Below are positions 1 through 64,000 of a stretch of DNA of 64,000 bases, in pieces (positions within the stretch are counted from its first letter, which is position 1; every line of letters begins with the position of its first letter). The stretch covers positions 1-64,000 of the forward strand of contig NZ_BPIG01000001.1 of assembly GCF_026003995.1 (NCBI RefSeq), written 5' to 3'. The position numbers were made by a program, and so were the translations under genes. Under the pieces are notes generated by a model, which was given only the letters and a program-made list of their open reading frames with translations, did not search any database and was not told the origin of the DNA. The stretch comes from Tepidiforma sp. (GTDB taxonomy: Bacteria; Chloroflexota; Dehalococcoidia; Tepidiformales; Tepidiformaceae).

Positions 1-96
1 CGTGGGACAACTTCAAACTCGCCGCCCTCCGCCGGGAGCGCCAATCGGGGACTTGACAGCCACATATACTGGGAATCTACCGGCAAGGAGGTTCCC

Positions 97-537
97 ATGT
101 ACGGATTCGTCAGCAGCGTCCTCGCCGAGAAGGGCCGCCACGTTTACACCATCGAGCGGTCCGCTACCGTCGCCGAGGCGGTCCGCCAGATGAACGAGAA
201 GGGCATCGGCGCCCTCCTCGTCGTCGATGGCGATCGGCCGGTCGGCATCTTCACCGAGCGCGATGTCCTCCGCCGGGTCGTCGATGCCGACCGCGACCCG
301 GCGCTCACCCGCGTCGCGGAGGTCATGACCCGCGAGCCGGTCACCATCTCGCCGGATTGGCACGTCGAGGAGGCGATGGCGCTCATGACGGCCCGCCGCT
401 TCCGCCATCTGCCCGTGCTCGAAGACGGCCGTCTCGTCGGCATGATCTCCATCGGCGACCTCATGCGGTGGGTGACCATGCACCAGGAGGACCACATCCG
501 CCAGATGACGGACTACATCACCGGGCGCCTCAGCTGA
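97..537 (+). CDS. CBS-domain pair protein
   Basis: ORF with two CBS repeats (YTIERSATVAEAVRQMNEKGIGALLVVDGDRPVGIFTERDVLR / VMTREPVTISPDWHVEEAMALMTARRFRHLPVLEDGRLVGMISIGDLMR); RBS aaggagg upstream. Confidence 0.9.
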   Translation: MYGFVSSVLAEKGRHVYTIERSATVAEAVRQMNEKGIGALLVVDGDRPVGIFTERDVLRRVVDADRDPALTRVAEVMTREPVTISPDWHVEEAMALMTARRFRHLPVLEDGRLVGMISIGDLMRWVTMHQEDHIRQMTDYITGRLS

Positions 538-558
538 CCGGCACCGGGCCCGACCCGG

Positions 559-1347
559 TCAGCGCCCCTTGAACACCGGCTCCCGCCGCTCCACGAAGCT
601 GAGCGCCCCCTCCCGGTGGTCCTCCGTCGTGAACAGGGAGGCGAGCGCGTTTCCGATGTACTCGCCCATCTCGGCCATCGTGGCATGCCGGGACCGGCGC
701 AAACCCTCCTTCATATAGCGCATCGCGATGGGCGGGTTCGCCGCGATCTTCCTCGCGAGCGCCATCGCAGCCGGCAGCAGCTCATCGTGCGGCACCACCT
801 TCGAAACGAGGCCGATACCCAGCGCCTCCTGTGCGCTGATGACGTCGCCGGTGAACAGCAGCTCCGCCGCCTTCGACGGCCCGACCACCTGCGGCAGCCG
901 CCACAGCCCGCCGAGGTCGGCCACCAGCCCCCGCTTGATGAACAGCTCGCCGAACTTCGCCTGCTCGGAGGCGATTCGGATGTCGCAGAACAGCGTGAGG
1001 TCCATCCCCCAGCCGACCGCCGGGCCGTTGACGGCCGCGATGACCGGCTTGTCGCACTCGAGCACGGCCGCGGCGGCAGGCGTCGGGCGGGGTTTCACCT
1101 CCCGCAGCCGCGTCACCGTCTCATCGCGCTGTTCGCCCAGCATGATCTGCTTCACGTCGTCGCCCGAACAGAACGCCCGGCCGGCGCCGGTCAGCACGAT
1201 GCACCACGCCTCCGGGTCCCGGTGCAGCTCCCGGAACGCGTGCTCCAGCTCGGCGTACATCTGCCGGTTGAGGGCATTCATCACCTCCGGCCGGTTCAGC
1301 GTGACGACGGCGACGCGCCCGTCCCGGTCGATGCGGATGTGCTCCAT
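559..1347 (-). CDS. Enoyl-CoA hydratase/isomerase family protein
   Basis: MEHIRIDRDGRVAVVTLNRPEVMNALN...GAGRAFCSGDDVKQI; crotonase fold motifs; listed ORF over-extended upstream. Confidence 0.9.
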   Translation of the reverse strand: MEHIRIDRDGRVAVVTLNRPEVMNALNRQMYAELEHAFRELHRDPEAWCIVLTGAGRAFCSGDDVKQIMLGEQRDETVTRLREVKPRPTPAAAAVLECDKPVIAAVNGPAVGWGMDLTLFCDIRIASEQAKFGELFIKRGLVADLGGLWRLPQVVGPSKAAELLFTGDVISAQEALGIGLVSKVVPHDELLPAAMALARKIAANPPIAMRYMKEGLRRSRHATMAEMGEYIGNALASLFTTEDHREGALSFVERREPVFKGR

Positions 1348-1379
1348 GGCCTGCCTCCAACTCCCGGCGCGCCGGGGGC

Positions 1380-3026
1380 CTACTTGAATTCGTAGCCGCC
1401 TTTCACTCCGGCCGGCTCCGGGTCCATGATGACGTTCACGCAGGCCGGCTTGCCGCTCGCGAAGGCCCGCTCGATGGCGGCCTTGATCTGCTCCGGGTGC
1501 TCCACGAACTCCCCGTGGCCGCCGAGGCCCTCCACGACCTTGTCGTAGCGCGCGTTGTCGCCCAGCACCGTCGCCGGCGTGCGCCCTTCGCCGTACTGCG
1601 CCTTCTGGCCGACATAAATCTGGTGCCAGCAGCGGTCGTTCCCGACCACCGAGACGATCGGCATCTTGAAGCGCACGAACGTATCGAAATCGAACCCGTT
1701 CAGCCCGAACGTGCCGTCGCCGTTCACCATCAGCACCTTCTTCTCCGGCGCGGCGATGGCCGCGGCCATGCAGAAGCCGGTCCCCACGCCCAGCGTGCCG
1801 AAGGGGCCCGGGTCCATCCACTGCCCGGGGTTGTTGATCGGCAGCACGCTCGCCGCCAGCGCGACGATATCGCCGCCGTCGCCGACGACGATCGTGTCGT
1901 CGTCCACGAACTCCGCGATCTCCTTGCAGAGCCGCAGGGGGTGAATCGGCACCGCGTCCGAGTTCATGAAGAACGACCGCTGCTCATCCGCCTGGTTCTC
2001 CAGCCCGCGCAGGTAAGTCATCCACTCCCGGTGCTCCGCCTTGCCGATCTCCGAGGTCAGCTGCAGCAGCGCCTGCCGGATGTTCGCTTCGATGCCGATG
2101 GTGAAATCCCGGTTCCGGCCGATATCCCGCGGGTCGATGTCGATCTGGATCACCTTCGCTGCCGGGTTCCAGGCCGGGGCCCGTCCGTACTTCAGCCGGA
2201 AGTCGATCGGCGTCCCGAGGATGACGATCACGTCCGCCTGCGCGAAGGCGGGCTTCCGCGAAAGCGAGAAGAAGTTCGGGTTGTCCTGCCGGAGCGTGCC
2301 GCGGCCCATCGCGTTCGTGTACACCGGCACATCGGCGGCGCGTGCGAACTCCGCCAGCTCCCGGTGCGCGCGGTGCCAGAACACGCCCGAGCCCGCCATC
2401 ACCATCGGCTTCTCCGCGTCCCGGATGAGCTGCGCGGCCTGCTTGATGAGCGCAGGGTCGCCCATGATCTCCCCGGTCACCCGGTAGTTCTTCGGCCATT
2501 CGAGCGAATCCTCGTCCACCCGGCCGAACAGCACGTCCGAGGGCACCTGCAGGAAGGCCGGCCCGTAGCGGCCCGTCATCGCCTCCCGGAACGCCATCGC
2601 CATGTAGTACGGAAGCCGCCGCGTCTCGTACACCGCCTGCGACCACTTCGTGATCGGCTTCATCACGTCGAGCAGCTCGATATCCTGCAGCGATCCCATG
2701 TCGTACTGCCGCAGCGGCGACCGCCCGCCGATGACCACCATCGGGCTCGAGGCCTGGTACGCGTTCGCTACCGCCGTCACGACGTCCGTCACGCCCGGGC
2801 CGGCGGTGACGACCGCCACCCCCGGCTTGAAGGTGATGCGCGAATAGCCGTCGGCTGCGTGCCCGGCCGATTGTTCGTGCCGCGTATCCACGATGCCGAT
2901 GCCGTTGTTCAGGCATCCCTCGTAGATGTTCTGGATGTGCCCGCCGGAGAGCGTGAAGATGTGGCTCACGCCCTCCTGCTTGATCATCCGGGCGATGATT
3001 TCGCCCCCGTCGATCATGGTGCCCAT
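1380..3026 (-). CDS. Thiamine pyrophosphate-dependent enzyme, acetolactate synthase-like
   Basis: RHEQSAGHAADGYSR, GPGVTD, GDGTFGLNGFDFDTFVRFKMPIVSVVGND TPP-binding motif. Confidence 0.85.
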   Translation of the reverse strand: MGTMIDGGEIIARMIKQEGVSHIFTLSGGHIQNIYEGCLNNGIGIVDTRHEQSAGHAADGYSRITFKPGVAVVTAGPGVTDVVTAVANAYQASSPMVVIGGRSPLRQYDMGSLQDIELLDVMKPITKWSQAVYETRRLPYYMAMAFREAMTGRYGPAFLQVPSDVLFGRVDEDSLEWPKNYRVTGEIMGDPALIKQAAQLIRDAEKPMVMAGSGVFWHRAHRELAEFARAADVPVYTNAMGRGTLRQDNPNFFSLSRKPAFAQADVIVILGTPIDFRLKYGRAPAWNPAAKVIQIDIDPRDIGRNRDFTIGIEANIRQALLQLTSEIGKAEHREWMTYLRGLENQADEQRSFFMNSDAVPIHPLRLCKEIAEFVDDDTIVVGDGGDIVALAASVLPINNPGQWMDPGPFGTLGVGTGFCMAAAIAAPEKKVLMVNGDGTFGLNGFDFDTFVRFKMPIVSVVGNDRCWHQIYVGQKAQYGEGRTPATVLGDNARYDKVVEGLGGHGEFVEHPEQIKAAIERAFASGKPACVNVIMDPEPAGVKGGYEFK

Positions 3027-3095
3027 CGCGTGCTCCGGGTTGGGGTAGATGCAGTGCCCGCGAGTATACGCAGCTGCCCCGCTCGCCGCTCGGGC

Positions 3096-3815
3096 TCAGA
3101 GCTTCGCAGCCATCCACTCCTCCGCCAGCCGCACGACGTCCGGTCCGATCTCGAAGTGGCCGCCGGGCAGCCACTGGAGGTCCTTTTCGCCCGGCAGCGC
3201 CGCGAAGAGCGCCTCCGTCCGCTCGCGTGGGATCAGCTCATCGTTCAGCTTGCCGACGATGCGCACCGCCACGCCGCCCAGCTTCGCCGCGTCCGAATCC
3301 GGGCCGGCAGCGCTCCCGGCGAGCCCGCCTTCGCCCACGAGGCAGAACGCAGCTGCCCGGAAGCGGCCGCTCCGCGCAACGGCTGCCAGCCCGATCATGC
3401 TCCCGAGCGAATACCCGACGTAGCCCAGCCTGCCGGTATCGATCGGGAGCGCGCCCGGCAGCAGCTCGAGCATCCGCGCCACCTCCGCGGCGAACTGTGC
3501 CCGCACCGCCTCGTACCGCTCCGGCTGGCGGAAGAGCGCCATCGGGTCGTGGGTCTGGCGCTCACCGTGCAGCGGCGCATCCAGCCCCGCGCACACCCAG
3601 CCCCGTTTCGCCCACCGCTGGCCGACCTCGCTCACCCAGTAGTCTTCCTTCGAGCCCATCCCCGGGTGCTGGATGAGTACGAGCGGCATCGGCTCCTCGG
3701 CGCCGGCGGGCAGGTACGCCACCCCCGGCACGAGCTCCTCGCCGCACCTGAACCAGAAATTCACCTCGCGAATGTCCCCGAAGAGGGATTCCCGAATCTG
3801 CAATTGGCCGTTCAT
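3096..3815 (-). CDS. Alpha/beta hydrolase (dienelactone hydrolase-like)
   Basis: PLVLIQHPGMGSKEDYW, GYVGYSLGSMIGLAAVARSG nucleophile elbow; start MNGQLQIRES. Confidence 0.8.
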   Translation of the reverse strand: MNGQLQIRESLFGDIREVNFWFRCGEELVPGVAYLPAGAEEPMPLVLIQHPGMGSKEDYWVSEVGQRWAKRGWVCAGLDAPLHGERQTHDPMALFRQPERYEAVRAQFAAEVARMLELLPGALPIDTGRLGYVGYSLGSMIGLAAVARSGRFRAAAFCLVGEGGLAGSAAGPDSDAAKLGGVAVRIVGKLNDELIPRERTEALFAALPGEKDLQWLPGGHFEIGPDVVRLAEEWMAAKL

Positions 3816-3857
3816 CTCGACCCCCGATTTCCCGGAAAAATTCTTCGATTCCGGGCC

Positions 3858-3886
3858 TTGACGCTTACGCCTGCCCGGCGAACGAT
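3858..3886 (+). promoter_or_regulatory. Putative sigma70-like promoter upstream of riboswitch
   Basis: TTGACG (3858-3863), 17-nt spacer, AACGAT (3881-3886). Confidence 0.4.
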
Positions 3887-3910
3887 GCATCTGCGGCCCT
3901 CGTGCCGCAG

Positions 3911-4050
3911 CGCCTAGTCTGCCCTCCGGGGCAGAACGGGGGAACCAGTTTTCGGGGCGAATCCGCCCCGGCCGGCCGGCATCCCGGGCGGCGAAGGCGG
4001 AGCGGCTATCTCCGGCCGCAGCCCGGCAGCTAACCTCGGCGGCGTAGGAA
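3911..4050 (+). promoter_or_regulatory. ydaO/yuaA-type cyclic di-AMP riboswitch
   Basis: CGCCTAGTCTGCC...CGGGGGAACCA...GGGGCGAATCC...CCCGGCAGCTAACCTCGgcGGCG; matches conserved core blocks of the ydaO family (CGCTTAATCTG...CGGGGGACCCA...GGGGTGAATCC...CCGTCAGCTAACCTCGTAAGCG in B. subtilis ydaO, from memory). Confidence 0.9.
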
Positions 4051-4075
4051 GACCGAGTTCGAGGCCACCCCGCAC

Positions 4076-5827
4076 ATGGTCTCCAGGCCTTCCGCACCCG
4101 TCGCATCTCCTGCCCCGCGCAGCTGCGAACTGCCGCAGCTCTCCGTCAGCGCCCATTCGCCGTTCTGGGAGCGGCTCGGCAACGCCCTGCCCCTCTTCCT
4201 CTCCCTCTTCCTCGTCAGCTTCATCTTCTGGGGCCCGTTCAAGGCGCCCCTCCTCTTCGCCGTCCTCTCCACGGCTTTTTTCGTCTACTGGCTCCTCCGC
4301 AGCTACTCCGTCGCCATCGCCTGCGCTATCGGCCTCCGCCGCATCGCCCGCTGGAAGCAGACCGACTGGCGCGCGAAGTACGAGGCGCACGTCGCCCGCA
4401 CCGGCCAGCCGGACCGCTGGGCATGGCCCCGGCACCTCGTCATCATCCCCAACTACCGCGAATCCGAAGAGGGCCTCGCCCGCACGGTCGATTCCCTCGC
4501 CGCCCAGTCCGTCGCGAAGCAGCTCGTCGTCGTCCTCGCCATGGAGGACCGCGAAGCCGGCGCCCACGAAAAGGCGGCCCGCCTCGTCGCCCGCTACCCG
4601 GGCGTCTTCGCTGATATCTTCGCCACCTTCCACCCGGCAGGCCTGCCGGGCGAGACGCCCGGCAAGGGTTCGAACGAGGCCTGGGGCGCGCGCGAAGCCT
4701 ACCTCCGCCTCATCGAGCGGGGCGGCGACGACCTCCTCCGCTATACGGTCACGAGCTGCGACGCCGACGCCGTCTTCCATCCCTCCCACTTCGCCGCGCT
4801 GAACTACCTCTTCCTCACCGCGAAGAAGCCGTACCGCACCTTCTGGCAGCCCACCATCTTCAACTCGAACAACATCTGGGAGATCCCGGCCCCGCTCCGC
4901 ATCCCGGACGGCCTCTCCGGCATCAACCGCACCTCCAACCTCCTCATCCCCGGCAGCGTCCGCTTCCCCACCAGCTGCTACTCCCTCTCATGGCAGATGC
5001 TCCATGAGGTCGACTACTGGGACGAGGAGGTCATCCCCGAGGACTGGCACCTCTACCTGAAGTGCTCCTACAGCCTCGGCGACGACGTGAACGTCGAACC
5101 GCTCTTCCTCCCCCTCGGCAACGACTGCGTCCTGGCCGACGGCTACTGGAAGACGCTCAAGGCGCACTATGCCCAGTCCGTCCGCCACGCCTGGGGCGCA
5201 AGCGATATCCCCTACGCGTGGCGGGCCGCCATGCATCCGAAGTCGCCGCTCTCCTGGCGCCGCCGCCTGCTCCTCGCCGGTGCGGTCACGAAGGTCCACG
5301 TCCTCTGGGCCGCCCAGTGGTACATCGTCACGCTCGGCATCGTCCTCCCGGCCCGCTTCGCCGCGAAGCTCGGCGCGCCGCTCCCCGGCTGGTGGACGCA
5401 CCGCTACGAAGTGCCCGGCACCGGCTGGCACCCCGAGCACTTCCTCGAGCCCTCTCGCTGGTTCCGCATCGGCCCCGAGGGCATCTTCGAGCCCACGATG
5501 TGGCTCAACCTGCCGGGCATCCTCGTCGCGCTCTGCCTCTTCCCGCTGCTGGTCATGATCGTCTTCGAACTCCGCACGCGCGGCCCCCGGCCCGCCTACG
5601 TCTCGCGCTCCGTCTACGTCACCGGCCTGCTGATGTGGCCGCTGATGGCCGTCATCACCTTCTTCTTCGCGAGCCTCCCCGCGCTCAACGCCCAGTGGAA
5701 GCTCGCCTCCGGCAAGGGGCTCGTCTACCGCGTCGCCGAAAAGGGGAGCCGCGCCCTGCCGGCCCGCGCCCCGGCCGCTGCCGAGGCCGAATCTGCCGAG
5801 GCCGTCGCCGTCGCCGGCGGCAACTAG
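4076..5827 (+). CDS. Membrane glycosyltransferase, family 2-like
   Basis: N- and C-terminal TM segments, HLVIIPNYRESEEGLARTVDSLAAQ, SCDADAVFHPSHF. Confidence 0.85.
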   Translation: MVSRPSAPVASPAPRSCELPQLSVSAHSPFWERLGNALPLFLSLFLVSFIFWGPFKAPLLFAVLSTAFFVYWLLRSYSVAIACAIGLRRIARWKQTDWRAKYEAHVARTGQPDRWAWPRHLVIIPNYRESEEGLARTVDSLAAQSVAKQLVVVLAMEDREAGAHEKAARLVARYPGVFADIFATFHPAGLPGETPGKGSNEAWGAREAYLRLIERGGDDLLRYTVTSCDADAVFHPSHFAALNYLFLTAKKPYRTFWQPTIFNSNNIWEIPAPLRIPDGLSGINRTSNLLIPGSVRFPTSCYSLSWQMLHEVDYWDEEVIPEDWHLYLKCSYSLGDDVNVEPLFLPLGNDCVLADGYWKTLKAHYAQSVRHAWGASDIPYAWRAAMHPKSPLSWRRRLLLAGAVTKVHVLWAAQWYIVTLGIVLPARFAAKLGAPLPGWWTHRYEVPGTGWHPEHFLEPSRWFRIGPEGIFEPTMWLNLPGILVALCLFPLLVMIVFELRTRGPRPAYVSRSVYVTGLLMWPLMAVITFFFASLPALNAQWKLASGKGLVYRVAEKGSRALPARAPAAAEAESAEAVAVAGGN

Positions 5828-5898
5828 CCGGGCTGCTCGCGAACCGCCCGCCGATCCCGTATCGTCCCTCCGCACCCCATCCACGGAGGCCCCTGCCC

Positions 5899-6690
5899 GT
5901 GCCCGACATCGAGTACACCCTCGAAGGCTCCACCGCCGTCCTGCGCCTCAACCGCCCCGAGAAGATGAACGCCATCACCTACGAGATGCTCGGGGCGATC
6001 GAGGACGCCATCCGGCAGGCCGGCACCGACGACCGTGTCCGCGCGCTCGTCCTCACCGGCACCGGCCGCGCCTTCAGCGCCGGCACCGACCTCCAGCAGC
6101 TTTCCAGCCAGCCGCCGACGGCCGGCCGCGCCGAATCCTACGGCCGCGCCTACGCCGAATCCCGGCCCGCGCCGTGGACGTTCGCCTCTATCGGCAAACC
6201 GACCATCGCCGCCGTCAACGGCGTCGCCGTCGGCGTCGGCGTCGAGTTCACCTCCCAGTGCGACTTCCGCATCGCCGCCGAATCCGCCCGCTTCGGCTGG
6301 GTCTTCGTCCACCGCGGCCTCGTGCCCGATACTGCGGCCGGGACGTGGCTCCTCGCCCGCATCGTCGGCCTCCAGAATGCGGCCTATCTGCTCTACTCCG
6401 GCGAAATCATCTCCGCGACCCGCGCGCTCGACATCGGTTACGTCCACGAAGTCGTGCCCGATGCCGAGCTGATGGAGCGCGCGCTCGCCTTCGCGCACAC
6501 CGTCTCGCGCGGCTCGCCGCTCGCGACCGCCGAGACGAAGCGTCTGCTCTACCGCGGCCTCACCCGCGACCCGATGGACCACCTCGCGGACAGCACCGAA
6601 ACGATCGGCCGGCTCTTCGCCAGCGAGGACTTCAAAGAAGGCGTCCGCGCCTTCCTCGAACACCGCGACCCGCAGTGGAAGGGCCGCTGA
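5899..6690 (+). CDS. Enoyl-CoA hydratase/isomerase family protein
   Basis: VPDIEYTLEGSTAVLRLNRPEKMNAITYEML...GTGRAFSAGTDLQQL; GTG start. Confidence 0.9.
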   Translation: MPDIEYTLEGSTAVLRLNRPEKMNAITYEMLGAIEDAIRQAGTDDRVRALVLTGTGRAFSAGTDLQQLSSQPPTAGRAESYGRAYAESRPAPWTFASIGKPTIAAVNGVAVGVGVEFTSQCDFRIAAESARFGWVFVHRGLVPDTAAGTWLLARIVGLQNAAYLLYSGEIISATRALDIGYVHEVVPDAELMERALAFAHTVSRGSPLATAETKRLLYRGLTRDPMDHLADSTETIGRLFASEDFKEGVRAFLEHRDPQWKGR

Positions 6691-6702
6691 GCGCCGGGCG
6701 CG

Positions 6703-7029
6703 CTACCAGATCCCGAGCGCCATCTTCACGTCCTCGCTCGCCATCGTCCGCGGGTCCCACGGCGGGTTCCAGACGATCTGGACGTCCACGTCCTTCACGC
6801 CCGGCAGCTCCCGCAGCTTCGCATACGCCTCCCCGCGGATGATCGGCCCGAGCGGGCACCCCGGGCTCGTCAGCGTCATCGTCACGAGCACGTCGCCGTT
6901 GTCGTACTGGATGTCGTACACGAGCCCGAGGTCCACGATGCTCATGTTGATCTCCGGATCCTTCACCTCCCGGAGCTTCTCCCGCAGCTGTTCGTAGGTC
7001 GGGGCCTGGGGCGTTTCGGTATCAGCCAT
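6703..7029 (-). CDS. sufT: DUF59/MIP18-type metal-sulfur cluster assembly factor (SufT-like)
   Basis: LREVKDPEINMSIVDLGLVYDI...TLTSPGCPLGP; downstream of sufU. Confidence 0.85.
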   Translation of the reverse strand: MADTETPQAPTYEQLREKLREVKDPEINMSIVDLGLVYDIQYDNGDVLVTMTLTSPGCPLGPIIRGEAYAKLRELPGVKDVDVQIVWNPPWDPRTMASEDVKMALGIW

Positions 7030-7480
7030 GTCGTTCCTCCTGTGCGGCCTGCTTCGCCTGCCGCAGGGCTTCGAGCAGCACGTTCCACGCGAGCAGCGCG
7101 CATTTCACGCGGACCGGCAGTTTCGCCACGCCTTCCAGCGCGGCGAGGTCGCCGAGCTCCGGGTCTGGGGGCGCGCCCTCGACCAGCATCGATCGTACTT
7201 TGCCGGTGACCGCCTCCGCCTCGGCCAGCGGCCGGCCCTTCAGCCGCTCCGTCAGCATCGAAGCGCTCGACTGCGAAATCGAGCACCCCTGCCCCCAGAA
7301 GCCGAGGTCGCGGATCACGCCGTCGCTGACGTCGAGGTCGAGGTGGATCTCGTCGCCGCAGACGGGGTTCACCCCCTCGGCCTGCAGCGTGGGCGCCGGC
7401 AGCGGGCCGCGGTTCCGCGGCCGCCGGTAGTGGTCCAGGATCAGCTCCCGGTAGAGGTCATCGAACAGCGGCTCGCTCAC
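7022..7480 (-). CDS. sufU: Fe-S cluster assembly scaffold SufU
   Basis: DLYRELILDHYRRPRNRG, NPVCGDEIHLDL, GQGCSISQSSASM, RVKCALLAWNVL. Confidence 0.92.
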   Translation of the reverse strand: MSEPLFDDLYRELILDHYRRPRNRGPLPAPTLQAEGVNPVCGDEIHLDLDVSDGVIRDLGFWGQGCSISQSSASMLTERLKGRPLAEAEAVTGKVRSMLVEGAPPDPELGDLAALEGVAKLPVRVKCALLAWNVLLEALRQAKQAAQEERHG

Positions 7481-8708
7481 GGCCCTCCCCGAAGACGCGG
7501 TTGACGCCCTCCAGCGCTTCGATGAGCGCCTCGAGGTCGTCCTCGCCGTTGTAGATGCTGAAGCTCGCCCGGCTCGTCGCCGGCACGCCGAGCGCGCGCA
7601 TCAGCAGCTGCGCGCAATGGTGGCCCGCCCGGATCGCCACCCCGTAGCCGTCGGCGATGGTCGCCACGTCGTGCGGGTGCGCCGCCTCCATCGCGAAGCT
7701 CACGACGCCGCCCCGCTCGGCTGCAGACGCCGGCCCGAAGATCTGCAGCCCGGGCACCCGCCCGAGCCGCTCGAGCGCCAGCGCCGTCAGCTCCTCTTCG
7801 TGGCGCCGGACGTTCGCCATGCCGATGCTCTCGAGGTACGCAATCGCCTCGCCGAAGGCGATGACGTCGGCGATGTTCGGCGTGCCTGCCTCGAATTTGT
7901 GCGGCAGGTCTGCCCAGGTCGACGTCTCCTCGCGCACCACGGCGATCATGTCGCCGCCGCCGAGGAACGGCGGCATCGCCGCGAGCAGCTCCTCCCGCGC
8001 CCACAGCACGCCGACGCCCGTCGGGCCCAGCATCTTGTGCGCCGAAAAGGCGAGGAAATCAGCCCCCAGCCCGCGCACGTCGACCGGCAGGTGCGGCACG
8101 CTCTGCGCCCCGTCGACGAGCAGCAGCGCGCCGGCGGCATGCGCCATCTCGGCGATGTCGCCGACCGGGTTGATGGTGCCGAGCACGTTCGACATCTGGG
8201 TGACCGCGACGAGCCGCGTCCGCGGCCCGATGAGCTGCCGCAGCCCGTCGAGGTCCAGCCGCCCGTCCGGGGTGATGCCCGCGTACCGCAGACGCGCCCC
8301 CTTCCGGGCCGCCAGCAGCTGCCACGGCACGATGTTCGAGTGGTGCTCCATCACCGTCAGGACGATCTCGTCGCCCTCGCTGATGCTGGCATCGCCCCAG
8401 GCGCGCGCGACGAGGTTGATCGCCTCCGTGGCGTTCCGGGTGAAAATCACTTCCTGCGGGCCGGCCGCGCCGATGAAGCGCGCGACGCTGCCGCGCGCCG
8501 CTTCGTACTGCTCGGTCGCCCGGTTCGCCAGCGTGTGGATGCCCCGGTGGATGTTCGCGTTCGACGTCTCGTAATACCGCACGAGCGCCTCGATCACCTG
8601 CCGCGGCTTTTGGGTCGTGGCCGCATTGTCGAGGTAGACGAGCCGCCGCCCGTTCACCTGCTGCCCCAGGATGGGGAAATCCCCGCGAATCCGTGCGATA
8701 TCGAGCAT
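7458..8708 (-). CDS. sufS: Cysteine desulfurase SufS
   Basis: YLDNAATTQKP, TEAINLVA, EHHSNIVPWQ, FSAHKMLGPTGVGVLW, GHHCAQLLM. Confidence 0.95.
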   Translation of the reverse strand: MLDIARIRGDFPILGQQVNGRRLVYLDNAATTQKPRQVIEALVRYYETSNANIHRGIHTLANRATEQYEAARGSVARFIGAAGPQEVIFTRNATEAINLVARAWGDASISEGDEIVLTVMEHHSNIVPWQLLAARKGARLRYAGITPDGRLDLDGLRQLIGPRTRLVAVTQMSNVLGTINPVGDIAEMAHAAGALLLVDGAQSVPHLPVDVRGLGADFLAFSAHKMLGPTGVGVLWAREELLAAMPPFLGGGDMIAVVREETSTWADLPHKFEAGTPNIADVIAFGEAIAYLESIGMANVRRHEEELTALALERLGRVPGLQIFGPASAAERGGVVSFAMEAAHPHDVATIADGYGVAIRAGHHCAQLLMRALGVPATSRASFSIYNGEDDLEALIEALEGVNRVFGEGRERAAVR

Positions 8709-8726
8709 CTGCCGGCCCCCTTTCGT

Positions 8727-9038
8727 TCACGCGGGCAGGTCGATCTCGACCACGCCGTCGGCGACCCGGACCGGGTAGGTGCGCACCGGGCGCACCGCGG
8801 GCAGGCAGAGCGCCCGGCCCGTCGTCACGTCGAACCGTGCGCCGTGGCGCGGGCATTCGATCTCCCGGCCGTCGAGCCGCCCCTGGTCGAGCGGCCCGCC
8901 GTCGTGCGTGCACAGGTCGTCGATCGCGTAGTAGCCCTCGCCCGTGTTGCACACGGCGATCCGGCGGCCGCCCGCCTCGACGACCTTCGCCGTCCCGGGC
9001 GCGACCTCCTCCGCGCGGAGCGTGGCCGTCCAGCCCAT
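8727..9038 (-). CDS. Rieske [2Fe-2S] ferredoxin-like protein
   Basis: CTHDGGPLDQGRLDGREIECPRHGARFD: Cx1H...Cx2H Rieske motif. Confidence 0.9.
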   Translation of the reverse strand: MGWTATLRAEEVAPGTAKVVEAGGRRIAVCNTGEGYYAIDDLCTHDGGPLDQGRLDGREIECPRHGARFDVTTGRALCLPAVRPVRTYPVRVADGVVEIDLPA

Positions 9039-10261
9039 CAGGCGCCCCTCACCTTCGCCTCGAGCAGCCCGAGCAGCTCCTCCCGCAGCGCGCCGTCCGG
9101 CACCCGGCTGACGACCTCCTCGAGGAAAGCCCAGACGAGCATCGCCTCGGCCGCCGGCCGCGGGATGCCGCGCGTCTGCAGGTAGAACAGCTGCTCTTCG
9201 TCCACCGGGCCGGCCGTGGCGCCGTGCGAGGCGCGGATGACGTTGCTGGTCAGGATTTCGAGCACCGGGTCGCTGTCGGCCCGCGCCGTCTTGCTCAGCA
9301 GCAGGTTCCGGTTCTCCTGGTTCGCGTCGGCGTTCTTCGCCCCGAGCCCGACGCGCGTCAGCCCGTAGTAGACCGACCGGGCAGAATCGCGCAGCGCCGC
9401 CTTGTAGAGCAGGTCGCTCCGCGTATCGGGGCCGATGTGGTCCTGCAGCGTGTAGAAGTCGACGTACTCCTCGCCGCGGCCGTACGCCAGCCCGAGCAGC
9501 TCCGAGCTCGCTGTCCCCCGGCCGACGAGCGACGACTCCAGCTGACCCTTGCACCACCCGCCCGCTCAGCACGAGCTGGAGGTTCTGGAAGGCGGCATCC
9601 CGCTCCGCCCCCAGCATCCGCTGGTACCCAAACGACCGCGTCGCCGGCCCCCAGCGATGCACAACGTAGTAGCGAACCTCGGAGCCCGGCCCCGGGAAAG
9701 ATTTCGGCCGACCGGCACCGCGAGGATCTCCGCCTCGTCCGAGCTGTACTCCTCGACCACCGTCACCCGGCTGTTCGCGACCCGTCACGATGACCGTGTG
9801 CGGCGTCGTCGAGCTGCGCGCCGCTCGACCGACCGCCGGATGCGCACCGGCGACGCCGGCTCGGCGTTCGCCGGCACATCGACGATGACCGCTTCCCGCA
9901 AAAACGCGTAGTGCAGCGCGGTGAACCGGTCCGTCCCCGCCGCTACCGCCGACCCGAGCCGCTGGGCCAGCCGCTCCGCGGTCGCGCCCTCCGCGAACCC
10001 GTGCGTCGTCACCGTGACGGCGTCGTCGGCCTCGACTGCAATCGATTCATCCTGTTCGACCGGGTAGCGCGCCAGGTCGATCGACCGCGCGTCGTAGTAC
10101 TTCCACGGCCGCGACTGGTAGCTGTCGGGCCACTCGAGTTCATCAGCCAGCGCTGCAGCCTCGGCGCGCAGGCGGGCCAGCCAGGCGGGGTCGCCGAGCT
10201 GTTCGCCCAGCGCCCGCGCGGCCGCCGTAATTCGGACCCGTTCCTCGGTTGTTGATGTCAT
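9038..10261 (-). pseudogene. sufD: Fe-S cluster assembly protein SufD, frame-disrupted as given (probable sequence errors)
   Basis: N-terminus in ORF 9785-10300 frame, middle split over 9566-9766 and 8727-9788 frames (VTVVEEYSSDE; EVRYYVVHRWG), C-terminus in 9038-9265 frame (SHGATAGPVDEEQLFYLQTRGIPRPAAEAMLVWAF). Confidence 0.85.
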
Positions 10262-10325
10262 ACAGCTCCTCCGCCGGCACGCATCGTGCCGGGCTCGCAT
10301 TGCGGGTTCGGCGGTCGGGCCGGCC

Positions 10326-11729
10326 TCAGCCGACCGCGCCCTCCATCTGCAGCTCGATCAGCCGGTTCAGCTCCACGGCGTACTCCATCGGGAGCTCCTT
10401 CACAATCGGCTCCACGAAGCCGTTCACGATCATCTTGGCCGCCGCCTCTTCCGAAAGCCCGCGGCTCATCAGGTAGAACAGCTGGTCCTCGCCAAGCTTC
10501 GAAACGTACGCCTCGTGCTGGATGTGCACGTCCGGCGCGTCGATCTCCATCGTCGGGTACGTGTCCGAGCGCGACTCCTCATCGAGCAGCAGCGCGTCGC
10601 ACCGCACCGTCGACTTCACGTTCTCGCACCCCTCGTACACCTTCAGCAGGCCCCGGTAGCTCGTCCGGCCGCCGTCCTTGCTGAGCGACTTCGAAATGAT
10701 GGTCGACGTCGTGTTCGAGGCCGCGTGCACAATCTTGCCGCCCGCGTCCTGGTGCTGCCCCTTCCCGGCAAACGCCAGCGAGAGGATCTCGCCGTGCGCG
10801 CCCGGCTCCATCAGGTACACGCTCGGGTACTTCATCGTGAGCTTCGAGCCGAGGTTGCCGTCCACCCACTCCATTACCGCGTCCTGGTACGCCACCGCGC
10901 GCTTCGTCACCAGGTTGTACACGTTGTTCGACCAGTTCTGGATGGTCGTGTACCGCACCCGCGCGCCCCGCTTCACGATGATCTCCACCACCGCGCTGTG
11001 CAGCGAGTCGCTCCGGTAGATCGGCGCCGTGCACCCCTCGACGTAGTGCACCTGGCTCCCCTCGTCCGCGATGATCAGCGTCCGCTCGAACTGCCCCATG
11101 TTCTGGGTGTTGATGCGGAAGTACGCCTGGAGCGGAATCTCCACCTTCACGCCCTTCGGCACGTAGATGAACGAACCGCCGCTCCACACCGCGCTGTTCA
11201 GCGCCGCGTACCGGTTATCGGCCGGCGGCACCACCGTCCCGAAGTACTCCTTGAAAATATCCTCGTGCTCCTTCAGCGCCTGGTCGGTGCCGAGGAAGAT
11301 GACGCCCTGCTTCTCCAGGTCCTCGCGGATGTTGTGGTACACCACCTCGGAGTCGTACTGCGCCCCGACGCCCGCGAGGTACTTCCGCTCCGCCTCCGGA
11401 ATGCCGAGCCGGTCGAACGTCCGCCGGATGTACTCCGGCACGTCATCCCACGAGCGCTCGTCCCGGTCGGTCGCCTTCACGTAGTAGTGGATGTCGTCGA
11501 AGTTGATCTCCTTCAGCTGCGGGCTGCCCCAGGGCGGGTCCTGCTTCTGCCAGAAGATCTCGAGCGCCCGCAGCCGGAACTCGCGCATCCACTGCGGCTC
11601 GCCCTTCATGTCCGAGATGATGTTCACGATCTCCCGGCTCAGGCCCTTGTTCGCCTTGAACAGCGCCTCCTCCGGGTCGTAGAACCCCCACTTGTATTCG
11701 CCAACGATCGCTTCAGGTGCCGTCGTCAT
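10326..11729 (-). CDS. sufB: Fe-S cluster assembly protein SufB
   Basis: Canonical SufB sequence ([55 protein letters not shown]...[20 protein letters not shown]). Confidence 0.97.
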
Positions 11730-11783
11730 TTCCCCTCTTCTCCTCTCGATGACGCGCGGGGCGCAGCTGCACCCCGGCGAGGG

Positions 11784-12536
<753 letters not shown>

Positions 12537-12557
12537 CAGCTTCTTCTCCTTTGTCGC

Positions 12558-13205
12558 CTATCGCAGGTCGACGGTTTCGATGATCTGCCGCTGGCCCGGC
12601 GTCCCCCGGACCAGGTACTCACAGCAGGGCGCGCCATCCACAATCCGGTTCAGCTGCTCAACGTCGCGGCCGAGCAGCAGCTCGATCGCCTTCCGGTCCG
12701 CTTCGCAGGGCAGGTCCGAAATCTGCGCAGCAGCGTGGTACGGGCACGAGGTGTTCACCAGGTGGATGCCGTCCGGCTCCAGGCGCCACTCCTCGAGAAT
12801 CCCCTCGCGCCGCAGCACCTCGGTCACCCGCGCAACAATCTCCTCGACCGCCGCCCCGTCCGGAATCTCGTCCCGGTGGCGCGATGCGAGCGACTCGGCC
12901 ACATTCGCCAGCACCTCGGCCACAACGTCCGGGCGCTGCTCCAGCCCACGGAGCATTCGCGCCATCAGGTCGGCGTACGCCGGCGGAATCGTCCCGAACG
13001 CCTTCTCCGTCGGGAAGTAGGCGTAATAGGGCCGGCCCGTCGCCTGCTTCACGGCCCGCGCTTCCACCAGCCCATCGGCCCGCAGGTTATCGAGGTGCCG
13101 CCGCACGGCCGCCGGGCTGATGTCGAACACCTCGGCCAGCGTCTCGGCGCGGGCGCCGCGGTGCTCCACGATGTAGGCGAGGATGCGGTCGCGCGTTCCC
13201 TGCAT
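12558..13205 (-). CDS. sufR: SufR-type winged-helix transcriptional repressor with C-terminal cysteines
   Basis: GTRDRILAYIVEHRGARAETLAEVFDISPAAVRRHLDNL wHTH; conserved Cys/His (NTSCPYHAAAQ, LPCEADR, GAPCCEY); heads suf operon. Confidence 0.88.
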   Translation of the reverse strand: MQGTRDRILAYIVEHRGARAETLAEVFDISPAAVRRHLDNLRADGLVEARAVKQATGRPYYAYFPTEKAFGTIPPAYADLMARMLRGLEQRPDVVAEVLANVAESLASRHRDEIPDGAAVEEIVARVTEVLRREGILEEWRLEPDGIHLVNTSCPYHAAAQISDLPCEADRKAIELLLGRDVEQLNRIVDGAPCCEYLVRGTPGQRQIIETVDLR

Positions 13206-13211
13206 GCCTCC

Positions 13212-13240
13212 ACGGTAGCCCACTTCCGGGACTTTCGCAA
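13212..13240 (-). promoter_or_regulatory. suf operon promoter (apparently leaderless)
   Basis: Minus strand TTGCGA (13240-13235), 17-nt spacer, TACCGT (13217-13212), 6 nt, ATG of sufR at 13205. Confidence 0.5.
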
Positions 13241-13258
13241 CTTCAATGTTGCGAAAGT
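13231..13258. promoter_or_regulatory. SufR operator, perfect inverted repeat containing CAAC-N6-GTTG
   Basis: ACTTTCGCAAC-TTCAAT-GTTGCGAAAGT: 11-bp perfect arms, 6-nt spacer, immediately upstream of sufR. Confidence 0.88.
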
Positions 13259-14196
13259 TCCGATCCCCCCCGCCCGCTCCACGCAGCCAGCAGCTCCGGC
13301 CCCGGCAGCCGCTCAGCCCGCCGCGCCTCGCGCCGCATCCGCAGCGCCCGCCCGAACTCCGCCCCGAACAGCAGGATCGACCCGTTGACGTACATCCAGA
13401 GCAAAAACGCGAGCGCCGTCCCGAAGCCCGCATAGATGGCCGTGTCGCGCGAAAAGCTCGACTGGGCAATCACCAGGGCCACGAGGTTCTTGGCAAGCTC
13501 GAACAGCACCGTCGCAAGGGCCGCCCCCGCCAGCGCATCCCGCCACGCAGGCCGCGCCGCCGGCGTCACCCGGTACAGCACCACGAACATCGTGAAGGTG
13601 ACGACCGGCGCCAGCACCAGCCCCACAATCTCAGTCATCAGCGCACGGTCCATGGGGAACGGCGCAGCCCCGTCCACCCGCGCCACCACCACCCGCGCCA
13701 TCGCGGTCGCCGCCACCGAAAGCGCAACCAGCGCACCCACCACCATGACCAGCAGGATGTCGATCAGCTTTCCCCGCCAGAACGGCCGGCTCACCTTCGC
13801 ATGCGCCGTCGCGTTCAGCCCGTTCCGCACGGCCCCGAAAATCCCGCTCGATGCCCAGACCAGGAACACCAGGCCGAACCCCAGGCTCGCCGGGCTGAAC
13901 TGCTGCGCCCTCCGCACAATCTCCTCCACATTCGCCCGCACGTCCTCCGTCTCCCGCAGCGGAACCTGCTCGAACACCCAGTCCACGATCGCCTGCCGGT
14001 CAGCAAACAGGCCGAAGACAGAGAGCGTGATCAGCCCCAGCGGGATAATGGAGAAGATTGCGTAATACGCGATCGCCGCCGCATAGGTCGTGCAGTTGTC
14101 GTCCAGGTAGCCGCGTACCGCCGCCGCGACGACATCGACCGGCGCCCGGACCGGCCCCGGGACCGCCCTCCAAGAGCGCCCGGCGCGCGTTCTCAT
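13243..14196 (-). CDS. YihY/UPF0761 (RNase BN-like) membrane protein
   Basis: DDNCTTYAAAIAYYAIFSIIPLGLITLSVFG; multiple TM segments; ALLWMYVNGSILLFGAEF. Confidence 0.9.
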   Translation of the reverse strand: MRTRAGRSWRAVPGPVRAPVDVVAAAVRGYLDDNCTTYAAAIAYYAIFSIIPLGLITLSVFGLFADRQAIVDWVFEQVPLRETEDVRANVEEIVRRAQQFSPASLGFGLVFLVWASSGIFGAVRNGLNATAHAKVSRPFWRGKLIDILLVMVVGALVALSVAATAMARVVVARVDGAAPFPMDRALMTEIVGLVLAPVVTFTMFVVLYRVTPAARPAWRDALAGAALATVLFELAKNLVALVIAQSSFSRDTAIYAGFGTALAFLLWMYVNGSILLFGAEFGRALRMRREARRAERLPGPELLAAWSGRGGSELSQH

Positions 14197-14200
14197 CGCC

Positions 14201-15320
14201 TCATCTTAGGCGCAGGGCCGCGCTCCCGGGAACCGCGCCAGCCGCCAGCGCCTCCAGCGCCTCCTGCCACATCGGCCCGACCCGCTCCCACCCGAACCGC
14301 CGTGCAGCCGCCCGGAACGGCTCGCGCGGCGGCAGCGGCCCCGTGAGCAGCGCCCGGAGCCGCGCCATCAGCCCCGCTTCATCCTCCCAGAGCAGGTCGT
14401 GGTGCTCCGCCGGCACCAGCTCCGGGTAGGCATACCGCCGCGGCGCACACGGAATGCACCCCGCCGCCATCGCCTCCACCATCCCAATGCCGAAGAACTC
14501 GTGCCGCGTCGTGCTCACCGCGATATCGGCCATCCGCAGCAGCCGCGCGTACTCCTCCCGCGAGGCCGCGAACCCGAAGTGCAGCAAGCGGTCGGCCAGC
14601 GTCTCGCGGATGCGCCACATCGCCGGGCTCGGGTTCTCCCCCGGCTCGCCCGCGATGATGAGCTGGAATGGCACCCCCTCCTCCGCCAGCCGCCGCACGG
14701 CCCGCTCGAACAGCTCCGGCGCCTTGTCGAACTCCCACCGGTGGTTCCACAGGAGCGTACGCGGCTCCCCGCGCTCCTCCGGGCCCTCGAGCCAGCCGAG
14801 TTCAGACCCCGACCGGCAGCACCAGGCTCTTCGCCGCGATCGCGGCGATCCCCTCCGCCGTGAGCCAGTTGTTCGGCTCCCGCTCAAGCTGCCGGAACGC
14901 CCCCAGCAGGTCCGCCCGGTGGAACTCCGAATTGAACGCCGCCGCATCGGCCGCCAGCGCGCTCCGGTAGTTGATCTGCCCGAACCACGAGTTGAACTTC
15001 GTCCCGCGCAGCCGCGGATAGGTCACCTGGTTCTCGTGGAAGTACACCATCGCCGGCGTCCCGCCCAGCCGCCGCCGCGTCAGTGCGAGGAACTCCGCGA
15101 GGTCGACCATATCCGTCGCAACCACCACGTCGAACGCTCCCGCCCACCCGCTCGAACTGCCGCGCCAGCTCCTCCGCGCCCCGCCGCATCCGCCGCCGCC
15201 ATCCGCCCGCCGGCAGCGCCAGCACCTCCCAGTCAAGCCGCGTGTGCTGCAGCAGCCCGGTCAGGAACGCCCGGTGGCTCCCGCCATCGAACGGCTGGAG
15301 AAACAGCCCGCCGCATCCCT
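14201..15320 (-). pseudogene. tRNA-queuosine alpha-mannosyltransferase-like glycosyltransferase (DUF3524/GTDC1 family), frame-disrupted as given
   Basis: LFLQPFDGGSHRAFLTGLLQ; MVYFHENQVTYPR; INYRSALAADAAAFNSEFHRADLL; LLWNHRWEFDKAPELF; STTRHEFFGIGMVEAMAAGCIPCAPRRYAYPELVPAEH, across three minus-strand frames. Confidence 0.8.
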
Positions 15321-15326
15321 CGCAAC

Positions 15327-15833
15327 CTACAGGTGGCCCAGCTCGGCCAGCCGCTGGAGCGCCGCCTCGAGTCTCCCGGTCCTCCGGGTCCACCGACCGG
15401 TACTGCGCGCACGCAGTGGCCCCCGTACTTCTCCACGAGGTACCAGTCGTCGTCGATGATGAAATCCGGCCGCGGCTCGACCCGGCGGGTCCTTGTCGAA
15501 CATCCCGTCCACCCACTCCGAAAGCCCGTGGAGGTGCACCACCCGCTCGACATGCGCCAGCCCGGCCGCGCTCCAGACGTACACCCGGTGGCCGGCCGCC
15601 TTCAGCCGCTGCATCGCCTCCCGCGCGCCCGGGCGGAGCGCGTTCGTGTGCTGGTCGATGTGCACCAGCGTCTGGTCGACATCGAAGAAGATGTTCACCC
15701 GCGTGTCGCCCTCCCGCGGCGCCGGCGCCCGGCCCCGCCACGCCAGCATCCGCGCCGAATTCCACATCGTTCGCCCGTAGCCGAGCGCGAGCACCAGCCC
15801 GATGCCGAACGCCAGCACCCCGGCGCTCACCAC
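15327..15833 (-). pseudogene. HAD-superfamily hydrolase-like protein, frame-disrupted as given
   Basis: NIFFDVDQTLVHIDQHTNALRPGAREAMQRLKAAGHRVYVWSAAGLAHVE...WVDGMFDKDP then RPDFIIDDDWYLVEKYGGHC in another frame. Confidence 0.7.
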
Positions 15834-15839
15834 CGCCGA

Positions 15840-16785
15840 GCCGACGCTCTTGTACCACGTGTGCGCCAGCAGCGCCGCCGCCGCAGAACACCGCCGTGAG
15901 CGCGTACACCGCCAGCGTCACCCGCACGCCCGGTGAGCCCGAGCAGCCGCTCGATCCGGTCGTGGAAGTGGTCGAAGTCGGCATGCATCGGGTTCCGCCC
16001 GTCGAGGAACCGCCGGAGGAACGCCACCGCCGTATCCAGCACCGGCAGCCCGAGCGCCACCAGCGGGATGTAGAGCGGCACCCGCCCCGTCTCGTCGAGC
16101 GCCCCCGCCACGCTCAGGCCGGCCAGGGTGAACCCGAGGAAATACGCCCCCGAATCGCCGAGGAACCGCCGCGCCTTTCCCGAGATTGAACGGGAGGAAC
16201 CCGAGGGATGCCCCGAACAGCGCCGCGAAGAGCATCGCGATGAGGTCGTGGCCGAGGTCCCACGCGATGTACGACATCGTCCCCGAGACCATCGCCGCCA
16301 TCCCGGCCGCGACCCCGTCCTGCCCGTCCACAAGGTTCACGGCATTCGTCACCAGCACGATCCACGCCACCGTCACGACCGGGTCGAGCGGCCCCAGCGC
16401 CACCGCTTCCCCGCCCGGCAGCGTCATCCGGTCGACGTGGAACCCGGAGAGGTAGAGCGCCAGCGCCGCCAGCACGTGCGTGCCGAAGCTTGAACCGCCA
16501 GTCGAGGTCGCGGAAGTCGTCCCGCGCGCCCATCGCGCAGACGATGCCGCCGCATACGCCGAGCATCAGGAACTGCCGCCGGTCCTCGCTCACGAACTCC
16601 CGCGCCTGCCCGGAAAACGCCGCCATCACGAACGGCGCCGCCACGAACCCGGCGAGGATGCTGATCCCGCCGATGCGCGGCATCAGTTCGCCTTTCCGCC
16701 CCCGCTTCGTCGGCAGGCGGAGCAGCCACGTGAGCGGCAGCGCCACCGCGAACGCAGCCAGCGCCGTGCCGACCTCAAGCCACAC
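15840..16785 (-). pseudogene. Polyprenyl-phosphate HexNAc-1-phosphate transferase (WecA/TagO/MraY superfamily), frame-disrupted as given
   Basis: TKRGRKGELMPRIGGISILAGF; NAVNLVDGQDGVAAGMAAMVSG; RRFLGDSGAYFLGFTLAGLSV; NPMHADFDHFHDRIERLLGLTGR in successive frames. Confidence 0.8.
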
Positions 16786-16845
16786 GCGTCATCACCGGCA
16801 TCTCCCGCGGCATGCTGCGCATGGTACGCCGGCGCGCCGCTGAGG

Positions 16846-17542
16846 TCAGCCCCGGGCGGCCACCGTATGCGCCACCAGCTGGCCGTCGTGCATCTCCAGC
16901 ACGCGGTCCGCCATCTCGGCCATCGCCATGTCGTGGGTGACCATCAGCCCGAGCTTATCGCGCCCCTTCACTTCGGCGATGAGCGATTCGACGACCTGCT
17001 TGCCGCGCGCCGAATCGAGGCTCGCCGTCGGCTCGTCCACCAGCACCAGCTCGGGGTCGTTCATCAGCGCCCGCGCGATGGCGACGCGCTGCCGCTCGCC
17101 GCCGCTCAGCTCGGTCGCCAGCGCATCCCGCCGGGCCGCGAGCCCCAGCTCCTCGAGCAGCTGGTCGGCCCGCGCCCGGGCCGCCTTCAGGTCGCTCCCG
17201 TTGATGCGCGCCATCACGAGCAGGTTCTCCCGCGCCGTCAGGTAGGGCAGCAGGTTGTTCGCCTGGAAGACGAACCCGACCTTCTGGCGCCGGTATTCCG
17301 CCAGCTCCTTCCCCCGCAGCCGGGCGATGTCCCGGCCGTTCACCTCGATCGCTGCCGCGCGTCGGGGTCAGCAGGCCGCCGATCATCGCCAGCATCGTCG
17401 TCTTGCCGGAGCCGCTCGGGCCGACGATGGCCACGAATTCGCCCGGCTCCGTCGCGAAGCTCACCCCGCGGACGGCGTGGACCGCGCGCTCGCCTTCGCC
17501 ATAAATCTTTTCGAGGTTCTCGACCTTCAAGCGGATGCTCAT
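16846..17542 (-). pseudogene. ABC transporter ATP-binding protein (MacB/LolD type), single frame disruption as given
   Basis: GPSGSGKTTMLAMIGGLLTPTRG in one frame; FQANNLLPYLTARENL, LSGGERQRVAIARALMNDPELVLVDEPTASLD in another; shift about 17345-17365. Confidence 0.85.
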
Positions 17543-17573
17543 CCCGTTGCTCCCTTCTCGCTGCCGCCGCGGG

Positions 17574-18677
17574 CTACTGCTGCTGCCCGAGCGCGATGAT
17601 CGGGTCGACCTTCGCCACCTGCCGCCCGGAGAACAGCACGCCGAGGACGGCCATCAACAGCAGCAGCGCGCTCGTCGTCACGAACGTCCCCGTCGTGAAG
17701 GCGATCGGAACCGGGTCCGGCACCTGCTTGATGCCCTCGTTCGTCAGCCACGCCAGCGGCACCGCGATCGCCACGCCGCCGAGCGCCACCAGCAGCGCCT
17801 GCACCAGCAGCTGCCGGAAAATGAAGCCCGTCGTCGCGCCGACCGCCTTCAGCACCCCGATCTGGGGCGTCTTCTGCAGCGTCAGCACGTAGAAGAACAC
17901 GCCGATCACGAGCCCGCCGATCAGGTAGCCGAACACTTGCAGCGCCTGCACCGTCGACTGCTGGCCGGACACGCCTTCGATGTTCGCGAACGCCGTGCTC
18001 TTCGAGACGGCCTCCCAGCCGGTGCCGCGCTTCCCCGCGAGCCCCTCGCCCTTCAGCAGCACCACCGAAGCGACGGGCGTCCCCGGCGCATTCGTGCCGT
18101 ACTTCATCTCCTGCCAGGTGCTCCGCAGCATGTACACCGAGGGCTGGAAGAAGAAGGCGCCCTCGTTCAGCTCGCCGACGATGGTGAACTCCCGCTCCTG
18201 CAGCCGGATCGCCAGCCGCACCGTATCGCCCACCTTCAGCCCGGAGGCGCGGAGGAACTGCCGGTCGGCCAGCAGGCCGTTCGCGTCGGCCGGCGTGAGC
18301 GCCCGGCCCTCCTTCACCGGCGGCTCGCCGATCGTGCCCGGGTCGTACCCCAGCACGGCCGCCGACTTCACCTTCCCGTCGTTGCGGGTGTAGTTCACCG
18401 CCATGTAGCCGAGCGGCGCCGATTCCCGCGCGCCCGACTCGCTTTCGATGCGCTCCACCGTCTCCCTGCTCAATTCGGAGCGGATGACGCTCAGCCCCGC
18501 CCGGTCCGAATAGGCGATAGCGTCGGCATCGAAGTTGCGCAGCGCCCGCCCCGCCTGCTCGTTCAGGCCGACGCCGAGCCCGTTGATCATCAGCACGAGG
18601 TAGCTGATGAGCGTGACGATCAGCCCGACGAGCGCGAACTGCAGCTTCCGCCGCCGGATTTCCAGGAAACCGATCAC
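17574..18677 (-). CDS. ABC transporter permease (FtsX-like/DevC-like)
   Basis: Four TM segments with large extracellular loop; LQKTPQIGVLKAVGATTGFIFRQLLVQALLVAL. Confidence 0.9.
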   Translation of the reverse strand: MIGFLEIRRRKLQFALVGLIVTLISYLVLMINGLGVGLNEQAGRALRNFDADAIAYSDRAGLSVIRSELSRETVERIESESGARESAPLGYMAVNYTRNDGKVKSAAVLGYDPGTIGEPPVKEGRALTPADANGLLADRQFLRASGLKVGDTVRLAIRLQEREFTIVGELNEGAFFFQPSVYMLRSTWQEMKYGTNAPGTPVASVVLLKGEGLAGKRGTGWEAVSKSTAFANIEGVSGQQSTVQALQVFGYLIGGLVIGVFFYVLTLQKTPQIGVLKAVGATTGFIFRQLLVQALLVALGGVAIAVPLAWLTNEGIKQVPDPVPIAFTTGTFVTTSALLLLMAVLGVLFSGRQVAKVDPIIALGQQQ

Positions 18678-19276
18678 CGCGATACCTCCTCAGGTTCCGG
18701 TCGAATGCCATCGAGAATCAGGTCCACGCACCGCTCGAACGACGCCGCCGGGCCGCCGGGGAAGCGGCCCGGCATCATCGGCGGCAGCAGCCCGTGGGAA
18801 AAGAGCGCTGCCACCAGCAGGTGCGTCACGGCATCCGGGTCCGCGCCGGGGCGGACGAGCCCCGCCCGCGCTGCGGCGCACAGGTAGATTCGCAGCCGCT
18901 CCATCACCGCCTCGCTCGGCCCCAGCAGCCAGGCGTGGTAGGCCGGCAGGTGCTCCCATTCGGCCAGCGCCGTCCGGACGCCGCGCCCGGCCCCGGCGAA
19001 CGCCTGCAGCACCATGCGCAGGTACGGCCGCAGCTCCGCATCGAGGTCCGCCGGCTCCTCCGGCAGGGGCGCCGCCGAGAGCCGCGCGACTGCTTCGGCG
19101 TGCCCACGCGCCAGCGCCGCCCCGATGAGCTCCTCCTTCGAAGCGAAGTGCCGGAAGAGCGTCACTTCGTTCACGCCGGCGCGCGCCGCGATCTTCCGCG
19201 TCGTCGCCCCGCGGAAGCCCTCTTCGTCGAACACCTCCCGCGCAGCGGTCAGCAGCCGTTCGACGGTCGCATCCAT
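18674..19276 (-). CDS. TetR/AcrR family transcriptional regulator
   Basis: MDATVERLLTAAREVFDEEGFRGATTRKIAARAGVNEVTLFRHFASKEELIGAAL. Confidence 0.92.
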   Translation of the reverse strand: MDATVERLLTAAREVFDEEGFRGATTRKIAARAGVNEVTLFRHFASKEELIGAALARGHAEAVARLSAAPLPEEPADLDAELRPYLRMVLQAFAGAGRGVRTALAEWEHLPAYHAWLLGPSEAVMERLRIYLCAAARAGLVRPGADPDAVTHLLVAALFSHGLLPPMMPGRFPGGPAASFERCVDLILDGIRPEPEEVSR

Positions 19277-19294
19277 CGCCGTCCAGCGTATCAT

Positions 19295-19306
19295 GCAAGC
19301 GCTTGC
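19295..19306. promoter_or_regulatory. Candidate TetR-family operator
   Basis: Perfect 12-bp palindrome GCAAGCGCTTGC directly upstream of tetR-like gene, between divergent genes. Confidence 0.55.
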
Positions 19307-19347
19307 TTGCGCGTGACCCGGCTCACCGCCGCCGCTACCATCGAGAC

Positions 19348-19851
19348 GTGCTCCAGGAGCCGTCGTTCGACCTCCCCGCCCACGCCCTCCCCCCGCGCGC
19401 CAGCCTCGTCGCCGAACCGGGCGCGCTCCCCGGCCTCCGCAGCGCCATCTGGATGGGGGGCGCCCACAGCCTCCGCGGCGAACCGCTCCACCCGGCCGCG
19501 CTCGAAACCGCCTGGCTGGTGGACTGCGCCGGCGACATGCCGCGCCCCTACCGCGATGCCGCAGGCCTCCACATCGCCTGCGTCTTCGCCGACCTGGAGG
19601 CGCTCGTCCTCCCCTCCCGCCACATCCTCCCCGTCGTCGACCGGCTCGCTGCGGCCGTCACCGCGCCCGCGGCCGCGCCCGCCGGCGTCTACATCATGTG
19701 CACCCACGGGATGAACCGCAGCGGCCTCGTCGCCGGCCTCCTGCTCCGCCGCCTCGGCCTCGATGCCGACGGCGCGGTCGCGGCGATCCGCGCCGCCCGC
19801 CCCGGCGCCCTCTCCAACGGCTCGTTCGTCGATCTCCTCCGCCGCGCCTGA
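19348..19851 (+). CDS. Dual-specificity/tyrosine phosphatase-like protein (CX5R)
   Basis: MCTHGMNRSGLVAGLLLRRLG: C-X5-R phosphatase loop; GTG start. Confidence 0.65.
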   Translation: MLQEPSFDLPAHALPPRASLVAEPGALPGLRSAIWMGGAHSLRGEPLHPAALETAWLVDCAGDMPRPYRDAAGLHIACVFADLEALVLPSRHILPVVDRLAAAVTAPAAAPAGVYIMCTHGMNRSGLVAGLLLRRLGLDADGAVAAIRAARPGALSNGSFVDLLRRA

Positions 19852-19855
19852 GGCG

Positions 19856-20560
19856 TCAGCCAGGGTCGTCCTCTTCTTCCTTCCCTTCGAGCAAGTCCGG
19901 TCGCCGTTCCCGGGTCCGCTCGAGCCGCTGCTGCCGCCGCCACGCCTCGATCTTCGCGTGGTGCCCGCTCAGCAGCACCTCCGGCACGCTCCATCCTTTG
20001 TACTCCGCCGGCCGCGTGTATTGCGGGTGCTCCAGCAGCCCGTCGGCGAACGACTCCTCCTCCGGCGAGGCCGCATCGCCCAGCGCCCCCGGGATGTGTC
20101 GCGTCACCGCGTCGATCAGCACCATCGCCGGCAGCTCGCCGCCGGTCAGCACGTAGTCCCCGATCGAAATCTCGCGGTCGACGAAGTGTTCGACGAACCG
20201 CTCGTCCACGCCCTCGTACCGCCCGCAGACGAGGATGAGCCGCGGCTCCGCGGCCAGCTCCCGCACGATGCGGTCGTTCAGCCGTTCGCCCGCCGGCGTC
20301 AGGTAGACGACGAGCCCCCGCTCCGGCGCCCGCGCCCGCACGAACTCCAGCGCACGGTCCAGCACGTCGACCCGCATCACCATCCCCTGCCCGCCGCCGA
20401 ACGGGTAGTCGTCGACCGTCCGGTGCCGGTCCGTCGCGTGCTCGCGGATGTCATAGATGTGGAGGTCGAGCAGCCCGTCTTCGCGCGCCCGCTTCACGAT
20501 CGACACATCCAGCGGCCCGCGGAACGCCTCCGGGAAGAGCGTCAGCACGTCGATGCGCAT
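19856..20560 (-). CDS. trmD: tRNA (guanine-N1-)-methyltransferase TrmD
   Basis: [13 protein letters not shown]...[10 protein letters not shown]...[13 protein letters not shown]...[27 protein letters not shown]. Confidence 0.97.
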
Positions 20561-20607
20561 CGCACCCGAGGTTCGGCCATGCCGGCGCCGGCGGCAAGCC
20601 CTGCTGC

Positions 20608-21093
20608 CTAGCCGCCGTGCTCCACCGGCCCCGCGAGCAGGTCCGCGACGTGGTCCAGCAGCGGCAGCAGCACGTCCATCCCCTGCCGGACGGCCTTCGG
20701 GTTGCCCGGCAGATTCACGATGAGTGTCCGCCCGCGCGTCACCGCCAGCCCCCGCGTCAGCGCTGCGAACGGTGTGTGCTGGAGCCCGTTCACCACCAGC
20801 GCGACCGCGATCCCGAGCGCCTCCCGCTCGGCCACGTCCCGCGTCGCCTCGGGCGTCACGTCGCGCGGCGTCAGCCCCGTCCCGCCCGTCGTCACGATGA
20901 CGTCCGCCACCCCGGCATCGGCCCACGCCCGCAGCCGCTCCGCGATGACCGCGCGCTCATCCGGCACCACCCCGCGGGCGACGACCTCGTGGCCCGCCCC
21001 TGCCGCCAGCTCGGCGATGAGGGGCCCGCCGAGGTCTTCCCGCTCCCCGGCAGCGCCCCGGTCCGAAACCGTCAGGATGGCAACCCGCGCCAT
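20608..21093 (-). CDS. MogA/MoaB family molybdenum cofactor biosynthesis protein
   Basis: [59 protein letters not shown]. Confidence 0.92.
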
Positions 21094-21139
21094 GCCGTCA
21101 TCCTACCCTCCCGGCCATGCCGGGGCCGGAAAAAAGTGG

Positions 21140-21169
21140 TTGACAGGCCATTTCGGGGGAGCCTACCAT
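21140..21169 (+). promoter_or_regulatory. dcw cluster promoter
   Basis: TTGACA (21140-21145), 18-nt spacer, TACCAT (21164-21169). Confidence 0.6.
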
Positions 21170-21174
21170 GCGCA

Positions 21175-21201
21175 TGGGGGTGAAGTGGGGAGAAATGGGG
21201 A
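21175..21201 (+). promoter_or_regulatory. MraZ box repeats
   Basis: TGGGGGTGAAGTGGGGAGAAATGGGGA: G-runs ending at 21180, 21190, 21200 (10-bp period), upstream of mraZ. Confidence 0.75.
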
Positions 21202-21269
21202 GCCTGTAGGCCCCCGGTCCCCGGAAATGGGGAACGCTCCAGCGCCCGCCCCCGGAAAGTGATGAGGGC

Positions 21270-21740
21270 ATGCAGACGCGCTTCTCAGGCGCCTACGACT
21301 ACACGCTGGACGACCGGGGCCGGGTGCCGATCCCCCCGGCCTTCCGCGATGCCCTCAAGCCCGGCGGCTACATCGGCGCCGGCGCCGACCAGTGCCTGCA
21401 CGTCTACACGCTCGAGGAGTTCGAACGGCAGGCCGCCATCTTCGACAACCTCCCCGAGGGCGACCCCCTCGCCGAGGACGCCCGCCGTGACTTCTACGCC
21501 AACTTCTGGCCGACCCAGCTCGACGGCCAGGGGCGCATCAACCTCCGCGACGACCTCGCCAGCCGCGCCGGCATCAGCCAGGACGCGCGCGACGTCAAAG
21601 TCGTCGGCGTCGGCCGCCGGATCGAAATCTGGAACGCCGCCGCCTACGCCGCCCGCGAAGCCGAGCGCAAGCGCGCCCGCGCCGAGATCGCCGCTGCCGG
21701 CTTCGCTGCGGCCCAGCCGACACCCCAGGGAGGAGCGTAA
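21270..21740 (+). CDS. mraZ: Transcriptional regulator MraZ
   Basis: FSGAYDYTLDDRGRVPIPPAFRDAL; first gene of dcw cluster. Confidence 0.95.
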   Translation: MQTRFSGAYDYTLDDRGRVPIPPAFRDALKPGGYIGAGADQCLHVYTLEEFERQAAIFDNLPEGDPLAEDARRDFYANFWPTQLDGQGRINLRDDLASRAGISQDARDVKVVGVGRRIEIWNAAAYAAREAERKRARAEIAAAGFAAAQPTPQGGA

Positions 21741-21741
21741 C

Positions 21742-22719
21742 GTGGTCGTCATGACGTCCTCCCTGCCCATCCACCAGCCCGTCCTCCTCGACGAAGTCCT
21801 GCACTACCTGGACGTGCGGGGGGACGGCACCTACATCGACTGCACCGCCGGGCTCGGCGGTCATTCCGAAGCCATCGTCCGCCGGCTTGGCCCCGGCGGC
21901 CGGCTCCTCTGCATCGACCAGGACGCCGAGGCGCTGGAGTTCGCGCGCGCGAGGCTGGCACCGTTTGGGAGGCGGGTCAGCTTCGTCCACGCGAACTTCC
22001 GCGAACTCGACCGGGTTGCAGCGGAAGCAGGTGTCACGGCTGCCGATGGCATCCTCCTCGACCTGGGCTTCTCCTCCTTCCAGGTCGAAAGCGCCCATCG
22101 CGGGTTCGCCTTCTCGCTCGAAGGCCCCCTCGATATGCGCATGGACCCATCGGCCGGCGGCCCCACTGCCGCCGACATCGTGAACACCTGGGATGAAGCG
22201 TCGCTCGCAGCGCTCTTCTTCGACTACGGCGAAGAGCGGCAGGCGCGGCGGATTGCGCGGGCCATCGTGGCAGCGCGCGCCCGCCAGCCCCTGCGGACGA
22301 CCACCCAGCTCGCCAGTGTCGTCGGGCAGGCCGTGGGGGGTGCCGGGAGACGCACCCCAATTCACCCCGCCACCAAAGTCTTCCAGGCGCTCCGGATCCA
22401 GGTGAACGGTGAACTCGACAGCCTTCACCAGGTGCTTCCGCTCGCCCACGGCCTGCTCGACCCTGGAAACGATGCCCGCCGGCCCGGCCGCCTCGTGGTC
22501 ATCAGTTTCCATTCCCTCGAAGACCGCATCGTGAAGCGGTACTTCCAGCGCGAGGCCGCGGCCTGCATCTGTCCGCCCGGCCTCCCCGAATGCCGCTGCG
22601 GCCACCGGCCCACGCTCACCATCCTCACCCGCCGGGCCGTCCGGCCTTCCGCCGCGGAAATCGACCGCAACCCGCGCGCCCGCAGCGCCGTCCTCCGGGC
22701 CGCCGAGCGGAGGGCCTAG
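21742..22719 (+). CDS. rsmH: 16S rRNA (cytosine1402-N4)-methyltransferase RsmH
   Basis: HQPVLLDEVLHYLDVRGDGTYIDCTAGLGGHSEAI...GILLDLGFSSFQVE...VISFHSLEDRIVK. Confidence 0.95.
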   Translation: MVVMTSSLPIHQPVLLDEVLHYLDVRGDGTYIDCTAGLGGHSEAIVRRLGPGGRLLCIDQDAEALEFARARLAPFGRRVSFVHANFRELDRVAAEAGVTAADGILLDLGFSSFQVESAHRGFAFSLEGPLDMRMDPSAGGPTAADIVNTWDEASLAALFFDYGEERQARRIARAIVAARARQPLRTTTQLASVVGQAVGGAGRRTPIHPATKVFQALRIQVNGELDSLHQVLPLAHGLLDPGNDARRPGRLVVISFHSLEDRIVKRYFQREAAACICPPGLPECRCGHRPTLTILTRRAVRPSAAEIDRNPRARSAVLRAAERRA

Positions 22720-22721
22720 CC

Positions 22722-23156
22722 ATGGCCGCCATCAACCACCCGCTCGGCGGCGTCCGCCGTCCGCTCGGGCTCCCGATTCCCGGGTTTCGGATCAACTGGG
22801 GCGTCGCCGCGGCCGTGGCCTTCCTCCTCTTCGCCGCGCTCCTGCCCGTCCTCCAGAACAGCTTCGTCACCAGCCAGGGCTTCGATGTCCAGGCCTCCCA
22901 GCGCCAGCAGGCGCGGCTCCGCTCCGAGATTTCGCTCCTCGAAGCCGATGTCGCCCGCCTCACCTCCCAGGCCCGCATCGAGCGGCGCGCCCAGGAGATC
23001 GGCCTCGTCAAAGCCGGCGACCCGATCTACGTCACCGTCCAGGAACCCGGCCCCGCGCCGGCGAAACTTCCCGCGGAGTATCTCCCCCCGCCGGCGCCCC
23101 AGCCTGCGCCGGCCGACTCCTGGTGGAAGTCCCTCCTCCGCTGGCGTCCCTGGTAG
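22722..23156 (+). CDS. ftsL: FtsL-like septum formation protein
   Basis: Single TM segment followed by coiled-coil (QASQRQQARLRSEISLLEADVARLTSQARIERRAQEIGLVKAGDPIYV), between rsmH and ftsI. Confidence 0.75.
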   Translation: MAAINHPLGGVRRPLGLPIPGFRINWGVAAAVAFLLFAALLPVLQNSFVTSQGFDVQASQRQQARLRSEISLLEADVARLTSQARIERRAQEIGLVKAGDPIYVTVQEPGPAPAKLPAEYLPPPAPQPAPADSWWKSLLRWRPW

Positions 23157-23204
23157 CCAGCACCACACCCGCCGTCGGACCCCGGCGGCCGGAGGCGCGT
23201 TCGG

Positions 23205-24947
23205 ATGACCATCCAGAAAGCGCGGCCCAGCCGCCGCGTCTGGCTCCCCGCGTTGTTCCTCGGCCTCTTCGGGGCCGTCCTCGCCGCGCGCCTCGTCCAG
23301 CTCCAGGTCCTCCAGCACGAGGCGTACGCCGCCCAGGCCCGCAGCGAGCTCCTCGGCAGCTCCACCATCTACGCCCGCCGCGGCGCCATCCTCGACCGGA
23401 ACGGCGGCGTCCTCGCCACCTCCGTCGATACCTGGGACGTCTACCTCAACACCCGCGCCTGGCGCACGCCGGAAACCCGCGCCGCCGTCCTCGAAAAAGT
23501 CAGCGCCATCACCCGCATCCCCCGCGCCGATATCGAAACCCGCCTCGCGGCCAGCGGCGCCGTCGAAACCCGCATCGCCATCGACCTCGACTTCGAACTC
23601 GGCCGCCAGCTCATCGAGGCCGATCTCCCCGGCGTCGTCCTCCTCCCCAACACCGCGCGCGTCCACCCTGAAGGCGACCTCGCGGCGGCCGTTCTCGGCT
23701 TCACCGGCCTCGACAACACCGGCCTCGCCGGCATCGAAGCCTTCTACAACGACATCCTGCAGGGCAAAGCCGGCAAGGCCGTCTACGAGCGCGATACCCT
23801 CGGCGACCCCATCCCCTACGGCCAGTACGTCGCCACCGAACCCGTCCCCGGCGACGACCTCGTCCTCACCATCGACCGCTACCTCCAGCGCCTCGCCGAG
23901 GAGATGCTCGCCGCCGCCGTCAAAGAGCACCGCGCCTCGGGCGGCAGCATCATCGTGATGGACCCCTCGAACGGCGAAATTCTCGCCAACGCGACCCTCC
24001 CCACCGTCCGCTTCTCCACCCTCGAGCAGGACCTCGAATCCGCCACCGAAGAGAAGAGCCCGTTCAAGAACATCGCCGTCACCGACACCTACGAACCCGG
24101 CTCGGTGATGAAGGTCGTCACCGCCGCCGCCGCCATCGACGCCGGCGTCGTCACCCCGGATACCACCTATGTAGATAATGGTGTCGTGGATGTGGAGGGG
24201 GTGCTCCTCAAGAACTGGGACGACGGCGTCTACGGCACGCAAACGATGACCGGCGTGCTCCAGCACTCCATCAACTCCGGCGCCGTCTTCATGCAGCAGA
24301 AGCTCGGCACCCGGCTCTTCCAGTCCTACCTCGATGCGTTCGGCTTCGGCAAACCCACCGGCATCGACCTCCCCGGCGAGGCGAGCGGCTTCTTCCGCCG
24401 CCCCGAAGACCCGGGCTATTCGCCGGTCGACGTCGCCACCCAGTCCTTCGGGCAGTCGATCAGCGTCACGCCGGTCCAGATGATGCAGGCCATCGCTGCC
24501 TGCATCAACGGCGGCAACCTCATCACCCCCCACGTCGTCAAAGCCCGCATCCGGCCCGACGGCTCCCGGGTCGATGTCCAGCCCGCCGTCGTCCGCCGCG
24601 TCATCTCGCAGGCTGCCAGCGACGCGGTCCGCCGGATGATGGGCGACGTCGTCACGCAGGACCCCGACGGCTGGGGCCGCAACCCCGCCCGCTACACCGC
24701 CGGCGGCAAGTCCGGCACCGCCAACATCCCCGTCTGGGGCACCTACACCGACGACCAGCAGATCGTCTCCTTCATGGGGTTCGCGCCTCTCGAAAACCCC
24801 CGCATCCTCGTCCTCGTCCGCCTCGACCAGAACCGCAACCTGCTGACCGGCACCCAGGCCGCCGGCCCCATCTTCGCCCGCTACGTCGATGAGGCCCTCC
24901 GCTACCTGGGCGTCCCTCCAGAGAAAGGAACGGCAACCGCGCGATGA
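23205..24947 (+). CDS. ftsI: Penicillin-binding protein 2 / FtsI transpeptidase
   Basis: RGAILDRNGGVLATS; YEPGSVMKVVTAAAAID (SxxK); GGKSGTAN (KSGT). Confidence 0.95.
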   Translation: MTIQKARPSRRVWLPALFLGLFGAVLAARLVQLQVLQHEAYAAQARSELLGSSTIYARRGAILDRNGGVLATSVDTWDVYLNTRAWRTPETRAAVLEKVSAITRIPRADIETRLAASGAVETRIAIDLDFELGRQLIEADLPGVVLLPNTARVHPEGDLAAAVLGFTGLDNTGLAGIEAFYNDILQGKAGKAVYERDTLGDPIPYGQYVATEPVPGDDLVLTIDRYLQRLAEEMLAAAVKEHRASGGSIIVMDPSNGEILANATLPTVRFSTLEQDLESATEEKSPFKNIAVTDTYEPGSVMKVVTAAAAIDAGVVTPDTTYVDNGVVDVEGVLLKNWDDGVYGTQTMTGVLQHSINSGAVFMQQKLGTRLFQSYLDAFGFGKPTGIDLPGEASGFFRRPEDPGYSPVDVATQSFGQSISVTPVQMMQAIAACINGGNLITPHVVKARIRPDGSRVDVQPAVVRRVISQAASDAVRRMMGDVVTQDPDGWGRNPARYTAGGKSGTANIPVWGTYTDDQQIVSFMGFAPLENPRILVLVRLDQNRNLLTGTQAAGPIFARYVDEALRYLGVPPEKGTATAR

Positions 24948-26341
24948 CCGGCCACATCACCACCGACTTCATCGCCGAGGAGATGTCCCGCCGCGGCTAC
25001 CGGGTCGAATTCGGCGGCTCCGCCGAGGTCACCGGAGGTGCTGCCGATTCCCGCACCGTCCGCCCCGGCGAGCTCTTCTGCGCCTTCCCCGGCGAACGCA
25101 CCCACGGCGACGCCTACGTCGCCGACGCCTTCGCCGCGGGCGCCGTCGCCGCCATCTGCTCGCGGCCGCCGGCCGACGTGCCCCCGGGCCGCACCCTCGT
25201 CGTCGCCCCGGACACCACGAAGGCCGTCGGCGAACTCGCCCGCGCGTGGCGCCTCGCCTGCAACCCCCGCGTCGTCGGCGTGACGGGCACCGTCGGTAAG
25301 ACCACGGCGAAGGATCTCTGCGCCGCCGCCCTCGCGCGCCATTTCCGCGTCTACAGCCGCCGCGGCAACTACAACTCCCGCGAAGGCCTTCCCCTCGCGC
25401 TCCTCGGCCTCCGCCGCGACGACGAGGTGGCCGTCCTCGAAATCGCCATGGATAGCCGCGGCGAAATCGCCTACCTCGCCTCCATCGCCCTGCCCGAAAT
25501 CGGCGGCGTCCTCAACATCGGCCTCACCCACATCGAAAAGCTCGGCTCCATCGAAGCCATCGCCGAGGAGAAGCTCTCCCTCGCCCGCGCGCTGCCGGCC
25601 TCCGGCACCGCCATCCTCAACATGGACGACCCCCGCATCGCGCCCGAGGCAGCCCGGCTGCCCTGCCGCGTCATCGGCTTCGGCGCGCCCGGGTCCGGCG
25701 CCGCGCTGGTCGTGAGCGATGCCGCCGCGCGCGGCCTCGAAGGCACCTCCTTTACCGTCGCGTACGAAGGCCGCGCCGCTCGCGTCGATGCGCCGCTCCC
25801 CGGCCTCCACACCATCCCCGCGGCCCTCTTCACCATCGCGGCCGGCATCGCCCTCGGCCTCCCGTTCGAAGATGCGGCCGCTGCCGTCTCCGCCGCCGAG
25901 CTGCCGGACCGCCGCATCGCCGTCCGCCGCAGCGATACCGGCGCCACCATCCTCGACGACCGCTACAACTCCAGCCCGGCTTCGCTCGCCGGCGCGCTGC
26001 GCCTCCTCCGCGACGCCGAAGGCCGCCGCATCGCCCTCCTCGGCAAGATGGCCGAGCTCGGCGACTTCGAAGAGCAGGAGCACCGGGCCGCCGGCGCCCT
26101 CGCCGCCGAGTGCGCCGATGTCCTCATCGCTGTCGGCGAAACCTGCCGGAGTGCGATGGCGCTTGCGTCCGGTGCCCGCGACGCCGGCCACCGCGCACGT
26201 CCGCTGGTTCGCCGACCCGCGACGACGCCGCCCGCTGCGGCCCGCGCCATCCTCGCGCCCCGGCGACACGATCCTCCTCAAGGCCTCCCGCTCGCGAGGC
26301 GCTTCGAGACCAGGTCCTGCCCGCTCCTGGAGGTGCGAACC
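24944..26341 (+). pseudogene. murF: UDP-MurNAc-tripeptide-D-Ala-D-Ala ligase MurF, frame-disrupted near its 3' end as given
   Basis: GVTGTVGKTTAKDL, EIAMDSRGEI, LDDRYNSSPASL; C-terminus continues in other frames (HVRWFAD; PGDTILLKASRSR). Confidence 0.88.
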
Positions 26342-27348
26342 GTGATCCACGCCCTCTTCTCCGGCGTCGCCATCGCGTTCGCGGTCCTCGCGCTCGCCCT
26401 CGGCTGAGCCCATCCTCCGCTACCTCCGCCGCCGGCAGCATCGGCAAGCAGCATCTCCGAGTACCTGCGCCGGATACGCACCAGAAGAAGGCCGGCACCC
26501 CCACGTTCGGCGGCCTCATCATCTGGCTGCACCGACCCTCCTCGTCGACCGCCGATCGCGGTCGACTGGTGGGACCACCGGTCCATCCTCCTGCCCCTCG
26601 CGCGTCATCGCCGTCGACCGGCGCCGCCGGCTTCGTCGACGACCTCGGGACGCTGCAGCACCGCACGCCAGAAGGCGGCCTCGCGCTGGACGCTTCAAGC
26701 TCGGCGTTCTCCGCCGTTCCTCGCCTCTCGGCGCCGCCTTCGTCCTCTACCGCCACATCGAGGTCCAGTCCATCAACGTCCCCTGCGCCGGTTCAGCTGC
26801 GCGCTCGGCCTCCTCTACATCCCGCTCGCTGCCGCCGTCATCGTCGCCTCCACCACGCGCCGTCGCCGTCACCGACGGCCTCGATGCGCTCGCCGGCGGG
26901 CACCACGCTCATCGCCTTCATCGCCTACGGGATCATCGCCTTCATCCAGGGCCAGGAGTTCGTCGCCACCTTCGCCTTCATCATCGCCGGCGCCAACCTC
27001 GGCTTTCTCTGGTACAACGCCCACCCGGCCCGCGTCTTCATGGGCGACACCGGCGCACTCGCCCTCGGCTCCTCGCTCGCCGTCGTCGCGCTCATGACCG
27101 GCCAGTGGCTCCTGCTGCCGCTCATCGGCTTCATCTTCGTCGTCGAAGCCGGCTGCGCGACGTCATCCAGGTCGGCTACGTACAAGCTCACCGGCCGCAA
27201 GCGCTTCTTCCGGCACGCGCCCCCTTCCACCACCACCTCGAGCGCGTCGGCTGGGCCGAGACGCAGATCGTCACCGCGCTTCTGGATCATCGGCATCGCC
27301 GCCGCAATGCTCGGCGTCGCCCTCGCGCTGGAGGTGCCGGAGCGATGA
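26342..27348 (+). pseudogene. mraY: Phospho-MurNAc-pentapeptide transferase MraY, frame-disrupted as given
   Basis: DTHQKKAGTPTFGGLIIW; TDGLDALAGGTTLIAFIAYGIIAFIQGQEFVA; NAHPARVFMGDTGALALGSSLAVVAL; YKLTGRKRFFRHAP. Confidence 0.85.
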
Positions 27349-28740
27349 GCGCCGCGCCCGCCGGTCTCCCGCCGCTCGAAGGTCTCCCGGTGCTCGTCTA
27401 CTCGATGGGCATCGAAGGGCGCGACCTCGCCCGCTGGCTCATCGCCCGCGGCGCCCGCGTCACCATCTCCGACACCCGCACCGATGCCGCCCTTGCCGCG
27501 GCTGGCGCCGAAACGCCCGAAGGCGTCGAACGCGTCGTCACCGGCCAGCCCCTGCTCGACCCGGCTGGCTTCGGCCTCGTCGCCGTCTCCCAGTCCATCC
27601 TCCGCTACGACCCGGCCCTCGCCCGGGCGCGCGAGCTCGGCATCCCGATCACCTCCCAGATGCGGCTCTTCCTCCAGCTCTGCCCGGGCCGGACCATCGG
27701 CATCACCGGCTCGAGCGGCAAGTCCACCACCACCGCGCTCGTCGGCGCCATGGCCAGCGCCGCCGGCATCGAGTTCGTCCTCGGCGGCAACATCGGCGAA
27801 CCCCTCCTCGCGCGTCTCGGCGAAATTCGCCCCGAGACCACCGTCATCCTCGAAATCAGCCACACCCAGCTCCAGTACACCGACCGCTCGCCCCACATCG
27901 CGGCCGTCACGAACGTGACGCCGAACCACCTCGACCAGTTCTCATGGGATGAGTACGTCGGCCTCAAGCGCAACCATATCGCCCACCAGTCCCGCGGCGA
28001 CGTCGCCGTCCTCAACGCCGATAACCCGGTGACCCGGGCGTTCATGGCCTCCGCCCGCGGCCGCCTCGCGGTCACCTCCATCGAAGGGCCCATCGATCTC
28101 GACGGCGCCTGCATCGAAGAGGGCGACATCGTCATCCGCCGCGGCAGCCGCGACCACGCCGGTCCTGCCCGTCGGCGACGTCCGGCTCCGCGGCCGCCAC
28201 AACCTCGCCAATGCCGTCATGGCCTGCGCCATTGCCGCCGAGGCCGGCTGGCCCGTGACCGCGATGGCCCGCGCCATCCGCACCTTCGCCGGCGTGCCGC
28301 ACCGCCTCGAGATCGTCGGCCGCGCCGGCGGGGCCCTCTGGGTCAACGACTCCATCGCCACCAGCCCCGAGCGGACCGTCGCCGGGCTTCGCTCCTTCAC
28401 CGAGCCCGTCGTCCTCCTCCTCGGCGGCCGCGACAAGCACCTCCCGCTCGACCTCCTGCAGGAGGCCGTCCGCGAGCGCTGCCGCGCCGTCGTCTGCTTC
28501 GGCGAATCCGGGCCGCTCTTCCACGACGCCGTCCGCGGCCTCGTCGATGTCGCCCTCCTCGTCGACACGCTCGACGCCGCCATCGACGCCGCGTCCGGCC
28601 TCGCCCGCCCCGGCGACGTCGTCCTCCTCTCCCCCGGCGGCACGAGCTTCGACGCCTACCCCAACTTCGAAGCCCGCGGCGCGCACTTCCGCCAGCTCGT
28701 CCGCGCGCTCCCGGGCTTCACCGAGGAGGTGGCGCCATAG
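27345..28740 (+). pseudogene. murD: UDP-N-acetylmuramoylalanine-D-glutamate ligase MurD, one frame disruption near 28155 as given
   Basis: GITGSSGKSTTTALVGAMA, VTNVTPNHLDQF; then WVNDSIATSPERTVAGLRSF, LLLGGRDKHLPL in ORF 28219-28740 frame. Confidence 0.88.
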
Positions 28741-28784
28741 CAGCCGCACGCACCGGCGACTGGACCCCCGGCCGCCCCGACTAC

Positions 28785-29924
28785 ATGCTCGTGGCCCTCG
28801 TCGGCATTCTCACGGCCTTCGGGCTCGTGGCTGTCTACAGCGCCTCCTTCGTCCGCAGCCTCGTCGATTTCGGCGACCCGTACTACTTCGTCATCCGCCA
28901 GGCCGTCTGGGCGCTCGGCGGCGCCGTCGGCATGTTCGTCATGGCCCGGCTCGATTACCGCCGGCTCCGGCCGCTCGCCGTGCCGCTCATGGGCATCACC
29001 ATCGTCCTCCTCGTCGCCGTCATCGTCATCGGCGTCGAAGGCGGCGGCGCGCGCCGCTGGATCGGTGTCGGCGAACTCACCCTCCAGCCGGCCGAGTTCG
29101 CCAAGCTCACCGTCATCATCTACCTCGCGGCCTGGCTCGCCTCCCGCGGCGGCAGCCTCCGCAGCTTCGAACACGGCCTCGTGCCGTTCGTGCTCATCAT
29201 CGGCACCGTCAGCGCCCTCATCCTCCTCCAGCCGAACCTCGGCACCACGCTCATCATCCTCGCCATCACGGTGACGATGTTCTGGGTCGCCGGCGCCTCG
29301 CTCATCCAGATGGTCGCCCTCCTCGGCAGCGGCCTCGTCGCCATCACCGTCCTCGCCCTCGGGGCGGGCTACCGCGCCGAACGCGTCACCGCCTTCCTCC
29401 ACGCCGAGAAAGACCCCGACGGCATCGGCTTCCAGACGCTGCAGGCGCTCATCGCCGTCGGCAACGGCGGCGTCACCGGCCTCGGCCTCGGCGCCAGCCG
29501 CGCCAAGTTCTTCTACCTGCCCGAATCTCACACCGACGGCATCTTCGCTATCATCGGCGAGGAGCTCGGGCTGCTCGCAGGCCTCGCCATCCTGCTCCTC
29601 TACGTCCTCCTCATGATTCGCGGATACCAGGTCGCGCGCCGCGCCCGCGACGAATTCGGCCAGCTCGTGGCGACCGGCATTACGACCTGGGTCGCCGTGC
29701 AGGCCTTCCTCAACATCGGCGGCATCCTCCGCGTCATCCCGCTGACCGGCGTGCCGCTCCCCTTCCTCAGCTTCGGCAGCAACGCGCTCGCCGCGCTCCT
29801 GCTCGCGATGGGTGTGCTCGTCAGCATCTCCCGCTACGGCAGCGACCGCGGCGGCTACCTCGACCAGCACCCCGTGGAGCGCCGGCCGAAGGGCGCCATC
29901 GTCCGCCGGGAGGGCAGTCCATGA
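28785..29924 (+). CDS. ftsW: Lipid II polymerase / cell division protein FtsW (SEDS family)
   Basis: GLVAVYSASFV, RRWIGVGELTLQPAEFAKLTVI, LPESHTDGIFAIIGEELG, LPFLSFGSNALAAL; start uncertain. Confidence 0.93.
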   Translation: MLVALVGILTAFGLVAVYSASFVRSLVDFGDPYYFVIRQAVWALGGAVGMFVMARLDYRRLRPLAVPLMGITIVLLVAVIVIGVEGGGARRWIGVGELTLQPAEFAKLTVIIYLAAWLASRGGSLRSFEHGLVPFVLIIGTVSALILLQPNLGTTLIILAITVTMFWVAGASLIQMVALLGSGLVAITVLALGAGYRAERVTAFLHAEKDPDGIGFQTLQALIAVGNGGVTGLGLGASRAKFFYLPESHTDGIFAIIGEELGLLAGLAILLLYVLLMIRGYQVARRARDEFGQLVATGITTWVAVQAFLNIGGILRVIPLTGVPLPFLSFGSNALAALLLAMGVLVSISRYGSDRGGYLDQHPVERRPKGAIVRREGSP

Positions 29925-31009
29925 CGGCGATCGTGCTCACCGGCGGCGGCACCGGCGGCCATCTCTTCCCCGCCATCGCCGTGGCGGCGGCCCTCCGCGC
30001 CCTCGAGCCGGCCCCGGCGCTCGTCTTCCTCGGCCCGGCGAACCGCGGCGAGCGGGCGACCATCGAAGCCGCCGGGCTCCCCTTCGAAGAAGTTCCCGCC
30101 GCTCCCATCCGCGGCCGCTCGTCGCTCGGCCTGCTCCGCAGCATCGCCATCCTCGCCCGCGGCACCGGCCGCGCCGTCCGCCTCCTCCGCCGCCACCGCG
30201 CCGCCGCGGTCTTCAGCACCGGCGGCTACGGCAGCTTCCCGGTGAGCCTCGCCGCGTGGCTCCTCCGCCGGCCGCTCGTCGTCTTCCTCCCCGATGTCGC
30301 GCCGGGGCTCGCCGTCCGCGTCGAACAGCGGCTCGCTTCCCGTCTCGCGACCTCGACGCCGGCCGCGCTCGACCACCTCCCCCGGGGAAAGACCTCCGTC
30401 ACCGGCTACCCCGTGCGGCCGGAGTTCTTCAGCCTCAGCCGCGATGCCGCCCGGGCCGCGCTCGGCCTCGGCCCGGCCGACCGGCTCGTCGTCATCGCCG
30501 GCGCTTCGCAGGGCTCCCGCGCCCTCAACGAAGCTGTCTTCGGCCGGCTGGCCGACCTCCTCCGGGCCGCCGCCGTGATCCACGTGACCGGCCAGTCCGG
30601 CCTCGAAGCGGCCGAACGGGCGCGCGCCGCCCTCCCGGCCGACCTCGCCGCGCGCTACCACCCCGCCCCCTTCCGCGCCGACCTCCCGGCCGTGATGGTC
30701 GCCGCCGACCTCGGCGTCTTCCGCGCCGGCGCCAGCATCCTCGGCGAGCTCCCCGCCGCCGGGCTGCCCGCCATCCTCGTGCCCGGCGCCTTCGCCGGCG
30801 GCCACCAGCGCGATAACGCCGCGTGGCTCGCCGCACAGGGCGCCGCCGAGGTGCTCGACGAAGCGGACCTGCCCGCGCTCGCCGACCGTGTCCTCGCGCT
30901 CCTCGCGGACGACGCCCGGCGCGAAGCCATGCGCGCCGCCGCCCGCGCGCTCGCCCGCCCATCGGCCGCCGCCGATATCGCGCGGCTCGTCATGGAGGCC
31001 GCCCGGTGA
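29921..31009 (+). CDS. murG: UDP-GlcNAc:lipid I transferase MurG
   Basis: LTGGGTGGHLFPAIAVAAAL; FSTGGYGSFPVSLAAWLL; AGASQGSRALNEAV; ATGA overlap with ftsW. Confidence 0.95.
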   Translation: MTAIVLTGGGTGGHLFPAIAVAAALRALEPAPALVFLGPANRGERATIEAAGLPFEEVPAAPIRGRSSLGLLRSIAILARGTGRAVRLLRRHRAAAVFSTGGYGSFPVSLAAWLLRRPLVVFLPDVAPGLAVRVEQRLASRLATSTPAALDHLPRGKTSVTGYPVRPEFFSLSRDAARAALGLGPADRLVVIAGASQGSRALNEAVFGRLADLLRAAAVIHVTGQSGLEAAERARAALPADLAARYHPAPFRADLPAVMVAADLGVFRAGASILGELPAAGLPAILVPGAFAGGHQRDNAAWLAAQGAAEVLDEADLPALADRVLALLADDARREAMRAAARALARPSAAADIARLVMEAAR

Positions 31010-32382
31010 CCGCCGACATCCGCGGCCCGGTCCACCTCGTCGGCATCGGCGGCATCCACATGTCCGCCATCGGCATCCTGCTGCGCCAGCGGGGCATCGC
31101 CGTCTCCGGCAGCGACCTCCGCCGCTCCCACCTCACCGACCAGCTCGAAGCGCTCGGCGCGCAGGTCTTCGAAGGCCACGACGCCGCCCACCTGCCGCCT
31201 GATACCGCGCTCGTCGTCGCCACCGCCGCCGCCCGGCCCGACAATCCCGAGCTCGTCGAAGCCCGCCGCCGCGGCGTCCCGGTCATCCTCCGCGCCGAGA
31301 TGGTCGCGCGCCTCCTCGAAGGAAAGCGGCTCGTCGCCGTCGCTGGCTCCCACGGCAAGACCACCACGTCTTCGCTCATCGCCTTCATCCTCGCCCGCGC
31401 CGGCCTCGCGCCGATGTACCTCCTCGGCGGCGAATCCCCCGACCTCGGCGGCCACGCGGCATGGGGCGAGGGCGACATCGCCGTCGTCGAGGCCGACGAA
31501 TACCGCCGCGCCTTCCTCGAATACACCCCCGCGATCGCTGTCATCACGACCGTCGAGCCGGACCATCTCGATGATTTCGGCACCCCGGAAGCCTACGAAG
31601 CTGCCTTCGTCGCGTTCGGCCGGCGCGTCCGGCCCGGCGGCCTCCTCCTCGCCTGCGCCGACGACCCCGGCGCCCGCCGCGTCAGCGACCTGCTCGGCGA
31701 CGACCCGCTCCGCCACGAAACCTACGGCGCGGAAGGCGTCCGCTACTGGCGCGCCTCCGGCATCGAGCTCGGTCCCGGAGGCGGTAGCTTCACGCTCGAG
31801 CGCGGCGGAACCCCGATCGGCCAGCTCACCGTCCGGGTCCCCGGCCTCCACCTCGTCCGCAATGCGACGGCCGCCGCCGCCGTCGCCCTCCACCTCGGCG
31901 TCGGCTTCGAGGCGGTTCGCGAGGCCGTCGCGGCGTTCCGGGGTGCCCGGCGCCGGTTCGAGCTCACCGGCGAAGCCGGCGGCGTCACGGTCATGGACGA
32001 CTACGCCCACCATCCGACCGAGGTCCGCGCCCTCGTCGCCGCGGCCCGCGCCGCCTTCCCCGGCCGGCGGCTCATCGGCATCCACCAGCCGCACACCTAC
32101 AGCCGGATCGCCTACCTCTGGGACGACTGGCTCGCGTGCTTCGACGGGCTCGATGACCTGCTCATCGTCGAAACCTACGCCGCCCGCGAAGACCCGGCCG
32201 CCGGGCGCTCCGCCCGCGACCTCGCCGCCGCCATCGCCCGGCCGCCCGCGCGCTACGCCGCCGATTTCGCGGAGGCCGTCCGCATCGCCCGCGGCATCGT
32301 CCGCCCCGGCGACGTCGTCATCACCATCGGCGCCGGCGACGTGAACGAAGTCGGCCCCATGCTGCTGGAGGCCCTCCGGTGA
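31006..32382 (+). CDS. murC: UDP-N-acetylmuramate-L-alanine ligase MurC
   Basis: VHLVGIGGIHMSAIGILLRQRG; AGSHGKTTTSSLIAFIL; DDYAHHPTEVRA; GTG start overlapping murG stop. Confidence 0.95.
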   Translation: MTADIRGPVHLVGIGGIHMSAIGILLRQRGIAVSGSDLRRSHLTDQLEALGAQVFEGHDAAHLPPDTALVVATAAARPDNPELVEARRRGVPVILRAEMVARLLEGKRLVAVAGSHGKTTTSSLIAFILARAGLAPMYLLGGESPDLGGHAAWGEGDIAVVEADEYRRAFLEYTPAIAVITTVEPDHLDDFGTPEAYEAAFVAFGRRVRPGGLLLACADDPGARRVSDLLGDDPLRHETYGAEGVRYWRASGIELGPGGGSFTLERGGTPIGQLTVRVPGLHLVRNATAAAAVALHLGVGFEAVREAVAAFRGARRRFELTGEAGGVTVMDDYAHHPTEVRALVAAARAAFPGRRLIGIHQPHTYSRIAYLWDDWLACFDGLDDLLIVETYAAREDPAAGRSARDLAAAIARPPARYAADFAEAVRIARGIVRPGDVVITIGAGDVNEVGPMLLEALR

Positions 32383-33290
32383 GCGCCCTCGAACGCCTCG
32401 CTGCCGCGCTCGAACCCCTCGGCGAGCTGCGCAGCGCCGAGCCGCTCGCCCGCCACACCACCTTCGGCATCGGCGGGCCCGCCGACCTCTTCCTGACCGT
32501 CCGCTCCGGCGAGGCGCTCGGCCGCGCGCTCACCGCCGCAGCCGATGCCGACGTCCCCGTCTTCATCCTCGGCTCCGGCAGCAACATTCTCGTCGCCGAC
32601 GCCGGCATCCGCGGCCTCGTCATCGACAACCGCGCCCGCGCGGAACAGCTCGACGGCCCGACGGCCCGCATCGAGAGCGGCGCCAGTTTCGCCGCCTTCG
32701 CCCGCCGGATGTGCCGCCGCGGCCTCGACGGCCTCACCTGGGCCGTGGGCATCCCCGGCACGCTCGGCGGCGCCGTCGTCTACAACGCCGGCGCCTACGG
32801 CGGCTGCCTCGCCGACGTCCTTCGCCGCGTCCGCATCCAGGAGCCCTCCGGCCGCGCCGAGTGGGTCGACGCCGCCGACCTCCGCCTCGTCTACCGCGGC
32901 AGCCGCTTCACCCGCGGCGAACTCCGCGGCCGCGCCGTCCTCGAATGCGAGCTCGAGCTCTTCCCGGCCGACCCCGCCGACCTCCTCCGCCGCGCCGCCG
33001 CCTTCGATGAGAAGCGGCTCGCTGCCCAGCCCCGCGGCCGCAGCGCCGGCTCCACCTTCAAGAATCCGCCCGAAGCCCCGGCATGGAAGCTCATCGACGC
33101 CGTGGGCATGCGCGGCATGCGCCGCGGCGACGCCGCCATCTCCGACAAGCACGCCAACTTCTTCGTCAACGAAGGAAACGCTGCCGCCGCCGATGTTCGC
33201 TGGCTCATCGAGGAAGCCCGCCGGCGCGTGTTCGAGCGCTTCGGCATCCGCCTCGAAACCGAAGTCGAATTCGTGGGGGCATGGACATGA
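32379..33290 (+). CDS. murB: UDP-N-acetylenolpyruvoylglucosamine reductase MurB
   Basis: LARHTTFGIGGPADLFL; LGSGSNILVADAGIRGLVI; GIPGTLGGAVVYNAGAYGG; GRSAGSTFKNP. Confidence 0.96.
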   Translation: MSALERLAAALEPLGELRSAEPLARHTTFGIGGPADLFLTVRSGEALGRALTAAADADVPVFILGSGSNILVADAGIRGLVIDNRARAEQLDGPTARIESGASFAAFARRMCRRGLDGLTWAVGIPGTLGGAVVYNAGAYGGCLADVLRRVRIQEPSGRAEWVDAADLRLVYRGSRFTRGELRGRAVLECELELFPADPADLLRRAAAFDEKRLAAQPRGRSAGSTFKNPPEAPAWKLIDAVGMRGMRRGDAAISDKHANFFVNEGNAAAADVRWLIEEARRRVFERFGIRLETEVEFVGAWT

Positions 33291-34339
33291 GCCGCCAGCG
33301 CGTCGCCGTCATCTTCGGGGGCCGCTCCGGCGAGCACGAGGTCTCCATCGTCTCCGCCCGCAGCGTCATGGCCGCGCTCGACCCGGCGCGCTGGGAGCCC
33401 GTGCCGATCGGCATCTCCCGCACCGGCGACTGGCTGAGCCCGGAAGAGACCCGCGCCGCGCTCGAGGCCGGCGCGCGCGCCTTCACCGGTCTCGGCCAGC
33501 CGCTCCTTCGCGCGCACGACGCCCTCGCCGCCCTCGCCGGCTGCGAGGTCGCCTTCCCGCTCGTCCACGGCACCTTCGGGGAAGACGGCACCCTCCAGGG
33601 GTTCCTCGAGATGGCCGGCATCCCCTACGCCGGCGCCGGTGTCGCCGCGTCCGCGATCGGCATGGACAAGGCGCTCATGAAGGCCATCTTCCGCGAAGCC
33701 GGGATCCCCGTGGCCCGGTATTCCGTCATCCGATCATGGGAGTATACACTTCACCAAAATATGTCTATGGCCCTCATCGACGAGGCGATCGGCTACCCCT
33801 GCTTCGTCAAGCCGGCGAACGGGGGCTCCAGCGTGGGCATCACGAAAGTCCGCTCCCGCGAAGACCTGCCCCGCGCCTTCGAAGCGGCCTTCGCCTACGA
33901 CACCACGGCCGTCGTCGAAGAAGCCATCCCCGGCCGCGAGCTCGAAGTCTCCGTCCTCGGCAACGACCAGCCCGAGGCCAGCACCGTCGGCGAAATCGTC
34001 CCCGACCGCGAGTTCTACGACTACGCCTCGAAGTACGACCCGGCCTCGAAGACTGAGCTGTACATCCCGGCGCCCGTCACCGAAGCCGTCGCCGCCGAGG
34101 TGCGCAGCCTCGCCCTCCGCATGTACCGCGTCATGGGCTGCGAAGGCTACGCCCGGGTCGATTTCTTCCTCACCGCCGGCGACCGCGTCATCGCCAACGA
34201 AGTCAACACCATCCCCGGCTTCACCAGCATCAGCATGTACCCGAAGCTCTGGGAAGCCTCCGGCCTGCCCTATCGCGAGCTGCTCACCCGCATCCTCGAG
34301 CTCGCCTTCGAACGCCACGCGCGGAGGCCGCAGCCGTGA
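33287..34339 (+). CDS. ddl: D-alanine-D-alanine ligase
   Basis: VIFGGRSGEHEVSIVSA; HGTFGEDGTLQGFLEMAGIPYAGAGV; FVKPANGGSSVGI; EVNTIPGFTSISMYPKL. Confidence 0.96.
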   Translation: MSRQRVAVIFGGRSGEHEVSIVSARSVMAALDPARWEPVPIGISRTGDWLSPEETRAALEAGARAFTGLGQPLLRAHDALAALAGCEVAFPLVHGTFGEDGTLQGFLEMAGIPYAGAGVAASAIGMDKALMKAIFREAGIPVARYSVIRSWEYTLHQNMSMALIDEAIGYPCFVKPANGGSSVGITKVRSREDLPRAFEAAFAYDTTAVVEEAIPGRELEVSVLGNDQPEASTVGEIVPDREFYDYASKYDPASKTELYIPAPVTEAVAAEVRSLALRMYRVMGCEGYARVDFFLTAGDRVIANEVNTIPGFTSISMYPKLWEASGLPYRELLTRILELAFERHARRPQP

Positions 34340-35217
34340 TCATCCGCAGAAACCGCGGCCAGCAGCCGGGCGTCGTCAGGGCGATCGTCCGCCGGACGCG
34401 TCCCGCCGTCGGCGGAAACGGCCCGCGCCGCGAAATCGTCCGCCGCCGCCCACTCGTCATCGGCGAAGGCGTCGTCCCCGCGCAGGCCCGCCCGCGCGTC
34501 CGCTTCGCGCTCCCCGGCCGCCGCTTCGTCACGGTGTTCGGCGGCCTCGCCGTCATCGCAGCGCTCGCGGCCGGCACCGGCTGGCTCTACCGCTCGCCCT
34601 ACCTGCGCGTCCAGTCCGTCGAGGTCGTCGGCACCGCCCGCATGTCCGATGGCACCGTCGTGGCCGCAGCCGACCTCCTCGGCCGCAGCATGCTCACCGC
34701 CGACCTCGCCGCAGCGCAGCGGGCCGTCTACCAGCTTCCCCTCGTCAGCTCCGTCCGCATCGAGCGCGACTGGCCTTCCGCCGTCCGCATCATCGTCGAA
34801 GAGCGCCGCCCCTGGGGCACGTGGGAGCAGGCCGGCGTCGACTACCTCATCGACCGCGAAGGCGTCGTCATCGCCGTCGGCGAGCGCCTGCCCGCCGGCG
34901 CCCCGGCCATCCGCAGCTCCGAGCCCGGCTCCCGCCTCGTCGGCGACCGCGTCGACTACCAGGCCGTCGATGCCGCCGCCGAGATCTACGAGCTCCTGCC
35001 CCGCCAGCTTGGCACCACCGTCGAAGAGGTCGCCTTCATCAAAGGCAAAGGCGTCCAGGTGACTACGGCCGACGGCCAGGTCGCTCTCTTCGGAGATTCC
35101 AGCTCCATCGCCTACAAGCTCGCCGTCTGGGCCGCCCTCGCCGCCGAGGCCCGCCAGCGGCACATCGCCTACACCACCATCGACCTGCGCTACGGCAACC
35201 GCCCGGTGCTGCAGTAG
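34336..35217 (+). CDS. ftsQ: Cell division protein FtsQ/DivIB (POTRA)
   Basis: Single TM followed by POTRA-like segment (YLRVQSVEVVGTARMSDGTVVAAADLLGRSML...VRIERDWPSAVRIIVEERRPWG); between ddl and ftsA. Confidence 0.88.
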   Translation: MIIRRNRGQQPGVVRAIVRRTRPAVGGNGPRREIVRRRPLVIGEGVVPAQARPRVRFALPGRRFVTVFGGLAVIAALAAGTGWLYRSPYLRVQSVEVVGTARMSDGTVVAAADLLGRSMLTADLAAAQRAVYQLPLVSSVRIERDWPSAVRIIVEERRPWGTWEQAGVDYLIDREGVVIAVGERLPAGAPAIRSSEPGSRLVGDRVDYQAVDAAAEIYELLPRQLGTTVEEVAFIKGKGVQVTTADGQVALFGDSSSIAYKLAVWAALAAEARQRHIAYTTIDLRYGNRPVLQ

Positions 35218-35240
35218 AGGAAGCGAGGAAAGGGGGAACC

Positions 35241-36485
35241 ATGCGTCGACGCTCCACCGTAGCCGCCATCGATGTCGGATCCACCAAGGTCGCCGTCGTC
35301 GTCGGCGACATCGCCGAGACCGGGGAGACCCGCATCCTCGGCGTCGGGGTCGCGCCGGCCGCCGGCCTCTCCCGCGGCGTCATCGACAACATCCAGAGCG
35401 CGCGGGAAGCCATCTCCATCGCAGTCGAAAAGGCCGAGCAAGCGTGCGGCATGCGCATCCTCTCCGCCGTCGTCGGCATCTCCGGCGGCCACATCGCCAG
35501 CCAGAACAATCGCGGCATCGTCGCCATCCCGGACCGCACCCGCCCCATCTCCGCCGACGACCGCGCCCGTGTCCTCGAAGCCGCCGGGCAGGTCGCCATC
35601 CCCACCAACCGCCAGGTCATCCACGTCGTCCCCCGCACCTACTGGGTCGAAGGCACCGAGCCCGTCTCCGACCCGGTCGGCATGTTCGGCTCGCGCCTCG
35701 ATGCCGAGGTGCACATCGTCTCCGGCGCCGTCTCCGCCATCCAGAACCTCACGAAGTGCGTCGAAGGCGCCGGTGTCCAGGTCGACGACATCATCCTCGA
35801 AAGCCTTGCCTCCGCCGAGAGCGTCCTCACCGAGCAGGAGAAGCAGCAGGGCGTCGCGCTCGTCGACATCGGCGGCAGCACCACCTCAATCGCCGTCTTC
35901 GATGAAGGCGCCGTCGCCCACACCGCTTGCCTCCCGATTGCAGGCTCCCACCTCACCGCCGACCTCGCCCGCGTGCTCCGCTGCCCGTGGGAAAGCGCCG
36001 AGACCGTGAAATGCACCGTCGGCGCCGCCTATGCCGACCCCGCCATGGCCGGCGAAACCGTCGAACTCCAGGTCTTCGGCACCCAGTCGACGAAGCACGT
36101 CCCGCTCGACCACGTCTGCGCCATCCTCCAGGCCCGCACCGAGGAGATCCTCGAGATGGTCGGCGTCGAACTGAAGCGCGTCGGCTACCTGGACCGCATC
36201 GCCGCCGGGCTCGTCCTCACCGGCGGCAGCAGCCAGCTCCGCGGCCTGCCGGAAGTCGCCGAATCCCGCCTCGACCTTCCCGCCCGCCTCGGCCGCCCCC
36301 ACGGCTACAGCGGCCTCTCCGACCTCATCGGCACCCCCGCCTTCGCGACCTCCATCGGGCTCGTTCGCTACGCCCTCGCCAGCCGCGAACGGCCCGGCGA
36401 ATTCGCCGCACCCGCGTCCGATGGAAGAGGCCGCGGGCTGCTCGACCGCATCCTCAGCATCGGGAGGTCGCTCATCCCCCAGTAA
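35241..36485 (+). CDS. ftsA: Cell division protein FtsA
   Basis: AAIDVGSTKVAVVVGD; ALVDIGGSTTSIAVFDEG; GLVLTGGSSQLRGLPEVAE. Confidence 0.95.
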   Translation: MRRRSTVAAIDVGSTKVAVVVGDIAETGETRILGVGVAPAAGLSRGVIDNIQSAREAISIAVEKAEQACGMRILSAVVGISGGHIASQNNRGIVAIPDRTRPISADDRARVLEAAGQVAIPTNRQVIHVVPRTYWVEGTEPVSDPVGMFGSRLDAEVHIVSGAVSAIQNLTKCVEGAGVQVDDIILESLASAESVLTEQEKQQGVALVDIGGSTTSIAVFDEGAVAHTACLPIAGSHLTADLARVLRCPWESAETVKCTVGAAYADPAMAGETVELQVFGTQSTKHVPLDHVCAILQARTEEILEMVGVELKRVGYLDRIAAGLVLTGGSSQLRGLPEVAESRLDLPARLGRPHGYSGLSDLIGTPAFATSIGLVRYALASRERPGEFAAPASDGRGRGLLDRILSIGRSLIPQ

Positions 36486-36556
36486 GCAGCCCGATCAGCG
36501 AACCGCCAACCTCGCCGCATCACAGCCTCATTCGATTGGAAGGGAAGGACACCGAT

Positions 36557-37675
36557 ATGAGCATGCGCTACGACATCGAACTGCTGCCGGATATCAAAGT
36601 CGTCGGCGTCGGCGGCGGCGGCTGCAACGCCGTCAACCGGATGGTTCGCGCCAAGATCCCAGGCGTCCAGTTCATCGCCTGCAACACCGATGCCCAGGCG
36701 CTCGCCACGTCCGAAGCGCCGACCCGCCTCCGCATCGGCGAAAAGCTCACCAAAGGCCTCGGTGTCGGCGGCGACCCTGCCCGCGGCGAACGAGCCGCCG
36801 ATGAAAGCCGCGACGAAATCTACGACCTCCTCCGGGGCACCGAGATGGTCTTCGTCACCGCCGGCATGGGCGGCGGCACCGGCACCGGCGCCGCGCCCAT
36901 CGTCGCCGAGATCGCCAAGGAGTGCGGCGCCCTCACCATCGGCGTCGTCACCAAGCCCTTCCCCTGGGAAGGCTCCCGCCGCATGAAGCAGGCCGAGGAG
37001 GGTATCGCTCGCCTGCGCGACAAGGTCGATACCCTCATCGCCATCCCCAACGGCCGCCTCATCGAAATCTGCCCGCCGAACGCCACCGTCGAGGAAGCCT
37101 TCGAGACCGCCGACGACGTCCTCCGGCAGGCCATCCAGTCCATCTCGAACATCATCAGCCAGAATGGCTCGATCAACCTCGACTTCAACGACGTCCGCAC
37201 CATCATGAGCGAGGCCGGCCCCGCGCTCCTCGCGGTCGGCAAGGGTTCCGGCGAAAACCGCGCCGTCGAAGCAGCCCGCTCCGCCACCCAGAGCCCCATC
37301 CTCGACCAGTCCATCGAAGGCGCCCACAACGTCCTGTTCAACGTCACCCATAGCGGAGCGCTCGGCCTTCGCGAGCTCGACGCAGCGGCCCGCACCATCG
37401 CCGAGGTCGTCGACCCCGCTGCCAATATCATCTTCGGCACCGTCGTCGACCCCCGCGTCGGCGACGAAGTCCACATTACCGTCATCGCCACCGGGTTCAC
37501 GCCCCGCGCCGCCACCATCGGCGACCCCCTCGAAGCCGACCGCGGCCGGCTGCGCGACTTCAACCTCCCCGGCGTCAACAGCATGGAAGATGCGGAGCTG
37601 CCTGCCTTCCTCCGCCGGAACATCCGCTCGCTCAACGCGGAACGCGACGGCATCGGCCGCGTTGCGCGCCTCTGA
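36557..37675 (+). CDS. ftsZ: Cell division protein FtsZ
   Basis: IKVVGVGGGGCNAVNRM; VTAGMGGGTGTGAAPIVAE tubulin signature; C-terminal ELPAFLRR. Confidence 0.98.
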   Translation: MSMRYDIELLPDIKVVGVGGGGCNAVNRMVRAKIPGVQFIACNTDAQALATSEAPTRLRIGEKLTKGLGVGGDPARGERAADESRDEIYDLLRGTEMVFVTAGMGGGTGTGAAPIVAEIAKECGALTIGVVTKPFPWEGSRRMKQAEEGIARLRDKVDTLIAIPNGRLIEICPPNATVEEAFETADDVLRQAIQSISNIISQNGSINLDFNDVRTIMSEAGPALLAVGKGSGENRAVEAARSATQSPILDQSIEGAHNVLFNVTHSGALGLRELDAAARTIAEVVDPAANIIFGTVVDPRVGDEVHITVIATGFTPRAATIGDPLEADRGRLRDFNLPGVNSMEDAELPAFLRRNIRSLNAERDGIGRVARL

Positions 37676-37684
37676 ATCAAAAAA

Positions 37685-37839
37685 GGCTGAAAGGAGGGAA
37701 CTACCTAACCGAACGCGCAAAAGCCCGGAAGGACACTCCCCTTCTCGGGAAGCGGGGGCTCGGTGCAATGGGAGATGGCATCGAGCCCCTGGCTTTTGCC
37801 GCGACGGCTACCCCGCCGGTAGCTCCCCCGCTTTCAGCC
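37685..37839 (+). ncRNA. Structured RNA candidate in ftsZ 3' region, family unassigned
   Basis: GGCTGAAAG (37685-37693)/CTTTCAGCC (37831-37839), GCAAAAGCC (37717-37725)/GGCTTTTGC (37791-37799), GGGGCTCG (37755-37762)/CGAGCCCC (37782-37789); nested helices with complementary loops. Confidence 0.55.
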
Positions 37840-37945
37840 GGACGCGTAACGTAACACACCGGTCAAGCAAAAGACCAGACGTTTTCTGCAATCGGCCCTA
37901 TCGCAGGTCGTGGATTGGGCTCTGGTCCGCCGCGGCCCGTCGCCG

Positions 37946-38170
37946 TCAGCTCCCCGGCCCGGCGCTCGTGCCGCGGCCCCCGGCGGTCCCCGGCTCGTCC
38001 GCTTCGAAGCCCGGGCAGTCGCGCACCGGCAGCGGCGGGTACTTCCGGAACCGCGCATCGACCCGCGACCGCCCGCACAGCCAGAACACCGAGCCCCGCC
38101 CGCTCACCACGCGCTGCGCCCACGCACACCCCGCGCACAGCCCGACCCGCGCTCGCTCGCCCCCGTCCAT
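37946..38170 (-). CDS. Small Cys-rich hypothetical protein (CxxC...C...C)
   Basis: MDGGERARVGLCAGCAWAQRVVSGRGSVFWLCGRSRVDARFRKYPPLPVRDCPGFEADEP: four cysteines plus RGS-F-LC / FRKYPPLPV-C-GF pattern. Confidence 0.6.
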   Translation of the reverse strand: MDGGERARVGLCAGCAWAQRVVSGRGSVFWLCGRSRVDARFRKYPPLPVRDCPGFEADEPGTAGGRGTSAGPGS

Positions 38171-38193
38171 CCCTCCATTATCCCCTCTCGCGT

Positions 38194-38225
38194 CCCGCTC
38201 TCCCGCTCTCCCGCTCTCCCGCTCT
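38194..38225. repeat. Octanucleotide tandem repeat (CCCGCTCT)x4
   Basis: Four perfect contiguous copies. Confidence 0.95.
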
Positions 38226-38241
38226 CCCTTTCTCCCTCTCT

Positions 38242-38297
38242 CCCAACTCCCAACTCCCAACTCCCAACTCCCAACTCCCAACTCCCAACTCCCAACT
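38242..38297. repeat. Heptanucleotide tandem repeat (CCCAACT)x8
   Basis: Eight perfect contiguous copies. Confidence 0.97.
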
Positions 38298-38340
38298 CCT
38301 TTATCATCCGCACACTTTATCCCTCCCATGGAGCACCTCT

Positions 38341-39597
38341 ATGCCCGGAGCCCTCGAAGGTGTGCGCGTCCTCGATTGCACCCAGATCATCGCCGGCCCC
38401 CTCGCCGCCTCGCTCCTTTCCGAAATGGGCGCCGACGTCATCAAGGTCGAACCCCTCGAAGGCGAACCCTGGCGCCTCCAGGCGGAGATCATCCCGAAAG
38501 AGAGCAAGAACTTCCTCGTCCAGAACCGCGGCAAGCGCGGCCTCGCGCTCAACTTCAAAGACCCGCGCGTCGCCCCCATCCGCGACCGCCTCATCGCCCG
38601 CGCCGATGTCCTCATCACCAACTACCGCCCCGGCGTCCCGGAAGCTCTCGGCATCGACTACGAATCCGCCCGCCGCGTGAACCCGGCCATCATCTACGCC
38701 GAGAACACCGCCTTCGGAAAGGAAGGCCCCGACGCGATGCGCCGCGGCTACGACATCGTCGCCCAGGCGATGAGCGGCCTCAGCACCTCCAATCCCAACC
38801 TCCAGAACGGCCTGCCGATGCCCGTCGCCTTCGCTCCCGCCGATGTCGTGACCGGGTTCGCGCTCGCCTGGGCGATCACCGCCGCGCTCTACCACCGCCA
38901 GCGCACGGGCGAAGGCCAGGCCATCAACTCGAGCCTCCTCCTCTCCGCCCTCGCGCTGCAGGCCGGCTCCCGCGAAATCGTCGCCATCGATGAGCCCGTG
39001 CGCTACGAGAAGCTCGCCCACCTCGCCGAGGCCCGCGCCCGCGGCGCGACCATGGAGGAGATCATCCGCGAACGCCGCCGCTTCGCCCCGGAGCTCGCCG
39101 GCAACATCTACTACCGCCCCTACAAGACGAAGGATTCCTACCTCGTCGTCGGCTGCCTCGGCCCCGGGCCGCGCGCCCGCTTCCGCGAGGCGCTCGGCAT
39201 CACCGACCCCCGCTACGAGCCCGGTTTCGACCCCGCCCGCCTCGCCGAGGTCGGCGCCGAGCTGGTCCGCCTCTGCGAAGCGAAATTCCTCGAACGCACC
39301 AACGACGAGTGGCTGGCGCACCTCGAACAGTACGACATCGCCTGCGGCCCCGTCCGCTTCGTCGAAGAGCTCTTCGATGACCCGCAGGTCCTCGCCAACG
39401 GCTACATCCTCGACTACGAGCACGCGCTCCTTGGGCCCATGCGCGGCCCGGCGCCCGTCGTGCAGATGTCAGCGACCCCGACGCGCATCCAGCGCGCCTC
39501 CCCCGCGCTCGGCGAACACACCGCGGACGTCCTGCGCGAAGCCGGATTCTCCGACGCCGACATCGAACGGTTTCGCGCCGACGGGCTCGTCGCCTGA
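38341..39597 (+). CDS. CaiB/BaiF family CoA-transferase
   Basis: MPGALEGVRVLDCTQIIAGPLAASLLSEMGADVIKVEPLEGEPWR; class III CoA-transferase motifs. Confidence 0.93.
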   Translation: MPGALEGVRVLDCTQIIAGPLAASLLSEMGADVIKVEPLEGEPWRLQAEIIPKESKNFLVQNRGKRGLALNFKDPRVAPIRDRLIARADVLITNYRPGVPEALGIDYESARRVNPAIIYAENTAFGKEGPDAMRRGYDIVAQAMSGLSTSNPNLQNGLPMPVAFAPADVVTGFALAWAITAALYHRQRTGEGQAINSSLLLSALALQAGSREIVAIDEPVRYEKLAHLAEARARGATMEEIIRERRRFAPELAGNIYYRPYKTKDSYLVVGCLGPGPRARFREALGITDPRYEPGFDPARLAEVGAELVRLCEAKFLERTNDEWLAHLEQYDIACGPVRFVEELFDDPQVLANGYILDYEHALLGPMRGPAPVVQMSATPTRIQRASPALGEHTADVLREAGFSDADIERFRADGLVA

Positions 39598-39705
39598 AGG
39601 CCAACGCCCCTTGCAGCAGCCGCGAAAAATTTGAGCAGTTGCAAGGTTAAGAAACGATTGAACTGCTCGATGCGCGGACCTATCCTCCTTCATGGAGGTG
39701 CGGCC

Positions 39706-40215
39706 ATGAAGCGCATGATTGTCGCGGTCCTCATCGGGGGGGGCAGGGCTCTCAGCCTTGACCCTCGCGTTCGCCGACTGGATACAGGACTTCTCGGTCT
39801 GGCCAGGGCAGCAAACAAAAACTGCCTACTTCTACTCGACTGAGTACTGTTATCCTCAGCAGTCACAGGTGTACTACCGGTTCTGGGAAACTGTACCGGT
39901 AACGGGCTGGACCGGAGGCGTGACGATACAGTCCTTTACAGCCAACGGCGGCTTGCAGACCGGAACACTGACGCTGTACTACGTTTCAGCTACGACGTGG
40001 GCCCCGGGTCAAGGTTGGTGGGGAGGCACAGTCTTCCCGTTCGTTCCCCTCAGTGGAGGTACGCTCAGCCGGACCCCCAATCAGTCGTACACTATCACGC
40101 CGTCACAGCCAGCCTATATTGAGGTCGTAGTGCCTATATTGAGGTCGTAGTGGCTGACGCAAACGTTTCCGTTGGCTGCAGGTGGTCCAACTACGTGCGA
40201 TTGTTCCCGTACTGA
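39706..40215 (+). pseudogene. Putative secreted protein gene with two length disruptions
   Basis: Signal peptide MKRMIVAVLIGG restored to ...AGLSALTLAFADW if G8 tract is G7; downstream ORF (39719-40150) truncated by 20-bp tandem duplication. Confidence 0.6.
40113..40152. repeat. 20-bp perfect tandem duplication
   Basis: CCTATATTGAGGTCGTAGTG x2 (40113-40132, 40133-40152). Confidence 0.97.
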
Positions 40216-40230
40216 ACAAGGAGGAAAGCT

Positions 40231-40833
40231 ATGTCCCAGCTCACGACCCTCAACCAGCGCAGCGGCCTCCCCCTGCCCGGCCCCCGCGGCCTCGCCGTGA
40301 CTGCCGCGGCGGTGGCCGCCATCGTCGCCGGCGTCGTGTTCGCCATCGTCCGCACCGGCGGCGCCGATGAGTCCCGCCCCGTGCCCGATCATGCGCTCGC
40401 GGGCTCGGCAGATATCGGTAAGGCCTTCGCCGAGCTCGCCGGCCGCGCCGGGCTGAACGTCGCGATGCCCGCGTCCCCCGACGGGCTCGTTCCCGCGGCC
40501 GTCGCCCTCGAGCCTGGCCCGCCCGGCAGCGCCGCGGGAACGCTCGTCCTCGACTACTACGCCGGCCCGGCGCCGAAGGACGCTGCGGCCCTCGCCGCTT
40601 ACGCCGGCCCGCGCGTCCAGGTCATCTACCGGCCGGGCGCCGGGGCCCCGCCCGCCGGCGGCGCGGTTCTCTCGCTCGACGGCCGCGACATCGCCGTCCA
40701 GCGGGCCGAGGGCGCGGCCGTCTACTACGTCCCCTTCGCGGGCGGCCTCGCCGAGGTTCGCAGCTGGTCGACCGGCAGCGAGCCGGCCCCGTCGGACGAA
40801 GCCCTCGCGCCGCTCCTCGCGTCCATCAAGTAG
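40231..40833 (+). CDS. Hypothetical membrane-anchored protein
   Basis: RBS aaggagg; N-terminal TM (LAVTAAAVAAIVAGVVFAIV); no recognised domain. Confidence 0.65.
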   Translation: MSQLTTLNQRSGLPLPGPRGLAVTAAAVAAIVAGVVFAIVRTGGADESRPVPDHALAGSADIGKAFAELAGRAGLNVAMPASPDGLVPAAVALEPGPPGSAAGTLVLDYYAGPAPKDAAALAAYAGPRVQVIYRPGAGAPPAGGAVLSLDGRDIAVQRAEGAAVYYVPFAGGLAEVRSWSTGSEPAPSDEALAPLLASIK

Positions 40834-40864
40834 CCCGTTCCGCTTCGAACAATCGCGCGCAGCC

Positions 40865-40891
40865 GCGGGGCCCGGCACTGCCGGGCCCCGC
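40865..40891. terminator. GC-rich hairpin between convergent genes
   Basis: GCGGGGCCCGGC-ACT-GCCGGGCCCCGC, 12-bp perfect stem; no strong U-tract. Confidence 0.6.
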
Positions 40892-40914
40892 TTCGTTCGC
40901 ACCGCCGCGCCCCG

Positions 40915-41931
40915 TCACAGGATCAGCATCGCGTCGCCGAAGCTGTAGAACCGGTAGCGTTCGCGCACCGCCTCCCGGTACGCCGCCATCACGAAGTCGT
41001 ACCCGGCGAACGCGCACACCAGCATCAGCAGCGTCGATTTCGGCAGGTGGAAGTTCGTCATCAGCACGTCCACCGCCCGGAACTCGTCCCCCGGCAGGAT
41101 CTTCAGCGACGTCCAGCCCGCGTACGGGACGACCTCCCCGCACTCCCGCGCCACGTGCTCCAGCGTCCGCACCACGGTCGTCCCGACGGCGACCACCCGC
41201 CGCCCCTCGGCCCGCGCCCGCTGGACGCGAACCGCCGCCTCCTCGGGCACGGTGATGTGCTCCGCGTGGAGGTCGAACTCCCGCGGGTCGTCGACGTTCA
41301 CTGGCTTGAAGGTCCCCGGCCCGACCTCCAGCGTCACCGCCGTCCGCTCGATGCCGGCGGCTTCCAGCCGCGCCAGCAGCTCCGGCGTGAAGTGCAGCCC
41401 GGCCGTCGGCGCCGCCGCGCTGCGCGCCTCGCGGCTGTAGACCGTCTGGTAGCGCTCCGGGTCGCCCCGGAACTGCGTGATGTACGGCGGCAGCGGCACC
41501 TCGCCCACTCGCGCGGGGTCGAACGGCCGCGCGAACTCCAGCACCACCGTCTCGCCGTTCCGGCCGGCGCACACGGCCTCGAGCTCGCTCTCGTGCGTAT
41601 CGAACACGAACCGGCGCCCTTCGGCCGCCCGGCGGGCCGGTTTCATCAGCACCTCCCAGCGCGTATCCGTGAACGGCCGCACGAGCAGGATTTCGACCGT
41701 CCCGCCCGTGTCGGCCCGCCGCCCGAACAGCCGCGCCGCCATCACCCGCGTGTCGTTCACCACCAGCAGGTCGCCCGGCCGGAGCAGCCCCGGAAGGTCG
41801 CGCACGATGCGGTGGTCGATGCGCTGCGCCGCGCGGTCGAGCACCATCAGCCGGGCGGCGTCCCGCGGCTCGGCCGGCTCCTGCGCGATCAGCTCCGGCG
41901 GCAGGTCGTAGGCGAAATCGTCCGTCCGCAT
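40915..41931 (-). CDS. queA: S-adenosylmethionine:tRNA ribosyltransferase-isomerase QueA
   Basis: DDFAYDLPPELIAQEPAEPRDAARLMVLDR; LVVNDTRVMAARLFG; SAAAPTAGLHFT; TNFHLPKSTLLMLVCAFAGYD. Confidence 0.97.
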   Translation of the reverse strand: MRTDDFAYDLPPELIAQEPAEPRDAARLMVLDRAAQRIDHRIVRDLPGLLRPGDLLVVNDTRVMAARLFGRRADTGGTVEILLVRPFTDTRWEVLMKPARRAAEGRRFVFDTHESELEAVCAGRNGETVVLEFARPFDPARVGEVPLPPYITQFRGDPERYQTVYSREARSAAAPTAGLHFTPELLARLEAAGIERTAVTLEVGPGTFKPVNVDDPREFDLHAEHITVPEEAAVRVQRARAEGRRVVAVGTTVVRTLEHVARECGEVVPYAGWTSLKILPGDEFRAVDVLMTNFHLPKSTLLMLVCAFAGYDFVMAAYREAVRERYRFYSFGDAMLIL

Positions 41932-41941
41932 GGCTCCAGCA

Positions 41942-41970
41942 TTGCGCCTTCACGGCCAGCGATCTACGGT
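41942..41970 (+). promoter_or_regulatory. Putative leaderless promoter
   Basis: TTGCGC (41942-41947), 17-nt spacer, TACGGT (41965-41970), 6 nt, ATG at 41977. Confidence 0.45.
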
Positions 41971-41976
41971 GCCCCC

Positions 41977-42336
41977 ATGGCCATCGACCCCATCCGGCCC
42001 GGGGCCGACGACGCCGGGGGCGGCGAAACCACCCTCGCCATCGAGCGGAGCGCCATCCGCCGCGTTACCGCCGAGCAGGTCGAGATCCAGCGCAGCGCCG
42101 TCGGCGTCGCCGCCTTCGACCGCGGCACCATCCGACAGTCCGATGCCGGGGTCGTCGTCGGCCGGTCCGTCGCCGTCGATCAGGTCCGCGTCGGCATCCT
42201 CGCCTCCCCCGTCGTCCGGGGCGACGTCCACACGCTGCTCGACCTCCGTTCGGCCGTCGCTATCGGCTTCGGGATGGTGCTGGGGAAGGTCGCCGTCGAA
42301 GCGGTCCGCGCGCTGGCCCGGAAACTCCTTCCCTGA
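41977..42336 (+). CDS. Hypothetical beta-solenoid-like repeat protein
   Basis: Alternating hydrophobic repeats (AIERSAIRRVTAEQVEIQRSAVGVAAFDRGTIRQSDAGVVVGRSVAVDQVRVGILASPVVRGDVHTLLDLRSAVAIG). Confidence 0.65.
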   Translation: MAIDPIRPGADDAGGGETTLAIERSAIRRVTAEQVEIQRSAVGVAAFDRGTIRQSDAGVVVGRSVAVDQVRVGILASPVVRGDVHTLLDLRSAVAIGFGMVLGKVAVEAVRALARKLLP

Positions 42337-43432
42337 CCTCGATCTCCCCCGGAGCGATGACCGCGCGCTCCGCTTCGTCGGTCCGCAGCTGCCCGCACGC
42401 CGCCGAGATCTCGGTTCCCTTTTCGACGCGCACCGTGCAGTTCACACCGGCCTCCCGCAGGATGCGCTCGAAGGCGAGCACCCGCTGCCGGGCCGGCCGC
42501 CGGTAGCCGCCCGCCGTCGGGTTCACCGGGATGAGATTGACGTGCGCCCCGGTGCCGCGGACCAGCCGCGCCAGCTCGCGCGCTGTCTCGTCGCTGTCGT
42601 TCTCCCCCGCGATGAGCGCGTACTCGAACGTCACCCGCCGGCCCGTCCGGTCGAAGTACCGCTTCGCCGCCGCCATGATCTCCCGCACCGACTGCGGCCC
42701 CGCCGTGGGGACCAGCCGCCGCCGGAGCGCGTCGTTCGGGGCATGGAGCGAAACCGCCAGCCCCACCTGCAGTCCTTCCTCCGCCAGCCGGTCGATCCCG
42801 CGGATGACGCCCACCGTCGAAATCGTGATGTGCCGCTGCCCGAGGCCGAAACACCGCGGGTCCGTCAGGATCCGCACGGCCTCGATGGTCGCCGCGTAGT
42901 TCGCCAGCGGCTCCCCCATCCCCATGAAGACGATGTTGGTGACGTGTTCGCCCCGGTCCCGCAGCAGCCGGCCGATGTGCACCGCCTGCGCGACGATTTC
43001 GCCTGCCGTCAGGTTCCGCTCGAACCCCATCTGCCCGGTCGCGCAGAAGACGCAGCCCATCGCGCAGCCCGCCTGCGTCGACACGCACACCGTCGAGCGC
43101 CGCCGGCCGCCCGGCTTCGAAGGCGGGTACTGCATCAGCACCGTCTCGATGAGCGTCCCGCCGGCCATCTCGAGCAGCAGTTTCGTCGTCAGGCCGTCGT
43201 CGCTCGCGACCCGCCGCACCTCGCGCGCCGGCGAAAGGTCGAGCCGCTCAGCGAGCGCCGCGCGCAGGCTCGCCGGCAGCTGCCGCATCGCCTCGAACGA
43301 CTCGGCGAACTCGCGGTAAGCCGCGTGGAGCACCTGGTCGGCCCGGTAGCGGGGCGCCGCGAGGTCGGCGAGCAGGGCTTCCAGCTCGCCAGGCAGCAGC
43401 CCGTACAGCGATGCGCGCCCCTCCGCGGTCAT
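42260..43432 (-). CDS. rlmN: Dual-specificity RNA methyltransferase RlmN (radical SAM)
   Basis: CVSTQAGCAMGCVFCATGQMGFERNLTAGEIVAQ; NIVFMGMGEPLANY; SLHAPNDALRRRLVP. Confidence 0.96.
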   Translation of the reverse strand: MTAEGRASLYGLLPGELEALLADLAAPRYRADQVLHAAYREFAESFEAMRQLPASLRAALAERLDLSPAREVRRVASDDGLTTKLLLEMAGGTLIETVLMQYPPSKPGGRRRSTVCVSTQAGCAMGCVFCATGQMGFERNLTAGEIVAQAVHIGRLLRDRGEHVTNIVFMGMGEPLANYAATIEAVRILTDPRCFGLGQRHITISTVGVIRGIDRLAEEGLQVGLAVSLHAPNDALRRRLVPTAGPQSVREIMAAAKRYFDRTGRRVTFEYALIAGENDSDETARELARLVRGTGAHVNLIPVNPTAGGYRRPARQRVLAFERILREAGVNCTVRVEKGTEISAACGQLRTDEAERAVIAPGEIEVREGVSGPARGPLRRRPSPAPSRSR

Positions 43433-44373
43433 GCCAGCCCCACAACCGGTTCGAGCTGGCCCCGCTCACCCGCGGCGAACGCCCGCCCCGGCGCCCGCCG
43501 GCCGCCGGGCCGCTGCACCTCGACGAGCACCAGCCACCCGTCGGCGAACCGGATGGCCGGCTCGCCGTCCAGCAGCCGCATCGCTCCAGCGGGCGCTGCC
43601 GGACCCTCCGCGACCCGCCCCCGCCAGATGCGCAGCGGCTCGCCGCGGTACAGGACGAACGCGCCCGGCCACGGGTCGTAGGCGCGGACCGCGCGCTCCG
43701 CTTCGGCGGCCGTCATCGCCGCCCGGAGGCGGCCGTCCTCCTTGCGCACCAGCCCGCAGTACGTCGCCAGCGCCTCGTCCTGCGGCTCCGCCGTCAGCGT
43801 GCCGTCCAGCCAGCCGGGAAGCACCCGGACGAGCTCGCGCGCGCCGAGGTCCGCCAGCCGCGCCTCGAGCGTCCCCGCCGTGTCGTCCGGCCGAATCGGC
43901 TCCTCGGCCCGGGAAATCACCGGGCCGGCGTCCATCTTCAGCACCAGCTGCATGATGCTCACGCCGGTGATCGTATCACCGGCGAGGATGGCCGCCGTGA
44001 TGGGCGATGCCCCCCGCCAGCGCGGCAGCAGCGACGCGTGGACGTTCACGAACCCCCGCCGCGGGATATCCAGCAGCCGCTGCGGCAGGATCTTCCCGTA
44101 CGCCGCCACGACAGCTGCATCGAGCGCCAGCCCTTCGATCTGCGCCGCGAACTCCGCCGTCCGCACGGATTCCGGCTGCGCGACCGGGAGCCCCAGCTCC
44201 AGCGCCGCCGTCTTCACCGCCGGCGGCGTCAGCCGGCCGCCCCGCCCCGCCGGCCGGTCGGGCTGCGTCACCACCAGCGGGATCGCGTACCCTGCCGCCG
44301 CCAGCGCGCGCAGCGACGGCACGGCGAACTCCGGCGAGCCGAAGAACGCAACCCGGCCCGTCACCGCCGCCAC
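43429..44373 (-). CDS. fmt: Methionyl-tRNA formyltransferase
   Basis: VAFFGSPEFAVPSLRAL; VVAAYGKILPQRLLDIPRRGFVNVHASLLPRWRGASPI. Confidence 0.96.
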   Translation of the reverse strand: MAAVTGRVAFFGSPEFAVPSLRALAAAGYAIPLVVTQPDRPAGRGGRLTPPAVKTAALELGLPVAQPESVRTAEFAAQIEGLALDAAVVAAYGKILPQRLLDIPRRGFVNVHASLLPRWRGASPITAAILAGDTITGVSIMQLVLKMDAGPVISRAEEPIRPDDTAGTLEARLADLGARELVRVLPGWLDGTLTAEPQDEALATYCGLVRKEDGRLRAAMTAAEAERAVRAYDPWPGAFVLYRGEPLRIWRGRVAEGPAAPAGAMRLLDGEPAIRFADGWLVLVEVQRPGGRRAPGRAFAAGERGQLEPVVGLA

Positions 44374-46001
44374 CGGTGCACGTCCGTGAAGCGGCTCGCG
44401 CTCGTGAACAGCACGCCCGGCTCCGCGTCACGCAGCCAGGAGGGGTGGACCACCACCGCGCCCGCAGCCGCCAGCACGAGGCTCGGCTGGATGCCCTGCC
44501 ACACGTCCTGCAGCTGCCTGTAGGCGTCCTGCCGCACCTCCGGGTCCGTCGAGGTCCGCCCCCGCGCGATGAGGTCGTCGACCACCGCATCTTCGAAGTT
44601 CGCGAGGTTCAGGCCGGCCGCGCCCAGCTGCGAGCTGTGCCAGCCGAAGTAGAGGTCCGGGTCCGGCCCCTGGTCCCACATCACGACTGCCGCTTCGTAC
44701 TTCCGCTCCTGCAGGAAGTCGCGCCGCAGCACCGAGAACGTCGTGCTCGCGACCGTCGCACGGATGCCGAGCGCCTCCAGCTGCTTCGCGACCGCGTTCG
44801 CGAGCGCCACCCGCTCCGGCGCGTTGTCCGTCCGGATGGTGAAGCGGAACTCCTGCCCTTCGCGCACGAGGATCCCGGTCGTCGGGTGGGGCTGCCAGCC
44901 GGCCTCCTGCAGCAGCTGCCGCGCCCGGCTCAGGTCCTGCGCCTTCGCGTCGAACTCTTCCGCGTACGCCCACGTCCCGGGCACGACCGGCGAGGCCGTC
45001 GCGCGCCCGACGCCGTGGAAGACCTCCTCCACCAGTCGGTCCCGGTCCAGCGCCAGCGAAAGCGCCTGCCGCACCCGTTCGTCCCGGAACAGCGAGTTCG
45101 AGTTGTTCAGGTAGAGCAGCGCCAGCATCGGCCGGGCCGCTGCTGTGAACGTCTTCCCGCCGACCCCCCGCACCTCGTCGAGTTGCGCTGGCGTCCGCGG
45201 CCCGCGGAGGTAGATGCCGTCCGTCTCGCCCGCGGTGAACGCCCGGATCGCCTGCGGCTCATCCGGGTAGAACTTCAGCACGATGCGGTCGATGCCCGGC
45301 CGCCCGAGGTAGTACGACGTGTTCGCCACGAGGGTCGCGCTGCCCGCCTCCAGCGATTCCAGCCGGTAGGGCCCGCTTCCGACCGGGCGCGCGTTGAAGG
45401 TGTCGCTCTCCAGCGCCTGCGCGCCCTTCCCGCCGAGCAGGTGCTCCGGCAGGATGCCGACCGTCGCACTCCGCGCGAGGAACGGCGCCGAAGGCTGCCG
45501 CAGCCGGATGACCACCGTGCTCAGGTCCGGCGTCTCCACCGTCACGCCGTTCCAGCCTTCGGCCATCGCCGCGTCGTCGAAATCCGGGTCCTGCAACAGC
45601 CGTACGGTGTACGCCACGTCCCGGCTGGTCACCGGCTCGCCGTCGTGCCAGCGGGCGTTCGCCCGGATGCGGAAGGTGTAGGTCGCGCCCCCGTCGGACA
45701 CCTCTGGCATCTCCGCCGCGAGGTCCGGGATGACCTTGCCGTCCTTCGAAACGCGCACCAGCCCCGAGAACACCAGCGCCGAGAGGTCGGCATCCACCTC
45801 GTTCGCATTCACGAAGAGCGGGTTCACCCGCTGCCACGTCCCGGCGACGGCCTCCGTGTAGGTCGCGCCGCCCGGGAGGACGACCGCATCGTTGCCGGTG
45901 ACGCGAAGGCCCAACGCTACGGCCGCCGCCAGCATGGCGGCCGCGATGCTCCCGATGGCCACGAACGCGAGGCGCGACGGCGCCCGACCGTTCGGTTCCA
46001 T
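44361..46001 (-). CDS. ABC transporter substrate-binding protein, family 5 (peptide/nickel type)
   Basis: N-terminal TM/signal; GGATYTFRIRANARWHDGEPVTSRDVAYTVRLLQDPDF; VRQALSLALDRDRLVEEVFHG. Confidence 0.93.
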   Translation of the reverse strand: MEPNGRAPSRLAFVAIGSIAAAMLAAAVALGLRVTGNDAVVLPGGATYTEAVAGTWQRVNPLFVNANEVDADLSALVFSGLVRVSKDGKVIPDLAAEMPEVSDGGATYTFRIRANARWHDGEPVTSRDVAYTVRLLQDPDFDDAAMAEGWNGVTVETPDLSTVVIRLRQPSAPFLARSATVGILPEHLLGGKGAQALESDTFNARPVGSGPYRLESLEAGSATLVANTSYYLGRPGIDRIVLKFYPDEPQAIRAFTAGETDGIYLRGPRTPAQLDEVRGVGGKTFTAAARPMLALLYLNNSNSLFRDERVRQALSLALDRDRLVEEVFHGVGRATASPVVPGTWAYAEEFDAKAQDLSRARQLLQEAGWQPHPTTGILVREGQEFRFTIRTDNAPERVALANAVAKQLEALGIRATVASTTFSVLRRDFLQERKYEAAVVMWDQGPDPDLYFGWHSSQLGAAGLNLANFEDAVVDDLIARGRTSTDPEVRQDAYRQLQDVWQGIQPSLVLAAAGAVVVHPSWLRDAEPGVLFTSASRFTDVHRWRR

Positions 46002-46008
46002 CAGCCCC

Positions 46009-46227
46009 CTACTGCCACTGCACGCTCAGGAACGATACGAAGATGAACACGATGACGAGCAGGATCGTCGCCTGGAAGAGCGTCCGCTCGAGTCCCCGCT
46101 TCGTCCGGTAGACCGAGCCGCCCGACATTCCGCCAAGGGCTGCGCCGAAGCCGCTCCCCTTCACCTGCAGCAGCACGACGAGGATGAGCAGCGCCGAAAC
46201 GAAAATCTGGAAGAGATTCATCAGCAT
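46009..46227 (-). CDS. secG: Protein translocase subunit SecG
   Basis: 72 aa, two TM segments, LLQVKGSGFGAALGGMSGGSVYRTKRGLER. Confidence 0.88.
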   Translation of the reverse strand: MLMNLFQIFVSALLILVVLLQVKGSGFGAALGGMSGGSVYRTKRGLERTLFQATILLVIVFIFVSFLSVQWQ

Positions 46228-46233
46228 GGGAGC

Positions 46234-47586
46234 CTACCGGGTGAGCGCGACCGGCTCCTCCCTCGGGAGCGCCCGCCGCGATGGGATGTTCAACGTATCG
46301 CGCTGATCGTACAGCCGCATGATCGTAGCCGCGAGCTTGTGCGGGTCGTGCCGGTAACGGTTCTCTTCCGCGACGACGTCCGCCTCCACGAGCCGGATGC
46401 CCGGGTGCGCCCGCAGCGCTTCGTTCGAAACCTTCACCGCCTCGGCATGCCATGCCTCCGGCAGCGCCGGCGCGATGTTGTTGTTCGCCACCACCACCTG
46501 CACGATGCCCTGTCCCGCGTGCCGTTCGAGCGCCTCCACGTGCTCCGCCACGCCGAACCCGTCCGTCTCCCCGTGCTGGGTCGCCACGTTGCAGACGAAC
46601 ACCCGCAGCGCCGCGGTCTGCTGGAGCGCCTTCCGGATGCCTTCGACCAGCAGGTTCGGCAGCACGCTCGTGTACAGGCTGCCGGGGCCGATGACCACCA
46701 TGTCCGCATCGAGAATCGCCCGCACCGCGTCGGGGTGAGCCTCCGCGTCGGGTGGGTTCAGGTACACCTCGCGGATCGCCGCCCCCCGCTCGGTGATGTT
46801 GTGCTCGCCGTGGACCACCTCGTTCTCGTGCGTCCGCGCGCTCAGCGTCACGTCCTCCAGCGTCGAGGGCAGGATCGTCCCGCGCACGTTGAGGACGCGG
46901 CTCGCTTCGTGGATCGCCGCCTCGAAGTTCCCCGTCACCTCCGACATCGCCACGATGAACAGGTTGCCGAACGAGTGGCCCTCCAGCCCGGCACCGTTCG
47001 TGAACCGGTACTGGAAGAGCTTCGTCATGAGCGGCTCCGCCTCGGCCAGCGCCGCGATGCACTGCCGCAGGTCGCCCGGGGCCACCACGCCGAACTCCTG
47101 CCGCAGCCGGCCGGTGCTCCCGCCGTCGTCCGCGACGGTCACGATGGCGGTGAGGTTGCTCGTGTAGTTCTTCAGGCCCCGCAGCAGCGTCGAAAGGCCG
47201 GTGCCGCCGCCGATGGCCACGATCTTCGGCCCGCGGCTCAGGAACCGCTTTGCATAAATCGCCTCGGCAAGGTTCTGGTCCCGCCAGTCCGGCCGGATGA
47301 AGGCGTACAGCAGCGACTGGTTCAGCTTGTAGACCGCGAGGCTCACCGTCCCCAGCGAGGCCGTGATGAACAGCAAACCGCGCATCCACCGGGGGATGAA
47401 CTGCAGCGTCAGGTAGTAGAAGATGCCCGGCAGCGGCGCCTGCAGATACGCCTCCCGCAGCATGTAGGCGAGCCCCAGCCCCATCAGCACGACGCCGAAG
47501 AGCAGCAGCACCAGCCACCGCTTGATGTGCATGCCCGGGTAGAGCCACTTCAGCGCTGAGTGGTCCCGGACCTTGCGCCACGTCAT
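46234..47586 (-). CDS. yvcK: YvcK/CofD-like gluconeogenesis factor with N-terminal TM region
   Basis: KIVAIGGGTGLSTLLRGLKNYTSNLTAIVTVADDGGSTGRLR; VVIGPGSLYTSVLPNLLVEGI; start chosen at MTWRKV. Confidence 0.9.
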   Translation of the reverse strand: MTWRKVRDHSALKWLYPGMHIKRWLVLLLFGVVLMGLGLAYMLREAYLQAPLPGIFYYLTLQFIPRWMRGLLFITASLGTVSLAVYKLNQSLLYAFIRPDWRDQNLAEAIYAKRFLSRGPKIVAIGGGTGLSTLLRGLKNYTSNLTAIVTVADDGGSTGRLRQEFGVVAPGDLRQCIAALAEAEPLMTKLFQYRFTNGAGLEGHSFGNLFIVAMSEVTGNFEAAIHEASRVLNVRGTILPSTLEDVTLSARTHENEVVHGEHNITERGAAIREVYLNPPDAEAHPDAVRAILDADMVVIGPGSLYTSVLPNLLVEGIRKALQQTAALRVFVCNVATQHGETDGFGVAEHVEALERHAGQGIVQVVVANNNIAPALPEAWHAEAVKVSNEALRAHPGIRLVEADVVAEENRYRHDPHKLAATIMRLYDQRDTLNIPSRRALPREEPVALTR

Positions 47587-47632
47587 AGCCGGCAAGTATA
47601 CCACCGGGGGTCGATATCGTTCGGGCAGTTGA

Positions 47633-49105
47633 TCATTTCTTCAGCTCCCGTTCCAGCAGCTCCTGCACCACCTGCGCGTTCGCCCGCCCCCGCGTCTCCC
47701 GCATCACCTGGCCGATGAGGAACTTGACGGCCGTCTCCTTCCCCGCGTGGTAATCCGCCACCGCCTTAGGGTTCGCCGCGATCGCCTTCCGGACCAGCCC
47801 CGCAAGCTCATCCTGCCCGCCGATCTGGGCCAGGCCCTGCCGTTCGATGATCGCCTGCGCGCTCTCGCCGGAGGCGACCATCTGGTCGAACACCTCCTTG
47901 CCGACGAGCGCCGTTATGGCGCCGCTGGCCACCTGCTCGATCAGCCCCGCCAGCGCAGCCGGCTCGAGCGGGAACCGGTCGATCTCCGCCTGGTTCGCGT
48001 TCAGCCAGCGCGCCACCTCGCCCAGCATCCAGTTCGCCGCCAGCTTCGCCCGGCGCGCCTCGTCGCCGCTCAGCGCGGCCATCAGCTGCTCGAAGTACTC
48101 TGCCCGCGGCCGCTCTTCCGCCAGCGTCGCCGCTTCGTAGGCGCTCAGCCCGAGCGCCCGGTAGCGCTCGACCTTCGCCGCCGGCAGCTCCGGCATCCGC
48201 GCGCGCACCCGCTCCACGAACGCCGCGCTCAGCCGCAGCGGCGGCAGGTCGGGCTCGGGAAAGTAGCGGTAATCGTGCGCGTGCTCTTTGCTCCGCTGGC
48301 TCAGCGTCGCCTGCCGCTCGTCCGACCAGCCGCGGGTCTCCTGCTCGATCCGCCCGCCCGCCTCCAGCACCCCGATCTGGCGCTTCGCCTCGAAGACCAG
48401 CGCGTCGTGCACGGCCCGGAAGCTGTTCATGTTCTTGATTTCGACCTTCGTGCCGAAGGCGGTGTCGCCGCGCCGCCGCACCGAGATGTTCGCGTCGCAG
48501 CGGAAGTCGCCCTCCTCCATGTTGGCATTGCTGACGCCGATGTAGCGCAGCACCTGCCGCAGCCGGACGAGGTACTCGCGCGCCTCGGCGGCGCTCCGGA
48601 TGTCCGGTTCGCTCACGATCTCCATCAGCGGCGTCCCGGAACGGTTGACGTCGATCAGGCTGTACGGCTCGCCGGTCACCGGGTCCACCCGGTGGAGCAG
48701 CCGCGCCGTGTCCTCTTCCATGTGCACGCGCGTGATGCCGACCCGCCGCCGCTCGCCGTCGACCTCCACCTCGAGCCATCCCTCCCGGCAGATCGGCAGG
48801 TCGTACTGCGAAATCTGGTAGCCCTTCATCAGGTCCGGGTAGTGGTAGTTCTTCCGGTCGAACTTGCTGAACGGCGCGATAGAACAGTTCAGCGCCAGCC
48901 CCGTGAGGACGATGTCCTCGATCGCCTTCTCGTTGATGACGGGCAGGACGCCCGGCATCCCGAGGCAGACCGGGCAGACGTGCGTGTTCGGCTCCGCCCC
49001 CGAGTAGTCGGCGCTGCACCCGCAGAACATCTTGCTGGCGGTCTTGAGCTGGCAGTGCACTTCGAGGCCGATGACGACCTCGTAATCAGTCGCGATGGCG
49101 GTCAC
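47633..49105 (-). CDS. gatB: Asp-tRNA(Asn)/Glu-tRNA(Gln) amidotransferase subunit GatB
   Basis: [53 protein letters not shown]. Confidence 0.97.
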
Positions 49106-49196
49106 GCACTTCCCTCCGCCGTGTGGCCACCTCCCGAGTATAGGCGCGGGCCCGGCAACGGGTAACCGGGGGAATGCCGGATCTCGAACCCCGCCA

Positions 49197-50003
49197 TCAC
49201 ACGCCGGCCGCCTTCAGCCCGAGCCGCACCGCGACGAGGATGAGCGCCCCCGCCAGCGCGCGGAGGATGATGCCGCCGTGGAGCCGGTGCGCCAGCCGCG
49301 CCCCGACCTGCGCGCCGGGAATCGCCCCGGCAGCGAGCAGCAGCGCCTCCGCCAGCGCCCGGTCCCAGCCCAGCACGCCCTGTGCGAAATGCACCGCCGT
49401 CCCCTCGGCCGCCATGAACATCAGCACGAAGTGCGACGTCGCCGCCGCGATGTGCACCGGGAAGTGCAGCATCGTCGCCATGATCGGCACGTGGATGATG
49501 CCGCCGCCGATGCCCAGCAGGCTGCTGATGAAGCCCACCGCCGTGCTGATCAGCACGCCCTTCCAGAGGTGGTACGAATAGGTGAACGTGTTGCCGTGGA
49601 TGTCCCGGATGGTCCGCCGCACCACGCCCCGCCCCTGCACCGGCGGCACGATCGCCTGGTTGTGCCGGCGGATGAGCAGGTAGAGCCCCACCCCCGCGAG
49701 CAGCAGCGCGAATATCGCATCGAACAGCCGCCGTGGCACGTAGCCGACCGCGATCGCGCCGGCCACCGCCCCCGGGAACGTGCCGATGATGAACCACCAC
49801 GCCGAGCGGAAGTCGATCCGCTTCTGCAGCCCGTACGCCAGCGACCCCGATGCCGCATTCGCACACACGACGAGCAGCGAAATCGCCGTGATCTGCTCCG
49901 GGTCCTTGTCCGGGTACACGAGCAGGAGGACGGGCACGAGGACGAACCCGCCGCCAGCCCCGACCAGCGTGCCGAACGCACCTACGGCGAACCCGAGCAG
50001 CAC
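49197..50003 (-). CDS. TauE/SafE family sulfite exporter/permease
   Basis: [61 protein letters not shown]. Confidence 0.88.
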
Positions 50004-50092
50004 GAGAAGGGGGTCGGTCGGCTCCAGGGCGGTCCCTCGCGAATCCGTTACCTCGAGTTTCGCCCTTCCGCGCGGACCGGTCTACCGGCCAA

Positions 50093-51889
50093 TCACACCG
50101 GGATGCCGCCCTCGTCGGCGTAGTCGCCCCGCCGCCCGAACGCCCGGCCGCGGAGCCGGTCGAACATCCCGCCGAGCCGGTCCTGCAGGTGCGCCCAGCG
50201 CCGCTCGATGCGGCCCCGGAGCCAGCCCCGCGTCGAGCCCGTCTCCCGATACCGCGCGTACCGCGCTTCCAGCCGCCGCTTCGGCCGCATCCGCCGCAGG
50301 CGCGCCAGCTCGCGGACCAGCGCCCGCCGGAGCAGCGCCGCCGCTTCTGCGTGGTCGGTGTGCGCGCCTTCCCCCGGCTCCGGCACGGTGTGGTCGACGA
50401 TGCCCAGCCGCAGGCAGTCGTGCGAGGTCAGCCGCAGCCGCTCCGCGACCTCTGCCGGCCCGCCTTCGAGCACCGCCGCCGCGTCCTCCGGCCGGACCAC
50501 TTCGTAGACGGCGTTATCGAGCATGAGCACCCGGTCGGCCGCCGCCATCGCCATCGCCGCTTCGGAATTCCCTTCGCCCGTGATGACGGCCACCGTCGGC
50601 GAGGCTGCGCTCAGCATCGCCGCCATGCACCCGGCGATCGCGGCGCCCTGCCCCGCCTCTTCCGCTGCCAGCGACGGGTCGGCGCCCGCCGTATCCACCA
50701 GCGTCACCACCGGCAGCCCGAGCCGCGACCCGAGCCGAATCGCCCGCTCCGCCTTCCGGAAGCCGGCGGGCCCGATGAGCCCGCTCTGCTCGCCGCCGTG
50801 CGGCCGCACCTGCCCGACGAACACCGCTGCCTCGCCGTCCAGCGCGCCGATGCCCGCCACGATGGCGGGGTCATCCGTCCCGCTCCGGTCGCCATGCAGC
50901 TCGAAGAACGCGGTGGTCATCCGCGCGATGAACTCCCGCGCGGTCGGCCGCTTCTCGTGGCGCGAAAGCTGCACCTGCTGCCAGGCCGGCCGCGGCGTGT
51001 GGTGGACGTGGCCCGGCCGCGCCCCCTGCCCGGCGTTCGCGCCGTTCTGCCGGTCCAGCAGGTCCAGCAGACCCGCCAGCGTGTCCCGCAGTTGCGGCCG
51101 CGCCACCACCGCATCGATCAGGCCGTGCTGCAGGTGCGCTTCCGAGGTGTGCGCCCCCTCCGGCAGCCCGTTCTTCGCCGATTCCTCCAGCGCCCGCAGC
51201 GCCGCATACCCGACGAGCGCGTTCGGCTCGGCGACCAGCACGTCGGCGAGGTTGATGAAGCCCGAATACGCCGACCCCGTCGTCGGGTCCGTCAGCACGC
51301 AAAGGTACGGCAGCCCCTGTTCGCGGTGGCGTTCGATGGCGACGGCGATCCGCGGCCCCTGCATCAGGGCGAGCAGCCCCTCCTGCATCCGGGTCCCGGA
51401 CGTCGAGCAGACGAGGACCACCGGCAGCCGCCGCGAGGCCGCGCGTTCGAACGCCCGCGCCAGCCGTTCGCCCGCTGCCACGCCGATCGACCCGCCGAGG
51501 AACGCGAAATCGACCACGCCCACGACGACGTCGTGGCCGCCGATGGCGCCCCGGCCCGTCACGGCCGCCTCGGTCAGGCGCGTCCGCCGCTGCTCCTGGA
51601 TGACCCGCGACCGGTACGAATACCGCTTGCTCCCGGGGAACGAGAGCGGGTCGATCGCCGAGACGGCGCGGTCGTCCTCGTGGAAGGTGCCGAGGTCGAG
51701 CAGCGTGGCGAGCCGCTCCTGCGCCGTCAGGTGGAAGTGGAACCCGCAGGCGTGGCACACCCGGAACCGTTCGTACAGCCGCGAGCCTTCGAGGTTCGCC
51801 CCGCACGAGAGGCACCGCTCCGGCTGCCGTTCGGGTTCGCTCCGCGGGGCCTCCTCGCCCCGCCGCAGGATGCTTCGAATCCCTTTCAC
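50093..51889 (-). CDS. accDA: Fused acetyl-CoA carboxylase carboxyltransferase beta-alpha (AccD-AccA)
   Basis: AccD zinc finger CLSCGANLEGSRLYERFRVCHACGFHF; AccA-like C-terminal half FIARMTTAFFELHGDRSGTDDPAIVAGIGALDG...DTAGADPSLAAEEAGQ. Confidence 0.93.
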   Translation of the reverse strand: MKGIRSILRRGEEAPRSEPERQPERCLSCGANLEGSRLYERFRVCHACGFHFHLTAQERLATLLDLGTFHEDDRAVSAIDPLSFPGSKRYSYRSRVIQEQRRTRLTEAAVTGRGAIGGHDVVVGVVDFAFLGGSIGVAAGERLARAFERAASRRLPVVLVCSTSGTRMQEGLLALMQGPRIAVAIERHREQGLPYLCVLTDPTTGSAYSGFINLADVLVAEPNALVGYAALRALEESAKNGLPEGAHTSEAHLQHGLIDAVVARPQLRDTLAGLLDLLDRQNGANAGQGARPGHVHHTPRPAWQQVQLSRHEKRPTAREFIARMTTAFFELHGDRSGTDDPAIVAGIGALDGEAAVFVGQVRPHGGEQSGLIGPAGFRKAERAIRLGSRLGLPVVTLVDTAGADPSLAAEEAGQGAAIAGCMAAMLSAASPTVAVITGEGNSEAAMAMAAADRVLMLDNAVYEVVRPEDAAAVLEGGPAEVAERLRLTSHDCLRLGIVDHTVPEPGEGAHTDHAEAAALLRRALVRELARLRRMRPKRRLEARYARYRETGSTRGWLRGRIERRWAHLQDRLGGMFDRLRGRAFGRRGDYADEGGIPV

Positions 51890-51904
51890 GCTGGCTCCAG
51901 TCTA

Positions 51905-54373
51905 TCAGGCCTCGTCATCCGCGCCCTCGCGCGCCAGCACCCGCCGCGAATCGCCCTCCTCCCGCGGCCCGACGATGCCCTCCGCCTCCAGCATCTCGAG
52001 AATCTTCGCCGCCTTCAGGTAGCCCACCCGGAGCCGCCGCTGCAGCAGCGCCGGCGAAATCCGCTGGTGCTTCGCTGCCAGCGCCCGCGCCTGGATGACC
52101 GCCGGGTCGTCCTCCTCCACCGCGATGTCCGCATCGCCGCCGTTCTGCGCCGCCAGCGCCTCCTCCAGCAGCGCGTCGGCCGTCTCCGGCGCCAGCGCCC
52201 GGAACCGGTCGTCCTTCCAGAACGTCACCAGCCGCTCCACTTCCGCGTCCGACAGGTACACACCCTGGATGCGAATCGGCTTCCCGGCATCGCGCGGCAG
52301 GTAGAGCATGTCGCCCCGGCCCAGCAGCTTCTCCGCGCCGCCCATGTCGAGGATCGTCCGCGAGTCCGTCTGCGACGTCACCGCGAACGCGATCCGGGTC
52401 GGGAAGTTCGCCTTGATGAGGCCGGTCACGACATCGACCGACGGCCGCTGCGTCGCCACGATGAGGTGGATGCCCGTCGCGCGCGCCAGCTGCGCCAGCC
52501 GGCAGATCAGCTTCTCCACCTCGAAGGGCGCCGCCATCATCAGGTCCGCCAGCTCGTCGATGATCACCACCCAGTACGGCAGCTTCTTCAGCGTCCGCGG
52601 GTGCTTGTTGTACCCCTCGATGTTCCGCACGCCGAGCTCGGCGAACTTCTTGTAGCGCGCCTCCATCTCCCCGACGACCGCCTGCAGCACCCCGACCACC
52701 TTGTCCATGTCCACGATGACTTCGCTGAAGGCCATGTGCGGGATGCCCGAGTACCCGACCAGCTCCACCCGCTTCGGGTCCACCATCACGAACCGCACGT
52801 CGTCCGGCGTGGCGTTCATCATGATGCAGGCGATGATCGCGTTCATGCAGACGCTCTTGCCCGAGCCCGTCGCCCCGGCGATGAGCAGGTGCGGCATCGC
52901 CGCGAGGTCGGCCACCACCGGCGCCCCCGCCACCCCCTTGCCCAGCGCGATCGCGAGCTTCGACTTCCGCGCGACCTCCGCGAACTCCTTCGTCTCCATC
53001 ACGGACCGCAGCGTCACCACCGTCGCGCTGTCGTTCGGCACCTCGATGCCGACGATCGCCCGGCCCGGCACCGGCGCTTCGATGCGCAGGCTCGGGGCCG
53101 CAAGCGCCAGCGCGAGGTCGTTCTGCAGCGCCGTGATCTTGTTCACCCGCACCCGCGTCCGCGAGACCTCGACCCGCTCCGTCCGCGGGCGGCCGTCCGG
53201 CCCGAGCAGCGGCTTGCCGTTCTCGTCCCGCAGCGGCACGTCCTTGTAGCGCACCTCCCAGCCCGGCTCGACGCCGAACTGCGTCACCGTCGGCCCTTCG
53301 TTGATCTCCACCACCGTCGCATCGACGCCGAAGCTCGCGAGCGTATCGACGATGAGCTGCGCGCGGGCGGCGTTGTCGTGCCGGCGGCTCGCGCTCGGCT
53401 GCGGCGGGTTCAGCAGCTCCATCGCCGGCAGGTGCCAGCCGCTCCGCGTCTCGAGCGGCAGCCCGAGCTGCTCCGGCTCGCCCGGCTCCTCTTCCGCCGA
53501 CGCCTCCGCGCTCCCTTCAGGTCCGAACGCCGACGGCAGCTCCTCCTCGGCGGCCGGCGGCGCAGGCTCCTCGGCTGGCACCTCCGTGAACGCCGCCGCC
53601 GCGCCGACGCCCACCGGCGATGCCGGTGCGCCCGGCTCGATCCGCGGCCGGAACACCACCGGCGGCGGCTCCAGCGAGGGCCCGGCGGGCTGCAGCCGGC
53701 CGTACTCCGCCGCCCCGATGACGACCTCCTCCTCCCGCTCGGGCCGCCGGAAGATGAACGCAATCCACCGCCCGGCTGCCGCCGCGGCCCGGTGCGGCAG
53801 CCGCCGCTCCCACGCCTCCTGCAGCCAGAGCGGGACGTGCACCGCCACCCACCGGGTCGGACCTGGCGCCAGCAGCGCCGCCGCGATGATGAACAGGCTC
53901 AGCCAGGCGACCTTCCCGAGCAGCCCGGCCACCAGCAGCTGGCCGAACCGCCCGCCGAGGCTCACCTCCGCAAACTCCACCGTCCCGATGCGCCACTGCG
54001 CCTCGTTCAGCCCGAGCAGCCCCCACGTGAACAGCCCCAGCGCGATGACGCCTGCCGTCCGCTGCACGAGCAGCCGCCGGTCGAGATACCAGCCGCGCCA
54101 GGTCACGACCGCGCCGTAGAGCGCCCATGCCGCCAGCACGATGAGCCCGAAGCCGATGCCCCGGAGGACGGCGTCCCGCGCCCGCTCGAGCGCCGCCGCG
54201 CCGTCGAACAGCGCAATCCAGGCAGCGAATGCCGCCACCGCCAGGGCGGCCGCCGCCTCTTTCCACCATCGCCGAAGGAGAGCGAACTGGCTTCGCCGCG
54301 CGCCCGCGCGGGAGCTCCGCTTCGCCGGCGTGCGCGCCGGGCGGGCCCGGCCCTTCGTCGTGCGTGCCGCCAT
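51905..54373 (-). CDS. ftsK: DNA translocase FtsK/SpoIIIE
   Basis: HLLIAGATGSGKSVCMNAIIACIMMNATPDDVRFVMVDPKRVEL; LPYWVVIIDELADLMM; C-terminal gamma-like domain. Confidence 0.96.
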   Translation of the reverse strand: MAARTTKGRARPARTPAKRSSRAGARRSQFALLRRWWKEAAAALAVAAFAAWIALFDGAAALERARDAVLRGIGFGLIVLAAWALYGAVVTWRGWYLDRRLLVQRTAGVIALGLFTWGLLGLNEAQWRIGTVEFAEVSLGGRFGQLLVAGLLGKVAWLSLFIIAAALLAPGPTRWVAVHVPLWLQEAWERRLPHRAAAAAGRWIAFIFRRPEREEEVVIGAAEYGRLQPAGPSLEPPPVVFRPRIEPGAPASPVGVGAAAAFTEVPAEEPAPPAAEEELPSAFGPEGSAEASAEEEPGEPEQLGLPLETRSGWHLPAMELLNPPQPSASRRHDNAARAQLIVDTLASFGVDATVVEINEGPTVTQFGVEPGWEVRYKDVPLRDENGKPLLGPDGRPRTERVEVSRTRVRVNKITALQNDLALALAAPSLRIEAPVPGRAIVGIEVPNDSATVVTLRSVMETKEFAEVARKSKLAIALGKGVAGAPVVADLAAMPHLLIAGATGSGKSVCMNAIIACIMMNATPDDVRFVMVDPKRVELVGYSGIPHMAFSEVIVDMDKVVGVLQAVVGEMEARYKKFAELGVRNIEGYNKHPRTLKKLPYWVVIIDELADLMMAAPFEVEKLICRLAQLARATGIHLIVATQRPSVDVVTGLIKANFPTRIAFAVTSQTDSRTILDMGGAEKLLGRGDMLYLPRDAGKPIRIQGVYLSDAEVERLVTFWKDDRFRALAPETADALLEEALAAQNGGDADIAVEEDDPAVIQARALAAKHQRISPALLQRRLRVGYLKAAKILEMLEAEGIVGPREEGDSRRVLAREGADDEA

Positions 54374-54448
54374 ACGACCTGCACTCCTCAGCTGCCGGCC
54401 GAAACCCCCCGCTGGCCCCGGCCACGCGCCCCCAGAATCTTTGCCGAC

Positions 54449-56107
54449 CTAGACCTCGACCGTCACGGTCAGCACCATCGGGCGCCTGCGCGTCTCATCA
54501 TAAAGGAACTTGCTGACCCCGTCCCTGATCCGGTTGTTGATGTCGCCGAACTCCGCGTAGTGCTCGGCCCCCTGCAGCGCCTTCGCCACCACCTCGCGCG
54601 TCCGCTCCGCGAGGTCCTCACGCTCTTCTAGGTCCACGAATCCCCGCGCCAGGATCTCCGCCGGCCGCTCCAGCGCGCCCGTCTGCTTGTCGACCGCCAC
54701 GATGACGACCACGACCCCGTCGGTCGAAAGGTGTGCACGGTCGCGCAGGATGTGCTGGTCCACGTCGCCGATGCCCAGCCCGTCGACGTACACGTAGCTC
54801 GCCGGCACGCGGTCGCCGAGCCAGGCCGCCTCCTCGTCGATCTCCAGCACGTCGCCGTCCGTGAGCACGAACGCGTTCCCCGCCGGCACACCGACCGACT
54901 CCGCCAGCCGCGCGTGCACCACGAGGTGCCGGTACTCCCCGTGGATTGGCACGAAGTACTCCGGCTGCAGGAGCCCCTGGATGATCTTCAGCTCCTCCCG
55001 GCTCGCGTGGCCGCGGACGTGGATGTTCGACACCCGGTTGTAGAGCACGTCGGCTCCCAGCCGGAACAGGTTGTCGACGTTCCGGTATACCGCTTGCTCG
55101 TTCCCCGGGATCGGCGACGCCGAGAGCACCACCGTGTCGCCCTTCGTGATCTGGATGTGCCGGTGATCGCCGTTCGCCATCCGGGTGAGCGCGCTCGTCG
55201 GCTCGCCCTGGCTGCCCGTCGTCACTACCACCAGCTTCGAGGGCGGCGTGTTCCGCATCTCTTCGACCCCGATGATCGTGCCCTCCGGCGCCTGCAGGTA
55301 GCCGAGCTGCCGCGCCATCGCCACGTTGTCGATCATCGACCGCCCGGTCACGAACACCTTCCGGTTGGTGAACACCGCCGCATCGACCACCTGCTGCACC
55401 CGCGAAATCAGCGACGCGAACGTCGCCACGATGACCCGCCCCGGCGCGTTCACCATGATCTGCTTCAGCGCCTCGCCGACGAGCTGCTCGCTCGGCGTGT
55501 AGCCGTCGACCTCGGCATAAGTCGAGTCCGCCATCAGCAGCAGGCAGCCCTCCGCGCCGATCTGCGCCAGCCGGATGAGATCCGTGTGCTGGTCCATCAC
55601 CGGCGTGTGGTCGAGCTTGAAGTCGCCCGTGTGCACCACCGGCCCGAGCGGCGTCCGGATGATCAGCCCGCAGGCATCCGGGATCGAATGCGCCACCGTG
55701 AAGAACTCCACCTGGAACACGCCGGCCTCGATGACCTGGCCCGGCTCCACCACGTGCGTCTTCGCCTTCTGCGCCAGCCGGTGCTCCTGCAGCTTCACCC
55801 GGATGAGCCCGTCGGTCAGCCGCGTGCTGTATACCGGCACGTCGAACTCCCGCAGGAAGTACGGCAGCGCCCCGACGTGGTCCTCGTGCCCGTGCGTCAG
55901 GAACACGGCCCGGACCTTCTCCTTCCGTTCGCGAAGGTACGTGAAGTCCGGGATGACGAGGTCGACCCCGAGCATCTCTTCCTCGGGGAACATCAGGCCG
56001 ACGTCGATCACGATGATGTCGTCGGCGTACTCCAGCACCATCATGTTGCGGCCGATTTCGCCCAGGCCGCCAAGGGGAATCACGCGAAGCGTCGTTTTCG
56101 AAGTCAT
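54449..56107 (-). CDS. rnj: Ribonuclease J
   Basis: VIPLGGLGEIGRNMMVLEY; FLTHGHEDHVGALPYFL; HTGDFKLDHTP; GSQGEPTSALTRMANGDH. Confidence 0.97.
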   Translation of the reverse strand: MTSKTTLRVIPLGGLGEIGRNMMVLEYADDIIVIDVGLMFPEEEMLGVDLVIPDFTYLRERKEKVRAVFLTHGHEDHVGALPYFLREFDVPVYSTRLTDGLIRVKLQEHRLAQKAKTHVVEPGQVIEAGVFQVEFFTVAHSIPDACGLIIRTPLGPVVHTGDFKLDHTPVMDQHTDLIRLAQIGAEGCLLLMADSTYAEVDGYTPSEQLVGEALKQIMVNAPGRVIVATFASLISRVQQVVDAAVFTNRKVFVTGRSMIDNVAMARQLGYLQAPEGTIIGVEEMRNTPPSKLVVVTTGSQGEPTSALTRMANGDHRHIQITKGDTVVLSASPIPGNEQAVYRNVDNLFRLGADVLYNRVSNIHVRGHASREELKIIQGLLQPEYFVPIHGEYRHLVVHARLAESVGVPAGNAFVLTDGDVLEIDEEAAWLGDRVPASYVYVDGLGIGDVDQHILRDRAHLSTDGVVVVIVAVDKQTGALERPAEILARGFVDLEEREDLAERTREVVAKALQGAEHYAEFGDINNRIRDGVSKFLYDETRRRPMVLTVTVEV

Positions 56108-56113
56108 GGGTTC

Positions 56114-56875
56114 CTATTCGAACAGGGGAATTTGCTGCGGACCAGCCGGGGCGGCCCCGGCCCCGCCGCCCGGCGCGGCGGCCGGGGCAGGCGAAGGCGG
56201 CGCGGAGGCCGCCGGCTGCGGGGCCGGCGACGGTTTCGAGGATGTCGCGGCCGGCGGCTCCCCGGCAGCAGTCTCCGCCGCCGGCGCCGCCGGCGCAGTC
56301 AGCCCCGCGCGCGCCCGCGCGAGGATGTCCCGCAGCCCGCGGAAATCGTCGATGAGCACCTGCCGCAGCGCGCCCTGGTGGAGCGCCGCCGCCGGGTGGT
56401 ACATCGGCACGATGAGCCGGCCGTCGACCTCCTTCGGTCGGCCGTGGATGCGCGAAATCGTCTGCTGCGGGAACCACCGCGCCATCGAAAACCGGCCCAG
56501 CGTCACGATGACCAGCGGGTCCACGAGGTCGATCTGGAGGTCGAGGTACTCAGCGCAGGCCTCGATTTCGCCCGGCAGCGGGTCGCGGTTCCCCGGCGGC
56601 CGGCACTTCAGCACGTTGCAGATGTAGACCTCCTCCCTCCGGAGGCCCGCCTCGGCGATGAGTTCGCTGAGGAACTGCCCCGCCGCGCCCACGAACGGCC
56701 GGCCTTGCCGGTCTTCGTTCAGCCCCGGCGCCTCGCCGATGAACATCACCTCCGCATCGAGCGGACCCTCCCCGGGCACCGCGTGCGTCCGCGTCTCCGC
56801 CAGCGCGCACATCCGGCAGGCGCGGATCACGTCGTACAGCTCCCGCGCCCGCTCCTCCTTCGAGACCGCGATCAC
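56114..56875 (-). CDS. Family 4 uracil-DNA glycosylase with Pro/Ala-rich C-terminal tail ending QQIPLFE
   Basis: CRMCALAETRTHAVPGEGPLDAEVMFIGEAPGLNEDRQGRPFVGAAG; NVLKCRPPGNRDP; YHPAAAL; GTG start. Confidence 0.94.
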   Translation of the reverse strand: MIAVSKEERARELYDVIRACRMCALAETRTHAVPGEGPLDAEVMFIGEAPGLNEDRQGRPFVGAAGQFLSELIAEAGLRREEVYICNVLKCRPPGNRDPLPGEIEACAEYLDLQIDLVDPLVIVTLGRFSMARWFPQQTISRIHGRPKEVDGRLIVPMYHPAAALHQGALRQVLIDDFRGLRDILARARAGLTAPAAPAAETAAGEPPAATSSKPSPAPQPAASAPPSPAPAAAPGGGAGAAPAGPQQIPLFE

Positions 56876-57675
56876 GGATGCACCCCCTCCGCCGCCGGGG
56901 CGGGCAGGGCGCTCCGCAGCCGCCGCGTCGCGGTCACCAGCATCTGCACGCCGATGGCCGAGAGCACCACCGCGAACACGACCTGCAGCCCCCGCCCGCT
57001 GAGCTGCGTCGCCAGCCCCGCCCCGGCCACCGCGCCGGGGATCGCCGCCGGCGTAATCCACTTCGCCGCGGCCGTATCCACCGTGCCCTGCCGGTAGTGC
57101 GTCAGCGCGCCCAGCGCCGAGGCGAGCACGATGACCACGAGCGAAATCCCCTGCGCCGCGTGCTGCTCCGTGCCGAGCACCAGCACCATCGCCGGCACGA
57201 AAATCGCGCCGCCGCCGATGCCGAGCGCGCCGCTCGCGAGGCCGCCCGTTAGCCCGATCGCCGCGGCGATCGCCGCTTCGGCCCCCGGCCCCGGCTCCAG
57301 CCACCCGCCGGAAGGCGCGAAGAACAGCAGGCGGAGCGACACCGCCAGCAGGAAGAGCCCGAACAGCTGCCGCAGCCGCAGCGCCGGGATGCGAAGCGCG
57401 ATGCGCGCCCCCGCCACGGCGCCCGCCATCGCGCCCGCCGCCAGCCCGCCGAAGAGCAGCCAGTCGAAATGGCCCGCCGCCCCGTACAGCACGGCGGCCA
57501 CCGCGGCCGTCGCCGTGATCACCACCAGTGAGGTGCCGTGCGCCACGTGCTGCCGCATCCGCAGCGGCCCCGTCATGAGCGGGACCATCACCGCGCCGCC
57601 GCCCCCGCCGAGCAGCCCGCTCAGCACCCCGCCCGAAAACCCCGCCAGCGCCGACCACCGGCCGCGGGCGCTCAC
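56872..57675 (-). CDS. TauE/SafE family permease
   Basis: FSGGVLSGLLGGGGGAVMVPLM...GTSLVVI; second half GIGGGAIFVPAMVLVLG repeat; GTG start. Confidence 0.87.
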   Translation of the reverse strand: MSARGRWSALAGFSGGVLSGLLGGGGGAVMVPLMTGPLRMRQHVAHGTSLVVITATAAVAAVLYGAAGHFDWLLFGGLAAGAMAGAVAGARIALRIPALRLRQLFGLFLLAVSLRLLFFAPSGGWLEPGPGAEAAIAAAIGLTGGLASGALGIGGGAIFVPAMVLVLGTEQHAAQGISLVVIVLASALGALTHYRQGTVDTAAAKWITPAAIPGAVAGAGLATQLSGRGLQVVFAVVLSAIGVQMLVTATRRLRSALPAPAAEGVHP

Positions 57676-58478
57676 GGCCCCGCTCCCCCCGGCTTCGGCC
57701 GCTTCGGCTGGACGGCCCACGCCATCACGATGCCGATGAAGTACAGCCCCAGCAGCGGCCCGGCGACGAACGTCTGCGTAATCGGGTCCGGCGTCGGCGT
57801 CACGATCGCCGCGATGATGAAGACGACCACCACCGCATACCGCCAGAAACTCAGCAGCTGCCGCGCACGCACGAGCCCAAGCCGCGCCGCGATCGCCAGC
57901 ACCATCGGCAGCTCGAACGAAATGCCCACCCAGAAGACGATGCGCGTCACGAAATCGACGTACTGCTTGATGCCGATCACGTTGTCGATCTCGTCGCTCC
58001 CGAGTTCGAGCAGGAAGCCGAGCGAGGCCGGCAGGATGACCCAGTAGGCGAACGCCATGCCCGCGAGCAAAAAGAACGCCGCCCCGATGATGCCCGGCAG
58101 CAGGATCTTCCGCTCCCGCGGCGTCAGCCCCGGGACGATGAACGCCAGCAGCTGGTAGATCACCACGGGCGAGGCGACGATGACGCCGCCGTAGAGGCCG
58201 ATCTTGACGATGATCCCGATGCGGTCCGTCGGCGAAAAGCTCGAGACCCGGAAGTCCTCCACCCGGTCGCGCGCCGGCGCCACCATCCAGCCGAGGATCG
58301 TCTCCCAGAAGTAGAAGCAGACGATGACGCCGATGAGCACCGCGACCCCGCTCACCATCACGCGGTAGCGGAGCTCCTTCAGGTGCTCCAGCAGCGTCAT
58401 CTCCGGGCCGCCGGAATACCCGCCCGCCTCGGCTGGCGGCGCGGCAGCGCCCTGCTCGCGAATCGGTTCGGCGACCAT
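57672..58478 (-). CDS. tatC: Sec-independent protein translocase TatC
   Basis: MTLLEHLKELRYRVMVS; FVTRIVFWVGISFELPMVL; six TM segments. Confidence 0.96.
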   Translation of the reverse strand: MVAEPIREQGAAAPPAEAGGYSGGPEMTLLEHLKELRYRVMVSGVAVLIGVIVCFYFWETILGWMVAPARDRVEDFRVSSFSPTDRIGIIVKIGLYGGVIVASPVVIYQLLAFIVPGLTPRERKILLPGIIGAAFFLLAGMAFAYWVILPASLGFLLELGSDEIDNVIGIKQYVDFVTRIVFWVGISFELPMVLAIAARLGLVRARQLLSFWRYAVVVVFIIAAIVTPTPDPITQTFVAGPLLGLYFIGIVMAWAVQPKRPKPGGAGP

Positions 58479-58483
58479 CCGGG

Positions 58484-58921
58484 TCAGAACACCAGCGGCG
58501 GCGCCGGCGTCTCACCGCCCGCGTTCCCGGGCCGCGCCTCCGCGGTCTGGCCGGCCGGCTCGCCGGCTCCCGCCGCCGCCTGCTCGCTCACCTGCGGGGC
58601 AGCCAGCGCCTGGCTCGCCTCAGCTTCGGCGGCGCGGAAATTCGCATCGAGTTCAGCCAGCCCCTGGTTCAGCTTCGCCTGCTCCTCGCGCAGCGTCTTC
58701 TGCGCCAGGTCGAGCTCCCCGCGCATCGTCCGGTACTGCTCGTCGAGGTAATCGATCTCGTCCCGGAACTCATCCCGCACTGCGCGCGCGTACATTTGCA
58801 TCTGCCGCACCGCCCGCCCGATCTGGTACGCCATCTGCGGCAGCCGCTCAGGCCCCACCACCACCAGCAGCAGGACGAGGATGAGCAGCAACTCCTGGTA
58901 GCCGATGCCCAGGAACTCCAC
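58484..58921 (-). CDS. Sec-independent translocase TatA/TatB family protein
   Basis: MEFLGIGYQELLLILVLLLVVVGPERLPQMAYQIGRAVRQMQ. Confidence 0.9.
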   Translation of the reverse strand: MEFLGIGYQELLLILVLLLVVVGPERLPQMAYQIGRAVRQMQMYARAVRDEFRDEIDYLDEQYRTMRGELDLAQKTLREEQAKLNQGLAELDANFRAAEAEASQALAAPQVSEQAAAGAGEPAGQTAEARPGNAGGETPAPPLVF

Positions 58922-58969
58922 GCGTCCCTCCCCGGGGGGCGGACCCGCGCCCCGGACGGCGCGGGCGCC

Positions 58970-59230
58970 TTACTTGTCTTCGACTCCGTGGTCCTTCAAG
59001 TAGTCTACGGCGTCCTGCACGGTCACGATCTTTTCCGCGTCTTCATCGCTGATCTCGAGCCCGTTCACGTCGTTCGCGAACTCCTCCTCGAGCGACATGA
59101 TCAGCTCGACGAGGTCCAGCGAGTCGGCGTTCAGGTCGTCCACAAACGACGCGCTGGGGACGACCTCGTCCTCCTCCACGCCGAGCTGCTCGACCACGAT
59201 TTTCCGAACACGTTCGAATACGGTTGCCAC
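58970..59230 (-). CDS. acpP: Acyl carrier protein
   Basis: [53 protein letters not shown] attachment site; GTG start. Confidence 0.96.
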
Positions 59231-59252
59231 GGTCCTGGTTTCTCCTCGGGAT

Positions 59253-59768
59253 TTACGATTGCTGGGTAGGGTCCGTTGTCGTTCTTGACTCGCGGCCTGC
59301 CGGCTCTTCACCGCTCCGACCCGGGCCGTCTGCCGGCCCCCGGAGCCGTTCGCTGACCGTCCGCAGGACGCCGTTCACGAAGCTCGGCGAGGTGTCGCCT
59401 CCGTAGCGATGCGCGAGTTCGACCGCCTCGTTGATGACCGCAGCGACCGGCGCAGCGTCGTCCGAGACGAGTTCCCATATTGCAAGCCGCAGGATGTTGC
59501 GGTCAACGATGGCCAGCGTGCTCACCGGGTACTTCGGCGCCGCCGCCTGGATCTGCCGGTCGAGCTCCGGCCGCATCGCCTGCACCCCTTCGATGGCGGC
59601 GATGCCCCGCCGCTCCCACTCCTCCCCGCGGAGCGCCGGCCGCTTCTCGCGCTCTTCCCGGAGCCGACGGCGGAACGCCGCCTCCGGCGGGTGGCCCGAG
59701 GTTTCGCCTTCGTAGAGCGCTTCGAGGGTGAGCTGCCGGATGAGGCGGTGCGGGCTGACGGCGGTCAC
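59253..59768 (-). CDS. nusB: Transcription antitermination factor NusB
   Basis: [10 protein letters not shown]...[52 protein letters not shown]. Confidence 0.93.
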
Positions 59769-60514
59769 GCCATCACCATACCGCCATCCACGTGAATGCA
59801 CTGCCCCGTGATGTACGCCGCGCCGTCCCCCGCGAGGAACGCGACCAGCGGCGCCACCTCCTCCGGGCCGGCCAGCCGCCCCAGCGGAATCTGCGACTTC
59901 GCCCACGCCACCGCCTGCTCCGTCATCCCCTGGATGATGTCCGTCTCGATGAAGCCCGGCGCGACCGCGTTCACCGTCACGCCCCGCGAGGCCACCTCCC
60001 GCGCCAGCGCCCGCGTGAAGCCGATGAGTCCCGCCTTCGCCGCCGCGTAGTTCGCCTGCCCCGCATTCCCCATCACGCCGACCACGCTCGTGATGTTGAT
60101 CACCCGCCCGGCTTTCGACCGGAGCAGCGGCCGCATCGCCGCCCGCGTCACGAGGAACGCCCCGCGCAGGTTCACCTGGTGGACCGCGTCCCAGTCGTCG
60201 TCGCTCATTCGCATCAGCAGGCCGTCGCGCGTGATGCCGGCGTTGTTCACGAGGATGTCGAGCCCGCCGAACCGCTCCGCGGCCGCCTTCACCATGGCGG
60301 CCGCCTCATCGGCGTTCGCTACGTCGCCGCCGACCGCGAATGCATCGCCGCCGAGCGCCCGGATCTCCGCGGCGACCTCTTCGGCCAGCGCGCCGTTCGA
60401 ACGGTAGTTCACCGCCACCCTGGCCCCGCGCCGCCCCAGTTCGAGGCAGATTGCCCGGCCGATGCCCCGGCTGCCGCCGGTCACCAGCGCCGCCCGGCCG
60501 TCCAGCTCACCCAT
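59765..60514 (-). CDS. fabG: 3-oxoacyl-ACP reductase FabG
   Basis: ALVTGGSRGIGRAICLEL; NNAGITRDGLLMRM; NYAAAKAGLIGFTRALA; HVDGGMVM. Confidence 0.95.
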   Translation of the reverse strand: MGELDGRAALVTGGSRGIGRAICLELGRRGARVAVNYRSNGALAEEVAAEIRALGGDAFAVGGDVANADEAAAMVKAAAERFGGLDILVNNAGITRDGLLMRMSDDDWDAVHQVNLRGAFLVTRAAMRPLLRSKAGRVINITSVVGVMGNAGQANYAAAKAGLIGFTRALAREVASRGVTVNAVAPGFIETDIIQGMTEQAVAWAKSQIPLGRLAGPEEVAPLVAFLAGDGAAYITGQCIHVDGGMVMA

Positions 60515-61490
60515 CGGGCAGCTGCACCCGCACCGACGCCGCATCGTTGACGTTGATGCAGGTCGATTTCCGCAGCATCCGCTTGATGATCGCGGTCAGC
60601 ACCCGCCCCGGTCCGAACTCGATGAACGTCTCGATGCCCTGTTCGCCGAGGAACTCGACCGTCCGGCTCCACTGCACGGGCCGGCAGACCTGGTCGACCA
60701 GCTCGTGCCGGATCGCCAGTTCGTCCTGCGTCGGCGTCGCCGTCACGTTCAGCACCACCGGCACCGCCGGGTCGGCCAGCGAGGCTGTCGCGACCGGCTG
60801 CACCATGCCGTCGGCCGCCGGCCGCATGAGCGAACTGTGGAACGCACCGCTCACGCTCAGCGGGATGACCTTCACCGCGCCGCGCGCCTTGGCGTAATCC
60901 AGCGCGCGCACCACCGCTTCGCGCCGCCCGCCGATGACCACCTGGCCCGGCGCGTTGACGTTGCAGACCTCGGCGCCCGCCTCCCGGCAGATCTCTTCGC
61001 AGTCGGTCAGGTCGAGCCCCAGCACGGCGGCCATCGTCCCGGGGTTTTTCTCCCCCGCCGCCTGCATCAGCTCGCCGCGCGTCCGCAGCAGGCGGATCGC
61101 CTCGTCGAACGGCAGCGCGCCGGCCGCCACCAGCGCCGAGTACTCGCCGAGCGAGTGCCCGGCCACGAACGCCGGCCGCTCCAGCAGCTTCGGCGAGACC
61201 TCCGTGGCGACTTTCAGCAGTGCGAGGCTCGTGACCGCGATCGCCGGCTGCGCGTTCTTCGTCTGCTGCAGCTCGTCCTCCGGCCCTTCGAAGCAGAGCC
61301 GGCTCAGCCGGAACCCGAGAATCTCATCGGCGCGGTCGTACAGTTCGCGCGCCGAGGGGAACTGCTCGTAGAGGTCTTTGCCCATGCCGACGGCCTGGGC
61401 ACCCTGGCCCGGGAACACGAACGCCCGGTCCTTGCGAACCGGGTCGCTGTAGATGAGGAACGGTTCCAGGGCCGTCGCTCCGAAAGTTAG
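60507..61490 (-). CDS. fabD: Malonyl-CoA:ACP transacylase FabD (start codon uncertain)
   Basis: AFVFPGQGAQAVGMGKDL; AGHSLGEYSALVAAGAL; SGAFHSSLM; no ATG/TTG and only an in-motif GTG near expected N-terminus. Confidence 0.9.
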   Translation of the reverse strand, partial: LTFGATALEPFLIYSDPVRKDRAFVFPGQGAQAVGMGKDLYEQFPSARELYDRADEILGFRLSRLCFEGPEDELQQTKNAQPAIAVTSLALLKVATEVSPKLLERPAFVAGHSLGEYSALVAAGALPFDEAIRLLRTRGELMQAAGEKNPGTMAAVLGLDLTDCEEICREAGAEVCNVNAPGQVVIGGRREAVVRALDYAKARGAVKVIPLSVSGAFHSSLMRPAADGMVQPVATASLADPAVPVVLNVTATPTQDELAIRHELVDQVCRPVQWSRTVEFLGEQGIETFIEFGPGRVLTAIIKRMLRKSTCINVNDAASVRVQLPDG

Positions 61491-61681
61491 TCGAGCTCCG
61501 GTTCGGGCAGCTGAATCACTTCCCGCCCCCGGTAGGTCCCGCAGATCGGGCACGCGTGGTGCGCCAGCCGGGGAGCCTTGCACCGCGGACAATCGATGAT
61601 GTGCGGCATCCGGATCTTCAGATGCGAGCGGCGCTTCCCCTGGCGCGAAGCTGCGTATTTCCGCTTGGGCAGCGGCGGCAT
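61487..61681 (-). CDS. rpmF: 50S ribosomal protein L32
   Basis: MPPLPKRKYAASRQGKRRSHLKI...CPRCKAPRLAHHACPICGTYRGREVI. Confidence 0.96.
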   Translation of the reverse strand: MPPLPKRKYAASRQGKRRSHLKIRMPHIIDCPRCKAPRLAHHACPICGTYRGREVIQLPEPELD

Positions 61682-61701
61682 AGCGGCTCTCCTTCAGGTC
61701 G

Positions 61702-62208
61702 TTACCCATGCTTCCGAGGTTGCAGTGTGAGCAGCCCCGCCCATCGCGGGTCGATCGGTGCGCGCTCGCACTGGCAGGTTTCCATGCCGAGGTCCGTCCC
61801 GCATTCGGGGCACAGCCCCGGGCAGTCCGGCCGACACAGCGGCTGCATGGCAGCCGCCATCACCGTATATTGCCGGACCGCCTCACTAATGTCGATCTCG
61901 TTGTCCAGCCCGATGAGGAACGTGTCCTCGTCCTCCCCTTCGATCGGTTCGACCCAGTGCCCGTCCACCAGGTCCACCTGCTGCCGGTAGAACTCCTCGA
62001 ACGCCACCGTCTCCGGGTACGCGAACGCCACCAGGCAGCGGCTGCACTGCGCCTCGATGAGCACATCCGCCCGGCACCGGACCAGCACACCCCGCGGCAC
62101 CCGCACCAGCTCCACGCTCCCCCGGTGGACCGGCTCCTCCGGCTCGATGACGTGGCGCCGGCTCGCGCCGACCTCCGATTTCAGCAGCCCCGCAACGTTG
62201 AAGCGCAT
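61702..62208 (-). CDS. DUF177 (YceD-like) protein
   Basis: CSRCLVAFAYPETVAFEEFY...GLCPECGTDLG; upstream of rpmF, typical context. Confidence 0.9.
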   Translation of the reverse strand: MRFNVAGLLKSEVGASRRHVIEPEEPVHRGSVELVRVPRGVLVRCRADVLIEAQCSRCLVAFAYPETVAFEEFYRQQVDLVDGHWVEPIEGEDEDTFLIGLDNEIDISEAVRQYTVMAAAMQPLCRPDCPGLCPECGTDLGMETCQCERAPIDPRWAGLLTLQPRKHG

Positions 62209-62426
62209 CCCTCCGCCCCCTCCTGTGGTCCTTCCTCTCATTGAACCCCATTTCGCAGCGCCCCGGTAGGTTCGCCACCGCGGCGGCGGATGCCGCACGC
62301 CATAACTCCCTGACTTTCGTGATGATTCGGCCAAAATGCCGCCCCGCCCGTTGAGCGGCGCCAGCGGCCACCCTAGGCTGTTGCCCCGGGGCTTTGCCGT
62401 TACGGTTAGCCTGCCCCGGATGGCCC

Positions 62427-63125
62427 ATGTCGCTCATCACCGACGTCCGCACGCTCCAGGAAATCGACGACGAGGCCGCCTCCCTCGAATCCGCCCTCGC
62501 CGAGGTCGAAGCCCGCCTCGCCCGCTCCGAGGCGCTGGAAGCCGCCGAAGCCGCCTTCGCCGCCGCCGATACCGCCTTCCAGGAGGTCCGCCGCGCCCAG
62601 CGCGACCTCGAAGCGTCCGTCGCCGCCCTTACCGCGAAAATCGTCCCCGAAGAGACCCGCCTCTACGACGGCTCCGTCCGCAACCCGAAGGAGCTCACCG
62701 CCATCCAGCACGAGGTCGAGCACCTCAAGAGCCAGCGCAGCGGCCTCGAAGACCGGCTCCTCGAGGTGATGGAGGCGTTCGAGGCCGCGTCCGCGGCCCG
62801 CGCTGCCGCCGAGGCCGACCTCGCCGCCGCCCGCCGCGCCCGCGCCGCAGACGTCGAAGCGCTCGAGACGAAGCGCGCCGACCTCGCGGCTCGCCTCGCC
62901 GATGCCCGCGCCCGCCGCGACGCCCAGGCGGCGCGCATCCCGCCGTCCGCCCTCCGCCTCTACGACGATATCCGCCGCCGCCGCGGCCATGCCGTCGCCC
63001 GCATCCAGGGCTCCAGCTGCACCGGCTGCCGCGTCGCCATCCCCGAAAGCATCCGCCGAAAGACCTTCGACCCGGAAGCGCTCGCCCAGTGCCCCAACTG
63101 CGAACGCATCCTCTACGTCGGGTAG
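62427..63125 (+). CDS. Coiled-coil/C4 zinc-ribbon protein (CT398-like)
   Basis: Long coiled-coil followed by CTGCRVAIPESIRRKTFDPEALAQCPNCERILYV. Confidence 0.88.
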   Translation: MSLITDVRTLQEIDDEAASLESALAEVEARLARSEALEAAEAAFAAADTAFQEVRRAQRDLEASVAALTAKIVPEETRLYDGSVRNPKELTAIQHEVEHLKSQRSGLEDRLLEVMEAFEAASAARAAAEADLAAARRARAADVEALETKRADLAARLADARARRDAQAARIPPSALRLYDDIRRRRGHAVARIQGSSCTGCRVAIPESIRRKTFDPEALAQCPNCERILYVG

Positions 63126-63131
63126 GCGCCC

Positions 63132-64000
63132 GTGCAGGCCATCGGCTACTTCTCTGCCTCCGCCCGCCGCAACGGTCAGAAGCGCAGCATCGGCGAGCAG
63201 AACCGCGCCTTCCTCGATTTCTGCCAGCGCTCCGGGTACGAGGTCGCCGCAACCTTCGCCGACCCTGATGAGGCGTCATCCGCCGGCTTCGACCAGCTCC
63301 TCGAGTTCCTCCAGCGGCCCGGCCGGACGTTCACCGTCGTCGTCATCGATGCCCTCTCCGCCCTCGGGCCGGACCTCGGCGCGGCCGCCCTCCGCCTCCT
63401 CGAACTCGAGCACGGCGGCGCGACCGTCCTCCTCGCCCACAACGGCAGCGAAGCCTTCAAGGCGCTCGTCGATACCTGGGCCGAGCGCGGCGAAGGCACA
63501 CCGATCTCCGAACGCGTCCGCTCCGCCATGCGCCGCAAAGCCGTCCGCGGCGAAGTCCTCGGCCGGCCGCCCTACGGCTATCGCGTCGGCCCCCGCCGCC
63601 GCCTCGAGCTCGTCCCCGAAGAGGCCGTCGTCGTCCGCTACATCTTCCGCCTCTACCTCGGTGAGAACCTCGGCATCCGGAAGATCGCCGGCCGCCTCAA
63701 CGAAGAGAACATCCCCACCCGCCGCGGCGGCCGCTGGAGCATGGTCACCGTCCGCGACATCCTCCGGAACCGGGCCTACCTCGGCCACTACTCCCGCTTC
63801 GGCACCACCGTCACTGGCAGCCACCCCGCCCTCGTCTCGCCCGAGGACTTCCGCCGCGTGCAGGACCGCCTCCAGTCCCGCCACGCCCCGGCCCGCCAGC
63901 GGAGCGTCACGCCCTTCCTGCTCTCCGGCCTCGTCTACTGCGCCCGCTGCGGCAACAAGATGATCGGCGTCAGCCGGCGCCAGTCCTGGCTCACGCGCTC
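63132..64000 (+). CDS. Serine-recombinase family protein with degenerate catalytic motif, truncated at window edge
   Basis: Translated from GTG 63132: VQAIGYFSASARRNGQKRSIGEQNRAFLDFCQ...Recombinase domain GRPPYGYRVG...IFRLYLGENLGIRKIAGRLNEENIPTRRGGRWSMVTVRDILRNRAYLG; zinc ribbon CARCGNKM. Confidence 0.85.
   Translation, partial: MQAIGYFSASARRNGQKRSIGEQNRAFLDFCQRSGYEVAATFADPDEASSAGFDQLLEFLQRPGRTFTVVVIDALSALGPDLGAAALRLLELEHGGATVLLAHNGSEAFKALVDTWAERGEGTPISERVRSAMRRKAVRGEVLGRPPYGYRVGPRRRLELVPEEAVVVRYIFRLYLGENLGIRKIAGRLNEENIPTRRGGRWSMVTVRDILRNRAYLGHYSRFGTTVTGSHPALVSPEDFRRVQDRLQSRHAPARQRSVTPFLLSGLVYCARCGNKMIGVSRRQSWLTR

Follow-up and report, generated by a model that had tools for sequence, protein, structure and literature searches.

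Known enzymes that decorate queuosine

Queuosine (Q) bearing a sugar is known from animals, where its role continues to be debated. In bacteria, the known enzyme for decorating the Q of tRNA-Asp is GluQ-RS (YadB), the glutamyl-Q tRNA-Asp synthetase, which is a protein unrelated to the animal Q mannosyltransferase QTMAN (GTDC1) and adds glutamate. Bacterial members of PF12038 (QTMAN_N, formerly DUF3524), the family of the N-terminal QTMAN domain, have long been on record in Pfam. The animal modification is a mannose in alpha linkage to the allylic 3-OH of Q in tRNA-Asp (PMC12518689).

We have analysed a stretch of 64,000 nucleotides of Tepidiforma DNA (the window), in which the original prediction had placed a bacterial homologue of QTMAN. 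Like animal QTMAN, the window protein combines a PF12038 N-terminal domain with a GT4 C-terminal domain; unlike animal QTMAN, it is bacterial, and its activity, sugar and tRNA are predicted. Its nearest well-characterised relative in the PDB by sequence, and the nearest named one with a full-length structure, is PimA, the GDP-mannose phosphatidylinositol mannosyltransferase. PimA shares the GT-B retaining fold (Foldseek E 2.9e-11) and resembles the QTMAN-family protein in its C-terminal domain (E 2.5e-7, sequence search of the PDB), whereas it acts on a lipid acceptor and has an N-terminal domain other than PF12038. A search of the open-access literature returned no report of mannosyl-Q in bacteria, or of a function of the QTMAN family in bacteria; being limited to open papers, this absence is no proof of novelty.

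A QTMAN-family gene broken in the window and intact in its relatives

The gene runs on the minus strand from about 15325 to 14201, limits that come from an alignment of the window with a sister genome belonging to the same genus (L030, G226). Its parts, and the two other genes considered with it, are located as follows:

14201..15325, minus strand: whole QTMAN-family gene, with at least two frame breaks in the window assembly, unbroken in the sister genome
15148..15306, minus strand: QTMAN N-terminal (acceptor) domain, piece 1, matching PF12038 profile positions 3-55 and carrying GGSH and the W..RM motif
14805..15143, minus strand: QTMAN N-terminal domain, piece 2, matching PF12038 profile positions about 59-168 and carrying HENQ.TYP and FNS
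14201..14804, minus strand: GT4 C-terminal (sugar-nucleotide) domain, carrying RWEFDK and E-x7-E (HEFFGIGMVE), with the stop codon at its end
15327..15700, minus strand: small HAD-superfamily phosphatase, directly upstream of the QTMAN gene, frame-broken in the window
40915..41931, minus strand: queA, a Q-synthesis gene, unlinked to the QTMAN gene

The ORF translations revealed one protein spread over three overlapping minus-strand ORFs (14884-15984, 14802-15236 and 14201-14947). The first contains FDGGSHRAFLTGLLQ, the second VYFHENQVTYP and INYRSALAADAAAFNSEFH, and the third LWNHRWEFDKAPELF and STTRHEFFGIGMVEAMAAGCIPCAPRRYAYPE. All five segments that the original prediction had obtained by reassembling the frames, leaving the strand unstated, were recovered in this way, on the minus strand and in three successive frames.

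Over 1,231 aligned bases, the window and the sister genome show 98% identity and four one-base gaps; the gene of the sister is a single unbroken frame of 373 residues. Since this copy is intact and differs by a few one-base gaps, and since the adjoining HAD and WecA-like genes (minus strand, 15233-16785) are likewise frame-broken in the window, the breaks look like assembly (indel) errors, which on the nucleotide comparison would be the simplest reading; a true pseudogene would be a less simple one. In each of the five further members of the genus, the gene sits in one open frame. Across the order it is kept in 32 of 38 genomes, and in 21 of the 22 good ones. The copies of the order form a single clade with full support in the tree, which fits vertical retention.

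Family membership, conserved residues and fold

Pfam searches matched PF12038 to both N-terminal pieces, with 40.9-41.9 bits for piece 1 (E about 1.5e-10 to 2.4e-10) and 101.6-101.9 bits for piece 2 (E about 4.4e-29 to 6.6e-29), the Pfam cut-off being 25 bits, and Glycos_transf_1 to the downstream ORF (E 3.5e-14); all of these matches lie far beyond chance. The sister protein covers PF12038 end to end with 154.6 bits, and locus L004 reaches 215.9 bits. Hence, the PF12038 search that the original prediction had proposed as its check confirmed the QTMAN/DUF3524 membership, both in the two window pieces and in the intact sister copy.

The GT4 C-terminal domain holds the E-x7-E and R...DK residues of the family. 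An alignment of 31 proteins from Chloroflexota, Desulfuromonadia, KSB1, Bacteroidota, Calditrichota, Acidobacteriota and other groups revealed 28 invariant columns, including GSH, W..R, Y.HE.Q, R...DK and FG. The signature segments of human GTDC1 that the original prediction had cited (YGGSHKQL, YFHENQLIYP and YPEIFPAEY among them) resemble conserved columns of this bacterial family. The family is wide, the genome collection containing no fewer than 471 loci. Relatives were not found in viral contigs.

Modelled with AlphaFold (pLDDT 92.9, pTM 0.90), the sister protein matched GT-B/GT4 retaining enzymes in Foldseek, including PimA with GDP-Man, and the PDB copies searched yielded no solved structure of the QTMAN family, by sequence or by fold. 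With pI values of 5.3-7.9, the proteins lack the basic character that might have hinted at tRNA binding. Divergent PF12038 proteins of about 46 bits, with neither HENQ nor a GT4 C-terminal Pfam match, were observed in G276 (L032) and G208 (family f76); judged by these differences, their function has possibly changed.

Queuosine genes and the association with TGT

The queA gene that had been claimed at 40915-41931 is real, with PF02547 matching positions 40921-41922 (E 6.9e-127) and the E. coli QueA query giving an E of 2.2e-82. Using E. coli queries on 2.4 of the 2.75 Mb of the sister genome, we have found tgt, queG, queC and queE besides queA, and a weak queD match, in line with the expectation that queuosine is probably made; queF and gluQ were not found in the same 2.4 Mb. 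This part of the sister genome also contains all four GUN tRNAs and a ManB-like match, and a ManC homologue was not found in it; missing genes could sit in the remainder.

In a sample of 301 genomes of the phylum, PF12038 was present in 31, QueA in 189 and TGT in 238. Both queA and tgt had been put forward as genes whose co-occurrence with the family should be checked. The two behaved differently: 21 of the 31 QTMAN-bearing genomes had no QueA, which disqualifies queA as a marker, whereas TGT was present in all 31 and was matched in 24 of the 26 QTMAN carriers from other phyla. Among the 112 QueA-less genomes, TGT was found in 21/21 with QTMAN versus 34/91 without it, with a Fisher p of 3e-8 that carries no phylogenetic correction and treats genomes as independent, which they are not. 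The 21 genomes belong to four families only, 17 of them to a single one; when this family was left out, the overall association with TGT gave a p of 0.026. Because of the TGT counts in the phylum and in other phyla, QTMAN is linked to TGT, and not to queA or de novo synthesis. A TGT, with which the host can have Q in its tRNA through synthesis or salvage, was also found for the window's own genome (TGT E 9.4e-131).

The original prediction had regarded the presence of the family in many genomes lacking Q as evidence against it. If salvage counts as a source of Q, no such distribution was seen, because the QTMAN-bearing genomes of the phylum sample all have TGT and the TGTs of the QueA-less ones resemble the queuine-salvaging class; yet 2 of the 26 QTMAN genomes from other phyla showed no TGT.

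The TGT pocket and queuine salvage

The main TGTs of all 21 QueA-less QTMAN genomes have a shortened GGSLG pocket, at the place of GGLSVGE in the TGT of the window's genome. For queuine-salvaging TGTs, the typical pocket is GG[LS][AS]G instead of GGLAVG (PMC11570991); GGSLG shares the shortened length of GG[LS][AS]G, and its fourth residue is Leu. Thus, GGSLG fits the queuine type in length, not letter for letter. The TGTs of the window lineage (L003, L033 and L034) have a mixed pocket, in which GGLSVGE is kept as preQ1-type and the usual D-E-C is D-H-V.

In G128, a QueA-less genome that bears QTMAN, TGT adjoins a Qng1 (Q_salvage) gene. Qng1 was observed beside or near TGT at G128:C19 39491-41529 and at G036:C276 855-3466, and such neighbourhoods suggest queuine salvage units in the phylum.

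A second TGT paralogue with the pocket GGWPLD occurs alongside the GGSLG one (L060, L061 and other second TGTs of family f32). Two or more TGT matches were present in 125 of the 127 genomes that make up the Desulfuromonadia-like class around G318 (L129), with or without QTMAN. We have rejected the second TGT as a partner of QTMAN, nearly all genomes of this class carrying two regardless of QTMAN.

Proposed function

We consider it probable, with some reservation, that the QTMAN-family glycosyltransferase moves a hexose onto Q34 of one or more GUN tRNAs, the sugar being most plausibly mannose and the donor GDP-mannose. TGT would first place the queuosine base at position 34 of the tRNA, and the GT-B/GT4 retaining enzyme would then glycosylate a hydroxyl on the cyclopentene ring of queuosine. 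The window lineage would synthesise its Q de novo, and relatives without QueA would obtain theirs from salvaged queuine. The gene has the family, the fold, the conserved catalytic motifs, the order-wide retention and the accompanying TGT and other Q genes described above; from there, we infer the acceptor, the sugar, the tRNA and the product of its enzyme. Weighing against this function are the lack of phylogenetic correction in the co-occurrence, the flanks of QTMAN (up to 5 kb) in which no Q gene was found, the coexistence with GluQ-RS, the non-basic proteins, the failure to find ManC in 2.4 of the 2.75 Mb of the sister genome, and the two QTMAN genomes that showed no TGT.

Bacteria, like animals, may thus glycosylate queuosine. 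The broader proposal is that glycosyl-Q is widespread in several bacterial phyla, made by QTMAN-family enzymes whether the Q is synthesised by the cell or salvaged, and not specific to animals; our judgement on this is evenly balanced. If it is true, animal QTMAN is backed by a broad bacterial family. Carried by several bacterial phyla, the modification would be ancient or would have moved between domains, and glycosyl-Q would be accessible in simple, genetically tractable organisms. The link to TGT makes the idea directly testable by tRNA mass spectrometry of cultured relatives.

Alternative explanations and gene neighbourhood

In the Geomonas class, GluQ-RS scored above the cut-off in 123 of 127 genomes; of the 46 genomes with QTMAN, 45 had it. 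Since the two coexist with no mutual exclusion, we have rejected the idea that QTMAN replaces GluQ-RS. Should tRNA-Asp be the substrate of both enzymes, they would have to share it or compete for it; QTMAN may instead act on another GUN tRNA. A Q-tRNA hexosyltransferase whose sugar or tRNA (e.g. Tyr, His or Asn) is unlike that of the animal enzyme, which is a sub-case of the main explanation, would account for this coexistence and would agree with GDP-mannose synthesis being unconfirmed in 2.4 of the 2.75 Mb of the sister genome. We hold this variant to be rather doubtful, as nothing positive points to another sugar and the relatives of the donor domain include GDP-Man enzymes.

The flanks of QTMAN, covered up to 5 kb, contained none of the Q genes queA, tgt, gluQ and queG, and no neighbours recurred across phyla; outside the order, just a local gyrA/relA/ftsY block was seen in one group. 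Two genes upstream of QTMAN, the window carries a WecA-like gene (PF00953). Such a neighbour would suit an ordinary GT4 enzyme for a surface polysaccharide or glycolipid, related to QTMAN by common descent, acting on another substrate and sharing genomes with TGT fortuitously, and so would a fold that is common to many GT4 enzymes and a nearest named structural relative, PimA, that is a glycolipid enzyme. However, of the other loci checked, most of them with short flanks, the sister alone showed the WecA-like gene, no glycan gene recurred beside QTMAN among 80 loci from other genomes, and a conserved glycan gene cluster around QTMAN was not seen. No NCBIfam glycan model came near its cut-off either, and the TGT found in every QTMAN genome of the phylum sample speaks against this reading, which we regard as unlikely.

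The neighbour that is constant within the order is the HAD protein (about 120 residues), whose gene is found upstream of QTMAN and in the same orientation at 21/21 loci (L028, L030 and L299-L317), often within about 50 bases. Pairs of GT4 and HAD enzymes are known, e.g. sucrose-phosphate synthase and phosphatase, and by analogy the two proteins might, in this order, form a synthase/phosphatase pair whose product would be a small glycoside with no connection to tRNA. This appears highly improbable to us, the pairing having been seen only in the order: no HAD partner was seen near QTMAN in the loci examined outside it, and loci that have no HAD gene still conserve the family with its invariant residues. 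One further copy of the HAD family is located in the sister genome at about G226:C1:805,095.
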